Source: Darksidea phi
Taxonomy: Eukaryota; Ascomycota; Dothideomycetes; Pleosporales; Lentitheciaceae
NCBI GenBank assembly: GCA_030770425.1
Contig: JASJFT010000119.1
Location: forward strand, 1-64,000
Direction of reading: 5' to 3'
Length of the DNA stretch: 64,000 nt
The translations under genes and the position numbers were made by a program. How positions within the stretch are numbered: the first letter of the stretch is position 1; each line of letters begins with the position of its first letter. The notes beneath the pieces were generated by a model that saw only the letters and a program-made list of their open reading frames with translations, ran no database searches and was not told where the DNA came from. Below, one piece after another: positions 1-64,000 of this stretch.

Positions 1-74
<74 letters not shown>
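1..74. repeat. Poly-C homopolymer at window edge
   Basis: The first 74 bases are an uninterrupted run of C, followed directly by ordinary mixed sequence. No telomeric TTAGGG/CCCTAA units accompany it. A C-run this long is more likely an assembly or sequencing edge artefact than biology, although a true homopolymer cannot be excluded from sequence alone. Confidence 0.9.
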
Positions 75-75
<1 letters not shown>

Positions 76-208
76 CTTCTCCACTCTTTTATATCCACTT
101 TTGTATATTTGTCTTGGAAGGTTGTGGATATATCAGGCAAGGGGAATCGTGTATATCATTAGGTATCCCTATCACGAATCTATATTCTAAGATCCTTTCC
201 TTCCTTTC

Positions 209-3200
209 CTAAGCACCGCCAAAGACTAGAAGGCTTTGTATATTGATTTTGCCAAACCCACGTTGGCGCAACATTTCCCGGCCACGGTGAACCGGGAACT
301 CAGCCACCATCATGATGCTAATATCCTCGGCGCCGATGCCAGCTTCATCCAATAGCTGTAGCACCGCACAAAGCGTCTTCCCCGTGGCAAGGACATCGTC
401 CACCACCACCACTGATGCACCCCTAGGGATTACATCCCGCTCCATCTCGATCCGCTTCTCTTTCGAATTGTTGGATTCTAAAGACGAGATATGCGACGGG
501 GGCTTGATAACAGAAAGGGTGGGTGGAGGGAGCTTGCCGGCTTCGCGGATCAGCACCAAGGGCACATCGACCCGCGAGGCCAACACCGACGCATAGACAA
601 AGCCGCCGGCCTCGCAACACGCTATCGCATCGACTTTGGCCCAGTCACCGGTGAAGTGGGTTTGCAGCAGAGACGTGCACAGGGCCAACCCACCTGGCTG
701 CTGCGAGATACCGAGCACGTGGCGGAACTCGATTTCCGGGCGCGGGAAGTCGGGTACCGGGCGCACCATATTAGCCAGTCGTTGCAAGTTCTCATGAAAG
801 AAGAGAAGCAGATAATTTTTGGCAAACCTTTCTGCCGCTTCGTTTCCGGTCGTGTCATTGTCGAAAATGAGACTGGGGCGGTGGCCCAAGGCCGTCGAAT
901 CCGATCTGTTATTGTTACTGTCTTTATTATCGTCACCATCGCCGCCGGCGCCGTGGCACCCTCGGCGAGCCCGCCGTGTCTGTTCGCTAGCTTGGACGTG
1001 GACCTCGAGTAGCCTGCTGTTTGGCACCAAATGCGACAAGGCCGCGACGGGCGCCTCGTCCCTCATCCCAGTAATTAGCAGCACGTCGACATCGGCGGCG
1101 CCGTAAACGACATTCAGAAAATGCTCCTCTGGCAGTCGAGGTCGTTGCCGTACCTGTTCCTGGAAAAATGCCGTCAACGCTGGCCGGTGTTGCTCCTTGT
1201 AGGCGCGGTCTGAAAGCAGGCGGCCCAGGTCGGCGCCGGTAGCCGCCGCATACTCTCGCTTGGTGGCATCGCTAATGCTGGCTGCACGCGCCGTGAGGCT
1301 TTTGTGGGTGCATCCCACGAATACGGAGACCCAGAGGTTGGCACAATAGTCCTTGCCGGCACCGCTTTCGCCCGTAACAAGGATGATTACCTTCGGTTCC
1401 ATGGGCGATTTCGGGTGGGGGCAGGCGTAGGCCAGCACATTATGCGGGTCCAAGTTGTGTTTGAGACGGGCTAGGCGCGGCCCGTTCGGCCCAAAAGCCT
1501 TAGCCGCCAGCCCGGCGTCTCTCGGGTCCGGCCCAAGGTCGGCGCCGTACGCTCCGCTACCTAACGACAACAAGTCCCCAGCGACCTTGTAAACCCACTG
1601 CACGACCACTCGTGCCGCTTCGGTGCCGTCTTGGTCGCGGGGCCAGACGCCCGTTATCACACAGGCAAAGTCCCAGTCTCGACAGCCAAAAGCAGTGGCA
1701 TCGGGCGCAACGTCGCCCACCGCTCCGCCACCTTGCAACAGATGGAGATAACAGCGTGGCGAGGGACGAGTCTCGACGGCCGCCACCAAGCCGTCGGCGA
1801 CGTTGGCTTCTCCGATGCTCTTTAAGAATATACATCGCTTGAACGAGGACGTCTTGCCGCCGCCGTGCCCGCCGTGCATCCCAGACACGTACATCTCAGT
1901 CTCGAACAAGCCGACACCGTCGACGGCCTTGAAATCCTTTTCCGGCCCCCAAAATGCACCTGGGAGCGTGGGTGTGGATGTGGGTGTTGCAGAGGGGAGC
2001 CCAGTCGTGGAAGATTCGAACATGGTCACGCCGAGATGCAGCTGGCCCACGTCCCAGTACAGATACGCGTCTGCAGAACAGTTCCGGGGGAGCTTCCTCG
2101 CGACGAGCTTATCAAATTCGCTGAGCCTGAGCCGCGCCTCGAAGTTGTTACTCAGTGGGACAATCCAGTTCCGCGTCAAGTAAGTTGAAGCTGCGTAAGC
2201 CTTGAAAGTCACGCTGACCACAATGCCAAAGTTGGTCCCGGCGCCTTTCATTGCCCATAACAGATCAGCTTCGTTTTCTGGACGAACGGCACCGGCCGGT
2301 TGGTGTTGGCTCGGTACATGGCCGACGCAGAGGACCTCGCCAGAGTCGACGCTGACTACAACGGCACCGACAATGGCGTCGCACGCGAGCCCGTGCAACC
2401 TAGCCAGGTGCCCGATGCCGCCTTGTAGCCACAGCCCCGCACCTACGCTTGGACGAGCCCCTAGGGGTATCGTCATGCCCGCCGCCATAGTCTTGCGGAT
2501 GATATCCCCCGTCTTGCAGCCGGTCTCGGCGACCACCAGGGAACCGGAATCGGAAGCGGAATTTCCTCCATCCTCCGCCATAAGAATGTGTATTTGGTCA
2601 AAGGCGCCCATGTCGACCGAGACAACATTGGGCCAGAGACAGTGGCCGCTATGACCCCCGCCGACGACGGTCAGGCCGACCCCGCGTTTCAGAGCCCATC
2701 GAACGCACTGCTGGATGTGTCGGACCTCTGTCGGCCTAATGGTTGCAGCGGGGCAGTGGAGGCGAGCCTCCCGGTTTTTAACCGTCTGGTACCCCTTCAC
2801 CAATGGCACCTGCGCCATCAGCTCCGGCAATGCGGTCGCATGTTGGGTAAAGGCCACCATGACGTTGGGCGAGCTGAACAAGAGATGGTCTGGGTGGGCT
2901 TCCTCGCAACGGCCCAAGGCGCGACACACCTTACGCCACTCTACTCGGATAGCCTCGTCCACATCCACATCCTGCATGACAAACCCCGCGACGAAAGGGG
3001 CAAAACTGTCTAGTACCTCGTCGTCATTTGCCACGCGAACGACTCCGGTAGGGAAAGAAGCGGTTCGATGGCACACCAGGCCGTCGAAGTGCAGGGCCCC
3101 GTCACGATGGAAAACCGCCACCATTCCGCCTTCTGGCCGCTCAACAAGCATTTCCAGCGCCCGTTCGATGAACTTGTGTTTGGGCTTCATGCCGTACATG

Positions 3201-3694
3201 CCGTGGCAGAATAGGACGATGTCGTATTTTTCGTGATCACTCGTACCGGTACCGGTATCGCTCCCTATGTTGTCCTCCAGAACGAATGGGATTCGATGGA
3301 TGTCAGGCGGACTTTCTAGAAAAGGCAGCGGGGACTCTGTCTCGAAGGCAGAGCAAAGCCATTCTTCCAACCTCGTGGCAAACAAACCATTAGGCTCGAA
3401 TGCAGTGTATCTCCTGACCTTCTCTCTCAGACGGCTAGGCAGATGTCCGAGTAGGCTCTTCGGGCCGGGTTCGATTTCTAGTGCCGAGATATGGGCACGC
3501 GAGTTGAAGAGAGGGGTTAGCAGCTGAGATAGTTGAGGGATAATGAAGTCTTGGTACGTCACCCATCCTGGGCCCCGCACCAAGATATCGAAGCCGGCAC
3601 TGTACTGCGTGTCGGACAACGGCCGTTTCGGGGACAACGTTGTGGCCCGGGCGTTTTGCCTAAGGGCCCGCTTTAGGGAGTCGAGGGTGGCCAT
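209..3694 (-). CDS. Four-part fusion: methyltransferase-like + FAD oxidase + P-loop kinase-like + phosphoribosyltransferase
   Basis: Single-exon 1161-residue protein starting at the ATG at 3694. Residues about 1-300 look like a degenerate SAM-dependent methyltransferase (ALEIEPGPKSLLG near 71, then YDIVLFCHGMYGMKP near 157). Residues about 310-760 form a PCMH-type FAD-binding oxidase of the berberine-bridge class: VVGGGHSGH (343) carries the His that can be covalently flavinylated, and the C-terminal NLDPHNVLAYACPH is the BBE tail. The Cys used for the second FAD bond in bicovalent members is replaced in GARPSVG (412). A Walker A motif, VTGESGAGKD (773), opens a P-loop kinase-like domain of the phosphomevalonate-kinase/NMP-kinase type with GMRDEAP (876). 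The last 180 residues resemble adenine phosphoribosyltransferase: DAIACCEAGGF (1022) and the PRPP loop VVVVDDVLATGKT (1095). The parts suggest nucleobase or nucleotide-linked redox chemistry, but the substrate is unknown. No signal peptide is visible. A bacterial-style operon read as one gene is unlikely because the linkers are in frame and short. Confidence 0.85.
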   Translation of the reverse strand: MATLDSLKRALRQNARATTLSPKRPLSDTQYSAGFDILVRGPGWVTYQDFIIPQLSQLLTPLFNSRAHISALEIEPGPKSLLGHLPSRLREKVRRYTAFEPNGLFATRLEEWLCSAFETESPLPFLESPPDIHRIPFVLEDNIGSDTGTGTSDHEKYDIVLFCHGMYGMKPKHKFIERALEMLVERPEGGMVAVFHRDGALHFDGLVCHRTASFPTGVVRVANDDEVLDSFAPFVAGFVMQDVDVDEAIRVEWRKVCRALGRCEEAHPDHLLFSSPNVMVAFTQHATALPELMAQVPLVKGYQTVKNREARLHCPAATIRPTEVRHIQQCVRWALKRGVGLTVVGGGHSGHCLWPNVVSVDMGAFDQIHILMAEDGGNSASDSGSLVVAETGCKTGDIIRKTMAAGMTIPLGARPSVGAGLWLQGGIGHLARLHGLACDAIVGAVVVSVDSGEVLCVGHVPSQHQPAGAVRPENEADLLWAMKGAGTNFGIVVSVTFKAYAASTYLTRNWIVPLSNNFEARLRLSEFDKLVARKLPRNCSADAYLYWDVGQLHLGVTMFESSTTGLPSATPTSTPTLPGAFWGPEKDFKAVDGVGLFETEMYVSGMHGGHGGGKTSSFKRCIFLKSIGEANVADGLVAAVETRPSPRCYLHLLQGGGAVGDVAPDATAFGCRDWDFACVITGVWPRDQDGTEAARVVVQWVYKVAGDLLSLGSGAYGADLGPDPRDAGLAAKAFGPNGPRLARLKHNLDPHNVLAYACPHPKSPMEPKVIILVTGESGAGKDYCANLWVSVFVGCTHKSLTARAASISDATKREYAAATGADLGRLLSDRAYKEQHRPALTAFFQEQVRQRPRLPEEHFLNVVYGAADVDVLLITGMRDEAPVAALSHLVPNSRLLEVHVQASEQTRRARRGCHGAGGDGDDNKDSNNNRSDSTALGHRPSLIFDNDTTGNEAAERFAKNYLLLFFHENLQRLANMVRPVPDFPRPEIEFRHVLGISQQPGGLALCTSLLQTHFTGDWAKVDAIACCEAGGFVYASVLASRVDVPLVLIREAGKLPPPTLSVIKPPSHISSLESNNSKEKRIEMERDVIPRGASVVVVDDVLATGKTLCAVLQLLDEAGIGAEDISIMMVAEFPVHRGREMLRQRGFGKINIQSLLVFGGA

Positions 3695-4218
3695 TTTAGT
3701 TCGGCATGGCTATGTGAGTGTTCTCGCACTAGTGATGGCGACGTGCAGTGAAGCCGATTGAAGGGAGCAGCAAAAAGAGGGGTTGGCTGCAGGAGATGGA
3801 ACCGCTGCGCGACAGCGCTATACCTAATCAGGATGCCATGTATGCCGTATTAAACGCCGTAGAGCTGTTTGAGGTGATTTACAAGCGAGCTGGCAGCCCC
3901 ACCAACCTTCTACACCTTTGCAGCTATGTAGATCGTCCACGCGTCAAAATACTATCAACGCAATAGCCATCTTCATTCGAGTAGTATCTACAGTATCCTT
4001 TACATGTACGTGATTTGTGTCCTGGCTCCCTGCAGCGCGCACAGCGTGCAAGAGCCTGCCGGAGCGCACCCGGTCCCCTCAGCCTGACTACTTTTTGGCA
4101 ACTTCACCGGTCTCTGCCCTGTAGGCAACCGTTGTTGACATAAGATCCCGCTTTTTTCCCTTTCGGCGCCGCAAATTTCAATTCCTAAGCTATCTTGACG
4201 ACGGGTGTGCCTCCCACG
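3695..4218. promoter_or_regulatory. Divergent intergenic region
   Basis: 524 bp separate two divergently oriented start codons (3694 on minus, 4219 on plus), so both promoters must lie here. I see no supportable coding sequence. A pyrimidine-rich stretch near 4150-4162 precedes the HET gene. No specific operator was recognised. Confidence 0.5.
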
Positions 4219-5835
4219 ATGGATCGATCTTATTCCTACCAGAATCTTCTCACGCCTTCTATGATTCGTCTCATAAAGATTTCACCGGAGAAGGTTAAAG
4301 ACAAAGTTGTATGCATCCTTCACCACTTCGAGCAGACTAAAGCGCCTCCGTACCGTGCCGTGTCCTATCTCTGGGGAAATCCCACGCCAACCGGAGCCAT
4401 TTGTCTCGGCCACGACACTGCCAATATCCATTTTCATCGTCTGCATGAAAATCTCCTGCGTTTCCTGGACCGCATGTGGGAACAAAAAGTATTCAACCAG
4501 TTCCTATGGACAGATTCTCTCTGTTTGAACCAGAAAAACGACGAAGAGAAATCGCAGCAGGTGCCGCGCATGGGAGAAATATATGCAGACGCAGCCGATG
4601 TGCTAATCTGGTTGGGCCATGATTTTCGGGGAGAGAAAGAAATGAAGAGCATCCGGGACTGGCCAGGGCCAGTAAAGTGGGATGAGATAGGTCTGGACAA
4701 TGCCGACGAATTCGAAAAAGCAAAGCAAGCCGAGGAGGAAATGTCCGATGTGGAAGAGTCGGCGAAACATCTTTTGCTTTTACCATATTGGAGCCGCGTT
4801 TGGATTGTGCAGGAGGTAGCTCTTGCTCAAAAAGCGCTTATCGCGTACGGTAATGTCTCCCTCGATTTCGACATCTTCCGTACGAAGGTCAACCCTTTTC
4901 GGGACGCCAGATCAGATTTCAATTACCAGCCTACGGTGTGGACGCTATGCAAGCTACGTGAGCAGAATGCGAAGATGCCCCTCTGGGAGCTCATACATGA
5001 ATTTTACCTCTCCGCCAGCACCTGGACCGTTGATAAAGTGTACGGCTTACTTGGATTAGTAGCCGAATCTGAGGATGGGTCTTCGCCTGTACATTTGATG
5101 GAAGTGGACTATAGCAAGACTGTGCCTGAAGTATTCTGGGATGCAATCTTCGAGTGTCACGCACCTTGGGGACAATATTGCAGGACACTACATTACCTGG
5201 ACATTATGATGGGTGCGGTCTTGGAGCCTGAATTCAAGAGGGTAAATGAGGCCGTCTTTGTACTTGAGGGTTATCTACGGAGTAGTAGGACGTCGAAACG
5301 ACACATTCGGTTGGCTGAAATTGCGCTGCGCGTACTTGATGCGGCGAGCATTTTTGTAACGCAAAATTCGCTGAAATTCTTGGACTGGTCTCGTGCTGTT
5401 CGAGAGCTTTTTTCCGAGACGAATTTCGCCTCTGAAAAACATTCAGAGCTCCAGAATGCAGCAGCTATTGGTCTTGCACTCTCAAGCATATCGGAGGCGA
5501 TGCACTGGGGCTGGGTATTCACCCGAGGTGATCAAGCAGTTTCTAAATCAGAGTGGAAACGTCCTGGGCAGCAACCCGGGGCTGAGCAAATAGTTTCCCC
5601 CGCTATGAGCGAGCTGGTGACATACCCTGCAGTCGTAATCAATCTCACTACTCCCGCCGTCAAATCGACTTCTAAACCCCTCACCGTATCTTTCGACATA
5701 CCGATGGTCTTCGAACTCAAGGACGTTTTTTTCCGTCTTGTTGTGTTACCGGATACTAAGCATAAACCGAGCAAATGTTGGACACTTTTCTTGGATGCCA
5801 AAGTACGCCCTAGCTCTCCTATAACCAGAGAATAA
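4219..5835 (+). CDS. HET-domain (heterokaryon incompatibility) protein
   Basis: The frame is open from 4195 with a TTG, but the first ATG in frame is at 4219 (MDRSYSYQN), giving 538 residues in one exon. The N-terminal half has the HET signature in order: YRAVSYLWG, then FLWTDSLCLNQKNDEEKSQQ, then MGEIYADAADVLIWLG, followed by LPYWSRVWIVQE and DKVYGLLG. HET proteins act in fungal nonself recognition and can trigger programmed cell death. The C-terminal half has no recognised domain, as is common in the family. No NACHT, ankyrin or WD tail is present, so no partner can be proposed. Confidence 0.9.
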   Translation: MDRSYSYQNLLTPSMIRLIKISPEKVKDKVVCILHHFEQTKAPPYRAVSYLWGNPTPTGAICLGHDTANIHFHRLHENLLRFLDRMWEQKVFNQFLWTDSLCLNQKNDEEKSQQVPRMGEIYADAADVLIWLGHDFRGEKEMKSIRDWPGPVKWDEIGLDNADEFEKAKQAEEEMSDVEESAKHLLLLPYWSRVWIVQEVALAQKALIAYGNVSLDFDIFRTKVNPFRDARSDFNYQPTVWTLCKLREQNAKMPLWELIHEFYLSASTWTVDKVYGLLGLVAESEDGSSPVHLMEVDYSKTVPEVFWDAIFECHAPWGQYCRTLHYLDIMMGAVLEPEFKRVNEAVFVLEGYLRSSRTSKRHIRLAEIALRVLDAASIFVTQNSLKFLDWSRAVRELFSETNFASEKHSELQNAAAIGLALSSISEAMHWGWVFTRGDQAVSKSEWKRPGQQPGAEQIVSPAMSELVTYPAVVINLTTPAVKSTSKPLTVSFDIPMVFELKDVFFRLVVLPDTKHKPSKCWTLFLDAKVRPSSPITRE

Positions 5836-6750
5836 CACATACTATCAAATCACGGGCTAATGAGTCCTATGTACTCCACGAATACAACTCAAAGCCCGCG
5901 AATGTTATCTACGCTTCCATCGTTACTATAAATAATCGCGAACCTAATATTATGGTTGTTACTCTTCACGCTAGTATCTTAATAATGTACAGTCTACTCA
6001 TTCTTCACCTTTACTAGGAACTGTAGGATCCCTTCTTCATATTTGGTATTCTGTATTTCACCCCAAAACAGCTCTCATTTTTGTCATCCAAGATCAAGCC
6101 TTTATTTAGAGATAACTGCTTTCATGCTACCGAGAACGCACGTGATACTACCCTGGAGCTGACTTGGGAATTCTCGACCGGAAGCGCCCTTTGTCTCGTT
6201 CTTCGGAAGGACGAGTGGCTAAGGATGAAAATATTCGTAGACGTCCCAATGGATCTGACCTTCAAATCAGCTGAGGAAATCTGTGCTGCCGTAGTAAGAA
6301 GACTTGCATTCACTTTGGGTGAAACACCTCATCAGCACTCCGCATGTGCCTTGAAGCGCTATAGACATGTAAAGCTCCTCGCGGCATATAGTTGGAAGAC
6401 TAAGGCGCATGCGTTAAGCCTATGTCTATAAGGACTCATGCAATTTCTGAAGTAAGGCTGATGAAAAGGTTAGGGCCTCTCTAAGCATTGTTTCCGCACC
6501 CTGAAGTAGCGCTGGGGTACCGGCTGGCTGATACCTTTCAACAATGACTAGATTGAGACCCGTGAAGACAAGATCTGATAAAATGGGATTAGCAGCTAGC
6601 CAAAAATACGCATGTCCATCAGCATGAGCTTTCACCAGTTGATATTACGATATATCCTGCCTATCCGATTACAAGTTACCCAACTCTTGTGCCCTCTAGC
6701 TCACAAACGTAAAGCCATCAGGGTCATTATCATATGCCAAACCGGAGATA
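5836..6750. other. Intergenic stretch with possible relic reading frame
   Basis: AT-rich to about 6070. From 6081 to 6431 on plus a frame stays open (for example WEFSTGSALCLVLRKDEW), but it starts with TTG and has no upstream ATG. It could be a leftover C-terminal exon of a HET-like gene or chance. No family was recognised. On minus, 6426-6635 is open but starts with GTG and is not convincing. I see no functional gene here. Confidence 0.35.
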
Positions 6751-7910
6751 TTATGGGATGAAAGAAGCTTTACGGAGAGCCATCATCTGGATCTCCCAAA
6801 TAGGTCGGCCGAGACGGATCAGTTCAGTACCGAAATCCGACAGCACATCCTCCACGTCCCTGTCCGACGCGTGACGGTTCTCCCGGTACTCTTCGTCGCT
6901 TCCGAAAGTTGCTACGTGCCACTCCTTCTTCCAAGTTTCCACAGCACGCAATGCATCCACACTCTGAGGTTGGACCCGTTCAGCGACCACGTAGAACGAC
7001 GATCTGATGGCGTGTTTCTTCTCTGGCTTGAACAGTCGCAGTGACGAGAACTTGCTAAGCGTATGCAGCAGCACAACAGTATCCCAAGCGTCAACTTTGT
7101 GTAGTAGGGCAATAATCTTCCCATGCACTCTGATCCGCTGGAGTGCTAGCACGAGTTGGCTAGTCAGCAGCCGCCATGGTTCGCGCCCCTCACGATATTC
7201 CGCCCTGGGATGCATTCGAAGAGCCTGCCCATCACAAAAGACGAGGTCAAATTCTTGTCCTGCATACGGGCGAATTTGCAAGAAGTTGGCGGCGTCGGGG
7301 TGCTCCACTGGGATATCGGTAACGTCCATCTCTGCCGCGAGCATCGTGATATCCAGGAAACACACATTGATTCTAGCGTCCTTTTGCCAGTTAGGTATCA
7401 AGATCCTGTGGCCACCTTGCGAGAGCGGCAAACTGATCCCGCATGCCCTTGCGTTCTGGTTTCTTTTCAACATAGAGGCCGTGAAGCCGCCAGGTGCCAT
7501 GCAGAGGTCGAGGACGCTCGGACGTCTTCTCGGCACACGTCTACCCAGCACGGATGATAGCGATAAGGCTGAGGTGCTATCGTCGAGCTCGTCACCTATT
7601 TGGCACATCATATTATAAAACACGCGTTGACCAGAGTAATCCGCATGATCAGCCCGGTTGCGTTGCTGTTTAAAATGATCGTCTCCTTTCGGGTTCTCCC
7701 ATCCCTGACAAGGCACTTAACATCCTCGTAAAATGATTTGATGGTTTAATGTTCGCGAAAACGTACCTTCGATTTGAGTTCTACGAGCTCTTTAAACACA
7801 GCCTCATGCGTGAGGAGGTACTCTTTGACGATGGAATTAGGATTTACGGTTGCTGTCGTACCAGGTGAGGGGTTGCGATCTACATCGTCTGGTACTTCGT
7901 CGTGGGGCAT
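6751..7910 (-). CDS. FtsJ-like SAM-dependent (RNA 2'-O-ribose-type) methyltransferase
   Basis: Two exons: 7910-7767 and 7704-6751, giving 365 residues. Intron 7766-7705 (62 nt) has donor GTACGT and acceptor TCAG, phase 0. Exon 1 begins MPHDEVPDDVD. Without this exon the reading frame has only a GTG right after a stop. Motif I is VLDLCMAPGGFTASML, the strongest FtsJ/RrmJ signature. FDLVFCDGQALR supplies the motif IV Asp and IIALLHKVDAWD the Lys of the K-D-K-E tetrad. It belongs to a fungal clade of FtsJ-like proteins whose RNA target is not established, so the substrate is inference. It is followed by an AT-rich spacer and does not overlap any neighbour. Confidence 0.85.
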
Positions 7911-8900
7911 ATTGTTCGGCGTTCTTGCGATTTCGCTTCCATGCAGTGACTATAGACTTGTTGCGCGGGGCGCTCGTCAGAAGGCTACGATATCCGTCTT
8001 AATATCTGTTGGGAAGCAGAAGCAAAAGTAAATGGACCGGTCAAGTGTATCGTCAACCACTGGATACAGTTGATAGAATTGGTCTCTCAGATGCAGGCAA
8101 TCTGAGATCATCCATCCTGTATGATGGTCCACATTTCGGCTTACTCTGACAGACTGCAGGTCGTTCTTGGGCCACGTGTTCTAGTTTGCATGCATATCCT
8201 GCATGGTGCTAACCACTCAGAAGTTCTACGCCTTGTCAGTGGAATGGAAGAAACTCTTTGCTGGCAAAACATGTTTGGGTTCGTATGTCAGCCGGGCCGC
8301 CGTCGGGAATTTAGGGCTCACAGTGTGCAGTAATTGATGAACCTGATCAATGGCATTCATCGTTGGGGATTGGCGGCTTATGGCAGCTGCATGGTTTTCC
8401 GAACGTCTGAAGCCTATTGGGTGCTTGCACATGCAATTTCTGATTAACCCCGCACATAATAAACAAGTATGAGCGTCCGGTCAGTCTCAGCTGAGTGGCA
8501 AATTCCGTATGTGGACGTGTTAACCGACCGCTTTCAACGATTGGTCTATGAATTATGCCATTGGTCCCAACACATGCGCAGTGCCTTATTGCTCAAGCCT
8601 TGACCTACCTCTTATCTTTCTCAAACTCTTGAGCCCTATCTCGTCCCTCCTATACGACGCGCGTTATCGTTTGGAAATATTCCACTGTAGATATTTCATT
8701 ACCCTTCCTCAGGCGGGAAGCTATCGTTCCCACCCAATAAGTGGGCCTTTGCGCCATCAGGAGGCCATCATTAGGGTATGCGCCTGAGTTTAGGCCGCCC
8801 CCTCCCACGTTCGTTCACCAATCGAGTACCTTACTTCCCCAGTGCACGGAGCTTCCTTCCGGCTCCAGTCATATATACCTCCGCGATCTCTGAACGCCTC
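7911..8900. other. Gene-free stretch upstream of the FtsJ-like gene
   Basis: Contains the promoter side of the minus-strand methyltransferase gene. Short open frames exist on both strands but show no codon pattern, splice structure or motif that I recognise. Confidence 0.5.
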
Positions 8901-9068
8901 TTCATCCAATAGACAATCTCCAGGGCTTTCTGCATCCCGGCTTCCAGTATGGGATAGGATGATTCGCGACCGTTGTAGCTAGAAATCTCATATATTCGTC
9001 AAGGGTGAGGTAAGACTTCACTATGAGCTAGTTGGGCTCTGCGACGAGGACTTTTTCCGAGTGCGCCG

Positions 9069-10890
9069 TCAACAGAATCTTCGGTGCTCTTTATCCGTTA
9101 TCGTGATCTTCCGGCCGTCGCAGGGGGTAATTTTTGTGTTGTTTTCGCCTGCAACTATGAAGGCCTGAAAGCATTTCAGCAGAACGGCTTGCGGGCATCG
9201 ATATGCTTGTTCATGCTTTCCTCGTAGTTGAGGCGGCAAACCACAGTATTGATCTTGAACTTTATGCCATATCACTTACGCCATGTTCTAATCTTGTATA
9301 ACTGTGGTACGCGCTCGCCCCATCCTCTGCCAATCGCGATGTTCGTAGCTTCGTCGCAGGAGTCGTAGAAACAACCAGAATGTCGATATCTGACCCGTGC
9401 TTCTTGAGGAAGCTCTCTTTGACGAGGCTCCCATTGGCGATTATTAAGGTACGGGGTTTCTGAATGACGGATGTGTCGTTGTCTATCCTCGTTGTTGAGA
9501 ATTCTTGCGCAGTGCTTGTTTTAGGCGGTACTGATCCAAACGACACGGGTGTGGGATACAGCCGCGACGCAGATGGTCTGTCGATTGAGATTGTGTGTCC
9601 GTTTGGCCAACTATTACTGTCACAGGCGGAACCACAGGCGGCGCCAAGTTAGCTTGTGTTGGTAGCTGCGTTGAAGTTATTGTGTCATCTCCAATGGGAC
9701 CCGGTTCTATGTCCGTCTCATCAAGATCAGTCTCGTTGATCGTGGTCGATGTTGTTTTTTCGCGCTCAAGGAAGCTTTTCAGGAGTTGTGGGTCGTATAT
9801 GACCTTTCCGTCAACTTTTACATCCCGTGATGTAATGATTGAGATGTGGGATCTAGACTTTGCAGACATTGGTCGTGTCTAGCCCTACAAGCTATCCGAG
9901 AATCGCTTTCTCCTGCAGCTCCTCTCTAGCTGGACGGTCTATTCTATTCTTGATCATAACGTAAGCTAATGATCCAATGAACTTGAGATGCGATAGATTG
10001 GGCTTGCGACCGTTGACCATCTCGAATGGCGTCTGCCCCGCCTTGTAGGGTTATACGATTTAGAAGACGAGTAGCATGTGATGTGCAACTATGTGTGGCC
10101 AGAGCTGGTGCCGCAGCTTGCTCTGTATGCAGATTTTTCGCGCAGTAGACATAATCCGCCGTTCCCACTCCCAAGAATGCTCGGCAAGACCGTTCTGGTC
10201 CGGAGTGTTCGGCAGAGACGGACTGAATGTGATATCTCTCATGCAAAAGAGCTGTTTCCACTCGTTGTTTAAACAATTCTCTCCATCTGAGCGGAAGTAG
10301 CGAGCGTTAATCCCGGTTATCATGGGTAATCGCTAGAAACTCTGGAGCTATAGACACGAGTTACGACATGCTGTATGATTGCAGTAGAGGCGGGCGACAC
10401 ATAAGTCAGAGTTTAATATTTCTTCCATGTGGATGAGATCTAGATACACTTTTTCAAATGGGAAGGTTCCTCTCAACATTCGAGCCCTTGAAATCTGTCG
10501 ATACGCCTGTAGTCTGTAATACTTCTAGATTGAGGCTTTCCTTACTGAGTCTGGTGGCTTCCCTACCGTGAAGAGCGGGCTCTCAATACCTTCTGGGTCG
10601 CAATAGCTCCACACATCGTTCCGAACGGCAAGGTCTTCGATGGAATTTATCCGGTCGGGCCAATCGCTGTGAGAGTTGAGCACTGGAGGATTGTACTCTC
10701 TGATCGACATCCTGATAAATTTCTCCTCTTCCTAGTCTTTTTCTTAGTTGATTGTTGTTTTGATTGTTCGCTCAAGACTGGCGTCTTGGAGATTGCGGGG
10801 TTACGGGTCGCATCGTTGGTTTTTCTTCGACCCCTCGTTTCGTGGAAATCACGCCTACTCCTACGACGAGTATTGTTCATGCGACAGTAG
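9069..10890 (-). mobile_element. Degenerate Ty1/copia-type LTR retrotransposon remnant
   Basis: Read on minus. About 10710-10525 resembles the start of a copia gag (WSYCDPEG region). About 10323-9944 is an integrase core with RSDGENCLNNEWKQL, then PNTPDQNGLAEHSW and MSTARKICIQSKL, continuing in a shifted frame as HATRLLNRITLQGG. From about 9869 the region after integrase follows (SHISIITSRDVKVDG), then a spacer down to about 9069. Gag and protease are almost wholly deleted and reverse transcriptase is not recognisable. There are several frameshifts and stops. No LTR pair was found. The element is dead; internal stops argue against recent insertion. Confidence 0.75.
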
Positions 10891-11825
10891 GATCATCGCA
10901 ATAAATTTATCGTTATTAACAACGGAGTTTGCAGGAGGAACAGTCTCTGAGCTTATAACTGTCGCACTTTTTGTGCGCTGAGGATAATTGTTCTGTCGGA
11001 GGGGTACAGTATTGTAAGTGTGGTGTTCTGTCGAGCACCCTCTCTACAGGAACCGCACAGCAAGATTACTAATACAGGTTATTCTTGTCGGATTTCGAAG
11101 TCATGCCTGGCTTGCCGCATATAATTATCCAAGTTTAATAGCTTAGGCATAACATGATAGGCGCCAACACGGTAGGGGCCGAATAATTCCCAAAAAATTA
11201 CTATTGCTCGAAGAGGAAGGGGAGATAAGGGCAGGCACCAGCTTGGTGACAAGACTGGGCCGTGCCCCATCAAGTTTATATAAATCCTTAATAACTGAAA
11301 GAAATCTAAGATAACTATTTCTGGTTTGCACTTGGAATAATTCCAACTGGACCACATTGGGATTACCATAGGCAATCTTAGATGAAGAAGGGCTTCGCTT
11401 AGCATACGAACGGAGATAGGGCTGCGCCCGATTAGGAAATCATGATTCCAAACCCTCCAATTTGCCCAAATTAAGTCGTTTAACTTGTCACCCTGTAAGC
11501 ATTAATGATTGGATTTTAAATGGAAGATCGAAGGTTGCACGGGCTTGCCAGGACTACCCAGCTCGCCAAAGCCTGCGGCTCGTCGGCAACAGTGGATTAG
11601 AATAACGATATTCCTTCCCTACAAGCCGGATGATATAAATGATAAAATGCATTATATAGGTACTCTATATTAGCGGAAAGTCACAAGTTCCGTGAACAAG
11701 TCCTCCTTGGACGGGCTGAGCATATAAGTCATGAGTTTCCCAAAACTTTACCGGCACGAAAGCGTGAACGGCGCGAACATCGGCATTAAATTGTTACCCA
11801 CTCACGATCTTTGTATACATTCACA
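10891..11825. other. AT-rich intergenic DNA
   Basis: Between the copia relic and the SOD gene. It is rich in TA dinucleotides, especially around 11440-11700. A minus frame at 11405-11079 is open but matches nothing I know. The last 150 bp must contain the SOD promoter. No other feature seen. Confidence 0.4.
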
Positions 11826-12510
11826 ATGTGGTTTCTTACAATCTTCGCCTTCTTATTCGCTGTGCGCGCTCTCGCACAAAACCACACAACCGGAAAACTT
11901 GGCGATGCCATGGTGGTTACGAACAATCCTCCGATGGCATCCTATGTTGCCATGTTTCCTCGACACGGAATGAGCAAAATCAAAGGGCAGGTTACTGCAA
12001 TGTCTGGAAAGGATGGCAAAGGGGTCAAATTCAGTCTGATGATCCGGGATCTTCCCAGAGAAGGAGGACCATTCAGTGAGTTTCTGCATCTAAGAAGCCG
12101 GGCTGAACACTCAATTTACTAATAACACTTCCTTCCGTCCAGGTTTCCACATTCATGATCAGCCGGTTCCTATGGACGGAAACTGCACCGGCACGAAGGC
12201 TCACCTTGACCCCTATCAACGCGGACAGACTCCTCCCTGCGAGATGAGTATGCCTCAAACTTGCGAAGTGGGTGACCTTTCCGGAAAGCATGGAAAGATT
12301 GAGGGAACTAGGGCTTATAAGAAGTACGTTCAGCTGGCTCAGCCTGTATAGTTGCCAAGTGGCTATTCTAATATCCGGGACAGTTTCACGGACATGTACG
12401 CAGCTCTTGTTCCAGGTATTGGAGCATTCTTCGGCAACCGAAGCATCGTCATTCATTCTGCCAACACAACCCGTCTTGCTTGCGCCAACTTTACTATGGA
12501 TATGGACTAG
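11826..12510 (+). CDS. Secreted Cu-only superoxide dismutase (SOD5-like)
   Basis: Three exons: 11826-12075, 12143-12323 and 12384-12510, giving 185 residues. Introns of 67 and 60 nt have GTGAGT and GTACGT donors and CAG acceptors, with phases 1 and 2 that join cleanly. The N-terminus MWFLTIFAFLFAVRALA is a signal peptide. Copper ligands are present: FHIHDQ (H86, H88), KAHLDP (H104) and RSIVIHS (H168). The segment CEVGDLSGKHG and the end TTRLACANF closely follow the fungal Cu-only class, which lacks part of the zinc site. The extracellular enzyme would dismute superoxide, often host-derived. Unlike Candida SOD4-6, the protein stops at MDMD with no Ser/Thr tail or GPI signal, so it is probably freely secreted. 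The start was chosen because it gives the signal peptide. Confidence 0.88.
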
Positions 12511-13583
12511 TGTTCGGAGGATAGGGGTATCTCTTATGTTAGTGAAACCCATTTCCGTCCATGTTGGCCATTCTTGCTGTAAGCATGTTTACCCTGTAAT
12601 TAGGAGATCCAGTAGCCAATTAATAGAGAGAGGAAGGGAGCGAAATAATCGTATAGAAATGTTGAGGAGTTCGTCTTCGCGTAGTTGATCTTTGAACATT
12701 CGTATTAAGCCAGCTTTATTTGCCTTCTACCGTTAATGTATAGTAGCCTAGAATGATAACACTATCACAGTCTGAATAGTCTCTAAAAGCCTTTATAAGT
12801 GTCTAGCAGTAGGTATCGAAATAATCTTTGCCTGTTTAGAAGATATAAGAGTTTACCTTATTCTTACTCGGCAAACTGTACTTAAGCGCCTTAACACCTT
12901 ATAGCTCATTCTCCGCCCACCCCCACAGTCTCCTGCATAGATCTTTGTCCCTCACCAAGGTCGGCTCCTTCCCAGGCACTCCACTGATTTCGTAAAACAT
13001 AGTGCTTACTATAGTGGGACTAGTCACCGCCCATAAATGGTTTGTAATACCGACAGATCCAGGTACACAGAAAGAAGGCGCAGCGGGCATTATTATGTGT
13101 ATGAGGAAGCTCTCCCCCCTTTTTTAGAGCAGTAGCCATACCCGTGAAAACTCTCCCCAGATTCATTGCAGCCGTTTTTAGCGCAAGGTGATAGTGCACG
13201 GGCTCCCGTGCAAGGCCGATAAAAGCCACCTTGCTCTGCCCATTGAGCTGTGTATATGACTAAATAAAGCTCACGTGTGAGCATGTTCCCGGAAGATCCA
13301 GTAAGGGCAGCTGGACCTTAAGTCTTTTGAGAGTGTTCGGACGTGCGCCGCCGGGTTTGTGGCTAAAGAGGAACGGCCCGACAACCCCTTGCTTAACGTG
13401 GCTATCATACGCGTTGTGACCGAACAACAAGCGAGCGATACAAGGTCCACTTCTGCCTCAACTATATTGGTCATGCACTCTTATCGAGGCTGTTGGTGCT
13501 GACTATGATGTACACAGCACAATAGGAGCCAGGTACTGACGTGCGCATCGTGGTCGTTTAGAACTCGGGACATGCCGTAGCGC
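12511..13583. other. Gene-free, partly RIP-like DNA
   Basis: 12580-12900 is AT- and TA-rich. 12900-13583 is GC-balanced, with short frames on minus (for example 13474-13271) that carry no recognised motif. No gene supported. Confidence 0.45.
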
Positions 13584-13895
13584 CTAAGGGAGGAATCCAG
13601 TTCCATAAGCTGAGAACTGACTGCGCGGACATGGTGCGTGATTCTCATGCCATCTTGAGCTCAGGAAAGCGCACCTCAGTCCTGGGCGTAACTGTGTTGC
13701 TTCTCTCCCAATCGTTGCACTCTCCAAAGGCCTTACGGGTGATGTTGTCCACCACGGCCTTCTTGGCCGCCTTGCCCCACGGTAGGTCCGCAACGTAAAT
13801 ACGGGCCGGCCGGCCGTGCCTCGCGAGTTCGATCGCCGTTTTGCGGCCCAAGTCTCCAACGGCTTCCGCCATGAGGACGACTTTGCTGACAACGA
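13584..13895 (-). pseudogene. Fragment of a short-chain dehydrogenase/reductase
   Basis: On minus from about 13895 the frame reads VVSKVVLMAEAVGDLGRKT and continues ELARHGRPARIYVADLP, the shape of an SDR beta1-alphaA-beta2 unit. The glycine-rich NAD(P) loop is degraded: the TGxxxGxG positions read AEAVGDLG. The frame ends about 75 codons later, before the catalytic Tyr-Lys region, and no further exon could be joined. It is best read as a decayed gene fragment. Identification rests on one motif, so confidence is moderate. Confidence 0.5.
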
Positions 13896-15314
13896 TGGAA
13901 TGTCACGCGCGAAGTCAAAGGCGGCACCGCTGCCATTGGAGCACGTCTTGTTGCGCGACCTGAAAAGGGTGATGCAGGAATACCTTCGGTCCGCCCGGCG
14001 GCTATACTAGCACCAGAAGCTCCCCTTGCTGAGCGAACGGCCCGCCGCGGAGAGTAATGCATGTCATGGAGCGGCTGAAAATGGGCTAAAAAGAAGCAAG
14101 AAAGCCGGCTCGCTGCGGGAGACAGGTCCCAATACTACTGCACCCAAACTACAGTCCACGCACAGCATGATGTGTGCCGTATCCATTCTCTTCTCTTACT
14201 ACTGCTAAACGAGGCGTTTCATCACTCGCGAGACCACCCCGTCGCTCAACAATCAGGTTCCACTCGGCTCATTCGCCACTCGAACCGCGCCTTTATCCGC
14301 CTACCCGAACCCCACAACTGCCCTACAAAGCAGAGGCGCGAGCACAGCGAGCCGCCTTCCGGAAAAACCAGACGACTCAGAGCGAGGATTATGACGGGCC
14401 AGTGCATGTACTGCGGAAGGTAAAGATCTGGCTGAACGCGCGAGCGTGCCAGTCGAGAGGTAGCGATAAGGAGAAGGAAAGTTCTAACTTCAGAGCATGT
14501 AGGCAACCCTGTCTCTGGCCTGACGCCTCTGCTAAACCCCGCCGCCTCGACTGCGAAGTGAACTTCACACTCTCCTTTTCGCACATAGCCATTCCCCGGC
14601 TCCGATGGCTTATATAATCGCCTAAGGGCCGCAGATAATTACATTTTAAGCCACATAGCCGACGCGTTTGTAAAGACGACCGCGTTTCTACTTGTATCGA
14701 GGTCAAGCCACCAGCGATAATTATACAGAAGCAAATACCAACATTGAAGTTAGCATATTGTTGGCAGCTAGGCCGCGGGAGATGATGAAGCTCGTATAGC
14801 GCGTGCCATCGGTAAATAAACGCCGTTCGCAAATTCGAAAGCCAAAGGATAAAGGAACAACATTTCTGTGCGGAGATATCCTCCTCGCATGGCGCACGTT
14901 GCCCGCTCAACTACACCCGCTGCTGTAAACATGAATGCTCTGAACTCTCCTCCTCGGTCAAATTTGGACTCCCATCCGCGAAGGCCAGATGCAGCAAGCA
15001 CGTCCATTACGACCCAATCTCAGGCCGGCTCAAAGCGGGTGTAGCCTCCAAGCCCGAGGGAGATATTGCACAACTTGGTATACGGGACAAGCCTATCGAA
15101 TATGTTGTTGAATACAGTTGCCTGCCCCCAGAAATGCTTCCGCGCTGACAGGCAGGCTTTGGGTGACATTGTCGCGACGTCAAGACTATCACGGTACCTA
15201 CTGCGCTATAGCTGGAGGGCGAACTTATCTAGCCAACAAACACCTCCTCACCTGCTGCTCCTTCACCCTTACTTCCCGCATCCATCAATTCTCCACTCCC
15301 CCCTATCTCACTAC
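13896..15314. other. Gene-free stretch
   Basis: About 1.4 kb with only short overlapping frames on both strands and no splice-supported gene. Nothing recognised. Confidence 0.45.
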
Positions 15315-16679
15315 TCAAACGCAGGGACCAGCATGATTCTCAAATCCCACAACTCCCCTCCAAGGATCAAATCCAAACGCCCACCTCCTATACGCATGCC
15401 TCCCCGTATTGATAAAATTACGCTTTCTCGTTCCCACAGGTGCCGGATCGTAAATAACCTGTGCATACAGGGGCGTAACATCACACGTCGCACTCGGGCT
15501 CTCAGGTCCATACTGGAAATGCTCCAGCTCGGTGAACCCCGGCGTCCTCGTCGTGCCTCCAGCTCTGATAGTAGCAACCTTGCCCCCGAGCAGGTGCTTC
15601 GTCAACGGGTCGCGGACGGCTTCAGCCGTCGTCTTCGGCATCCGGATCGATGCGTTGTTTACCCCCGTATCGAGCAACAGTCCCTCTACCTCCGTGCATC
15701 CGGCCACCGACGACGGGGCGAACGCTACACAGCCCCGAGGCTCAGGCCACGGATAATGCGGATTATATGTCCCTACCAACGGCGGCGTCACACCCGGTGC
15801 GTCATTCAACCTGACCTCGAATCCCGCCATCGCCCCACCCCAGACCGTGGGCGTCAAGCCGACAGTTATGCCGTGCTGATCGATGCGCCACCCAGGATAA
15901 AATGTAGATGTGGTAGCGAGGTCTATCGGATCTATGTATTTAAGGTTCAAAAGGGGGTTTTTGTCGGGCGTGCCGTCGGGCTGGCCGTCGTAGGTGCGGC
16001 CGAAGCCGATGCCTAGGAGCTGCGTTTTGCTCGCATCGGAGGGCGTGCCCCCGCCTCCGGGGCACACGTCACCGTCGGCGGGCGTCCAGTCTTCGCAGTC
16101 CGTGTATTTGACGTCGATGGCGAGGACTTTGACGGTGGCGTTGACTCGCTGCGGGGCGTCGGTGAAGGAGACCTGGCGTGTTACCCACCAGCCGGTGTAC
16201 AGCGTGTGACTGCTGCTGAGGAACTGGCGGCCGCGGTTCCCAATCGTTTTCTCACTGGGGAGGAGGTTGACTATAATTACACGGACAGTTAGTAGAGTGG
16301 TCGATGGAATGGGAAGTCTTTCATCACCGAGGCCGCGGTTGGGTTGGTTGAGCGGGGTCGCGTACTATCGTTCCCGTTAGCTCTATATCTGAAGTACTAT
16401 GGGATTGAAAACTCACCCTTTAGAGGCGGTGGTCACGATTCCGCAGGTCCCAGTGTCGACGGAGAAGGTATAGGTGGAGGCATCGTACCAAGGGGGTGAA
16501 GAGGTGGGATTACTGAATTGGATTCGGGCGTGCGGGGCGGTGTTGAAGTTGTGAATGCCCGAGGTGAGGTCGGACCAGGGGATGCGGGTGCTGAGGGTAT
16601 AACCTGTATATGGCGAGGGGCCTTGGGAGAGGGCGGAGAGGGGAAGGAGGGTAAGGAAGAAGAGGCGTGGGACATGCAT
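15315..16679 (-). CDS. Secreted pepsin-like (A1-like) aspartic-protease fold protein
   Basis: Two exons, 16679-16417 and 16254-15315, give 400 residues. The intron (162 nt) has donor GTGAGT, an ACTAAC branch and a pyrimidine-rich CCCCAG acceptor. A nearer TATAG acceptor was rejected because it breaks the frame. The N-terminus MHVPRLFFLTLLPLSALS is a signal peptide. Two Asp-Thr-Gly motifs sit where the paired catalytic motifs of pepsin-type proteases would be: FSVDTGTCGIV (D75) and LLLDTGVNNASI (D283). The end reads NTGRHAYRRWAFGFD. The flanking residues differ from classical DTGS, and hydrophobic-hydrophobic-Gly partners are weak, so it may be a divergent or inactive member. It is likely extracellular. 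There are about eight cysteines, compatible with disulphides. Confidence 0.7.
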
Positions 16680-17695
16680 TGTGGGGAGTGTGTGAGTTTG
16701 AAGTGAAGCTGTAGCGTTTTGATGTCGTCCGAAGTAATGCAGTCAAGTGAAGTGATCGTTTTGCTTTATATATTGTCTTCTTCTATATGCCCTTGTACTC
16801 CCGAAGCGAAGGAGTGGAGTTAGAAGGGCGTGTGGCGTCGTATATGGAGACCCTGGGATGCTACCTCAACGAGGCGAACATATGGGTAGTCGATATTGCA
16901 GGAGCTGAAGCGCGTAATGGCTGCATATACGAAGAAGCTCGTTTTTATTGTCACCACATGATCTTAGTAGCCAACCTGTTAATACCACAACGCAACCCCT
17001 AATGGAAATCGATATATAAAACTAACAGTATATATTATTCTGCATAGAATGAATAAATGCAACTAATTCTGTAAGGTCATTCGATTAATTGTGGTTATAG
17101 AGGTAGGCTTGAGGAGCAGATATAAGGATGATGTAATTCAATAAACCGAGCTCCTTCGTACTACCGAAGAGCGGTTGTCGCCTTGAAAAGCCTCAAACAA
17201 TGACTCTTTTTCATTAGTTGCCAAATATGCGCTAACCACACTGAGGTCGCACAGCGTTCGGACAATGCGAGGAGGCGAAAATTCAGAAAATCGGCTATCT
17301 AATCTGTGCAATCACCGATGTCGGTGATAGGCATCCCCGGTGGCCGATGGTTTTATGAAGCGGACCGGAGTTGCTGACCTCTTCCAATTGTTACGACTCA
17401 TTATGAATCATATTGCCAAGCCATCAGCTGAGAAATGTCAATACAATAGCAACGAAAGTTATAACGAAGATAAGTAGGGCCCAAAGGTCAAGCCGAGAGG
17501 TGAAGCACATGGCTACTCCTTGATTTGATTTCTAATGTGTACATTTCCAAAGATCAGTGCCACTAAATAACTTGTCGTGATCTGTTACCTGTCCGGCAAT
17601 AGAATGATTGCAGGGTAAAGAGCTGGTTGCACACTCCTTTTCAGTCATCAAGGTGATAATATCAAGGAGCGGTATTGAGTGAAAATATAAGACCT
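16680..17695. other. Gene-free intergenic DNA
   Basis: Upstream of the aspartic-protease-like gene, with an AT-rich block at 16990-17120. Short frames only; nothing recognised. Confidence 0.45.
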
Positions 17696-17699
17696 AAAG

Positions 17700-17845
17700 G
17701 CTCGTGTACAAGGTGTGGGTATAGTACCTCTACTATGTACAAACTCCTACTGTGTTTCGTGCGGACCTTACAAAAAAGATTCGCACTATGGAAATCTAAA
17801 CTAATAGGACCTGGAGGTCTATTTATTAATAGTGGAGTCGATATC
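17700..17845 (+). repeat. Dispersed repeat A, copy 1
   Basis: From about 17710 the sequence shares an ordered series of blocks with 34999-35150: GTGGGTATAG, ACCTCTACT, TGTACAAA, CTCCTACTGT, GCGGACCTTA and a final AAATCTAAAC. The copy at 35 kb has an extra duplicated block (CCTACTGTATTT). Same orientation as copy 2. It may be a degraded transposon end. It has no coding capacity. Confidence 0.7.
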
Positions 17846-18799
17846 TTTCATTGTAATAATAATGGTTTGATATATGGCCGTTGATTAGTAGTTATGGAGC
17901 CGTGGGGACTCTGAAAACTTCTTGAAGTAACGAAATTTTCATCACAAGTGTAGTCTTACACAATTGTTACCGTTTTCAAGATAGTGAATCCAAAAATTTG
18001 ACGAGAAATAGAGCTTGAATGTGCCTCTATCCACGAATGAATATAGCAAGATGACTCGCGACACCTAGCATCATTGATTGAAGAAGCATCCTCGCGAATA
18101 TGTCGACCAGTAACTTCATTTTCGATTTTCAGGAAGGAGGAAAGACTCGTGCTTCAGGAGGTTGAAAGTAGGAACATGGCGATTCTCATAGAGCTTATTA
18201 TACGGCGGTTTTATCTGAAGCGGTGGAGCTGTTCTGAGATTTGGGGCCGGGCTGTGTGGACATCCGGACGGCTCGGCCAGTACGAAAGTTTCATTACCCT
18301 AAGCGCTTGTAACCCTAGAAGCAGTCTTAGTGGCGAAGCTCTACAGCTTCGTGCACTAGTATGCTAGGATATATTGGCGACATGCGGCGTATATGGGGCA
18401 TCAACATGCCGTGAAAGTACCAAAGCGCCAAGTCTGACTTGGTATGCACCAGGGATGTACGCACGGAGAACTACTATGACAAGAAGACACATAGCCAGCC
18501 CCACTGCAGTTGATCCCGAGGCTAACTGGAACCATTATTCCCGCTTCAGCGAAGTCCATGGCGAAGGATAGCACTGGTACCTTGCAATTCAAAGGAAACA
18601 AGAAGAGTCGTCTGTGAGAAGCAAAGAACAAGCGCTACCCTTTATTACGGCCTCCATGCTCACGCAAAAGCCAGTGACGAATATGTTCGTCAGGCCAAAT
18701 CTAGTGGTAAGTTTTAGATACGTTCTCATGAGCTTGATAGTCACGCTGAGTTTCGACTAGCTAGCCCAACGGGCCCCGAAATCGTCGCTTCTTTTCACG
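17846..18799. other. Gene-free intergenic DNA
   Basis: Short open frames on plus (18074-18367, 18374-18571) have no recognisable motif. They may include the decayed 5' part of the hydrolase relic that follows. Confidence 0.4.
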
Positions 18800-19290
18800 C
18801 GTACTCGATCTGGTTCTTCACATTCAGCGACTTGAAGATGACGTCGTCATGGTCATGCACATTTTTAGTAGCATGATAGGCGGTACATCTTTGGATGGAC
18901 TTGAGAAGGAGTCGCGCACACAGAAGGGTTTAAATGGCGGTGTCGTGTGACTCATCTACGTGGTTGCCTTCCTTGTACCTGAGGGATTCCAGCGCACTCA
19001 CTCCGTGCTATTCGCGGCAACATGGTACCTGAGATGAAAACTGATCTGGAGGTGAGAATTGTACGGAGGATATTATGACCATTTCCGCTAGGCTTTTTTC
19101 AGGCTGAAAATTATCGCAATGCAACCCAAAGACGCCAAAGGCATGTTCTATCAGGACTTGGGCGATGGCACCGTTACCGAGCCGGCAAAAGAACTACAAT
19201 CCCAGAGTTTGGGGCCTTCTGGAGCACGACGACACATACTGCTTGGCGCCACATTCTGACCACTTATATCCTCTGCCTGAGGATGTACCA
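18800..19290 (+). pseudogene. Decayed alpha/beta-hydrolase gene
   Basis: A frame near 18805-18990 reads EDDVVMVMHIFSSMIGGTS, then SRTQKGLNGGVV, a stop, and LIYVVAFLVPEGF. That is the pattern of fungal AB_hydrolase_6 proteins (beta-strand, nucleophile elbow region, GGVxxLxYxxAFxxPEG). After an intron-like gap it continues as MFYQDLGDGTVTEPAKELQS (19143). The nucleophile position is altered (HIFSSM instead of HSYGG) and stop codons interrupt the frame, so it is not functional. The N-terminal third was not found. Confidence 0.5.
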
Positions 19291-19587
19291 ACGACTGTAG
19301 CAGCCGCGGAGTGTCTTGTTGATGCCACCCAAGCGAGCGGACCGCACAAGACTGACAATCCAATCAAGGTAAAAGCGGGCACAGTCCCTTCATCAGCAAG
19401 CCAGAATGGACAACGGGTATGCTCATCGAGGAGGTTGGTAAAATCGTTTGCATAGCGATTGCACTGCGATATGTGTCCAACTCATAAAGTGATGGTTAAT
19501 TAACCTAACGTTACTAAATTAATTACGTGTAGATATTTCTAATTATGTATTTTGCTTAAATATTAACTATAAAATGGCAGTATTCTC

Positions 19588-20694
19588 CTAAAAATCTTTT
19601 TCTACAACAATATATGCATCAAAATGATCTGTGGTTTGACTAAAATGTTCCTCTCCGTCGATCAAAACCGGCAATCCATCCTGCTGAAGGCCACCACCAG
19701 GAAGATAAATTTTATTTGCCACGGCAACAGCGTCCAAACCGTGACGAGGGACAGCCATGGGATTTTCCTGAGACCATGTTTCAGTCGTCGTATCGAATAC
19801 TTCAGTCTCCCTGAAGACCCCGTCCGCAGCGTTAGGGTTAGCCTCGCCACCAAACGTGTAGAACTTCTTTCCAACCACAGCTCCAGATAGACCACCGCGA
19901 GGTACTGGCATTCTCCCTTGGCTTGTTTTCCATCCAGCTTGTTGACTGTTTAGATCAAGCATGAAGACTGTGCCGCGGACATTCTCTTGGCTCATATATC
20001 GCCCACCAACGACGTAGAAGGTATTCCCAACAACAGCGCCAACACCGTGCTGTCGACCTTCGGGTATATCTGACGCAACACCTGATAGTCGTTGCCATTT
20101 CCCCGAGGTGGTGTTAAATGCGGTGACGGTGGTAAGAGAGTCTTGCTCATCAGGGCTAAGGGTAGTCGTTCCGCCAGCGAGATAAATCATCTCTCCATGC
20201 ACACCCAGTATGGCACTACCCCTCTCTGTGCCTTCCTCCATAGACTCCAACGGGCTCCATTCATCTGTTGCGGGATCATAAACGTGGCACTCTCCGGAAG
20301 CAATCCAGTCTGCAAGGGGCGAGGGAGGATCTTGTGCATCGACTAGTCCCCCAAGAAGGTAAATTTTTCCGTTTACAGTGGCAACATTGGGATGGTTGAC
20401 TCTGTATGGCGTCGGAGCCTTGTTTTTCCAGGTATTAGAGGGAATGTCGTACACCTCCATCACATCAGTCGTTCGGATTCCTTCTTGTACGTCTTCGTCG
20501 CCAAGGCGGAAGACACCACCGATGAGAGCGATCGTTTTGTCGTCGATTGCAACGGTGCTATGCTCCTGGCGATGATTGGGAAGCCTGGCTAGGTTGACCC
20601 AGTGGCCAGTGCTCTTGATATTGTGTGGTGAGGCATGCGCAATATCCAATACACATAACAGGTTCAAAGACAAAAGTGTTCTGGGAAAAAGCAT
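19588..20694 (-). CDS. Secreted six-bladed kelch-repeat protein
   Basis: Single exon, 368 residues, ATG at 20694. The N-terminus MLFPRTLLSLNLLCVLDIAHA is a signal peptide. Six kelch units can be counted by their double-glycine strands: IALIGGV, IYLLGGL, IYLAGGT, FYVVGGR, FYTFGGE and IYLPGGG, spaced about 50-60 residues. Together they make a complete beta-propeller. No galactose-oxidase copper ligands or other catalytic motif is evident, so the molecular role is unknown; a carbohydrate-binding or adhesion function is a guess. The downstream region (19500-19580) is AT-rich. Confidence 0.8.
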   Translation of the reverse strand: MLFPRTLLSLNLLCVLDIAHASPHNIKSTGHWVNLARLPNHRQEHSTVAIDDKTIALIGGVFRLGDEDVQEGIRTTDVMEVYDIPSNTWKNKAPTPYRVNHPNVATVNGKIYLLGGLVDAQDPPSPLADWIASGECHVYDPATDEWSPLESMEEGTERGSAILGVHGEMIYLAGGTTTLSPDEQDSLTTVTAFNTTSGKWQRLSGVASDIPEGRQHGVGAVVGNTFYVVGGRYMSQENVRGTVFMLDLNSQQAGWKTSQGRMPVPRGGLSGAVVGKKFYTFGGEANPNAADGVFRETEVFDTTTETWSQENPMAVPRHGLDAVAVANKIYLPGGGLQQDGLPVLIDGEEHFSQTTDHFDAYIVVEKDF

Positions 20695-21821
20695 TTTGGA
20701 GATTCCGTTTCAGAGTTTTTCTAAAGAATAGAGGCAGGAGAAGTTCAAGTCAAGTTGATGCTGATATCTCTGAGAGAGACAGCTACCTTTTAACAACTCC
20801 ACTGTGAGGATTGATAACCAGTTGGTACCTGTGCATAGGCCTCCAAGCTATGTCCTAGATTATAAGTACACGTCATCTACCGCGTCATCTACCAAGTCAA
20901 CTAAATCGTAAAATGTAGAGCTTGTTCAGTTGTTGCGCAAGTTCAGGAGGCGTGAAGGATGGGGCGGTGCAGGAAGAAAAGCTGACGCGGTTGCAGGGGA
21001 CGGACGAGAAATACCCCGGTGAACAACCATGAAATAAAGTTAGATACGGAGGAACGAGAGTGTAGTGGCCATTGCAGGTTCGCTTAGCTGAGATCCCAGG
21101 TAGCTATCTGCAGCCCGCCACATACAGCTAGTAATAGATTCGTCCGAATACTTTCACTCGCCTACTCTGAGTGGTGGTGAGTCCCTAGCCGAGTCGTATA
21201 CCACTCTTTAAACAGAAGGTCAGTCGCATAAAGCTACTAAATAAGACAACAAGAAATTGGCGTTCTCCGCTACGAACAGAATGTAAGATCGCTAGAGTTG
21301 GGTCGCGTCATGGTCAAAGGATTGTAATGCTCTGTTTGTTCTAGCTGCCTTTGTATGAAAATAGATTAAATTCCCAAAATGAAAATTATTCGATTGACAG
21401 CTGCTACAGCGTTTCAACGAAGTGATTATAGAAATCCAATCTCTCGTGTAATAACATTATCGCCACATTTGATCAGTTATGCTACGGCATATGATTCGCA
21501 TTACCTGGTACTATTTCCACAGAATAATTCGGCGGCTGAACATAAGTTATCTGAACTCTCACAAGGCCACGGTGTATTCAAATAATATAACTCAACTAAG
21601 ATCTACCTGCTTGCAGAATCTGTGACCATAACTCCAGAACAGTCACATCGACACACTTGACCTATTCGTGACCGAGATATTGTACATCACAGTTACAGTC
21701 CCACTCCCCATGAATTGCAGTTTGGGCCGAAACTGGGACAAAAGCCGCCGAAGCTGACCACGACATTACTGAAGGCGATGGCACTGGAGTTATAGACTCA
21801 AATACTACCAGCACTACTCAT
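20695..21821. other. Gene-free stretch between kelch and beta-helix genes
   Basis: About 1.1 kb holding the kelch promoter and the 3' side of the beta-helix gene. Only short frames; nothing recognised. Confidence 0.5.
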
Positions 21822-23804
21822 CTAAGCAACGCCGGCTGGTGAAGGCGGGTTCGATACTGGTCGACCAGCCCGCTTTTCCGGTAGCACACCAGCTCTGGAG
21901 GCGGTCTTCTTCGCGTCCGCAGATACCTTCGATATATCTGAGACGATGGTGTTCTGAGAAATCGCTCGGCCGTTTTTGCCGTAGTTTCCAGTGATGGTAT
22001 TGTTCGCCGTATTGACTCCGTTTGCCGCATACCAGGCACCATTCGAGAGGAATATATTGTTTTGTATGAGATACGAGTTCGAGCCTTCGTCCGTGTACAT
22101 TCCGAAGCCGACGTTGGAGTCAAAGGCATAGTTGTTGGTGATGTACGTAGAAGGGCTCTTGGAAAGTGTGTATATCGCGCCCAAATCCGTGTGGGAGTAT
22201 CCATAGCGATGTATCAAGTTCCCATCAATGCGGTTGTTCTGCATGACGGTGGGTGTTGTGTACTGCGGCTGATATTTGTAGAGACCCCGCTTTACGTATT
22301 CGGAGCTACCACCAGCGTCGTTGGAGCCCCAGCCGTAGCCAAGGCAGATGCCGGAGTAAGGCGCAATGTATATGTCGTTGTGCGAAATGGTCGAATATTG
22401 AACATAGGTCGCCAGAATGGGAACTGTAGAGCTGAAAAGTGAGGACACATTGTAGAAGATGTTTCCGGATATCTCGATGTTCGAGTTCACCATGCGAGAA
22501 TCGCTAGGGTGGTGGGCGTCGGCTCGGATGCCTCCAGCTGTAATACTGTTGCCCATTACCTGCGAAAAATACCCATCTTTAACAGCAACGTGGTTTGCTC
22601 CTAGTCCAACTCCTGTGACATGCGCATTTGCGTCATTTCCAATACCCACTCCGCCCCCGCCGAGCTGCGTATAATTCCCTCCTGAAAGAACAATATTTTT
22701 GGCTGCGCTAATCTGGACGGCGGATGGCATTTGACACCAGTTAGGACGAGTTGATTCGAAATTGGATGTGTCATAAGTCTTGTTTTCGCATATGTTGCCG
22801 CCCGTCTGTTGGTCGATATATCCAATGTCATTTGGTTGCAGCCAGGTGGTATGTGCCTAAAACAACAGTCAGATGAATCTTTTGCGTTGAATTTTAGGAA
22901 AACTTACGAAGCTTATGCCGTCAAACATGATGTCATGCACTGGATTGGCATAGGTTCCACCAAATACTACAAGCGTCTCCGAGACACCCAAGTATGCTTC
23001 AACACTGTCGATCTTCTCCCCAGACAGAGGCTTGTAGTAAACCTTACCGGCTTGAGAATCCAGGTAAAATTGGCCACCTTCTGTCAGCAATGCCAGAACA
23101 TTCTGCACCCAAACACCAAAGTCCGCGTTGTTTTTTGAAACAGTGTCATATCCCCAGATCTGATTAAACCACGTGTTCTGTTTCATAACAAGCTCCCGGT
23201 TCCCGGCAGATTTGATGGGTGCATACCGATCGGCGAAAGAATTAATGAAGCGGATTTCTCCATTCGCAATCCCGGACGTGGAAGTGATCCAATCGTATGA
23301 GGATGAGGTCCATTTGATACCGGTACTCGTGTATGTAAAATCCTTACGATTTGCAACCTTCCTGCGCGCGTAGTTGGATGCTTGTCCGTTCACGTAGAGA
23401 TTCCGTGATTTAAGGCCGGTTGGGACGCTGGCAGAGTAAACGCCGTTTGAGCCTGCCGTCCACCCTGTGATCTTGCGGCCGCCAGATATCACGGCATCGG
23501 ATCCCATCCATTTCACAGTGAAACCGTTTTTGCCAGAGTCGTCCGCTGTAAACTTGAGTGGCGCTGAGAGAGTGTACATTCCGGAACCGACATGAACGGT
23601 GATGTTCTCATTCATAACGCTCGCGATCTGGGCGCGAACAGCTTGCTGTGCTCTAGACAGTGTCTGGAAAGCTGCTGCTGCTGATGTACCGGTATTGTTG
23701 TCCGAGCCATTCGGGGCAACGTAGAAGTCAACTGCGGCAACAAGATTGCTGCAGAGGGCCGCGCAAACAAAGATTAACTTGGACTTCATACTTGCTGTCT
23801 TCAC
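21822..23804 (-). CDS. Secreted right-handed parallel beta-helix protein (polysaccharide-lyase-like)
   Basis: Two exons, 23804-22908 and 22856-21822, give 643 residues. The 51-nt intron has GTAAGT and TTTTAG, phase 0, and joins GISF to AHTTW. A signal peptide (MKSKLIFVCAALCSNLVAA) is followed by VDFYVAPNGSDNNTGTSAAA, the typical opening of pectate-lyase-like/inverting GH beta-helix proteins (Beta_helix, DUF1565-like). Repeated coils appear from residue 330 on: NSNIEISGNIFYNV, YSTISHNDIY, NNRIDGNLIHRYG, TYITNNYAF and LIQNNIFLSNGAWY. The likely role is extracellular polysaccharide binding or cleavage; the substrate cannot be read from sequence. Confidence 0.85.
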
Positions 23805-24389
23805 AGATGCAGGTGATGTTGAAAGTTGCTGCGACTGTGGCCTTTCATGTGCACGCTTTTGTGATGCGGGTCAAGTGGTAATAGGCAGAATTGCGACACG
23901 CACAATCTAGAGCTAGTGCCCCTTGAGATGAAACATGATTTAAAAATGCGGAGAGATCTAGAGCGCAGATTTCTTGCAGAGGCGTTATTGCTACAAATCG
24001 CGTTAGCCGTATCGTCGGTAATATCAACCGGGAAATCGACGTCCCTATTTTCCCGTACCTGGTTCATTTCCCCACATATCGCCAATCATGCACCGCATGA
24101 TACAGGGTTGTTCGTAGATCTACCCACGATAATTGTTAATTAGCTCAGGGTGGTAAATTTTCCGATTTTGAATTTAATTTGAGCCTATTGGTGGTCGGCC
24201 CTTTTCGCAAGAAAACCCAAGTTACACAAGCAATGCCAATGGTGGAGTATTTCAGTGCGTCCTTGTAGCGTTAATTGCCCATTTCCAGAGCCATGAATGG
24301 GGAGTAATATAAGTAACTAGATGTTCCGTCTTAGAACTTCGAACGCTCTCTCAAGATCAGCGAGACAACACGTACCAAACCGGACCAGA
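23805..24389. promoter_or_regulatory. Divergent intergenic region
   Basis: 585 bp lie between the start codons of the beta-helix gene (minus) and the feruloyl esterase gene (plus). Both encode putative secreted wall-active proteins, so shared regulation is possible. A TATATAA-like element (AATATAAG) is near 24306-24313. No confident regulator site was found. Confidence 0.45.
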
Positions 24390-25383
24390 ATGCGTTACTT
24401 ATCGTCCCTCGCTGGAGCATTGCTCCTAGGTGCTGCGACAGTGCTTGGAGCCCCAGGCTTCTACGATGATGGTGAGTTCAGGATTCCCAGCGACCGGGGG
24501 TGACAATACAACAACGCTCACAGACGAAGCAACATTCTCAAGGTCGTCCACCGCCGAAATCAACACGCCAGATGTCCTTGCTAAGCGTGCGAATTCCGCT
24601 GGCTGCGGGAAAACGCCAACGTTGACATCAGGCGTGAAATCAATCAGCGTCAACGGGAAATCCCGGCAGTACACCATACGCGTTCCATCTGGTTACGATA
24701 AGAGCAAGCCTTACAAGCTCATTTTTGCTTTCCACTGGGTTGGCGGCACGATGAACGACGTTGCGGGCGGAGGTTCCGACGGTGCAGCGTGGGCATACTA
24801 TGGCATGCAGAAGAAGTCCGCCGAGACAGCTATTCTCGTTGCACCTCAAGGCTTGGGCAACGGTTGGGGAAATAGTGGTGGCGAAGACATCGCATTCGTT
24901 GATGCAATGAGGAACGCGATTGAAAGCGATCTCTGTGTGGACACGGCGCAGCGATTTGCGACGGGGTTCTCGTACGGAGGCGCGATGTCCTATTCGATTG
25001 CATGCTCTCGGGCCAAAGACTTTCGCGCGGTGGCGGTTATTTCAGGAGGGCAATTGAGTGGGTGCGCCGGCGGCAATGATCCGATTGCGTACCTTGGTAT
25101 TCATGGAATTGGTGATGGAACGCTGTCAATCTCTGGTGGACGGACGCTGCGCGACAGGTTCGTTAGGAACAACGGATGCACGAATATGAGTCCGAAGGAG
25201 CCTGCTAGCGGAAGCAAGACACATGTCAAGACTACCTACTCCGGATGCAAAGCTGGATATCCCGTTACCTGGATTGCATTTGATGGTGGTCATGCACCTG
25301 CGCCAGTCGATGGTGGAGGCGATAGCGGCGCTCGCAGCTATACTCCCGACGAAATCTGGAGTTTCTTCAATCAATTCTCGTAG
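24390..25383 (+). CDS. Secreted feruloyl esterase (CE1, FaeC/FaeD-like)
   Basis: Two exons, 24390-24471 and 24524-25383, give 313 residues. The 52-nt intron runs from GTGAGT to CTCACAG, phase 1. The ATG at 24390 gives a signal peptide (MRYLSSLAGALLLGAATVLG). An in-frame ATG at 24321 would add 23 charged residues before it and is less likely. The mature part begins after a possible KR site (LAKRANSAGCGK). Features: YKLIFAFHWVGGTMNDVAGG, APQGLGNGWGN, the nucleophile elbow GFSYGGAMSY (S177) and a C-terminal AFDGGHAP catalytic His. No CBM1 is present. It would release ferulate from arabinoxylan or pectin. Confidence 0.92.
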
Positions 25384-25545
25384 CCGTGGATTGACATGGG
25401 ATGGTCAAGGATGTAAGGGTCTGAGTATCATTCAGCCGAGCTGTCCATTACCTATGGAACAACCGGCTTTAGTGTTGTCGTATAGTAGTTAAAAAATATA
25501 CCTTTGGCAAATGATGTCTTCTGAAGATAGCATGCGCACTTCCAC
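25384..25545. other. Short spacer
   Basis: 3' flank of the esterase gene up to the MFS relic. No feature seen. Confidence 0.4.
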
Positions 25546-25546
25546 G

Positions 25547-27309
25547 TCATAGCGGTCCATTGAAACTATCTTTGTCCACAGACAGTCCGACCTCCCCTAC
25601 TCTCTTCTTGTTCGCCGCGTCCTTCAGCCCAAACTCATTGTCTAATTCTGTCCTAAATTCAAACTCTTTCTCGAAGAGGGTAAGCAAATACATCGTCGCG
25701 CTAAGTGCAACCGCTACAATCCAACTTACCCTCAAGCTTTTCACAAAGATAGACACAACCTCTACTCGAACGTTAGAGGCGAGTGTCGACATGAACTCCT
25801 TGTTCCCGAGCGAGTAGGCCTCCCCCCCGCCACCATACTGCGAACAATATCGTCGTAAATCCAGTTAGATGCTGATCAAACTGCGTGTTGAAGATAGCGA
25901 CAGGTATAGTAATTCCCCAGATAGCTCCGTAGCTGCGAGCGAGGCGAAAGCTGCGGTCGAAGTAACATTATCCTTATCGGTGAGAGTAGCTTATATGGCT
26001 GGTAACAAAGACGATAATAAGATACTAACCCTAAACATGTAGAACACTTGCAAACCAACCTATATAGCCATCGGAGAGTCGGCCTTGAGGAGACTAAAGA
26101 GGCCCAAACCGATTATAGTAACGAGCCCTCCGACGACGTATACCAGTTTGTATATTCCGGTACGCTCAATTAACTGTACGCCAGCCATAGTAAAGGGGAC
26201 TAGAAAAGTAGCGGTTGAAAGTAGATGGACGCCTAGGGGAGTTGCCGAAGACCCGAGGACGGCCTAGAAATAGACAGTTAGAAAGTATAAGACCTATACT
26301 AAGAGGAAGGTTTACGTAAACGTAGCGATAAAGACGATAGCCGATGTCCGAGTACTAAAAAGATGCAGGGGAAGTAAAGGGTTAGTAACTAAGGGCGATG
26401 CCTCCTATGTATGAAAACCTGCAAGCACGAGTAGACTGGGGATTAACGGGAGGATGATACGCCAGCTTGTCCAAGAGTATTTTGCCCCACCGTATGTGAG
26501 AGCGAATACCACGGAGACTGTAGTAGTTCATAACGAGGAAACTGCCAATCCAGTGGAAGCGGCCCAGACCTTCTTTGGCCGTGGTCTTCTTGTACATGAC
26601 GTGGAAGAGAAAGAGGAGTACGAATGCGGCGCCGGCAATAGGGAGGTTCATGTAGAACAGCTATCGGTGGAGGGCCATAATTAGCAAATGCCTCGAAATA
26701 TTCTGAAGAAACGTACTCATCTCCAGTCCGCACTTTGCATGAGCGCGCCACCTACGAACGTCCCTAAACAGGGCCCAATGGAGAACACAATAAATATAAC
26801 ACTCATGTATCTTGGTCTCTCGCGTAAGGGAATGAGATCGCAGACGATCAGCTCAACAAGCATGTTGATGCCGCCGGCTCCTACACCCTGGAGAGCGCGC
26901 CCAGCAATGAGCATGCTGCCGTTAGTAGCTCCACCAATGATGCCGCTTCCAAGAAAGAGAAGAGCGATACATGAGAGGGTCGGCCATTGGCGTCCATAGA
27001 GGTTGGCAAGCTGACCGCAGACGGGTTGTATGGCGGCATTAGCAAGCATATATAAGTTGGCGACCTACCGATAGTCCTCTCCGATGGATGGCTCAGCTAC
27101 GGTGGTGCTCAACGCTGTTGATATCACTGCATAGGGCGTAGCGGGATGGGGATGTTTAGCCCTGAGGAAGCAGACCTGCTACTTCGAGAGCTGACACCAA
27201 GGCGGCGATAGAGAGAGATTCTAGAATGATCCAGAAGTGCCAGCTTTTTTGTGAAGCGGTTGTCGTCTTGTTACCCAGCTCTTCATTTGGGCCGTCCGAG
27301 GTCAACATG
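25547..27309 (-). pseudogene. RIP-damaged MFS multidrug/toxin efflux transporter (14-TM, DHA2-type)
   Basis: Runs on minus from an ATG at about 27309 (MLTSDGPNEELGNKTTTASQ) to the C-terminus at 25547. TM1 is LSIAALVSALEVAGLL. The next helix region reads VISTALSTTVAEPSIGEDYR, then TAG where the family has Trp, then VANLYMLANAAIQPVCGQ. The loop LANLYGRQWPTL and motif C-like segments GRALQGVGAGGINML and FIVFSIGPCLGTFVGG follow. After FLVM the frame shifts to VVFALTYGGAKYSW. Further on, VYFQAVLGSSATPLGVHLL and VQLIERTGIYKLVYVVGG are separated by stops, one again TAG replacing Trp (26060-26062). The Trp-to-TAG and TA-rich changes fit RIP. Its neighbour is an AflR-like relic, so this was probably a metabolite exporter. 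Confidence 0.85.
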
Positions 27310-27599
27310 GTGCTAGAAAGGTGAGGGGCACAAAAACCTCAGAGAGGACTCTTTGGCTAGCTGTGTATGAACGAAGGGTGTGAGAAGGAAAAACCGTAGA
27401 GACTCTTGGGGCAACTTTGTACGAACGAAAGGTGTGTAAAACATCCCCTATATGCACATCCTTCCGTACCAAGTACCGAACCAAACGCCGAATCAGCGCC
27501 AGATGGAGCGCTGCCATGAGAGCGAACCAATCCATTCAGAAGCTGCCAATCTCGCCGAAGATCCTCTACCGTGAATATAGTGCAAGAATAAGAATTGCG
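27310..27599. other. Spacer between the two relics
   Basis: About 290 bp between the divergently oriented MFS and AflR-like relics, so probably a former shared promoter. Two similar 30-bp stretches (ACGAAGGGTGTGAGAAGG-like and ACGAAAGGTGTGTAAAAC-like) occur at 27370 and 27423. Nothing else seen. Confidence 0.4.
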
Positions 27600-28796
27600 G
27601 TCATTTTCACTCTGATAGTGGAGAGGTTGTGTCTACAACGGAAGAGACTAGCAAGCGATTTCGGCGTTAAGCCCAACTCGGTACCGAGCCCCACCCCAAT
27701 CGCGCTTCGGCTCGCCCGACATGTCACGCTCTCGCACCCGCGAGCTGCTAGCCTCGCCTCGCCCGCAAAAGCTGCAATGCTTGAAAGCCGCTAATGGGCT
27801 GCATCTTCAGTCCTCGCACTCTTCGGCGCAAGCCGCAGACACCAGACACCGACGATGCCTCGGCTACCAATTCTGCCGTGCCGTCGGTCGCAGAGCCTCC
27901 GAGCGTGCGGGCCGCCGTACCGACACCACCTTCCGTGAATGATCCTCTCCGCCTCTGGCCGGACCTTCCACACCTGGGCGAAGGTGCTAATCTTGACCGC
28001 CTCGCGTTTCCCAATTTCAATGACACGCTTAGCAGCCATATAATGGAGGGTCAATCTACCTTTCCGCCTCAATCCGGCTTCTCCTCATCAATGCCGGCTC
28101 TACATGCTTCACCAGACGTCCTATCACCAACATTGGCTGAAATCGTCCGTCAGTTGACCGGCTTGCATGTGGAACTCCTCCATCATATCGAAACGTTTCC
28201 CGTACCTGTCAGCAACCCGTTGCCTCCTCAACTTTCTCATTCTTCCAGCAAGACACTTGCTCTTGATAAACGCGTTGCAATGACGAAGTCCCTGGTCGAC
28301 ATCATGCGCTGTCTGAACGCGAGCCGCACAGCCACCATCGACCAAGCAACCGTTCTTCTTTTCCTCTCGTGTTTCTACCGCCTTATGGATATCTACGAGC
28401 GCCTCTTCGTAACCCTACCCACCTGTATACAACATCTGCGCGCCCCCACGCCGGAACAAGGCGTAATCAAACTCCCACAGCTCCAATTTAGAACCTACAT
28501 CCCATGCAAGGTAGACGCCCGCTGTTTTCACAATGCACGTTCTGGTGCTCGTGATCCTCTCGACTCAACTCTGCGAGCAGCTCCGTGACGCCACCAGCGC
28601 AGACAGTTCCCAGGACTATGGATGGATCAGCCCAGATTCCTGCCTGTTTGCATAGCCGTGCTGATATGCTCCGATCGCATGCCTATAGCAATGAAAATTT
28701 CCGTAAATTAACGCACGGAGCGATCCGAAAGAGGCTAGATGAAGTTACGGAAAAGATGCGCGTGGTAAAGCAAACGCTATTACTTTCAGTGTGAAC
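27600..28796 (+). pseudogene. Broken AflR-like Zn(II)2Cys6 regulator
   Basis: From 27794 the frame reads CIFSPRTLRRKP, the basic stretch that normally follows the Zn2Cys6 cluster. It then gives AMTKSLVDIMRCLNASRTAT and VLLFLSCFYRLMDIYERLF, the hallmark of the aflatoxin regulatory (AflR) C-terminal domain. The zinc cluster upstream (27715-27795) is not readable in one frame: cysteine codons are spread over two frames and a stop intervenes. Near 28530 the frame shifts again (the continuation is TMHVLVLVILSTQLCEQLRD) and once more before MLRSHAYSNENFRKLTHGA, which ends at a TGA at 28794-28796. At least three frame breaks make a functional protein unlikely. It was probably the pathway regulator of a lost polyketide-type cluster. 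Confidence 0.75.
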
Positions 28797-28831
28797 CTTA
28801 GAATAAGAGTCTGCCATCCGGTATACGTTGC

Positions 28832-30957
28832 TCACGCCCACAGCAACTTCGCAAATGTAGGCGCAAGATCTGCTCTGGCAACTACCAGGACCATCACAGG
28901 CTTTCTCTTAAGAGGCTTAAGATCCCAACCCAAACATACACTCTCGCTATATGTATGCTTGTGTAACATCCTCCAGGACGGTCCATTACCCATCCGCGCA
29001 CAGCACTCTCTAGATCCATTCACCCAAACCTCTACATACCGGTCCAAGCGCAGGTCGTCCTTTATGAACGACACAGACAGATCGATAGTAACTGTTTCCG
29101 CATCAGACTGAATCTCCATAGAAGCTGTGAAGTCTAGTGTGCACTTTGTAGATTTCTCGACAGGGTTGAAGGTTGGTGGGATGGTGTCCGATTCTAATGG
29201 TGGCGTCAAGGGAGCAGTGATCCGCCGCCGAGTACCTTGTTCGTAGGAGTATGCAAACCGCAACAACTTCTCGTCTTCATATGCCTTGCCCGCAAAAGTG
29301 AGGTTGACAGGCATTTTCCGTGTCTGCATAACGCCCATCGGCACGCTCACAGTCGGCACGCCTAGATGTCGAATCGCGCGGTTCCCGTTTGAGTACTTTA
29401 CGCCGTTCTGCAGCGAATGTCTCGCGCTTTCCAAATTGAACTCCAAATCCGCGAATCCGACATCTCCATTCGCGGGGAAGACGATACAATCGAGCTTTTG
29501 CTCGTCCATCCAGTCTTCCAGGTCTCGTTTACGCTGCGCTTCGAGGCTTCTCAGCGCCTGGGCTAGTCCCGGGTGCTCTAGCAGTGGCATGTCTTTGAGT
29601 TGCGCGGCGATATCTGGAAGCCCTGGGTAGTCGATCCAGTTCCGGACTTCGAGAAAAGTGTCGGGGATGTAGTCTGCCGGTTTCGGGAAGAGAAGGCTTG
29701 CGTTCACGTCTGAGAGTTTGCGGAGGTTTGGGTCGTTGTTTTGGATGAGGAATGTGTCCCAGGCCTTTGCGATGAGCGAACTGCGCTCTACGCGATTCCA
29801 GTCAGAGGGTGCTCCGACAACGTTGTTGGTTTCTTTCGAAACGGAGTCATCCTCGTAATTTGTAATGAGCGGGAAGTCGGTATACACAATTTCTGCACCT
29901 AGTGCTTCGAGATCGGCACTGGCGCTTCTCCACAAGTCGATTACATCTTGACTGACGACGGTGGGCTTTGCGTGGGGATTCGAATCTTGCTGTCCAACAT
30001 ACAGTTTCGGAATACCAACGCGTCTACCTCTGAGGGCGTCGGCCTTACCGAAAGCGTGGTAGTCTATCTTTGGTGGTTCGGGAAGCTTGACATGCTTTTG
30101 TTCCCGCCAGAAGTCTCCTGTGGTCTCCGGGTCCGGCTCCGCTATTACGGCCATGATTTCAAGCAGATCCTCCATCGACCGTGCATAGGGAACCGGAGTA
30201 TCGCACGTAACGTACAATGGCCAAAGTCCGCGGCATGATAAGATACCTCTTGAAGGCGTGTAACACACCAACGCGTTATTCGACGCCGGGGATCGTCCGG
30301 AAGATACGGTCTCCGAGCCCATCCCAAATACGGCCATACTACATGCTGTTGACGTCGCTGCTCCGTTCGAGGATCCAGAAGAAAACGCTGCAGTGAGATA
30401 TTTGGAGTTGTACGGACTTTCGGCTCGGCCGTAGAGTCCCCGTTGCATGCCGCCGGCAGCCATGGGTGGCATGTTCGTCTTACCTATCAGTACGGCTCCG
30501 GCAGCACGTAGCTTAGATGCAATAGCGGAGTCTTCTCGAGATTGCAAGCCGTCTAAAGCGGGCGATCCATTGGTAACAGTGAGGCCTCCGTAACTGTAGC
30601 TGTCTTTGAGGGTGTAGGGGATGCCTTCTAGAGGCCCGACCGGCAGTCCAGAAGCTCTTCGGGCATCTGAAGCGGCAGCCTCTTCGAGTACCTTTGGGTT
30701 GAAAATAGTAAATGCATTGAGCGGCTGGACGGTTTCACCGTTTTGTAGCTTCACTCCGCCCTCAATGTCATACCTGGCTATCCGTATAAGGTAGCTGATG
30801 ACTAGTTCAACACTTGTGACTTGGCCCGAGGATAGAGCCTTTCGGTGCTCTGAAATTGATGATTCGACTATGTTGAACGAACCCTCTTTAGGGTTGGGAT
30901 GTGACTGCACGAGGTCAGTGTTAAGCGCCGGACGGGCAATTCAATACAGCTTACCAT
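28832..30957 (-). CDS. Amidase signature family amidohydrolase
   Basis: Two exons: a start-codon exon whose coding part is only the ATG (30957-30955), a 50-nt intron 30954-30905 (GTAAGC, CTTAACAC branch, GTGCAG), and 30904-28832. The protein has 691 residues beginning MSHPNPKEGS. Without the intron the frame lacks any ATG near the conserved start. Amidase signature residues: GIPYTLKDSY (catalytic Lys), FSSGSSNGAA (cis-Ser) and GSETVSSGRSPASN (nucleophile Ser, with G-to-S and I-to-G changes around it). The core ends near residue 570, and about 110 residues of C-terminal extension follow, as in some fungal amidases. It would hydrolyse an amide; the substrate is unknown. No signal peptide. Confidence 0.88.
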
Positions 30958-31708
30958 CGTGCTAGAGTGACGAGAGTTTTAGCTTCCAGAACTTCGAGTC
31001 TTCTCGATATTAGCGGTAGGTGGAATGATTATGTGTCCGCTTTTCGTCCCGAGACACCGTAGAGATCCTACCTTTATTTGCAATCTATTACTCGGGATCT
31101 GTCGGCTGTTCTCGGCCCGCGGAGCACGTGCAGGGCAGCACCCGATAGTGAGTGCATAACCGTATTGCTACCGCGAATGGTATCTCAATACCGCTAACCG
31201 GTTCTTGGGTAGTAAAGGACTATGTTAGCTAGGACAAAGTACAGGCGAGATCGTTTAAACGTCGTTGTCGTAGACTAAACTAAGCTAAGCCGTGTTGAGA
31301 CCTAGCGTGAAGTCGCCGCTCGAGATGTCAACTAGTCAATTCATGATTCACACATGTGCACATATACGCGGGATCGTCGCTCTAACTCTGAACTATCACC
31401 TCTCAATAGACTTTGTGCTATTGTTCGTGCTATCAAGACTGTTTCCAACACGTGTCTCAAGCGCTAGTAGATGTGGTGTCAATGATGTCTCCCGTCGATG
31501 ACAGGGCGGCTTGTGCTCCCTTCAGCAGTTTCCATCTTGAGCCCAGCCCCTGCACAAACAGTTGTAGAGGTTCACGTCATGATTGCTCACAGCCTAGAGT
31601 TAGCCCTGTTTTCAAAAGCGTCAGTTCCTTACTCGAAATTCTCTTCTCTTCACACCATTAAAGATCCACGCCTATCTCACACTACAAACCCTTCAATAAC
31701 GACAAACA
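30958..31708. other. Divergent intergenic region
   Basis: 751 bp between the amidase start (minus) and the small membrane gene start (plus). TA-rich around 31140-31290. Short frames only. Confidence 0.45.
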
Positions 31709-32391
31709 ATGCCGCCAAAATCGACCGACCAAGTGACCCAGGTGAAAGTACGTTCTATCACCCACGCAGCGCGAGTTTGTCTGTACTAACCGCGACTAGG
31801 CGGTTTGCCTCGGTATCGCGGTGCTATTCGTTATCGTTGGGGTCTACCGCATCTGGCGCTCTGATCTCCTACCCAGCTCCACGACTCCCCACTCCAATTC
31901 CGAGTCCGCCTCGACCGGTTACAGAGCCCCTGCCCCAAAGCGTCACTATCAACCCCAGGGCGGTACGTCATCACCGAGCGCTCCTGTTACACAACCCACA
32001 TATACTCATTGATCATGCAGACCCACAGACCTGGTCCGAGGATGATATGAAGAAGTTTCTTACCACAGTAAGTCCTTTCACTCATATTATGCGCAAGCAG
32101 CACAACAATGACTTTCTACAGCGCAACATGGCAGTTGGCCATGGCACTTCCAAAGAGGAACTACGTGCCATGGTTCTATCGAAGCTGAACGAACCGACAA
32201 GCACCGGCTTCAACGATCCGCGTGAATGGTCTGAGAATGAGATGATGGAGTAGCTTGAAGCCGTAAGTGTCCCTACCTCCCGAGTCTCGTGTAGCGAATT
32301 AATAGGATTTTAGAATGCCATCTTCCCTGGAAATGGGAAAAGGATGGAGCTTTTGGCCATGGTCGAGTCGAAGATGCATGAGCCCAGATGA
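31709..32391 (+). CDS. Small membrane protein with tandem HeH/LEM-like repeats and an in-frame TAG
   Basis: Exons 31709-31747, 31800-31962, 32021-32067, 32122-32262 and 32314-32391, with four introns of 51-58 nt (GTACGT or GTAAGT donors) and matching phases. The start is MPPKSTDQVTQVK. A transmembrane helix follows (AVCLGIAVLFVIVGVYRIW), then a Ser/Pro linker and two similar 35-residue helical repeats. Repeat 1 runs from WSEDDMKKFLTT to LSKLNEP. Repeat 2 starts WSENEMME, but at 32251-32253 a TAG stands where repeat 1 and the pattern predict Trp. Read literally the protein ends there with 126 residues. Downstream, LEA, a clean intron and NAIFPGN...VESKMHEPR complete repeat 2 (155 residues). 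This is either a recent nonsense mutation (TGG to TAG) or a recoded stop. The gene resembles HeH/SAP-like nuclear-envelope proteins only in outline. Confidence 0.7.
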
Positions 32392-32910
32392 ACACTGCAG
32401 GATCTGGGGTCGGAGCGGTTTGAGTCCGAAGGTCATACGTATGGCCAGTGTGTTATTCCGGAGCTGCATTGCGACCGTCCGTGTAGAGCTCTTGCTCTCC
32501 ACGTGTATACCGAACGATAGCTCTCTTCAATAGAAAATCTTGATTTGCCTCAATCCCTTTAATGAGTTCGACGGCGTCCTTCTGACATGAGAGCGGTGGT
32601 CGTATGCGAAGATCCACTCGCTTATCTAATCTCCGAAATTACCATCAATCTCCGATGTAGAGCTGAAACGTAGCAAGAGAAGGATCTTGGACTCACGAAC
32701 GCGGCATGTCTGCTCCCCGCTCCCACCCTCAGCATAGCGATATAGCCACCTCGGCACAGAATATGATAGAGTTCGATAACATCCCCACTTGGACAAGGGC
32801 CTGGAAGTAGCGGGGCGATGGTTGCGGGGCAGCTTCGTACCCCCGCCGCATTCTCTTCGATCTCGACGCTCGTCACATTTGAATATCCCAATTAACCGGC
32901 AGAGCTCATA
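32392..32910. other. Intergenic region
   Basis: 519 bp between two plus-strand genes, containing the aldolase promoter. No supportable gene. Confidence 0.5.
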
Positions 32911-34040
32911 ATGACTACAGCACGCAGTACGATCACTCGGTATCTCTTTTGCCTTGCAAGGCCCCGCGTATCACGGGCGCAATACTTCCTCCGCCCCCTC
33001 ATGACGTCTTCCAGAACCCGGCAAGCCTCTGTCTCGTCCACCCTCACCCAGCTCGACCGCCCCGCAGACGTCGAAAACCAAGCAGTTGCAGCAATGGGGC
33101 GGACAAAGTCTGGAGAGTCGCTCAAGATACGCAAGTACCCAACGTTTGAGAAGCTGGAGGACGAGCGTTTGTATCGAAAACAGCATCTTGCAGCTGCGTA
33201 CAGGGTGTTTGCGGATAGGGGTTTCGACGAAGGCGTTGCTGGGCACATCAGCGTTAGGGATCCGGTTCTTACGGATCATTTCTGTACGCCCACCCGTTTC
33301 CTCGTGCAGAAGAGTAGAACTCCGTGGCAACCTTTGGGGAATGCAGGAGACTCGGCTGCATGAATAACGATATCTAGGGCTCAACCCCCTCAGCACGCAC
33401 TTCTCGCAAATCTGCGTCTCGGATCTGATCCTCGTAACGGAAGCCGGCGAAATTGTCGAGGGTAACGAACCCATCAACGCCGCAGCCTTCGCGATCCACT
33501 CCGCGATCCACAAAGCGCGCCCCGACGTCCACGCAGCGTGCCATGCACATTCGGTATACGGAAAAGCGTGGAGTGCATTTGGAAGGGAGCTGGATATGAT
33601 CACGCAGGATAGCCTGAGATTTTATAATAGCCATAGCGTGTATAAGCAATTTGGCGGCGTGGTGCTTGCGAGCGAAGAGGGGGAGAGGATTGCGCAGGCG
33701 CTGGGTACGTCTGCCGGTCGTTACGCAGTTGCACTGAAACGAATACTGATGTACACTAGGTAATGGCAAAGCAGCCATTCTACAGAACCACGGCATCCTT
33801 ACGGTCGGTCAATCCGTCGACGAAGCAGCCTTTTGGTTCATATCCCTCGATAAGACGTGTCAGGCGCAGCTGCTCGTCGACGCGGCGGCTGCCGGCGCTA
33901 AATACGAGAAGAAACTCATCGAGCCCAAAGAAGCCGCGGAAAGTTATAAGCAGGTCGGCACTCCAGAGAAGGGTTGGTTGGCTTTTCAGGGTTATTACGA
34001 CGAGATCCTGTCCAAGACTGGGGGTGATTTTCTGCGATAA
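32911..34040 (+). CDS. Class II aldolase/adducin family protein
   Basis: Three exons, 32911-33283, 33378-33704 and 33760-34040, give 326 residues. Introns of 94 and 55 nt have GTACGC and GTACGT donors, both phase 1. The fold is clear: QHLAAAYRVFADRGFDEGVA, GHISVRDP, DHFWLNPLSTHFSQI across the first junction, then ACHAHSVYGKAW with metal-binding His residues and ILQNHGILTVG with another. The first 30 residues (MTTARSTITRYLFCLARPRV...) are basic and lack acids, as in a mitochondrial presequence, but an internal Met (MTSSRT) could be used. Such fungal proteins are often annotated as adducin-like or L-fuculose-phosphate aldolase-like; the sugar-phosphate substrate is unknown. Confidence 0.9.
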
Positions 34041-34777
34041 CGACTCCATAGTTTGTCTCTGGGCATCGGCATGCAAGGACTGGAGTCCTACCCTATTTTC
34101 TGTGCAATATTCATTAGCTCCTTTAGCACACAGGTCACTCAGCAGAATTGCGATTGTGTGCACACGGTTAGTAGGTATGACCAGAACCACATCGAGTTGT
34201 CGAGAAACCTCACTATTGAATGTAGTTGGGATAAGTGCAACCCGCATTGCTCTCCAAGCACGATCGTCGGCGTCGTCGCAATGAATCCCACATGAGTGAA
34301 TAATACATCAAACGATATTTTCTAACCTTATCAACCTTGTCCCGGCCCAGGATTGAATAGTTATGCTAATTCCTAGTAAGATGTTTGGGAAAGATTAGCT
34401 AAGAGGTAGGTCCAAGCACTCCGAAGCGTCATATAGCTAGCCATGGTATGCAATTGCCCCGGATAGCACCTAGCTATGTCTGCTCAAGCCATTCACTGTT
34501 GGTATTGACGATGGGTTATGATGCATAAGGCTATCGATGGTCCTACTATCACTTCCCTCGCCGCTTCCTTCAGCATCACTTTTCCCGGCAACACAATTGT
34601 CTTCGTCCAGATAGTTACAGCCACCAACAATGCTATAGCATAGGAATACCAGGGCCCGGAACCTGTTCTTATCGTCGCATAAAATCTTAGCACCATCTGG
34701 CCGATGCTGGCACTAGCAAGCGTTTTCTCCAGCTCTACGGTGTTGCTACTGGGCCTTGAAAAGAACCATATACATTA
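34041..34777. other. Gene-free stretch
   Basis: 3' flank of the aldolase gene. TA-rich patches at 34300-34440. No supported gene. Confidence 0.45.
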
Positions 34778-34912
34778 CAACGACTTTTTGGGTATCGAAT
34801 GAGTAGCCGCCATCGCGTTGTCAATCTCGCAGAATAACCCAAAAATGTGGTACAAAAAGGTATTGCGTCCCGAATACGTTGAAACGCAAGAAGGTTGTTG
34901 AGACCCAAGGGG
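34778..34912 (-). repeat. Dispersed repeat B, copy 1 (inverted relative to copy 2)
   Basis: Read on minus, this segment aligns with 63752-63886. Shared blocks in order are CTTGGGT, TCAACAACCTTCTTGCGTTT, GGGACG, ATACCTTTTT, TTTTTGGGTTATTC, GCGAG, TGGC and TACTCATTCGA/CACTCATTCGA. It is non-coding. It is likely a transposon-derived end or a small non-autonomous element. Confidence 0.75.
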
Positions 34913-34998
34913 GTTGCAGTCGTTGCCTAAGGCTTATGCCACTACATGACTGCGAGGGCAACGGCTCGGGCCTCGGGAAAGAGGGCGTGGCGCGTGCC

Positions 34999-35160
34999 AT
35001 GACTTTGTGGGTATAGCACCTCTACTGTGTACAAAGTCCTACTATTTTTAAGACCTACTGTATTTAAAATCCTACTGTATTTCTTGCGGACCTTATAACA
35101 AGAGACTCCCACTATACAAATCTAAACAAGTGGATGAAAAAGATCTATTGGTTACATTAT
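34999..35160 (+). repeat. Dispersed repeat A, copy 2
   Basis: Homologous to 17700-17845 in the same orientation. It contains three nearly identical CCTACTGTATTT-like blocks (35029-35085), apparently a local triplication absent from copy 1. Not coding. Confidence 0.7.
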
Positions 35161-35243
35161 TACCGCTAAAGTACACCCTCTCATGGTCCCCGGTCATACT
35201 GCCCTACATGGAATACTACTAAACGTCTCAGGCTATCATTTGT

Positions 35244-36488
35244 TCACAGGAATCCAGCTTGCCTCAGTCTGTACGCAATCGCTTCATCCTCGCTCATTTG
35301 CCCTGCAAGATATTTCTTTTCCTCAGGGCTAAGTCTCTCTGCTTCACGGTCTTTCTTCCTTTGCTCCAATGCAGCTAGGACTTCCGTGCCGGTTGGAGCA
35401 TCCAACATCTCTTTCTCATGTTGAGCCATCTCCCGTAACCATTCTTTCCATTGCGAAGCCTCGTTGTCTTCCGTGACCCCTTCCTCGAGAAGGTCTTCGC
35501 AGCGAGTTCTCCATTCCTGGTACCTCTCCCAGGCGGAACGCGTTCTCGAACTATACGCTTCGTAGGCGGCGAAGATGATTGTTACAAGTCCAGCGCTCAT
35601 TGCCACTGCTTGGTCGAGTTCCGTAATAGAGTATTCGGTTTGCGGCACGAAGCACTCTGAGAGGGTGAGATCTGGGGCCTTGTCGGGGACTGGTATTCGG
35701 AACTCGAGCATCATCCCAGATACTGCCACCAATAACCAAATCGCCAAGAAAAGTAACTTTAAAGCGCCTGTTCCTGATCCGGGATGCTCCGGTCGATCTT
35801 CTTTGCTGCAAGCTCGACGATCGGAAGACTGTGATTTTAGTAGGTTCCGGAGCTGAAAGTGTTCGCCAATTACCCCGGCAATGGCTAGGCCAATCAACAG
35901 GATGATCTTCCAGCCCCGAGCTAGCGGAAGCTTCACAAACTGATCTTGCCAGGACGGTACCGCAAGGAGAACCGAAACACATAATATAAATACAATCCCA
36001 TTGCAGATACATCTTTTCGGCCTTCCAGTAAAAGCAGCGAGACCAAAGAGCCCAGGTCCAATTGCTGTAAACCATACAACAATGCACAACGTCGGGATTA
36101 GGGTTTCCGTTGCGGGTTCCGTGCCATTCTTGTTCATCTTGTGTAGTTCGTACTGATGATGTATCGCTGCAATACTAGGGATGGTAAGGGTCGCAATAAG
36201 GTCGTTTCCAATTGTGTCTCGTGCCTTGCTGTGCCGATTGAAGGTCCACGAGATGAAGACGGAAACTGCGGTGCATAACCAGCCCACGAATGCGCCGGGA
36301 CCGTACAAAGACGATGCTTTTGGAGAGGGATCCATAGCTGACTCGAAAAGTGAATGAAGTGCTGTTGGTTCTGTACCGTTGAATAGGCTCGACATAGGCG
36401 TTATATAAGCGATGAGGGATGAAGCCACAAAGCTTATCGTGCTATCATAGCGGTGAAGGAGCACCGCCACCTCCTCTGCAAGCCTCAT
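35244..36488 (-). CDS. Polytopic membrane protein of unknown function
   Basis: Single exon. The first ATG in frame is 36488 (MRLAEEVAVLL), giving 414 residues; an upstream GTG at 36518 is ignored. About seven hydrophobic segments can be seen, for example VGWLCTAVSVFISWTF, IPTLCIVVWFTAIGPGLFGL, GIVFILCVSVLLAV, IILLIGLAIAGVIG, LLFLAIWLLVAVSGMML and AMSAGLVTIIFAAY. The last 110 residues are highly charged and probably helical (WERYQEWRTRCEDLLEEG), with an acidic-basic C-terminus ending YRLRQAGFL. I do not recognise a family; it resembles other orphan fungal membrane proteins with coiled-coil tails. One N-glycosylation-type sequon (FNGTEP) lies near the N-terminus. Confidence 0.7.
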   Translation of the reverse strand: MRLAEEVAVLLHRYDSTISFVASSLIAYITPMSSLFNGTEPTALHSLFESAMDPSPKASSLYGPGAFVGWLCTAVSVFISWTFNRHSKARDTIGNDLIATLTIPSIAAIHHQYELHKMNKNGTEPATETLIPTLCIVVWFTAIGPGLFGLAAFTGRPKRCICNGIVFILCVSVLLAVPSWQDQFVKLPLARGWKIILLIGLAIAGVIGEHFQLRNLLKSQSSDRRACSKEDRPEHPGSGTGALKLLFLAIWLLVAVSGMMLEFRIPVPDKAPDLTLSECFVPQTEYSITELDQAVAMSAGLVTIIFAAYEAYSSRTRSAWERYQEWRTRCEDLLEEGVTEDNEASQWKEWLREMAQHEKEMLDAPTGTEVLAALEQRKKDREAERLSPEEKKYLAGQMSEDEAIAYRLRQAGFL

Positions 36489-37079
36489 CACTTCCACACA
36501 ACCCAATGAATTCCTCACCGGAAGATGGGATTCTTAAAAAGTGGGTGCGTCCAAGGCAGAGTGCAAAAGCAACATCAGAGTTATAAGCCCTTTAGAAATA
36601 CATACTGCACACGCCCGCCTCCGCCCCCACACTTATCCCTAGAAGGAAATAACAAGCAGAATAACTGTCAGCCTGGAACTTTAAAGGTACATCTGTGCGC
36701 GGCCGAAGCTGAGAGAAGAAAAGAAAGCTCTGTTTTTCGCCCAACCTTCTTTCGAGGAGCTTGTTGTTCTTTTTCCTCGTTTTAATGAGTTAAGAGAAGG
36801 GGAAATGATCAGGCTAGGCGGTGCATAGAAGACTCGGGGTCGCTGCATTTCCACTGCACTCACCTTCACATCGGCTTGCACATCAATTTCGGAGCTGCAT
36901 TAAGCTGCCATCACCTTCGACTATTGGGGGTCTACCTCGGTGGTGTTTCCTTCATGGTGCATGACCTGTACATGAGAAGCGGATTTCGCACGGATGAATT
37001 CGAGTAGTGATCAATACAGAAGCCATTAGAACAGAAGCCAAGCAATAACGACAGGACTACCTCCGTGCCAACTCTATCA
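36489..37079. other. Intergenic region
   Basis: Promoter side of the membrane protein gene, then unremarkable DNA. No gene supported. Confidence 0.4.
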
Positions 37080-37770
37080 AATCAGGTTTCCTAGCCCCAG
37101 ATACGTATAAACGGCGTCGATATACGCCAGTTCCGTAGAAGAGGGAAGTTTGCGACGTCCTACTTTACTAATTAGCGCTTAAATAAAGGCCTCCTCCTTA
37201 TCTATAAAGTACTAGTCCTCTACGGTTTCTAGTAGGCTAGGTTAGATAATTAATATAGGTAGCTCTATAAGACTTACCGTAGATCGGTATATTCCTATTA
37301 CGTACTTTTATATACTCGAGGACTTACCTATACTCCCTTAGCCCTCCTATAAGAATAGCCTTAAAAGCCTCTACTACGGCCTTAGGATAGATAATAAAAT
37401 CGGTTTAGTAGAAGGAATTTTCCCTGGTCTATAGGATAGGGGCTAATATATTAAAGAATAGGAATAGGCTAATTATAGTTAGAAGGGTAAATAGCTCTTA
37501 AAGAAGTAGAGGGTAAGTAGGCTATTCTTAGTATCGCTACGGAATTAACTAAGGCCAAGATTCAGTACTTGAACAATGACTGATTACTAATTTAATTCGA
37601 TTCGATTGACAGAGCGGATTTGATTCAATTCGATTGATAAGTAGTAGAGATAAACAAACTATTCGTATAGGCAGGGCCCTTTTATACCTATATTCGAAGT
37701 ATAATTATTAAGAAGAGTTATTATTAAGCTTAGTAACGAGCGAAAATTAACTATAGATTATAAGAAGGCT
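37080..37770. repeat. AT-rich RIP-like block with TTCGATT microrepeats
   Basis: Extremely rich in TA dinucleotides and stop triplets on both strands, with short runs such as CTATAAG, TATAGG and AATAGG repeated. At 37575-37650 a small array of ATTCGATT(GA) units occurs. This is the pattern left by repeat-induced point mutation in an old transposon copy. No coding frame survives, so the element type cannot be named. Confidence 0.65.
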
Positions 37771-38195
37771 CTTAAGCCGTACACGCACACACAAAAGAAA
37801 AAATACTCTCACTGCAGAAGCAGTTGACGCGATCACTGGGGGTCTACCTCATATTCTTCTCATCATTATCTCTGGCTGGCGTAGCTCAATGTATTATGCT
37901 TCCTAAGGTATGTATGCAGGCCAGCACGCGGTGGAAAAAAGCTTGATGTCAAGCAAAGTTGGGTGGGAAGGACTTCGGGCTGTGAGTACGATTGAGTCCA
38001 TGAGCACTTCATTCACCTTAAAGCTGATAACGGAAATAGCTAGATCGCCTACTCAATTTCACGATTAGAAGTGTAGAGTCAAAGAGAGGTTACATTAGTA
38101 GTCAATCTAAGTTGGATCGAAAAAAACGCAAGATATGTGTTTTGCGCCATCACCATTAGCATTCTCAACTCTCAAAACCCTGAACATAGTATCGC
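37771..38195. other. Spacer downstream of the E2 gene
   Basis: Lies 3' of the minus-strand E2 gene and adjoins the RIP-like block. No feature seen. Confidence 0.4.
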
Positions 38196-41123
38196 TTAAC
38201 GACCACCCCCTCCTGCGCGAGATGCACTGCGACGTCCTTCATGATTCGTACCCCCGCTTGGTTCTCCACGGACACGTGCCCCCAAAGTATCGAAGAAACC
38301 GCTCGCACGACTGCTCGCATTTGCAACAGACCCAGAGCCACGAAAAATGCGCGAACCAGACCTCGTTATACGGCCATTGGGAGGGTCCGCTGAAACGCTT
38401 CCGCCACGACCACCCGGGGGCCCTGCTGTGTTATGGCCACCAAGGAGCGTTCCCCGTGGGGCCGTACCCACGCCATAAGTACCTCCACGCCCCATACCTA
38501 CAGATTGACCAAACGAACTTCCAGAAACCCCAGTGGGCGGAGGCAGTGGCGGCGATATGAAAGGTGGTGATGCACTAGTCGGTGGAGGGGTTGGTTGCGG
38601 CGTGAATGCTGCTGGTGCCGCATATGGTGAAGTGCCTAGCGAGCTAACCGGGGGCGAAAACGGCATTATACCCTGTTGCCAGGCCCCAGTGGTAGGATAT
38701 GACGCTAAGCGCGGTTGCTGATTGGGTTCTGAGCCAGTCTGTGAAATGTTCGGGATAACGAAGGTAGCACCGTGCTTGCGAAGCGCTATTTGAAGCTTGG
38801 GTAGCATTGAGGCCAGGCTCTCATCACGACCACTAAAATTCCCGAACCCGCCGCCGTAATCGATGCAATTGCTCGGCCTGGATGCCTTTTGCTTAGCCCA
38901 GTCACTGACGGTCTCAAGGATTTTGTTTCCGTTATGCTTGAAGTGCTGGATGACGACATCCTTCCACAGTGGTGGAGGCTGCTCAAGCCATGCGAGAATT
39001 GCGTGTCTAGCAGTGAGCGCACGAATGCCCTCATTATATGACACGGATTGAGGATTCTCTTGGCTGTGATAGTACACGTTCTCTCGACCGGGTTCATTGA
39101 ACCATGGCTCCTCGCATAGGATCATTGCTTGCAAAGAAATCAAGACCTGCAGCAACGTGGACTCTCCCGGCTTCCAAGGTTCGCCCGACCAGGTTCCAAG
39201 GAGCGAAAGGCACACTTTTCCACAAGCGTACAAGTTGGGGTTGAACGAAGCTCTTCCTCCTCCCGTGGTTTTGAATGAGACCTGTGGTGGTTTCTGCGGG
39301 TATGCTGCATCGCAGAAAAAGTCGAATTCGAAGATGCCGTTCTCGTAGGGCGTCCCAGAAGGGCCGATAATGACGGCCTTGAGAATGTCGGGCCGGTCTG
39401 CGCCATACCGAACGAAAATTCCAGGAGGGAGGCCGGTATTTAGGGTCGTGATCTCGGTGATGAGTCGCTTCATTCGACCGTGTGGCGCTATTTGCAACGC
39501 CCTCGCCTGTGTGGCGAAAGCGTGAGTCGTCAATATTTGATTGACCGGAAGATCACTGATGGGACTTGCTGCCGTTTCGCTGGCCACAGCCGCGGTGGGA
39601 TTTGCAGTGTTTTCCATCGTATTAGCATCCAAAAGCTGGGATAGCTCTGAAATACGACGACAGAGCAGAAGAAGATTTTGCCCATCGGTACTCCCGAAAT
39701 CTTTCGGATGCGTCTTGGCACCCTGGAGGAGCAGATTGCTCTGCGCCGTCAGATTGCGAAGGCCCTTAGCCAGAGAGGGTGCCATTTCGCTCGATGACTC
39801 AGGAGCGTTCTGGAAAGACATTACGAGGATATTGGCTGTTTCCGAACGTACGGGTCGTTCGTTGAGCAGCAACCCGGCCGTACTAAAATGAAGACCGATT
39901 GTGCCGAGGAAGCTTATCAATGCATTGTAGAGCCCTTGTCGCTTAGAAGCATCGTCCAACGAATCATTTCGCAAGAGTTCGGCACAAAAATTGAGTATCT
40001 TGCTCTCCAACAGGATAACTGGGACTACGCCGGGAGGATCAGTATCGAAAGCTTGTTCTCGATCAAAAGACGGGAGTAGACCCGTGAGAAGCCTCAAAAC
40101 CAAGACATTGAAGGCATCCTCGGCTTTCTGAGCGCTGCGTGCACGAGCTTGGTCGTCAACTTTGGTGATCCTGGGTGCATGACGCTGTCGTTTGCGAAAG
40201 AAGATGTCTGTATGCCCGGTATAGTGGTCGTTGAGATTGTCTTCGTCGCTGCTATCAAAATCGTCGGCGTGAGCAAAATATGTTGATCTGGGACTGCCTC
40301 CGAATCCCACACCTCTGCCTCCGAACTGCCGTTGAGTCTTATCCGCCTTTCCCTGCTTCCTCGCCTGCTCCTTCGCCTGCTCCCTGCGTTCATCTTGTGT
40401 GATTTTCCCTGCCTTCGGTTTTGCTTGCTTGAGCTTTGCTGCGAGAAAGTGCTGGTCAAAACCGCAGAGTAGGATCCAGAGCAGAAACAGCCTTCCACTA
40501 CTGCAGCACCATGCGACCTCCTTTCCTGCAACTCTTAGCGTCGAGTGATGCGCCGGCAAATATGAATTGCAGGCAATGCAAGCTGATGTTTTGCAGTTTC
40601 TGCATTCTATCCGTGACGTCAGCGCAACTCTTCCGTTCTTCCAATTTTCGAAAATCTCGCTGACGACGTTCTCCGATTGGCATACGAGCTGCAGACACGT
40701 GGGACACTTGCTGGAGCTCAAATGAGCTGTGAGGTCGGCGAGCGAGTTGAAGCTCTTGCTCGAGGGCGGTTCCGGACGATCGCAACCGTAGACGGCGAAA
40801 TCGTCATCGGCTTGCTCTGCAACTGCTTCCCACGGTGTTTTGTGTGAGCTCGATGTCTCCCATGGAGGGCTGGAGGGTGATGCATATGTGTCGTTTTCGG
40901 CAGCATGCTCCGCATTCGAATCATTGAACTGCATCTGCACAGCGAGCGCAAAATCGGCATCGTAGTCGACGCCCGAGAGATCATAGTCCGGAGATGCGGC
41001 CGGAGGTTGCGGTTGGTCGTCGTACATCTCCGCATGCAGCCGTAGAGCAAATTCATAGTCAGCTGCTGCCTCTACGCTACTCATTCCAGTAAACACAGAT
41101 GTGCCCTCGCTCTTTTCGGACAT
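38196..41123 (-). CDS. Large E2 ubiquitin-conjugating enzyme (UBE2O/BIRC6-like UBC domain)
   Basis: Single exon, 975 residues, ATG at 41123. The UBC domain spans about residues 545-720. IIGPSGTPYENGIFEFDFFC and YPQKPPQVSFKTTGGGRASF lead to NPNLYACGKVCLSLLGTW, where C638 is the expected catalytic Cys, followed by LISLQAMILCEEPWFNEPG. That run is typical of the large UBE2O/BIRC6-type E2s rather than small Ubc4-like enzymes. The N-terminus has two UIM-like helices (YEFALRLHAEM near 23, DFALAVQMQF near 57) and Cys pairs (CPTCLQLVC, CRNCKTSACIAC, 140-186) that could bind zinc. A Gly/Ser/Pro-rich, Arg-containing tail (from about 800) is disordered. It probably acts as an E2/E3 hybrid with intrinsic ubiquitin binding. 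Confidence 0.9.
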   Translation of the reverse strand: MSEKSEGTSVFTGMSSVEAAADYEFALRLHAEMYDDQPQPPAASPDYDLSGVDYDADFALAVQMQFNDSNAEHAAENDTYASPSSPPWETSSSHKTPWEAVAEQADDDFAVYGCDRPEPPSSKSFNSLADLTAHLSSSKCPTCLQLVCQSENVVSEIFENWKNGRVALTSRIECRNCKTSACIACNSYLPAHHSTLRVAGKEVAWCCSSGRLFLLWILLCGFDQHFLAAKLKQAKPKAGKITQDERREQAKEQARKQGKADKTQRQFGGRGVGFGGSPRSTYFAHADDFDSSDEDNLNDHYTGHTDIFFRKRQRHAPRITKVDDQARARSAQKAEDAFNVLVLRLLTGLLPSFDREQAFDTDPPGVVPVILLESKILNFCAELLRNDSLDDASKRQGLYNALISFLGTIGLHFSTAGLLLNERPVRSETANILVMSFQNAPESSSEMAPSLAKGLRNLTAQSNLLLQGAKTHPKDFGSTDGQNLLLLCRRISELSQLLDANTMENTANPTAAVASETAASPISDLPVNQILTTHAFATQARALQIAPHGRMKRLITEITTLNTGLPPGIFVRYGADRPDILKAVIIGPSGTPYENGIFEFDFFCDAAYPQKPPQVSFKTTGGGRASFNPNLYACGKVCLSLLGTWSGEPWKPGESTLLQVLISLQAMILCEEPWFNEPGRENVYYHSQENPQSVSYNEGIRALTARHAILAWLEQPPPLWKDVVIQHFKHNGNKILETVSDWAKQKASRPSNCIDYGGGFGNFSGRDESLASMLPKLQIALRKHGATFVIPNISQTGSEPNQQPRLASYPTTGAWQQGIMPFSPPVSSLGTSPYAAPAAFTPQPTPPPTSASPPFISPPLPPPTGVSGSSFGQSVGMGRGGTYGVGTAPRGTLLGGHNTAGPPGGRGGSVSADPPNGRITRSGSRIFRGSGSVANASSRASGFFDTLGARVRGEPSGGTNHEGRRSASRAGGGGR

Positions 41124-41689
41124 TCTTGCTTGATTCTGCCTCGTAGCAGACGCTTATTGGTTTGCGTGGGTTGGCCGGGATGGATATGCGGAGGGCGTTG
41201 AGGCCGTCGTATCGGATTCTGGGTTCGAGTGCAGGGCTGGTTGCGTGTGCGACTCAAGCTATATGGTTGCGAGTACCGTAGTGAAGAAGCAGAGTCGTGC
41301 GGTGAAGGAGAGCGCTTTCGAATACCCGCGCGAGGTTCGACTTAAAGGGCACCAGGCTGTCCCGCGCACGTGGCTTCATGCCAACCTTGGTACGCACCTT
41401 CACTTCGCGTCCGTCGCACCTTCCTCCTGCAGCCCTGGCGCAAGGTGACACTCCGGTCAGTACTGCGCAGAAAGAAAAATCGCGGTTTAAAGAAGGCTGT
41501 ACAAGGGGGAATGACGCTTGTGTACGGAATAAAGCCTTACGACGTTGGGCTCTACAAGGCTGTGTTTTGCCGAGTCTCCGACTACACGCCACTCATCAGC
41601 TGATGCTGTGCTCAACTAGTGCAACCAAGGCATGGAGCTCATGCAAACTAAAGCTCCGGTTTTGCTACACTAGCTAGGTACAATTACAC
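41124..41689. other. Intergenic region
   Basis: 566 bp between the E2 start codon and the end of the P450 relic. No gene supported. Confidence 0.45.
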
Positions 41690-42890
41690 ACTTCTCAGCC
41701 TTCGCCTTATTCGTGAAATAACCTACCCTCTCCATGGCCTCCTCCATTGTACTCGGACGCAAAGTAATATCTGGACATTCACGGAATGGCGTCGACACAG
41801 CATGAAGTATCTCTAGACGTGCGATATTCTACCCTAACTCATCCTCGCCGGACCACCAAAGACCTTCACGTGCTTTTTCATCTCAGGTGTCGGTCTCTCC
41901 TATCATCGATCCGGGTTGAACCTGCTCAGTATGTTAGCGGAACGTATTCGCTGAGCGCCGACTACTTGCGTCATCCGTAAGAGAGTCTTCGAAGACATTT
42001 GGATCGCGTTGGAACGTCAGTGCTTGTGTACAATCCTGAGACCCCGCAGGGATTACATATTTTCCCCCCGTCTCTCCGCTGACTGGCACAACCCGAGGAA
42101 GGTTTCCTGGAACGGTAGGATACAGTCACACAGTCTCTTGAATGACGTTATATAAAGATAGCATATTCTCAAATTCTTCCTGAGTTGGTCACCTGGAGCA
42201 AGCGTTTACTTCTTTAACTAGCCTTTGCTTAATATTTTCGGGCTGGAGAGCTGCATACGTCAGGTAAGTCAATATCATGGCCGTAGTATCGATTGCCGCC
42301 ACAATGAAGTTTGAAGCTTCTTTCTCAATCAGGCTGTCGGGTATCGCCTGGTTATGTGCTTCTTCCAGCACCATTTTCGGGATCAGCGTTTTCTTGTTGC
42401 CTTTTTGTACCGCCCGGGGGGCTTGGATAGAATCTTGTCCATAGCCATTGACGTGATTCCACAGTGGGTACACCCTAACGAAGAGTTGGCCACGATGCTA
42501 AATCTCAGCCCTGCTTTGGCCCCCAATAAGCCGATTAGAGTGTACATTCAAAGGCCACCTGTAAGTGCATCATAGGAGAAATACGCCTCGTGGATCGCTA
42601 GGCTTGATATAGTTAAAGCCTGTCCTGACATAAAACGTTTAGACAGCCCGTAAACCTTAGCCGCTGATCTAGTCCAATGAGGCACGCTATTCTCCTACTC
42701 CTTTTCTCGTTCCGGCTGTTTATACGCGCCGGAAACGCCGTCCTTACTAGACTATTTGACAAAACCCTGGAAGCTACCAACGACGTCTTTAGTTGTACAT
42801 GCTTGTGCCAGCGCAAGGTTGTACTGTTTGACCGTATATGTAGAAGAGACGGTGCCAAACCCGATACTCACTAATGTCAGCATCAGAACT
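41690..42890 (-). pseudogene. RIP-damaged cytochrome P450
   Basis: On minus, 42473-42189 gives the I-helix region: NFIVAAIDTTAMILTYLTYA (the usual Gly of A/G-G-x-D/E-T-T is Ala) and NIKQRLVKEVNACSR. Next, NVIQETV, then TGA (42126-42128), then LYPTVPGNLPRVVP. The ExxR Arg codon CGA has become TGA. Further on, the heme region reads KVFGGPARMS, stop, GR, with the Cys lost, then EILHAVST and RPSTMEEAMERVGYFTNKAK. The N-terminal third is fragmented (to about 42890). Not functional. The subfamily cannot be assigned. Confidence 0.8.
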
Positions 42891-43279
42891 AGGATCCCGA
42901 TCCAGAATGTCAACCAATCCCCAAGGTTTCTCCTATCATTTAACAGCTGCCACCAATTTCATGGGGGGGTTCATTGGATAAGTCTACTAGTTCCGCTAGC
43001 TGTGATCTCCACCCTTTATATTCCGGGGTTGTCAACGCGCGCGCTCTGTTGCAAATACCCAGACGGCACAATGCCACCCTTCCCTCACAGCGGGCGAGCT
43101 CCCACGTGAGCGCATGGCCAAAAGAGAAGAGGAGATTAGGCGTATCGATGGCTTCGACTTAACCTTAGCCCCTATACTCGCCAAGACTTCCCTTATTACC
43201 ACATAATAAGTCTCTTATACAAAACGGCCGGCCGCACACAAACCGGACGCAAAGAATTAAACGCAAAAAAATGCCAAAA
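42891..43279. other. Spacer
   Basis: May include the degraded membrane-anchor part of the P450 relic. No supported feature. Confidence 0.35.
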
Positions 43280-43398
43280 ACATACAACAGCGGGTATTCG
43301 CTAGTGGTCACCCACCTAACTACTAATCCGCCGGTACGCTGCTTAGATATGGCTGAGCGAACGGGAAGCCTCGGTCTCAGCGTCCTATGGTCGTATGT
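43280..43398 (-). rRNA. 5S ribosomal RNA gene
   Basis: On minus the 119-nt segment begins ACATACGACCATAGG and ends CGCTGTTGTATGT; the ends pair as helix I. The internal control region reads GGATTAGTAGTTAGGTGGGT then GACCAC, which is strongly conserved in fungal 5S. Helix II forms between GGACGCTG and CAGCGTACC with the usual bulged A. Loop region GGCTTCCCGTTCGCTCAGCC is standard. A T5 run follows directly, then a T7 run, as Pol III terminators. Solitary dispersed 5S genes are normal in Pezizomycotina. Confidence 0.92.
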
Positions 43399-44159
43399 AT
43401 CAGTAATAGTATCTTATTTTATATATGTACTATTACCAAAATGAAGAGTAGAGAATCTTCATGCGGTAAACTTCTTGCGACTCCCCTGGAGTAGTTGAGC
43501 AAGCGGATTTTGTGCTCATACACCGTCGCAATACGTCGGCGCCTATCGAAGTTTAAGTACTCAACCAAATTGCGTGTCCAGATTAATTTGATGCAGCAGA
43601 TACCTATCAACGAGGATGCCGTGAAGCTTGGGTCCAATTGTATTCCAGAGCACTTTTGGACCAATCATCTAAGTGTGACGATGGAATTTGAGACTGCGCT
43701 GCATCTCTCAGTGAGAGCTGCAGCGGCCACACTACCTTTCCGGGGTCCGTTTGAGCCTAAATGGCCGCCCTCTCTGAACGCACGTTGATCGTCAACCAAA
43801 TGCGTGTCACGAGCTTCAGTGTTCGCACAGTAGCGGTCTCGCCGACAAACCGAAATTGGTTCTGTATGTCCCTGAGGATAAGGTGCTGCGGGCTGTCGAC
43901 ATTACTAGAGTAACTCTATGTCCGGGGACTTTTGACTCCTTTTTTGGGGGTTTTCTGTCGCCGCTTTTGGAGTTACTTGTACCTAAAGTGCCAAGTCTAA
44001 CCCCGCAAACCCGTCAGGTTTTGTCTAGCTCCCGTACTACCCAATGCTGTCTCGTCTCGTGAATCTAAAATGCGCAACACAGATACGACGATCTCGAACG
44101 GATTAACCTAGAACAGTGATCCTGAAAGGATCATAGACGTGTAAACCTTTTCTTTTTCT
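43399..44159. other. Gene-free region upstream of the 5S gene
   Basis: About 760 bp with short frames only. Nothing recognised. Confidence 0.4.
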
Positions 44160-45180
44160 TTGTACTACGTCTTGTATTTAATTAAGAACCTAACTAGGCT
44201 AGTACTATTGCTATTTGTCCTATGGTACCGTGCCCTTATCCTTGATAAGTGCGCCCGATCATTGATAAGGCAAACCCCTGTCCTTGATGAGGGCGTTCTT
44301 ATCCTTAATAAGTGTAGTCTTATTAAGAACCGGGGTATAGTATCAGGTATAGTATTAGGCATAGTATTAGGTATAGTATTAGGTACAGTATTAGGCTCAG
44401 TATTAGGCTTAGTATCAGGGTTAGTATGAGGCTCAGTAACTAGCTGATATCGAGCTTAGTAGCTGGCCTATATCGAGCTCAGGAGCTGGCTGATATAGAG
44501 CTCAGCGGCTGGCCTATATCAAGCTCAGTAGCTGGCTACGACAGAGCTTAGTAGCTGGCTAAGGTCGTTGGGTAGCATTAAGGGCGCGCGGGTGTTTACG
44601 TGCTAGCACGTGAAATCTTCTACGTCATATACTCAACAACCTTAATACTTTATACTTGCCCTCTCGCTCCTCCTTAATAGTAATATAATAAGAACTATAT
44701 AGTTTATACGACTAAGTAAGGTACCCTCCTAAGCTCGATATAGGTCAGCCGCTGAGCTCTACATCAGCCAGCTACTGAGCTCGATATCAGCTAGCTACTA
44801 AGCTCGATATAGGCCAGCCGCTGAGCTCACGCGATTAGTCGTTTAATCGCAAAGGCTGTTAGTTTGCTATACCCGATATACCTACACGATTAGTTGTTCG
44901 ACCGCGAGGGCTATATCGTTGCTATACTAGTGAGCTCACACGATTAGTCGTTCAATCGCGAGGGCTGTTGGTTCGCTGTACCTGGTGGGCCGTACCGATT
45001 AGTCGACTAATCGTAAGGGCTCTAGATAGTATACAAAGTAATAAGAGAAATTAATTTTTTTAAAATATTCAAAAAAAAAATCTTGAATAATTTTTTAGAA
45101 TATTTTACTATCTTTAAACTTTTTTTTTTTTTTTTTTCTTAAAATTAGGGCCCCGCCGGGCCCCCCTAATTTAGGGGGGA
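44160..45180 (+). repeat. Complex repeat element C, copy 1, with nested minisatellites
   Basis: Several arrays follow one another. 44220-44330: variants of CCTTGATAAGGGC. 44334-44440: about eight 12-bp units of the AGTATTAGGTAT type. 44440-44560 and 44740-44830: about 23-bp units built on GAGCTCAGTAGCTGGC with TATATC, containing the GAGCTC palindrome. 44824-45020: four about 50-bp units containing CGATTAGTCGTTCAATCGCG. The end is a T/A-rich tract and a hairpin with arms AAATTAGGG (45142-45150) and CCCTAATTT (45164-45172) around a GC-rich loop. 44190-44740 is repeated in inverted orientation at 61020-61505. Not coding. Confidence 0.85.
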
Positions 45181-45292
45181 CTGGAACTGTAGTGCTTGCG
45201 TTTACGCCGCAGCCACGTCTTCTCTTGCCCAACTATTCCGTCCTGGAGGTAGCAAGAATCGTAAAACTGCCCATCGTCACAATCCACATAAC

Positions 45293-47406
45293 TCAAAATG
45301 CCATTAAATTTTGCGAGGAAAAGGCGTAGAGTATAAGCAAAATTGGTGAGAGGACGCTTAACCACAAGTTGGGTTGCCATGTGGCCAGTCCAGCCGATGT
45401 GGACGACATTTTATACGTCAAGGAGACTGTTGCATCGCTCGAGTAGACCCACAAGCCTAGTCCTACACCAGGTTCGCTAAGCTTAAATTCGACGGGTTGC
45501 AGCGTTGAGCTTGCTCGCAAACCGCCTTGCACTGAAGCGACTGTGTTTCCCTGGTAGTCAATAACGGCAGCGTCGGTAAAAGTTCCTCTGGTGATGTTCA
45601 GATCGTATTTGTACCTTTGATGAAATTAATGAGAACCTCAGAACAACCATTCCTCTTGACCAAGGAAAGCGAAAATGGATATTTGGAAGAAACTTACGTT
45701 CCAGGCTGTACATCTCCCAAATAGAGGAGAATGGCTCCGTTCGAACCATCCGTAATGTTCCCCCAGAAATCGTCTATGTTCTCATTAATTAGCTGTCAAA
45801 AACACAGCACGATATTGCAGCGGCCATACCTTGATTTATAGATTGGTCGCTGCTTGTATCTCGCTTCATGATACCAACACAGTTCGTAGGCATTACTGTT
45901 GGCCTATTGGTATCGCAATCCCAGCCTCCGAGTTCGACGACATAATCATTTCCTTCTCCAACCGCGCTTCTGAGACGGTTGAGTCTTTGTCCTTGAGCAC
46001 TATTTTGAAATCCAGGGACACAAACACTAGTCCCGGCAGTAGGATTTCCGCCTTGATCTGAAGCCGCTGCGTACACTTTAGATGTGGGCTTATGATCAGA
46101 GAGTCGTCTTACCAAATGGAAATTCATCGCAGCTCAGTTTGAACGGGTGATTCCCTTGCAATGAAGCGACAGGAACATTGAGTAAGTTACCATATGGGTT
46201 GCACGGTTTTGAAGGATTAGCAGGGTCGCATTCCACGTTTGCTGATTCTGCGCTAATGTTAGAAGACTACGGGAAAGGGGTTCAAAGTACTTTGGTACCG
46301 CAAGGACTGCCTTTGCACATGTTATCCCGATTCTTTCGTTGTTTGGAAGGCTGGTAGGTAAGCCGCATTTGTTCTGACACGCAACTTCGAGCGGCTTTGA
46401 CACCTATCAGATGGTTAGTCTCTTCTTGTCGCAAAAATTTGGTCGCTCTACCTCTGCACATGCTACCCATTATCTGTGGGGCGGTTAACAAGCTCTACGT
46501 GCATGGAAGCGAGCATATGTACTTCTCTATTGTCAACGCAGATCTTCCCTGAGCCTGGAACAACAGTCGCTTTCTCATAGTATGGGACAGTGAACGTGGA
46601 TAGTCTGCTGGCCGGAGTCGTCTCGACGCATCGAGAAGCAGTCGAAGAAGAAGTACTGGTACTGGTGCTGGTACTGGTGCTGGTGCTTGTCCTGGTACTT
46701 GCACTTTTACTTGTTGTCGAAGTCAGACACGATCCATATGAAGATCCACATTCGGCCGCGGCAGGACAACCTAAAAGAACACAAGTCAACCAAATACCTC
46801 AACAGTGGATAAGGATCACTTACAAGTGCCAGGACAACATTTCGCACCGGCCACACAACACTTCTGAGCATTCTCGCAGCACGTCTCGGTAGGACCACAC
46901 CATCCCGTCGTGCAGCACTTGTTGCCCGCAGGCATACAGCCCCATGCGCAGCAATCTTGACCGCTAGCACAGGCTCTGCCGTCGGAACAGCATTTCGCTG
47001 CCGGAGCGTAGCAGCCTGTTCCGCCACAGTTTTCGTTTCCAGCTGCACAGCAGAATCGAGGGAGCTAGGCGAATTCAGTCTTGAAGTTTTTACGATGAAA
47101 ATGTGACATACGCAGATATCGCCGGCTGGACAGCATGCTGCTACATTGGGGCAAGGTACTAGTGATCTTCAGCCTCGTCGAATTGGAGTAAGCCAATAGG
47201 GAATGCCCAAAAAACATACAGTACCCAGCATTTGCACAGCCCCGTCTCCTCAAAAGCAAACCGTCGCTCCGAGATCTGAGTGGAAGATCGGAATTCTGCG
47301 TAGCATTGCTCAAAAGTTCTTTGACGAAAGGCTGGATCGGAGCCCATACATCCGCGTTGGCTTTGCAGAATGACGAAACTAGGAATAGAAGTGTAGGAAA
47401 CAGCAT
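45293..47406 (-). CDS. Secreted, GPI-anchored-like NucA/NucB-domain nuclease with Cys-rich N-terminus
   Basis: Ten exons resolve with matching phases: 47406-47220, 47158-47112, 47064-46824, 46770-46523, 46473-46452, 46403-46299, 46247-46113, 46057-45830, 45773-45698, 45614-45293; 536 residues. Introns are 47-83 nt, several with ACTAAC or TTAAC branch sites; exon 5 is only 22 nt. A signal peptide (MLFPTLLFLVSSFCKANA) is followed by about 115 residues very rich in Cys, mostly CC pairs (CPNVAACCPAGDIC, GQDCCAWGC, NAQKCCVAGAKCC). A Ser/Thr linker (TSTSTSTSTST) follows, then the NucA/NucB-type deoxyribonuclease region: EIMGSMCRGVKA, RKNRDNMCKGSPC, KLSCDEFPF, VCVPGFQNSAQGQRL. A beta-rich domain and a hydrophobic C-terminus (LSVLSPILLILYAF) resembling a GPI signal complete it. 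The likely role is an extracellular DNase; activity is inference. Confidence 0.82.
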
Positions 47407-48420
47407 CGGTGTGAGAAGGGCCGGTGGCAGACCAACACAGAAAAAATGGATAATCTAGAGGTTGCTGGGACAATTTAAATACTAATTTAGCCAGATGCCA
47501 ACGCTCATTTCCACTTGCATTGCAGCCTATTTCCCCTCATTGTGGCTGATTGCAGTCACAGCAAAAACCTTTGCATGGGAAAGCGAATCGCATCTTCGGC
47601 GTTTTTCTCCCATCATAATTGGTGCACTCTACGCAGTTTGAATCTGCCTCGATAACTGCCCACATAGGCATTGGCTCCGGTACCCCAATCATGGCCGACC
47701 GACCCGCCGATCCAATACGTCACCACGCCTGTCTACGCTGCAGGCGCTGCACTCCCTGCCAGCGCCGCCACCCCGCGAAAGTCATTGATGAACCGCGCCT
47801 CGTTGCCTACCGTACGCGCGCCGCGTCTACTCCCACCCACAGCTCCCGGTCGAGCGACAAGTCGTAGTCCGAGCGCACATCTACGTGCCCCCTCAGCCCA
47901 CGCCGTGCACGAAGCCAAGGTAGCACAGAATCAGGGCATTGGGCTTCAGAGAAGTTTTGCTACCGACATGATGCCAGTCTTGAGAGTAGAACTCGACCAA
48001 TTTAGGAGCAATCAGTTTTTGAAGCGTCCAGCCTCTTGTGAACATTTCGTGCTGCTTGGTATAATATTACTTAATCGGCCGACAAGCAACGCTGAACGAT
48101 CTTCTAGGCCGGCCCAGCCTCTTGTCTATCCTCTTTCGTAACAACCTTACCACCTTCTCGCCTTCTTCTCCACATGGCACTCTATTTTTTGGCTTCCTAT
48201 GCTCTCGCCGAAATATTTAATCGTACCAAGATCCGCAAACTGGCGAGGCCGTTCCGGAATCAGCTCAGCCACGACGAACGCCAAAAGCGGCGAGACAATA
48301 GAGCGAAGAGTTATGCCTAATGGAGATATCTGAGGGACTGTGCTAAGCCCAAAGGGAGAGTCCCTAGACAGATATTACTGCGAGAGAAATTTGTCACGGC
48401 TGTCTGTACAACAGAACGCT
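47407..48420. other. Region with unassigned open frames
   Basis: 47671-48141 on plus is open (Ala/Pro/Arg-rich, starting MAPVPQSWPTDPP from a non-AUG or local start). 48174-48320 encodes a short peptide MALYFLASYALAEIFNRTKI..., with a hydrophobic start and basic end, stopped by TAA. The frame after that stop stays open for 45 codons. No splice-supported gene or known family was found. This may be a decayed gene. Confidence 0.3.
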
Positions 48421-48885
48421 TCGGGACTCCGTTTGATGAGGAGATTCCCTAAAAGCAACGGTTAACACGGTGATACTGGGGAAATGGGGAAATGCATTTA
48501 TAATAAATTCTATAAGGGGAAGCTATTATACCTAGTTATTCTAGTAGAAATTTATAAATACCCGGAGGTATACTTTAATACTATTATTTACTTATTCGGT
48601 CTAGCTATTAGTTTCGGGGTAGAATAATAAGGAGTATTTTAGTATAATCCTAAGCCTTATAGATAATTAATCCTAAAACTATAATACGAACTAGGTTTCT
48701 TAGTTAGATAGAATATTATTAAGATAACTATAAAGAGAATAAACTTGAGATATAAAGACGTCGATTAACTTAGATATATTAATTTTTTTAATAAGAATAA
48801 TATAGTATATCTTTATAAGTCTATAGACTATAATAAGAATATATTTATATATATAATCGTACTATTCCGACAGTTCTAAAGCCTG
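48421..48885. repeat. AT-rich RIP-like block
   Basis: About 460 bp dominated by TA dinucleotides, with TATAAG/CTATAG-type words and no open frame. It abuts the point where the nucleoporin-like gene stops matching, so an old transposon probably inserted or recombined here and was mutated by RIP. Confidence 0.6.
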
Positions 48886-49614
48886 TTTTATTTTGGCCGA
48901 ATAGACTACCACTAGAGCTGCCATTGCCGTAGAATAGTACCAATGTGTTAGTCAACGTAGCCCCAAAGCCACCGAATGTGGTGCTGGACGTGGAACTACC
49001 GCCGAAGAGGTTGCCGCCGGTCGCGCCGAACGGTTTTGAGCCGAAGCTGGTTGTAGTGTTACTACCTAAGCCGTCTAAATAGAGGAGTCAGTCACGATGC
49101 CGAGCAGACGCGATGGTTTATGAGACAGCAAGAAGAAAGGAAAATTCCAGACAGGCGCCGGAACACGCCAGAAGGCCATCGTCGGAGGGGCGCGACGATT
49201 CGAGCAGTTGCGCAGCATGCGAGCGGGGCGATGAAAATGCCAAAATGATGACGCGAATGCGACGCGCAGGACTTGGACATACCTCCGCCTCTAAATACAG
49301 AGCTCGTGCTCGTGTTGTTGTTGCTGAACAGACCGCCGCCCGAGTTGGTCGACTGGCCGAAGATGCTGCCGGTGTTCTGGTTGGAGCCAAAGCCTGGAGA
49401 CGCGGAGGGTGAGTTAAAAGCGTTCCGACGAGGGCGTCGCAGCGCTCGTCGATTGGGGCGCATTGTTGACGGCGGCGTGCAGAAGAGTCGCTAGACAGCC
49501 TAGATAAGAGAGCGTGCGCTCACCTAAATTGTTATTATTTGCCCCAAATCCGTTAAACGTGGACTGGTTGTTGTTCGAGCCGAAGCCCCCCAAACCGCCT
49601 GACCCAAACGACAT
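48886..49614 (-). pseudogene. Truncated FG-nucleoporin (Nup98/Nup116-like N-terminus)
   Basis: The minus-strand ATG at 49614 starts MSFGSGGLGGFGSNNNQSTF, the usual opening of Nup98/Nup116/Nup145N. After an intron from about 49526 (GTGAGC donor) to an ACCCTCCGCGTCTCCAG acceptor, the second exon gives GFGSNQNTGSIFGQSTNSGG and LFSNNNTSTSSVF. A second intron of about 200 nt leads to GGLGSNTTTSFGSKPFGATG, GNLFGGSSTSSTTFGGFG and SGSLFGQNKTGF. Only the FG/GLFG-repeat start is present. The GLEBS, remaining FG repeats and autoproteolytic domain are missing because the sequence runs into RIP-like DNA. The full-length essential gene must lie elsewhere. Confidence 0.7.
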
Positions 49615-49882
49615 GATGGGCGTGAGGATGTAGAAATGGCGGCACGCAAAGGGCGTCTATTTACTGCCCCACCAGCGCGCCAAACGTTGCCGTTTGGCCA
49701 TAGCGATGACAAAACATGACACCTATTGGCGAATGGGGGCGTGCTGAACCACGCGCTAAACCAGATGTGTGCGACGCGGGGTGCTACTGCTTGGCGGCTG
49801 AAGTCTGAGCCACAAGAGGGCTTTTTCTTTTTACAACGTATATGAGACTTTAACCCCCAAAAACATCCATCAAAAAAGTTAA

Positions 49883-50035
49883 GTCTTGTTGGTGTAGTCG
49901 GTTATCACGTCGGTCTCATAGCAATTCTATGACTGCTCTTAGAGCAGATATCCGAAGGTAAGTTTTAAAAGCAACCCCCGTCATAATAAAATACTGATAT
50001 TGGTTAGGCCGCGAGTTCGAATCTCGCACAGGACA
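49883..50035 (+). tRNA. Elongator tRNA-Met (CAU) with two introns
   Basis: Exon parts 49883-49920, 49950-49957 and 50008-50035 join to a 74-nt tRNA. Acceptor GTCTTGT (49883) pairs with ACAGGAC (50028-50034), followed by discriminator A. The D arm is GTGTAGTCGGTTATCAC. The anticodon stem-loop is TCGGT-CTCATAA-TCCGA, with the T-T mismatch typical of elongator Met. The variable loop is AGGCC and the T arm GCGAG-TTCGAAT-CTCGC. Intron 1 (49921-49949, 29 nt) sits at the canonical 37/38 position. TCATAG of the anticodon side pairs with CTATGA in the intron, and CTGCTC-TTA-GAGCAG forms a perfect hairpin. Intron 2 (49958-50007, 50 nt) interrupts the variable loop and has GTAAGT and TTAG ends. A and B boxes (TGGTGTAGTCGG, GTTCGAATC) are intact. 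Confidence 0.88.
49958..50007 (+). other. GT-AG intron-like insertion in tRNA variable loop
   Basis: 50 nt inserted after AAG of the variable loop. 5' end GTAAGT, ACTGAT at 49993-49998 (10-15 nt from the 3' end, like a fungal branch site), 3' end GGTTAG. Its length, donor, branch and acceptor match the spliceosomal introns of the protein genes in this window (47-60 nt). Exact excision restores a normal five-base variable loop. Confidence 0.75.
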
Positions 50036-50037
50036 AA

Positions 50038-50046
50038 TTTTTTTTT
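50038..50046 (+). terminator. Pol III terminator of tRNA-Met
   Basis: A run of nine T begins three bases after the tRNA discriminator base, a strong Pol III stop. Confidence 0.85.
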
Positions 50047-50399
50047 CTAGGATAGCCTCTCATGATCGCGAACCATGCCGGATATTAGCCGAAGCGCGCC
50101 ATGAGCGCTTAACACTAAGATTTTTTGTATATATAGGCTCCGTATACAATTTTGCAGCTTAAAATATATTTATTCGACCTCTCCGATGCCAATTTTATAT
50201 ATACAATGCGTTTTATATAGGTTTTTGTATGGTGGGCGCATTGCCAAGATAGCGGCTTATATCCGGATGTTTCGCAACCATGAGAGGACAGCTTATCTCT
50301 GGCAAAATCGGCATTAACTCTCGCTGTGATTCGCTCAGAGCCTTATTGAAACTCAAACCTAGCTTCTGATTGACTGCGAACCGAAGGCTGATAGCATGT
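50047..50399. other. Spacer
   Basis: AT-rich DNA between the tRNA gene and the minus-strand frame at 50400. No gene supported. Confidence 0.4.
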
Positions 50400-50798
50400 T
50401 TAAGCATCGTCGTCTTCATCAGTCTCGTCGTTCTTAGCCTGTCCGCGCCTTTTTGCTAACATCTCCAGCACATCCGTTGTATAAGACCTTCGCCGATGTA
50501 TCCACGCTGAGGAGGGAATCCATCTCCTCGTACGGTGTGAAGGATCGTGTATATCGAGGTTCTCCAACATGTCCACCAGAGTGTTCATCTTAAAAACCGC
50601 CATCTCGCCGGTGTTCCGCAGCCATACTAAGAATGGCTGGCCCCTAGCGCTTACGCCTTCAATGCTAATTTTAAGCCTGCTTGCAGGATCTGTTGGAAGG
50701 CTCTTTGTAGCATAGCAGTCGTTGCACATAGGATGAGAGATGTGGAACTGCACTCGTACGGTATCACCCTCTTCCACCGAAATTGTCTGTTGTCGCAA
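50400..50798 (-). CDS. Hypothetical reading frame, possible last exon of the GIY-YIG gene or separate remnant
   Basis: About 130 codons open on minus, with protein-like composition: VEEGDTVRVQFHISHPMCND, CYATKSLPTDPASRLKISIE, GQPFLVWLRNTGEMAVFKMN, ending in an acidic tail (KNDETDEDDDA). It begins with TTG and has no ATG near the start. A CTTAG acceptor lies just upstream (about 50803), so it is probably a downstream exon. I could not find a donor in the preceding GIY-YIG exon with the correct phase, so the link is unproven. No family recognised. Confidence 0.45.
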   Translation of the reverse strand: MRQQTISVEEGDTVRVQFHISHPMCNDCYATKSLPTDPASRLKISIEGVSARGQPFLVWLRNTGEMAVFKMNTLVDMLENLDIHDPSHRTRRWIPSSAWIHRRRSYTTDVLEMLAKRRGQAKNDETDEDDDA

Positions 50799-50936
50799 CG
50801 CCTAAGCTGCGCAGCGCCCGGGGATAACCATTCCCGAGCTCCGATAGATCGGAGAAGTATTATCCCCGTGCTCCGATAGATCTATATAGGGAGAGCCGAG
50901 CTCTCTATTACAATGGACAGTGATCTTCCTCTTGAT

Positions 50937-52334
50937 TTACTCCTGAGTAGCTCTGGCAAGCTCTCTTCTTTCCTCCACATCTGTCGATTTATATAGAACT
51001 GCCAGTGTGATACAGAAAAGTAGGAGCCTTTCTTGTAGAATCGTACTGGAACATCCATCCCACCAAGCATCTTTCCGGCGGAGTGGTTGCGTTTCGTTGA
51101 AGAACTTTTTTTTTTGTTGCACAGCTATCTTATTCTGGTAGCATTGTCGTATGAGAGGATTCGGGGAATGTTTGAGTTGATAGTAGTTCTTTCTCAAGCT
51201 CCTGTAATACTCTTGCACCAAAGCATCCGAAGAATGGTATATATCCCCATGTGAGCCGTCACGCACAGCCTCTCCTTGCGCACTTTGGTGGATCGGTAAG
51301 GCGACGTTAAGGTGCTGTCCAGCTTGAGGCGACAGTGCTCCTGGCGGAAGGTAAGTTGCAAGAGCGTTTTTAGTAAGCGTTTGAAGCATGAGACAGCACC
51401 AAAACTCGAGCAGGTTTAGGAGAAGTGGGTCGACATCGTCTTTGATTACAGAAAGAAAGACAAAGTGTTCCTCGATCTCCAGTCCGTTGGCAGGAAAGTA
51501 GTCCCAGACGTGATAATGAAGACTGCGATGCCTTGCTCGATAAATCGGATCCCGGTGCGCCCGAATGCGTTCTTGAAGCTGTATACTCTGGCCAACGTAT
51601 AGGTAAAAGTGATCCGGATCAAGCTTCTGCCAGATGATATGAAGGTAGATGCCACCATCTTCGGGACCGACGTCTTGTGGAAATTGAAGAAGTCTGTTAT
51701 GTATTAGTAATTGCTGCGAATAATGTTTGAAGAGACTTACTGCAGGCGAGAGTAATCTCGAGATTTCAGGATATCCCAAGCTTTGGGAAGTATCATCTTC
51801 TCTAGTTGCGAGACCCGATCATCCGATGCGAGAAATGCTCCGTACCGTTCTGGGTGGAGAACGCCGACCTGCTGGATCATGTACTGGAGAACATCGACCG
51901 GGTTCGATAGTTGATGATCTCGTGTGGTTTTCTCAATGAGCGCGTCTCGCTCCAGCCATGATTCAAGGCTGCATTTCTTTCGCAATTGGGCCTTCGGTAG
52001 TGCTCTGAGGCGCGTCGTCTGGTAGCATAGCGGCATGAGGCACCGGACGCGTCTCTGAATTAACAGCATCAGAACGCGCTCTGCCCCTGGGAGTGCGTTT
52101 AGCACTAGTCACTTTGTCGGTTGAATGGGTATTGGGGCGTAGTTCATTCGTAGTATCTGAAGCGTCATGAAACCGAGCCATAGTCGCTCTAGGAAGGCTG
52201 CCATCACTTTCACTGTCGTCGGTATCGTTCTGATAACATCCAATCTGTCGGTTGGCATTACAGAATCCGATAGGGGATCTCGGGTCCGACGATATTCGCA
52301 CCCAACCGAAGCGTTGCCGTGTATCCGTGGACAT
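50937..52334 (-). CDS. GIY-YIG-like domain protein
   Basis: Three exons, 52334-52113, 52054-51741 and 51693-50937, give 430 residues. Intron 1 (58 nt, GTGACT...TTCAG) and intron 2 (47 nt, GTAAGT...AACAG) both join in phase; without intron 1 the frame shifts and stops. Around residue 190 the protein reads PEDGGIYLHIIW, then FYLYVGQSIQLQERIRAHRD and HYHVWDYFP. This matches the GIY-(x)n-Y(V/I)G core, the following Arg and the His-rich strand of fungal GIY-YIG-like proteins. A possible catalytic Glu is in EIEEHFVFLSVI. The N-terminal 75 residues are disordered and charged. The role could be a nuclease or only a nuclease-like fold. The C-terminus ends ELARATQE unless an extra exon (50798-50400) is used. 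Confidence 0.7.
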
Positions 52335-52840
52335 AACTTGTACAATACGGGCGTGGGCGACTAATCCAGGTGCGGGTTGGTTGTCTGCGAGAGAGAAAGA
52401 GGTGATGAGTCTACCAGAGTTGGGTGCTACGAGCTATACATACAAGTCTGAGCTAGAGGCACCAGGTCATGTGATGCGAGTCATAGCTCTCCGCAGTCGC
52501 TTTCCATCTGCGTAAGAAGCCGACCCGCAGTCAAAGCGTAGTGTACAGAGCAGTACAAATAGGGAATCTACATAATAGCCAACCGGGCGATGACTTACTT
52601 GATCAAGCCTGGTCCATAAGTGGACTGTGCTGGGGACTCTCTCTGTTTATATAGCTAGATACTCAGCTTGTGTAGAAATCAGAGCCATCAACTTCCCAAA
52701 GTGCGCAGCACGTGACAAAATTCCTCCGCTTCGTTCTCCTCCCATGTTACTGCTTCCCCATTCATGCAACCATCAATGTGGCACACATCCACCACCCTGT
52801 ATGTTGACCACCTGCTTCGATCATTATCTCCTTCTAACAT
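52335..52840. other. Intergenic region
   Basis: Promoter side of the GIY-YIG gene and 3' side of the HET fragment. No supported gene. Confidence 0.4.
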
Positions 52841-53455
52841 CTATCGCAGTAATATAGGGTAGTGCAGACCATGCAATATGCAAATGATGTCACCTCTTTT
52901 GATCTCATGTTTTCCGTATGCGTGCCCCCGACGTTCGTCCTCCAATGTAAGTGTAGTATCCCGATGAAGAAATACCTGGAGTTCTTGAACTTTGCTGGTC
53001 AAAGATATTCTGTCCAAGTTATCCATCTCACGCAAATCCATGTTATTTCCGGCCTTACATAAAGCACGGAATTGTCGTTCAATATGGGGGTGCTGCACGT
53101 GGAAGAGTTCTGCACCACAGTTCTGCCATTCTCGCCAAGTTAGATTTTTATACAAGCTTCCCGCCCCAAGTACTGACAATAACTGACCCAATTCGCTTTC
53201 AAAACATCTTTCAATAATGATTAGACGGCACTTCATTAGCTGGCCTGCACTCTTCGGGGGATCTTGGACCTCAGTGTTCTGAGCGTACGCTAGTAGCATC
53301 TTCATAAACATGATGCAATTGTCGTTCAACCGGAAAAGGCGTGGCGGATCCGGCTGATACAGTCCGGTTCCGGCCACCCGGGATTCGCTTATGATGTGTC
53401 GTAACTGGAGGGCTGTGTCCGTAAATCGGACCCCCAGACTTCCGCTTCGCTAAAT
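52841..53455 (-). pseudogene. C-terminal fragment of a HET-type protein
   Basis: The minus frame is open from just after a TAG (about 53456) to a TAG at 52841, and reads SLGVRFTDTALQLRHIISES, then FCxxE-like segments (ERCFESELGQLLSVLGAG), ending HEIKRGDIICILHGLHYPIL. The ending YGxx...GDxICxLxGxxxPxxLR is the usual C-terminus of HET proteins. There is no ATG and the HET domain itself is missing upstream, so this is a truncated copy. It is unrelated in position to the intact HET gene at 4.2 kb. Confidence 0.6.
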
Positions 53456-53600
53456 GTTCCGTTCCAAAAGGTGCCCTGTGACGTTCAGCGCAGCCGTCTC
53501 GCCCGACCGTTAAACTGGATTAATCCAGTCTCCAGACCCAACGAGCCGCTTGTGGTGAGTGTAGCAATGCTCTGACGGGGTAAAACAAGCGCTGCTGATC

Positions 53601-53930
53601 ATGTTTTCATCAGATAGCCATGGTACTACAACACTCAAACGACACGGTTCGTCTATAGCACCGTCCGCGCCACCATCCCAACTTGAACAGCCATGTACAA
53701 ACGATGATAAGGCGCATAGTCGCATTGTCGATTCGGCAAAGAGACTTTTCGGGTTTAACGGCTGGTCAACTGCAATCCGAGGCTTCGAGATAGATTTCGT
53801 ATGTCTTCCTAGCATCGCCGGTAATCATTAACCCCATTCTTACTACCAACGCAGGTAGACATAGACCGGAGCACTGGGAGACTCTCATCGAATCTGGAGT
53901 CAGGGGGAACCTTAAATCGTTAAACAAGGA
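53601..53930 (+). pseudogene. Rad52/Rad22-like N-terminal fragment
   Basis: 53601-53800 gives HSRIVDSAKRLFGFNGWSTA then IRGFEIDF. A 54-nt intron (GTATGT...AACGCAG, 53800-53853) follows, then VDIDRSTGRLSSNLESGG and a stop. The run FGFNGWSxxIxxxxxDFVDxxxxTGR is the strand-annealing core of Rad52 and is hard to explain otherwise. The parts before (ATPase-free N-terminus, KxxYIEGW) and after (RVTLKDGTxHEDxGYG) are missing or out of frame. It is best seen as a partial duplicate that has decayed; a working Rad52 must be elsewhere. Confidence 0.5.
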
Positions 53931-54389
53931 GGCGGGCGTGAAAAAGCCCCACCATGTCGGGCTGATACCAATATCCTCAACGACGGCGCGGTGTTCATCC
54001 AGCGTGAACGTGGGAATAAACTAATAATGCCCAAAGACTAGGTAGCGGGGGAATGTTGAAGATCGTTGACATGTGTAGGCTTTGCTCCTTCGAAATTAAA
54101 CTATTTCTCTGTGCACTAAGAGTTGGAATGCGTTCCACGCATACAGTGCATTTCCTCCGGGCGCCACGTAAGAATGTTGACGCTCGCAAACGATAGCGTG
54201 CATAAACTCCGACCGCCTCGTGTGAGCCTTCGACGCGGGACTCGCTAGGAGAGATAAACCGGGCTAATAATAACTATTCAACAGTCAATTTGGGGCCGCG
54301 AACAAGTGGGGGTCGTCGACGCCGTCACCATTATCGCTACCTTGTTAGATCAGCGAAGATCCCCCGATTCTTAGAGTGTAGAAGGGGCG
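53931..54389. other. Spacer
   Basis: No supported feature between the Rad52-like fragment and the next possible relic. Confidence 0.35.
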
Positions 54390-54615
54390 CAACGTGTCCG
54401 CTGAAACTGGTTCTAACTGGGATTTGGATATTGTGGACATGGATCTGCTCCAGGATAACGAGAGACGAGCGACTGGGCTTATGGGAAAGAGCCGTGCTCC
54501 AATGGCCACGGCGTTTATAACACCAGGTGGATGTCGACGGGTGGGGCGCCATTGTGGGATCCTGATGGCGAGATGAAATTTAACAAGTTTTTGTGGTGTG
54601 GGAAGGGTGGGTTGT
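54390..54615 (+). pseudogene. Unassigned relic with one frameshift
   Basis: 54397-54470 reads VSAETGSNWDLDIVDMDLLQ then DNERRA. With a one-base shift near 54473 it continues SDWAYGKEPCSNGHGVYNTR, WMSTGGAPLWDPDGEMKFNK and FLWCGKGGL, stop. The aromatic- and Gly-rich string looks like real protein (wall enzyme or lectin-like), but I cannot name the family. There is no start codon in context. Confidence 0.35.
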
Positions 54616-54807
54616 GAATGTCAAGCTGAAGGATTGGGGGCTTGGGTGGCGTGTTCCAACAAATCAACGCGTGCAGCACATTCCTAGACTCCCAATTGGC
54701 ATCTGGAACGTGTTGAGAGGAGGTGCCCCGCACCTCACGTGTACCGTGGATCCGCTTCCTCCTGAACTCGACCGACATTCTTCAACTGAAACGAACAATT
54801 CACCAAT

Positions 54808-56472
54808 ATGTCTCCAGGCGCGGGGACATCCAACGACGAGTTGATGACGTTTTTCGCCGGGTTGAGTTCTATAGCTTCTCGAAATAGAGTTGGGACCATG
54901 CCCGGAGAATACGAGAAAAATCCCTGTCTTCTTCCACTTTTGCAACAGCGGCAGGCTCGGCGGTCGCTCCTGAGTCTTCCTCATGAGCTGCTTTTGGAAA
55001 TCGCGGAGCTTCTTCCATGCCCACGCGACATCTGCAGCTTGATGCGCGTCAACCGACAACTCCACGCTTATCTACGAGAAGTCCCGCTTCGGCAAAACAT
55101 AAAGCACCACGACAGCAGCCTTCTACCATGGGCTGTGCGCCACAATCGCGTCGAGTTAGTCATTCGCCTGATCAAACTCAAAGCTGACTTGAACACTACT
55201 TGCCTGTGGGGTGGCTTCCATGCCATGTCCACGGCAGGGATGCCCTTCTGGAAGTCGAAGACACCATTGCAAATAGCCGTCGAAAAAGATAACCTACGCC
55301 TCATAAAGATCTTGTGGAAAGCGCAAAAATCGACATCTATTGTGCTTGACGGTACAACGTTGGCGCTGGCACTGGAACGGCGAAATGAGGCGATTGCGAG
55401 GATCCTTCTTAATGACGTAAGACAAGTAGACTTCGACGTGGCTGCCACAGGAAAGACGCTACTTCATCTAGCCTGCGACAAGAGACTTGTTGAAACAACG
55501 CGTTGTTTGCTAGAGAGAGGCGCAGATCCGAACTGGAAAAGACGTTTTAAATACGCGCAGGACCTGCTACATATCAAAGATCCTCATACACAACGACTGG
55601 ATGCCGACGGCCTACAAATACTGCGTATGTTGTTCCTGTACCAGCTGGACCCAGACGAAGACCTGCAGAGAATTGGAGCCGAGCATACCGACCCTAGAGT
55701 ACGTTACCTTTTCGGCTTGAAGACGCACACCAGTAAGATCGCGGAAGCAATCAAAGCGAGCCAAGCTGAGTACCAATACAACGCGTCTTTCCCACCCCTA
55801 GCGCATTCCCCTTTGATGACAGGAAGCCGAGAAGTCTCCGGGACGGATGTGTGGACTATCCAAGACACGCAGCATTTGAGGAAGTGTTTGAGCAGACCGC
55901 AGAAGGAGGAGTCAAAGCCAAGCAGAAGCACTGGGAAAGAATGTATGAAGGTATATTCCGACCCTTTCCCAAGACTGGGTAGTGGACAACAGACTCAAGG
56001 GAGTCATGCGCATCAGCGGTGGTCCGATTTCCAGAAGCGGGAGCAGTCCAGATGCCAGAAAGCAGAAGCATCGCAATCTAAGGAAAGCGCAGCGTCTGAA
56101 TGTTCGATAAACTCCCCGGATGTAGATCCCGATCCCTTTCCTCCGTTAGTCGCCAAAGCAGGAAAATTGAGCGTACAGGTGAAACACCAGTGGGCCCATA
56201 TCCAAAACGAGTCACAAATTACGCGCAATACAACAAAAGCGTTGGAGACTGTTCCGCTTAAAGGTCTTCCTCCCAAAGCGACAGGATTTCCGCCTCTGAG
56301 CTCTCTGATGCCGCATGCCAAGAATGCTTCAGACATCTTCACTGACTTTCGTCGGCGTGACGCAGGCTCTTCGTACAGCGACAATCGAATGGACACAGCC
56401 AATACTATTTCTCCAAAATCCAAATCCGTCAAGGCACAGAATGAGTCGGCCCGTCGCAAAAATCAATTGTAG
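54808..56472 (+). CDS. F-box and ankyrin-repeat protein
   Basis: Single exon, 554 residues, ATG at 54808. An F-box-like motif is at about 52-90 (LLSLPHELLLEIAELLPCPR, DICSLMRVNRQLHAYL), which would bind Skp1 in an SCF ubiquitin ligase. Ankyrin-type helices follow at about 105-245: LLPWAVRHNRVELVIRLIKL, TPLQIAVEKDNLRLIKILWK, LALALERRNEAIARILLNDV and TLLHLACDKRLVETTRCLLE then RGADPNW. The rest (from about 310) is low-complexity, charged and Ser-rich, and carries four F-P-x-L motifs (SFPPLAH, PFPRLGS, PFPPLVA, GFPPLSS). The target is unknown. The fusion of F-box and ankyrin is common in fungi. Confidence 0.85.
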   Translation: MSPGAGTSNDELMTFFAGLSSIASRNRVGTMPGEYEKNPCLLPLLQQRQARRSLLSLPHELLLEIAELLPCPRDICSLMRVNRQLHAYLREVPLRQNIKHHDSSLLPWAVRHNRVELVIRLIKLKADLNTTCLWGGFHAMSTAGMPFWKSKTPLQIAVEKDNLRLIKILWKAQKSTSIVLDGTTLALALERRNEAIARILLNDVRQVDFDVAATGKTLLHLACDKRLVETTRCLLERGADPNWKRRFKYAQDLLHIKDPHTQRLDADGLQILRMLFLYQLDPDEDLQRIGAEHTDPRVRYLFGLKTHTSKIAEAIKASQAEYQYNASFPPLAHSPLMTGSREVSGTDVWTIQDTQHLRKCLSRPQKEESKPSRSTGKECMKVYSDPFPRLGSGQQTQGSHAHQRWSDFQKREQSRCQKAEASQSKESAASECSINSPDVDPDPFPPLVAKAGKLSVQVKHQWAHIQNESQITRNTTKALETVPLKGLPPKATGFPPLSSLMPHAKNASDIFTDFRRRDAGSSYSDNRMDTANTISPKSKSVKAQNESARRKNQL

Positions 56473-58334
56473 AAGTTCGAGTTATAGAGGACGAGGCACA
56501 TAAAGTATTGGTGTCGAGGGGCACACCAGCGCAACTACAACATGGTGAAAAACGACACACAGCGAGAACTCAACAATTGAAAAGACTCATCAAAAAAGCA
56601 TCAAAACACTCCTGCTAGCGGCTGCAGCAGGAACTGACCGACAAAACCTGCGAGCAAGCTACACAATATGATACGTCTATCGAACGCAGCAACAGTCGCC
56701 TAGCCGCGACACAGCAACACGAGAGCGATGACGGAGCCCAAATACTTCTTTAGTGCAGTCACAACACACAGTATCTAGCCATGGGCCTTCTGGTCAGCCC
56801 AACGCCAACCGACCATGTTTGCGACGTCCCGCATCGACGAAACGGCTTCCTCTCTCACACGAGCCACCTCACAAACGCAGCACGCTACCGGTGCCACACA
56901 ATACTGCAGACCAACAGACAGCCTCGTCCCACTATCGCCCCCAGTGTCGGAGGAGTGGTGGCCTTTTGACACACCCGACAAGGTCTAAGGAGGTTCGTGC
57001 GAGAGCTCTCATGCTTCATAGATCCAACGGCGCGCCTAAGCGGAGCATCGCTCTCGTGGGGCTATATCGTGACAAAATGCTACTGCCGCTGCGTTTGGTG
57101 GCAGGCCACACCAGAAAATGCGGTCGCATAGGAATCTAGTGGTTAGCTTCACAACACCAAAGATAATGGAACTTAGAGAACACATCCTAAGCCCCGAGGG
57201 CGTGATGGTAAGCGCACACACACACGGAATAAACACTAGAGAGAGACTGAAGGTATTGCGGCCGCAACACACGAGGTAATATACCTCTACGAGCCTGAAC
57301 ACAATTATAATGAAAATGCTTCATGTACGGTATATAAGCAGGAGCGGAAATTGAGGAACAAACACACAGATAGATACGTCACTTCTTCGGCGAATTGGAT
57401 AGAAGCCAGACCACAAGCGGGGGCTAGGGGACAGCTGGCATGCGCCTAAAGTATGTCCTTTTGCTCAACCCGAATAATACTACGGCATCGACCTGGATGT
57501 TCGTCATTTTGGGCACCATGAAGCCTATGCTCGGCATTATCTGCGCTTGCTTGCCTGTATTTCCAGCTATTTGTACTCACTACTCAGACAAGCGCATTAT
57601 GGCCTAGAACATCGACGGAGGCGACGGGGCTGGTCCCAGAAAGTCCGACCCCACTACTAAAAGCTTGAACAATTCATCCAGCAACAACAAGTACGCCAAG
57701 TTTCAGCACCTTAACGACCATAAGTTACTCCACATCAACTAGGTGAAGCTAGCGCTACGGGTACGGCCTCGAGCTCTTAGTGAATATTATAACACACTAG
57801 CATAATAGAAGGATGTGCTATTACTACCAAACATATTCTTCTATGAATTCTTAATTATACCGTTCTTAACAGAAACACAATGAAGTATATTTAGATAAAG
57901 TAACATTGAAAATTCCTCGAACATCGAAGAAAATGAAATTATTGAAGAGGAGTCCGGGTTCCGTATATAGAATCACTAGAAATAAAGACTATCATGTTAA
58001 TATATCGTGCTTAAGAGACACTGTGGGCTCCGAGATAACAGAAGGTGGATCTGCTTGGTCATGCTGAAGGCCAGTCAAGTGATGGCCCTTAATAACACAT
58101 ATATAAGCTTTTAAAAATGCCCTCACGCTTTTCATATCAGCTACCGTTATAGAACAGTGAATTCCGTGCTTTGTCTTACCACAACCCTATGCTTATTGAT
58201 TCCCCCTCCGGTGAAATTTTATAGTCATAACATTGAAATTCGGGCTTATCTCCGGGTGGGGAGAAATTTAGAAGCAGGCGTTAATTTGTTATATCTAATC
58301 CACAAGGTAGCAGGGAAGAACCTCTCAGCACCCG
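56473..58334. other. Long gene-free stretch
   Basis: About 1.9 kb. Short frames on both strands (for example 56753-57139) have no motif, splice structure or credible start. TA-rich between 57780 and 58020. Nothing recognised. Confidence 0.5.
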
Positions 58335-59057
58335 TTATACCGTTCCGTTCGGAAAGGTGCAACTCTCGGGCCAACTCGGTAAACCATCGACGTCGAGGCT
58401 CCTGCAATCGCCGTATTGAATGCAAAACTTGTCCGAGAACCAATAACGTTCATAGGTACGAGCCCTCCACTGTAGCTTTGCGTGCAGTTTCAGATTAGCC
58501 GCCGATATGCGACTGACCTCGTTCTCATCAAAAGAGGTTAGGATGTTCAGAAACAGGTCCTCCTGGCATCCAGCTCCCCTTGCGTACGTTATATTTTTGG
58601 CAGTCTGCGCACCAGATGTAGAAGAGAGCGTTACCGGTGTAAATTGAGTCTGGAGTCCAGTTAACTCGCGCTAGTAATCCTCCATCTAAGGGACACGTAC
58701 AGGTCCGTCGTCGTACTCCCAGGCCACTCTTGTCTCGATCTTCCCAGTTATACTCTTCGCATTCTCCGGGACGTATTCTACCTCGTTGATCGTGTAGGCG
58801 TAAACCGTCTTGTCGAAGTCGATCTGAACGCGGACATAGCACCGGTGGACACCTAATGGAGGAGGGCCTGGGTTGGCACTCTTCGTCGCAAATGCGATAT
58901 CCAATGAGGAGAGATCGGTCGCGAGGGAGACATTAACCTGGAATGGGCAATATCGGATGAAGATCGGTTCTACGATGGTGACATTGGAAGGTTGGGTCTC
59001 TGCGTGCGCATCAGCGGAGCAGAACAAATGTAAGAGTATCAGCAATAACTGCAGCAT
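58335..59057 (-). CDS. Small secreted protein of unknown family
   Basis: Start ATG at 59057 with a strong signal peptide (MLQLLLILLHLFCSADAHA). Exon 1 is 59057-58701. A 51-nt intron (GTACGT, GTTAACTGG branch region, CTCCAG) is phase 0, and exon 2 is 58649-58335, open for 104 codons. Total 223 residues. Exon 1 contains IRYCPFQVNVSLATDLSSLD and GVHRCYVRVQIDFDKTVYAY, a beta-rich, two-Cys pattern that recalls DUF4360-like secreted proteins only loosely. Exon 2 adds Cys in GAGCQEDLF, DKFCIQYGDC and PESCTF. An alternative reading uses another frame across 58690 (RVNWTPDSIYTGNALFYIWC) and would need a frameshift; I prefer the intron model. It shares a 557-bp divergent promoter with the LPMO gene. 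Confidence 0.5.
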
Positions 59058-59614
59058 GTTGACAAGAATCTAGCTGACAATCCTCTCCGTCAAGGCTTAG
59101 ACAAGTCGTTAGAAGAGAGATATAGCAAGTAGTTTGAGGAGAGCATCGCTTCCACTATGGTTACAATGCAGATCAGGTCTGCCTTACCTCTCCGCATATT
59201 ACTTTTCCCCGCGCCGCTAGTTACTGTTCGTAGCTGGGAGATTACAGGCTGAGTCTGCATACATGTATTTAGCCTTATGGGTGTGCTGCGACTGGCGGAC
59301 ACCTCTCCTAATGTTGACCCAACTAGGAAATTTAGCGAGGTTCCTCTATAAATTAATACAGCGAGCGACCCGTGATGCGGGGTGTTTTAGCGGCTGAATG
59401 AGGGTGGTGCAAGGCGCTCTCTCGTATAGCAAAGGCAGCGCGTACGAGAATCGTACACCGGCCAACTCTCCCGGTTCTATGTTTCTTTGTAGGAGTACAT
59501 ATCCATCACCGCTACATCCGTGTAGCTTAGCGATTCCAGCTCCAGCATTTCTTGCACAATACGCTCTCCTACCTCCAACTTCAGGTCGAACATCTCCCGT
59601 CTTCCGTCTATCCA
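59058..59614. promoter_or_regulatory. Divergent promoter region of secreted-protein and LPMO genes
   Basis: 557 bp separate the start codons at 59057 (minus) and 59615 (plus). No coding frame is supported. Shared control of two secreted products is plausible, but no specific site was identified. Confidence 0.4.
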
Positions 59615-60669
59615 ATGCATTTCTTGCTGCTGAATATTCTACTGCTTTTTAGGCAAGGCGTTACCGCCCACTGTACGTCATATTCACACCTGTGCGCTGC
59701 CAGTCCTCACCATCCCAGACTTGCTCTCCAAATTATCCCACAACGGGGGCCCGGTAAGCAAAAACTGGCAATATGTTAGGTATAGGCTTCCTCTTCCCTC
59801 TTGTGGATGTAATCCAGGGCCAACAGCCGTTATGGTAGGCAGGTTACACCAGGCTTCGGCGGTCCCCGCGTACAACCAGCAACCATGAATCCAATTTATG
59901 AACTCTACGACGACAATATCCGTTGTGGAAGAGGGGCCACGATGACGGGACATGATGTTGAAACGCTGGCTGTCAGCGCTGGAGATGAGATTGGGTTTGT
60001 TCCCACTCAGACGGGTGATGGCAAAGACGTAAGTGCCAAAAAAAAAACCACCCCATTCATCTTTCTCCTGATATAGGTTAGACCGACGTCTACTTTTACC
60101 ATCCTGGATTCGCGCAAGCTTACCTATCGCGAGCACCGGCGGACTTAGAATCGTACACTGGGGATGGCGATTGGTTCAAGGTTGCGTACATAGGTGCGAA
60201 AAACGATAACGAATGGGCGATCCTAGGTCATACCATGGTTGGTTGAACATTCCCATGTTAATCCCACCTAACCGTGCTGACATTTCCGAGGCGAATTTTA
60301 CGCTTCCTAAGACGACACCGCCTGGAAAATACCTCCTTCGTCTCGAGGTAATCTTCGGAATCACGCATGAATTCAACGTCACTCAATTTTACATCAACTG
60401 CGCACACATCGAAGTCAATGGCCCTGGTGGCGGTAAGACGCCTTGTGCTGTCGACTTGGCCGGGCTAATCTTCGCTCAGGAAAGCCTGGCCCAATGGTCA
60501 AATTCCCGGGTGCGTACGACATCTGGGATCACGGTACGTTTGACGACTGTAAAGCAGTCTTGACGCTAATTTTGTTCATGTTGTAGCCATTTGGGAGCCC
60601 GCTCACGTAACCGGATTGCGAAACCTCACTGGTTTTGTGGCCCCAGGACCCCCGGTTTGGGAAGGGTAG
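59615..60669 (+). CDS. AA9-type lytic polysaccharide monooxygenase
   Basis: Seven exons join in phase: 59615-59672, 59719-59779, 59827-60028, 60082-60237, 60291-60432, 60480-60533, 60587-60669; 251 residues. Introns are 46-53 nt. The intron after exon 4 has an unusual GTTGGT donor but a good branch (CCTAAC/GCTGAC). The signal peptide MHFLLLNILLLFRQGVTA is cut to leave His19 as mature residue 1, the first copper ligand. The second ligand is H114 in DVYFYHPGFAQAYLS. The axial pair Q191/Y193 is in TQFYINCAHIEV. Other AA9 marks are NWQYV, AGDEIGF, TPPGKYLLRLE, GPMVKFPGAYD and the ending PGPPVWEG. No CBM1 is attached. It would oxidatively cleave cellulose or another beta-glucan. Confidence 0.82.
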
Positions 60670-60778
60670 GCGAAGGATGTGTTTGCAGCAGACGAGCTTA
60701 TTAGCGAATTGCTTGTACGGATTGGGGTTACTATGAAACAATTTTCTCATCTTTGATAGGAGCAAGTGGTCTCTTTTT

Positions 60779-61508
60779 ACCCTCATCCTTGATCAAACTA
60801 AATAACCGTTTCTTGCCTTGTCCTTGATAAGGGTAGAGTGAAAAATAATTTAGTTCTAATACTTTATAGTTTTTTTCTACATTTATTTATTTTAAAAAAC
60901 TTGAAATGTATTAAACTAAAATAATAAAATTTTCTCTATTCTCTCTTTAAACTACCCTATATATAATACTTGCTCCCCCTTTTCTCTTTCCCTCAAGCTT
61001 AGTAGCTAGCCAATATCGAGCTCAGGAGGGTACCTTACTTAGTCGTATAAACTATATAGTTCTTATTATATTACTACGAAGGAGGAGCTAAAGGGTAAGT
61101 ATAGAGTATTAAGGTTGTTGAGTATATGATATAGAAGGTTTCACGTACTAGTATATAAATACCCGCGAACACCCGCGCGCCCTTAATACTACCCAATGAC
61201 CCAGCTACTAAGCTCTACATCAGCCAGCTACTAAGCTCGATATAGGCCAGCTGCTGAGCTCGATATCAGCTAGTTACTGAGCCTCATACTAAGCCTGATA
61301 CTGAGCCTAATACTGAGCCTAATACTGAGCCTAATACTGTAACTAATACTGTGCCTGATACTGTGCCTGATACTATACCCCGATCCTTAATAATGCTGTC
61401 CTAATCAAGGATAGGGACGCCCTCATCAAGGATAAGGGTTTGCCCCATCAAGGATCGGGCGCACTCACCAAGGATGAGGGCAAGGTACCATAGTGATATC
61501 TACTCTAA
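60779..61508 (-). repeat. Complex repeat element C, copy 2 (inverted relative to copy 1)
   Basis: 61020-61505 read on minus aligns with 44190-44740: the CCTTGATGAGGGC-type array (61380-61490), eight 12-bp TACTGAGCCTAA-type units (61281-61377), GAGCTC/TATATC units (61205-61275) and the block GTCGTATAAACTATATAGTT (61038). This copy also has CCTTGTCCTTGATAAGGG at 60815-60832 near its other edge, facing the inverted TCAAGGATGAGGGCAAGG at 61477-61494. Its own ends are therefore inverted, as in a TIR element. An AT-rich core lies at 60838-60960. No open frame. Confidence 0.85.
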
Positions 61509-63744
61509 GTTTTTACTTAAGTAAGCTTAACTTAGGATAGGATTAGAGGAACCTGAATATGGATTCCAAGCTTTACGTGCGCCACATCAAGGATCGTAGG
61601 ACGGAAAATGTGCCGCAGGGAGCAGACAAGGCTCCAGCAACAGTATTGGGTACAACGCGGACGTCGACTCCGGGAAGTACTGGAAGGGCAAGTTCCGATG
61701 AAAGCGAGAAGACTATGATGGGTTCTTGGGCTCGAGCGTTAGTCCTACTCGACCAACGATAATTGTAGATTGTGAGCCCTAAACTCCTTCCCCGGAACAG
61801 AATGTTATATCCGGTATAAATGATGTCCTCATCTAAGGGCCAAGGTGATCTACACGACTCAGCATCTCTCCCTTTGTTGCTCCGACCAGACTCCGCTATA
61901 CCAGCTTGCTGAATAGGTCTGGCGAAGAGATCTATGCGCGGGAAAGCAAGTTTACCCTTGCGTAGAATTCAAAGCCATTGTGGATGAATCTGCCATTGGT
62001 AGCATTCAATAAGGGGATTTACAAGAGCTAATGCGAAAGCTTTACCAAGACGCTTGTGCGATTAATGGATATCTCTTTGACACTGAATTTTTTATATATT
62101 TCTACGGTTCTTTACGTCCCACATGCCCAACGGAGAAATACACGATGCTCTACAGTAAGTGAATTACGCCAAAACCTGAAATGGACAGAAAGCCAAGAAA
62201 GTCTGATCGTCAATCATTGCTGCGATGTTGGATCGCAACCATACACTTTACTGTACCTGTCGTAGAACAGCCACAAACAAGGTCGAGTAGGAGACCACGC
62301 GCTCTCACATTCACTTAGTAGATCCGGCAAAAAAAAAAACTCCCCGCTGTGTTGGACAGCACTGCACACTGTGACGGCATAGTAGGGGTTGCCGTCCTTG
62401 TCTGGCTCCGGGACGCTGAGGCGCTCAACCGCGAGCGTGGAATTATAACCGAAGATAGAACGAGTTGTCGATGCTGCTCCTCGGGCTACCCCCCATCTGT
62501 GGAACGCTATCTAAAGGTCGTCAGCCTAGCACTCAAGAGAGGAGGTGAAACTTACTTAGAGAAGCGTTGTAGAAAGATGTGTGGTTTCAGCGTAGGCGTG
62601 CCTGGGCCGTAGATGATGAGTTGGCGCAGGCAACTACCTTACGCAAACCAGTTTCTCGGTCCTCAAGATTCCACTGGTAGCAACTCCCGACATGCATGAT
62701 CATAGGATGATGATTCATGATGCCGAGAATTAGCGATCAGGAGGCGACTTGTTTGGGACCGAAGGGATCAGGAATTTCCGGATTCAGTTTTTTGGTGGAG
62801 GGTTGAGAGGATGAATTTGGATGACAGATTGTTTTTTCCCGCGCTGCCAACTACGAGTTTAAGTAGACGCGAACTTGGCTGGAAGCGGACGGGAAAGCAC
62901 CTCACCGGTCTTGGCATTTGGCCTGTGCAGACTGGCTGCGCCTCTCGCTCGATTGCCTGTTTCAGCAGGGATTGTGCATCGATGAAGCCTCGCGAACCGT
63001 TTGCTTTTTTACCTTGGTCCCATTGCTTGAGTGCATAACCTAGAATTACGCGGCCGAGATTGCCAAGTGCGGCTTTGATAAAGATCAGCGTAAGCGTTGC
63101 TTATCGCATATTGTTTTGGGCGTAGAACAACAGATTGCGCCTCGACAAGCTTGCGACGAGCGGGCGCTGTTGCGGGACGCGCTAAAGCCTCGCTTACTAG
63201 GTGGTCTTGATAGCGAACTACTCGCACCCATTTGTCCACAGCCAATTACCATGCGCAAATCAGTTTCCCGGCGCAAGAGAAGCGATGTGACGGAGCAACT
63301 CGAAGGCCCTGTGAGAAAGCGGACGCAGGCTGTGATGCAATCCGGGCCTAGGGTCAGGTTTTATAGTGTTGTTAGAGATTTTGTGATCGTGTATATCTTC
63401 GCTGAGAGTTGGGGGTGCAGTTAATGTAGGGTTTGATCAATCAGGATTGCTGTTTCTCATGTTGGCAAGAGCCGTATCGATCTCTTCTGGGTCCCTAGGT
63501 GTAAGTTGTGAAACGGGCAGGGTTTCCAGCTTGGGAATAGTAGTACGGAGCAAAATCCACAACATTTATTTTCTCTACTATTTCTCCACGACAGCGACTA
63601 CAATGTATAGGACTCACAGGAATTTACTAATCCGTTGTTCCCGTTTCCACCTATCCAACAATTACTTTCGACACGTCCATCACGCATCGCACGATCCATC
63701 TTCCAAGAATTATTTCCCCCAATACTGAAGAAGAATTAGGACAT
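61509..63744. other. Long region without a supported gene
   Basis: About 2.2 kb. Plus frames at 61559-61762, 62349-62612 and 62811-63038, and minus frames at 63009-63276, are open but short. On minus, two neighbouring frames read AALGNLGRVILGYALKQWDQ and GSRGFIDAQSLLKQAIEREA, which look like genuine protein split by a frame change, possibly a decayed gene. The family was not recognised. A 10-base A-run is at 62330. Confidence 0.35.
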
Positions 63745-63886
63745 GAAAGGGTCGTAATCCCTTGGGTTTCAACAACCTTCTTGCGTTTCAAGGCATTTGG
63801 GACGAATACCTTTTTCTGTCACCTTTTTGGGTTATTCCGCGAGTTCGACGACTCAATGGCTGTCACTCATTCGAAAGGGTCGTAAT
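63745..63886 (+). repeat. Dispersed repeat B, copy 2, flanked by a 14-bp direct repeat
   Basis: Homologous to minus-strand 34778-34912. This copy is bracketed by identical GAAAGGGTCGTAAT at 63745-63758 and 63873-63886. The direct repeats may be a target-site duplication or part of the element. Non-coding. Confidence 0.7.
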
Positions 63887-64000
63887 GTATTTTGAGAAAA
63901 ATTGCTGTCAATGATGCGATTGTAACGACTATATCATCAATTAAGGAAGGTAAGAGGAACAAAAAGAAAGGGAGCAAAAACCGACCCTAAATGCACCTCA

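Follow-up and report, generated by a model that had tools for sequence, protein, structure and literature searches.

A probable spliceosomal intron in the variable loop of an elongator tRNA-Met gene of Darksidea phi

An elongator tRNA-Met (CAU) gene of the ascomycete Darksidea phi carries two introns, and we consider it highly probable that the second one is a spliceosomal intron, residing in a gene transcribed by RNA polymerase III (Pol III) and removed before the tRNA splicing endonuclease acts on the first. The gene lies in a stretch of 64,000 nucleotides (contig JASJFT010000119.1, positions 1 to 64,000), hereafter called the window. Directly established are the anatomy of the gene, the splice signals, the homologous inserts in its paralogs, the compensatory changes in its stems and the fact that no other intact elongator Met gene was found. 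What would be new is an otherwise ordinary intron in an RNA class, tRNA, in which we know of none.

The Rfam tRNA family (RF00005) matches exactly positions 49883-50035 of the forward strand, to which all features of the gene given below also belong, scoring 39.5 bits where the gathering score is 29. At the gathering thresholds it is the sole family matching there, and its alignment treats the second insert as an insertion within the variable loop. ARAGORN, run on the window with the bacterial code, listed no tRNA. Following the cloverleaf assignment, the 5' exon (49883-49920, 38 nt) extends to A37 and includes the A box TGGTGTAGTCGG (49890-49901) and the anticodon CAT (49917-49919), which directly precedes A37. 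The canonical anticodon-loop intron, at 37/38, occupies 49921-49949 (29 nt) and has a C32-G(-3) A-I pair. Then come a middle exon of 8 nt, ATCCGAAG (49950-49957), the spliceosomal-type intron of 50 nt (49958-50007; assigned from sequence, signals and paralog comparison), which splits the variable loop as AG|GCC, and a 3' exon of 28 nt (50008-50035) comprising GCC, the T arm, the 3' strand of the acceptor stem and the discriminator A. The B box core GTTCGAATC is found at 50015-50023, and a run of nine T (50038-50046) forms the Pol III terminator. We take the A box consensus to be TRGYNNARNNGG and have likewise assumed that of the B box. In our own tRNA numbering the insert site is 45/46.

An earlier note on this DNA had read the locus as a tRNA-Met gene with inserts of 29 and 50 nt, the removal of which restores a 74-nt elongator tRNA, and both the sequence and the Rfam match bear this out. 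The 74-nt form fits the cloverleaf and has the variable loop AGGCC; the acceptor (7 of 7) and T (5 of 5) stems are fully paired, while the D stem (3 of 4) and the anticodon stem (4 of 5) each contain one U.U, the latter presumably also present in yeast elongator tRNA-Met. The features of a nuclear elongator tRNA-Met, i.e. cloverleaf, CAU anticodon and A37 and, judged by the consensus sequences assumed above, A box, B box and T-run terminator, are all there, and the promoter boxes and the T9 run are intact, as the note had claimed. The phase of excision of the second insert is ambiguous, with AGG at both ends and four sequence-equivalent phases, one of which gives GT...AG.

In that phase the insert begins with GTAAGT (49958-49963), contains the branch-site-like ACTGAT (49993-49998; branch A at 49997, with 10 nt between it and the 3' end of the insert) and ends with TTAG (50004-50007), which are the signals pointed out earlier. 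The strict set, i.e. GTAAGT, CTRAY at an intron-like distance and YAG, occurs in one of the 127,900 50-nt segments of the window (both strands), namely the insert itself, and a looser set occurs in two. In sequence simulated from the nucleotide transitions of the window (Markov-1), the strict set was found once and the loose set 15 times among 3,837,000 such segments; on these counts a chance origin of the insert was rejected. A resemblance to the protein-gene introns of the window, also proposed earlier, is supported by 15 ab initio candidates (several of which may be false), 13 of them 47-73 nt long. Examples are the candidates at 22857-22907 (51 nt, GTAAGT..CTGAC..TAG), which links two long frames, and at 60029-60081 (53 nt, ..CTGATATAGGTTAG).

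The two long frames joined by the clear 51-nt candidate lie at 21825-23870 on the reverse strand and look by eye like right-handed beta-helix sequence. Elsewhere the window holds a 5S rRNA gene (43279-43398, reverse strand, 78.6 bits) and, about 270 nt upstream of the tRNA gene on the opposite strand, the start of a Gly/Phe/Asn-rich frame (about 49500-49615) which by eye resembles an FG-repeat nucleoporin. An amidase frame at 28835-30940 has its best named matches in Pleomassaria siparia (67%) and Rhizodiscina lignyota (66%), both of which we take to be Dothideomycetes, and matches metagenome proteins of unnamed source at up to 80%, among the 120 of 7998 matches listed.

The genome (51.35 Mb in 477 contigs, the window being contig C23) was searched by BLAST with the whole gene and with a 661-nt region around it. 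Each search returned the same three relatives, located on contigs C24 (302972-303126), C146 (minus strand, from 101346 down) and C1 (minus strand, from about 608554 down), so that at this BLAST sensitivity there is no further copy of the insert; an introner-like repeat was rejected on the same grounds. The flanks of the C24 and C146 copies match those of the window gene (82-84% over the matched stretch), and at the same position each has a homologous insert (58 and 52 nt, respectively). In the C1 copy, where flank similarity stops at about 10 nt, the anticodon-loop intron is kept, the second insert is absent and the site reads AAGGCC. The four copies therefore present one empty and three occupied insert sites, and each occupied site, once its insert is taken out, reads AGGYC like the empty one.

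The three inserts share sequence properties of U2-type introns. All have GT..AG ends (GTAAGT or GTAAGC at the 5' side; TAG, CAG and AAG at the 3' side), a branch motif at the usual distance (CTGAT, CTGAT and TTGAC) and a length like that of introns of the host (50, 52 and 58 nt). The core signal columns (GTAAG, the branch TRA and AG) are identical in all three, i.e. 10 of 10 columns against 23 of the 40 other ungapped ones, a modest difference (P = 0.009) in a test chosen post hoc. Among the insert-bearing copies the insert has diverged more (0.20-0.26) than the flanks (0.13-0.18), and the first exon (0.06-0.11) and first intron (0.04-0.11) have diverged less. The divergence of the 3' exon (0.17-0.25) equals or exceeds that of the flanks and consists in part of paired T-stem changes.

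All three relatives are damaged. The C24 copy has a T loop of 3 nt and the anticodon CAC, the C146 copy has lost the 5' strand of the anticodon stem and has a T loop of 5 nt, and the C1 copy has a 5-nt T loop and G at position 37; with T loops of 3-5 nt, all three are devoid of the B-box core. Rfam at E <= 5 gave no match for any of them, although this is a weak test, as two intron-bearing tRNA-Val genes were also missed at the gathering score. The C24 copy thus combines a Met-type body with an anticodon as for valine. The shortened T loops (TTAAT twice, TTT once) sit on T stems that are still fully paired, and the losses lie at or beside the centre of a TTCGAA palindrome; hairpin-centred deletion or template switching could be their cause. 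Near the C146 relative, about 490 nt (positions 160-645 of the extracted locus L085) match window positions 48386-48495, 52247-52503 and 52598-52720 at 92-94%. These matches flank the window tRNA gene on both sides, are more similar than the tRNA segments (82-84%) and possibly represent a dispersed repeat.

Covariation was examined in the four spliced sequences with a structure of 19 pairs, from which the two U.U positions were left out. All 73 scorable stem cells are paired, and five of the 19 pairs are doubly changed. Among 500 shuffles, two equal or exceed the observed percentage paired and covariation score, and five the observed count of doubly changed pairs; the number of pair types is not above that of the shuffles (317 of 500 reach the observed value). 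When the partners were slid by 1-3 columns, 19-60% of the cells were paired and no pair was doubly changed. Between the window gene and the C24 copy, both of which bear the insert, two of the 14 long-range pairs are doubly changed (acceptor 5-69 and anticodon 29-43, in alignment columns) and none is broken, for which P is 0.0004-0.0009 under independent neutral change at 10-18% divergence. The T-stem pairs were omitted from this neutral test, as local template switching could also produce them. At columns 29-43 the window gene has C-G and, with the C1 copy as outgroup, this change appears to have occurred in the lineage of the window gene once the insert had been gained. Double changes between insert-bearing copies imply that selection acted on the tRNA fold in genes that already had the insert, and the stem changes are most simply read as those of a functional tRNA from which the insert is excised.

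No second intact elongator Met gene came to light in pattern and BLAST searches of the 51.35 Mb. A pattern for the 5' half, allowing up to three mismatches, matched six places (two when read backwards), i.e. the window gene, the C1 and C24 copies and, by eye, two tRNA-Val(AAC) genes and one unrelated sequence. Met tRNA patterns with or without the canonical intron matched 2, 33 and 17 places (controls 20, 25 and 22) and revealed no other elongator Met gene. The 33 places belong to the intronless pattern, which recovers the initiator Met gene on contig C334 and several other tRNAs, and one of the 17 is shared with the search that gave two. Twenty stretches, namely all 17, one of the set of two and two of the 33, contained no tRNA according to ARAGORN or Rfam (E <= 1). 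The 18 of them for which letters were available include one full T stem and two full anticodon stems, never both together. The other 31 intronless-pattern matches were assessed visually on their sequence, aided by known tRNAs. A B-box pattern matched 27 places (control 12), of which only the window gene is free of mismatches; 16 of the 27 were scanned with Rfam and two proved to hold a tRNA, in both cases Ser. A bare 9-base anticodon pattern was uninformative (174 places, control 325).

A general tRNA search scored 63 of 1735 candidates and does not have the window gene among its 50 matches, so it is not a census. Contigs C304 and C417 hold tRNA clusters that look mitochondrial, and 33 of the 50 matches lie outside them. 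The two tRNA-Val(AAC) genes recognised by eye, on contigs C68 (L053) and C455 (L054), have anticodon-loop introns and were missed by Rfam at the gathering score, which means that tRNAs with introns are under-reported here. In the viral and prokaryote collections a 30-base pattern had no exact match. The window gene is the one intact elongator Met copy found, and another may lie in an assembly gap or have a very different sequence.

According to the earlier note, several intact elongator Met genes elsewhere, with this copy silent, would make it a pseudogene; these searches yielded none, and the three relatives are damaged. We regard it as unlikely that the window gene is one member of a set of tRNA-Met copies, put out of action by the insert, with the functional gene at another site or in an assembly gap. 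Such a silent copy would agree with the damage in two of the three insert-bearing copies, and with the visible decay of all three relatives and their failure in the weak Rfam test. The divergence of the 3' exon, no lower than that of the flanks, weighs against the spliceosomal reading. An insert-free paralog does exist on C1, albeit with a 5-nt T loop, G at 37 and no B-box core, and an assembly in 477 contigs may lack another Met gene. Eukaryotic tRNA arm insertions are moreover described in a 2014 review as occurring mostly in one of many synonymous copies, which are presumed to be pseudogenes (PMC4090602). On the other hand, the window copy has no visible lesion in its exons, A box, B box or terminator, no intact alternative was found in the genome, and the compensatory pair changes arose between copies that bear the insert. 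A good deal less probable still is that the tRNA splicing endonuclease excises the insert as a non-canonical intron of the kind seen in archaea, nucleomorphs and Cyanidioschyzon. Introns are known at 45/46 in archaea and in a nucleomorph tRNA-eMet (PMC4090602), and one relaxed helix match was found in the window copy in one phase. The strict bulge-helix-bulge, a check proposed earlier for the insert junctions, is absent in all four phases of all three copies, and the relaxed match is absent from the C24 and C146 copies. The canonical intron fails the strict test as well, so the absence of the motif is weakly informative and does not exclude endonuclease splicing, but cleavage by the endonuclease leaves GTAAG, the branch site, AG and their conservation unexplained.

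We give very little credence to retention of the insert as a very long variable arm, in a tRNA that is functional or serves some other purpose. The insert can lie outside the stems when the cloverleaf is enforced, but the three inserts differ in length and in predicted fold and are more diverged than the flanks, and to our knowledge there is no elongator tRNA-Met with a 55-nt variable arm. Folding energy decides nothing here, as free folds win whether or not the insert is included: for the precursor the free fold is better than the enforced cloverleaf (-40.7 vs -36.1 kcal/mol), as is that of the form lacking the insert (-34.8 vs -30.3 kcal/mol), and the 74-nt form likewise favours a free fold. 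The least credible origin is a degenerate group I or group II intron. Group I introns follow a U at the end of the 5' exon and group II introns have the ends GUGYG...AY, whereas in the four phases the last base of the 5' exon is A, A, G or G, never U, and the insert runs GTAAG...AG. In favour of such an origin, small putative group I introns, of 56-81 nt, are described in fungal rRNA genes (PMC3160393).

Based on these comparisons, we favour the spliceosomal reading, which the earlier note had advanced and to which the conserved splice signals of the homologous inserts and the compensatory changes in insert-bearing copies now add support. Pol III would transcribe the gene, and in the nucleus the spliceosome would excise the 50-nt U2-type intron at AAG|G, the classical proto-splice site. 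The excision would restore the AGGCC variable loop and the cloverleaf, and, since the endonuclease and ligase recognise the mature tRNA body, its restoration should allow them to take out the 29-nt anticodon-loop intron next, with end processing probably last. Two different splicing machineries would thus probably be required to make this essential tRNA, as the earlier note had proposed. The cell would depend on the window gene for its elongator tRNA-Met. It seems rather likely, although less so than the spliceosomal nature of the insert, that the sole elongator tRNA-Met becomes readable only after both the spliceosome and the tRNA endonuclease have acted, which would make cytosolic decoding of internal Met codons spliceosome-dependent.

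The closest parallels are the introns of fungal U6 snRNA and U3 snoRNA, which are also mRNA-type introns with ordinary signals in genes of small structured RNAs; the host here differs in being a tRNA that also bears an endonuclease-type intron. According to a paper of 2017, no small structured RNAs other than U3 and U6 are known to contain an intron frequently (PMC5832005). The one U6 gene found in the genome, considered as a second intron host, is intronless. Spliceosomal introns outside Pol II transcripts are likewise known from ascomycete and lichen rDNA, and yeast removed lichen rDNA introns of this kind from Pol I transcripts (PMC8527467), but there the host is an rRNA and no second machinery for a tRNA intron is involved. 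The tRNA introns of Crenarchaeota, Cyanidioschyzon and nucleomorphs lie outside 37/38, sometimes beside a canonical intron, and the archaeal 45/46 site corresponds, in our numbering, to that of the window insert (PMC4090602). The eukaryotic cases of non-canonical tRNA introns named in that review of 2014 are nucleomorphs and a red alga. Archaeal and Cyanidioschyzon introns have structures of the bulge-helix-bulge type, in contrast to the window insert with its spliceosomal signals and no strict motif. Canonical fungal 37/38 introns are matched by the first, 29-nt intron of the window gene, whereas the second insert is longer, lies in the variable loop and has GT..AG ends. In the open-licence literature we recognised no report of a tRNA with a spliceosomal intron, in line with the earlier note, which knew of none in a fungal tRNA.

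As ARAGORN with the bacterial code listed nothing on the window, routine annotation may overlook tRNA genes of this kind or label them pseudogenes. If the spliceosomal reading is true, the spliceosome can act on an uncapped Pol III transcript of about 150 nt, and an order is suggested between two unrelated splicing machineries that act on one molecule. AAGG sequences in variable loops would then be possible sites of intron gain, and translation in this fungus would be tied to the activity of the spliceosome.
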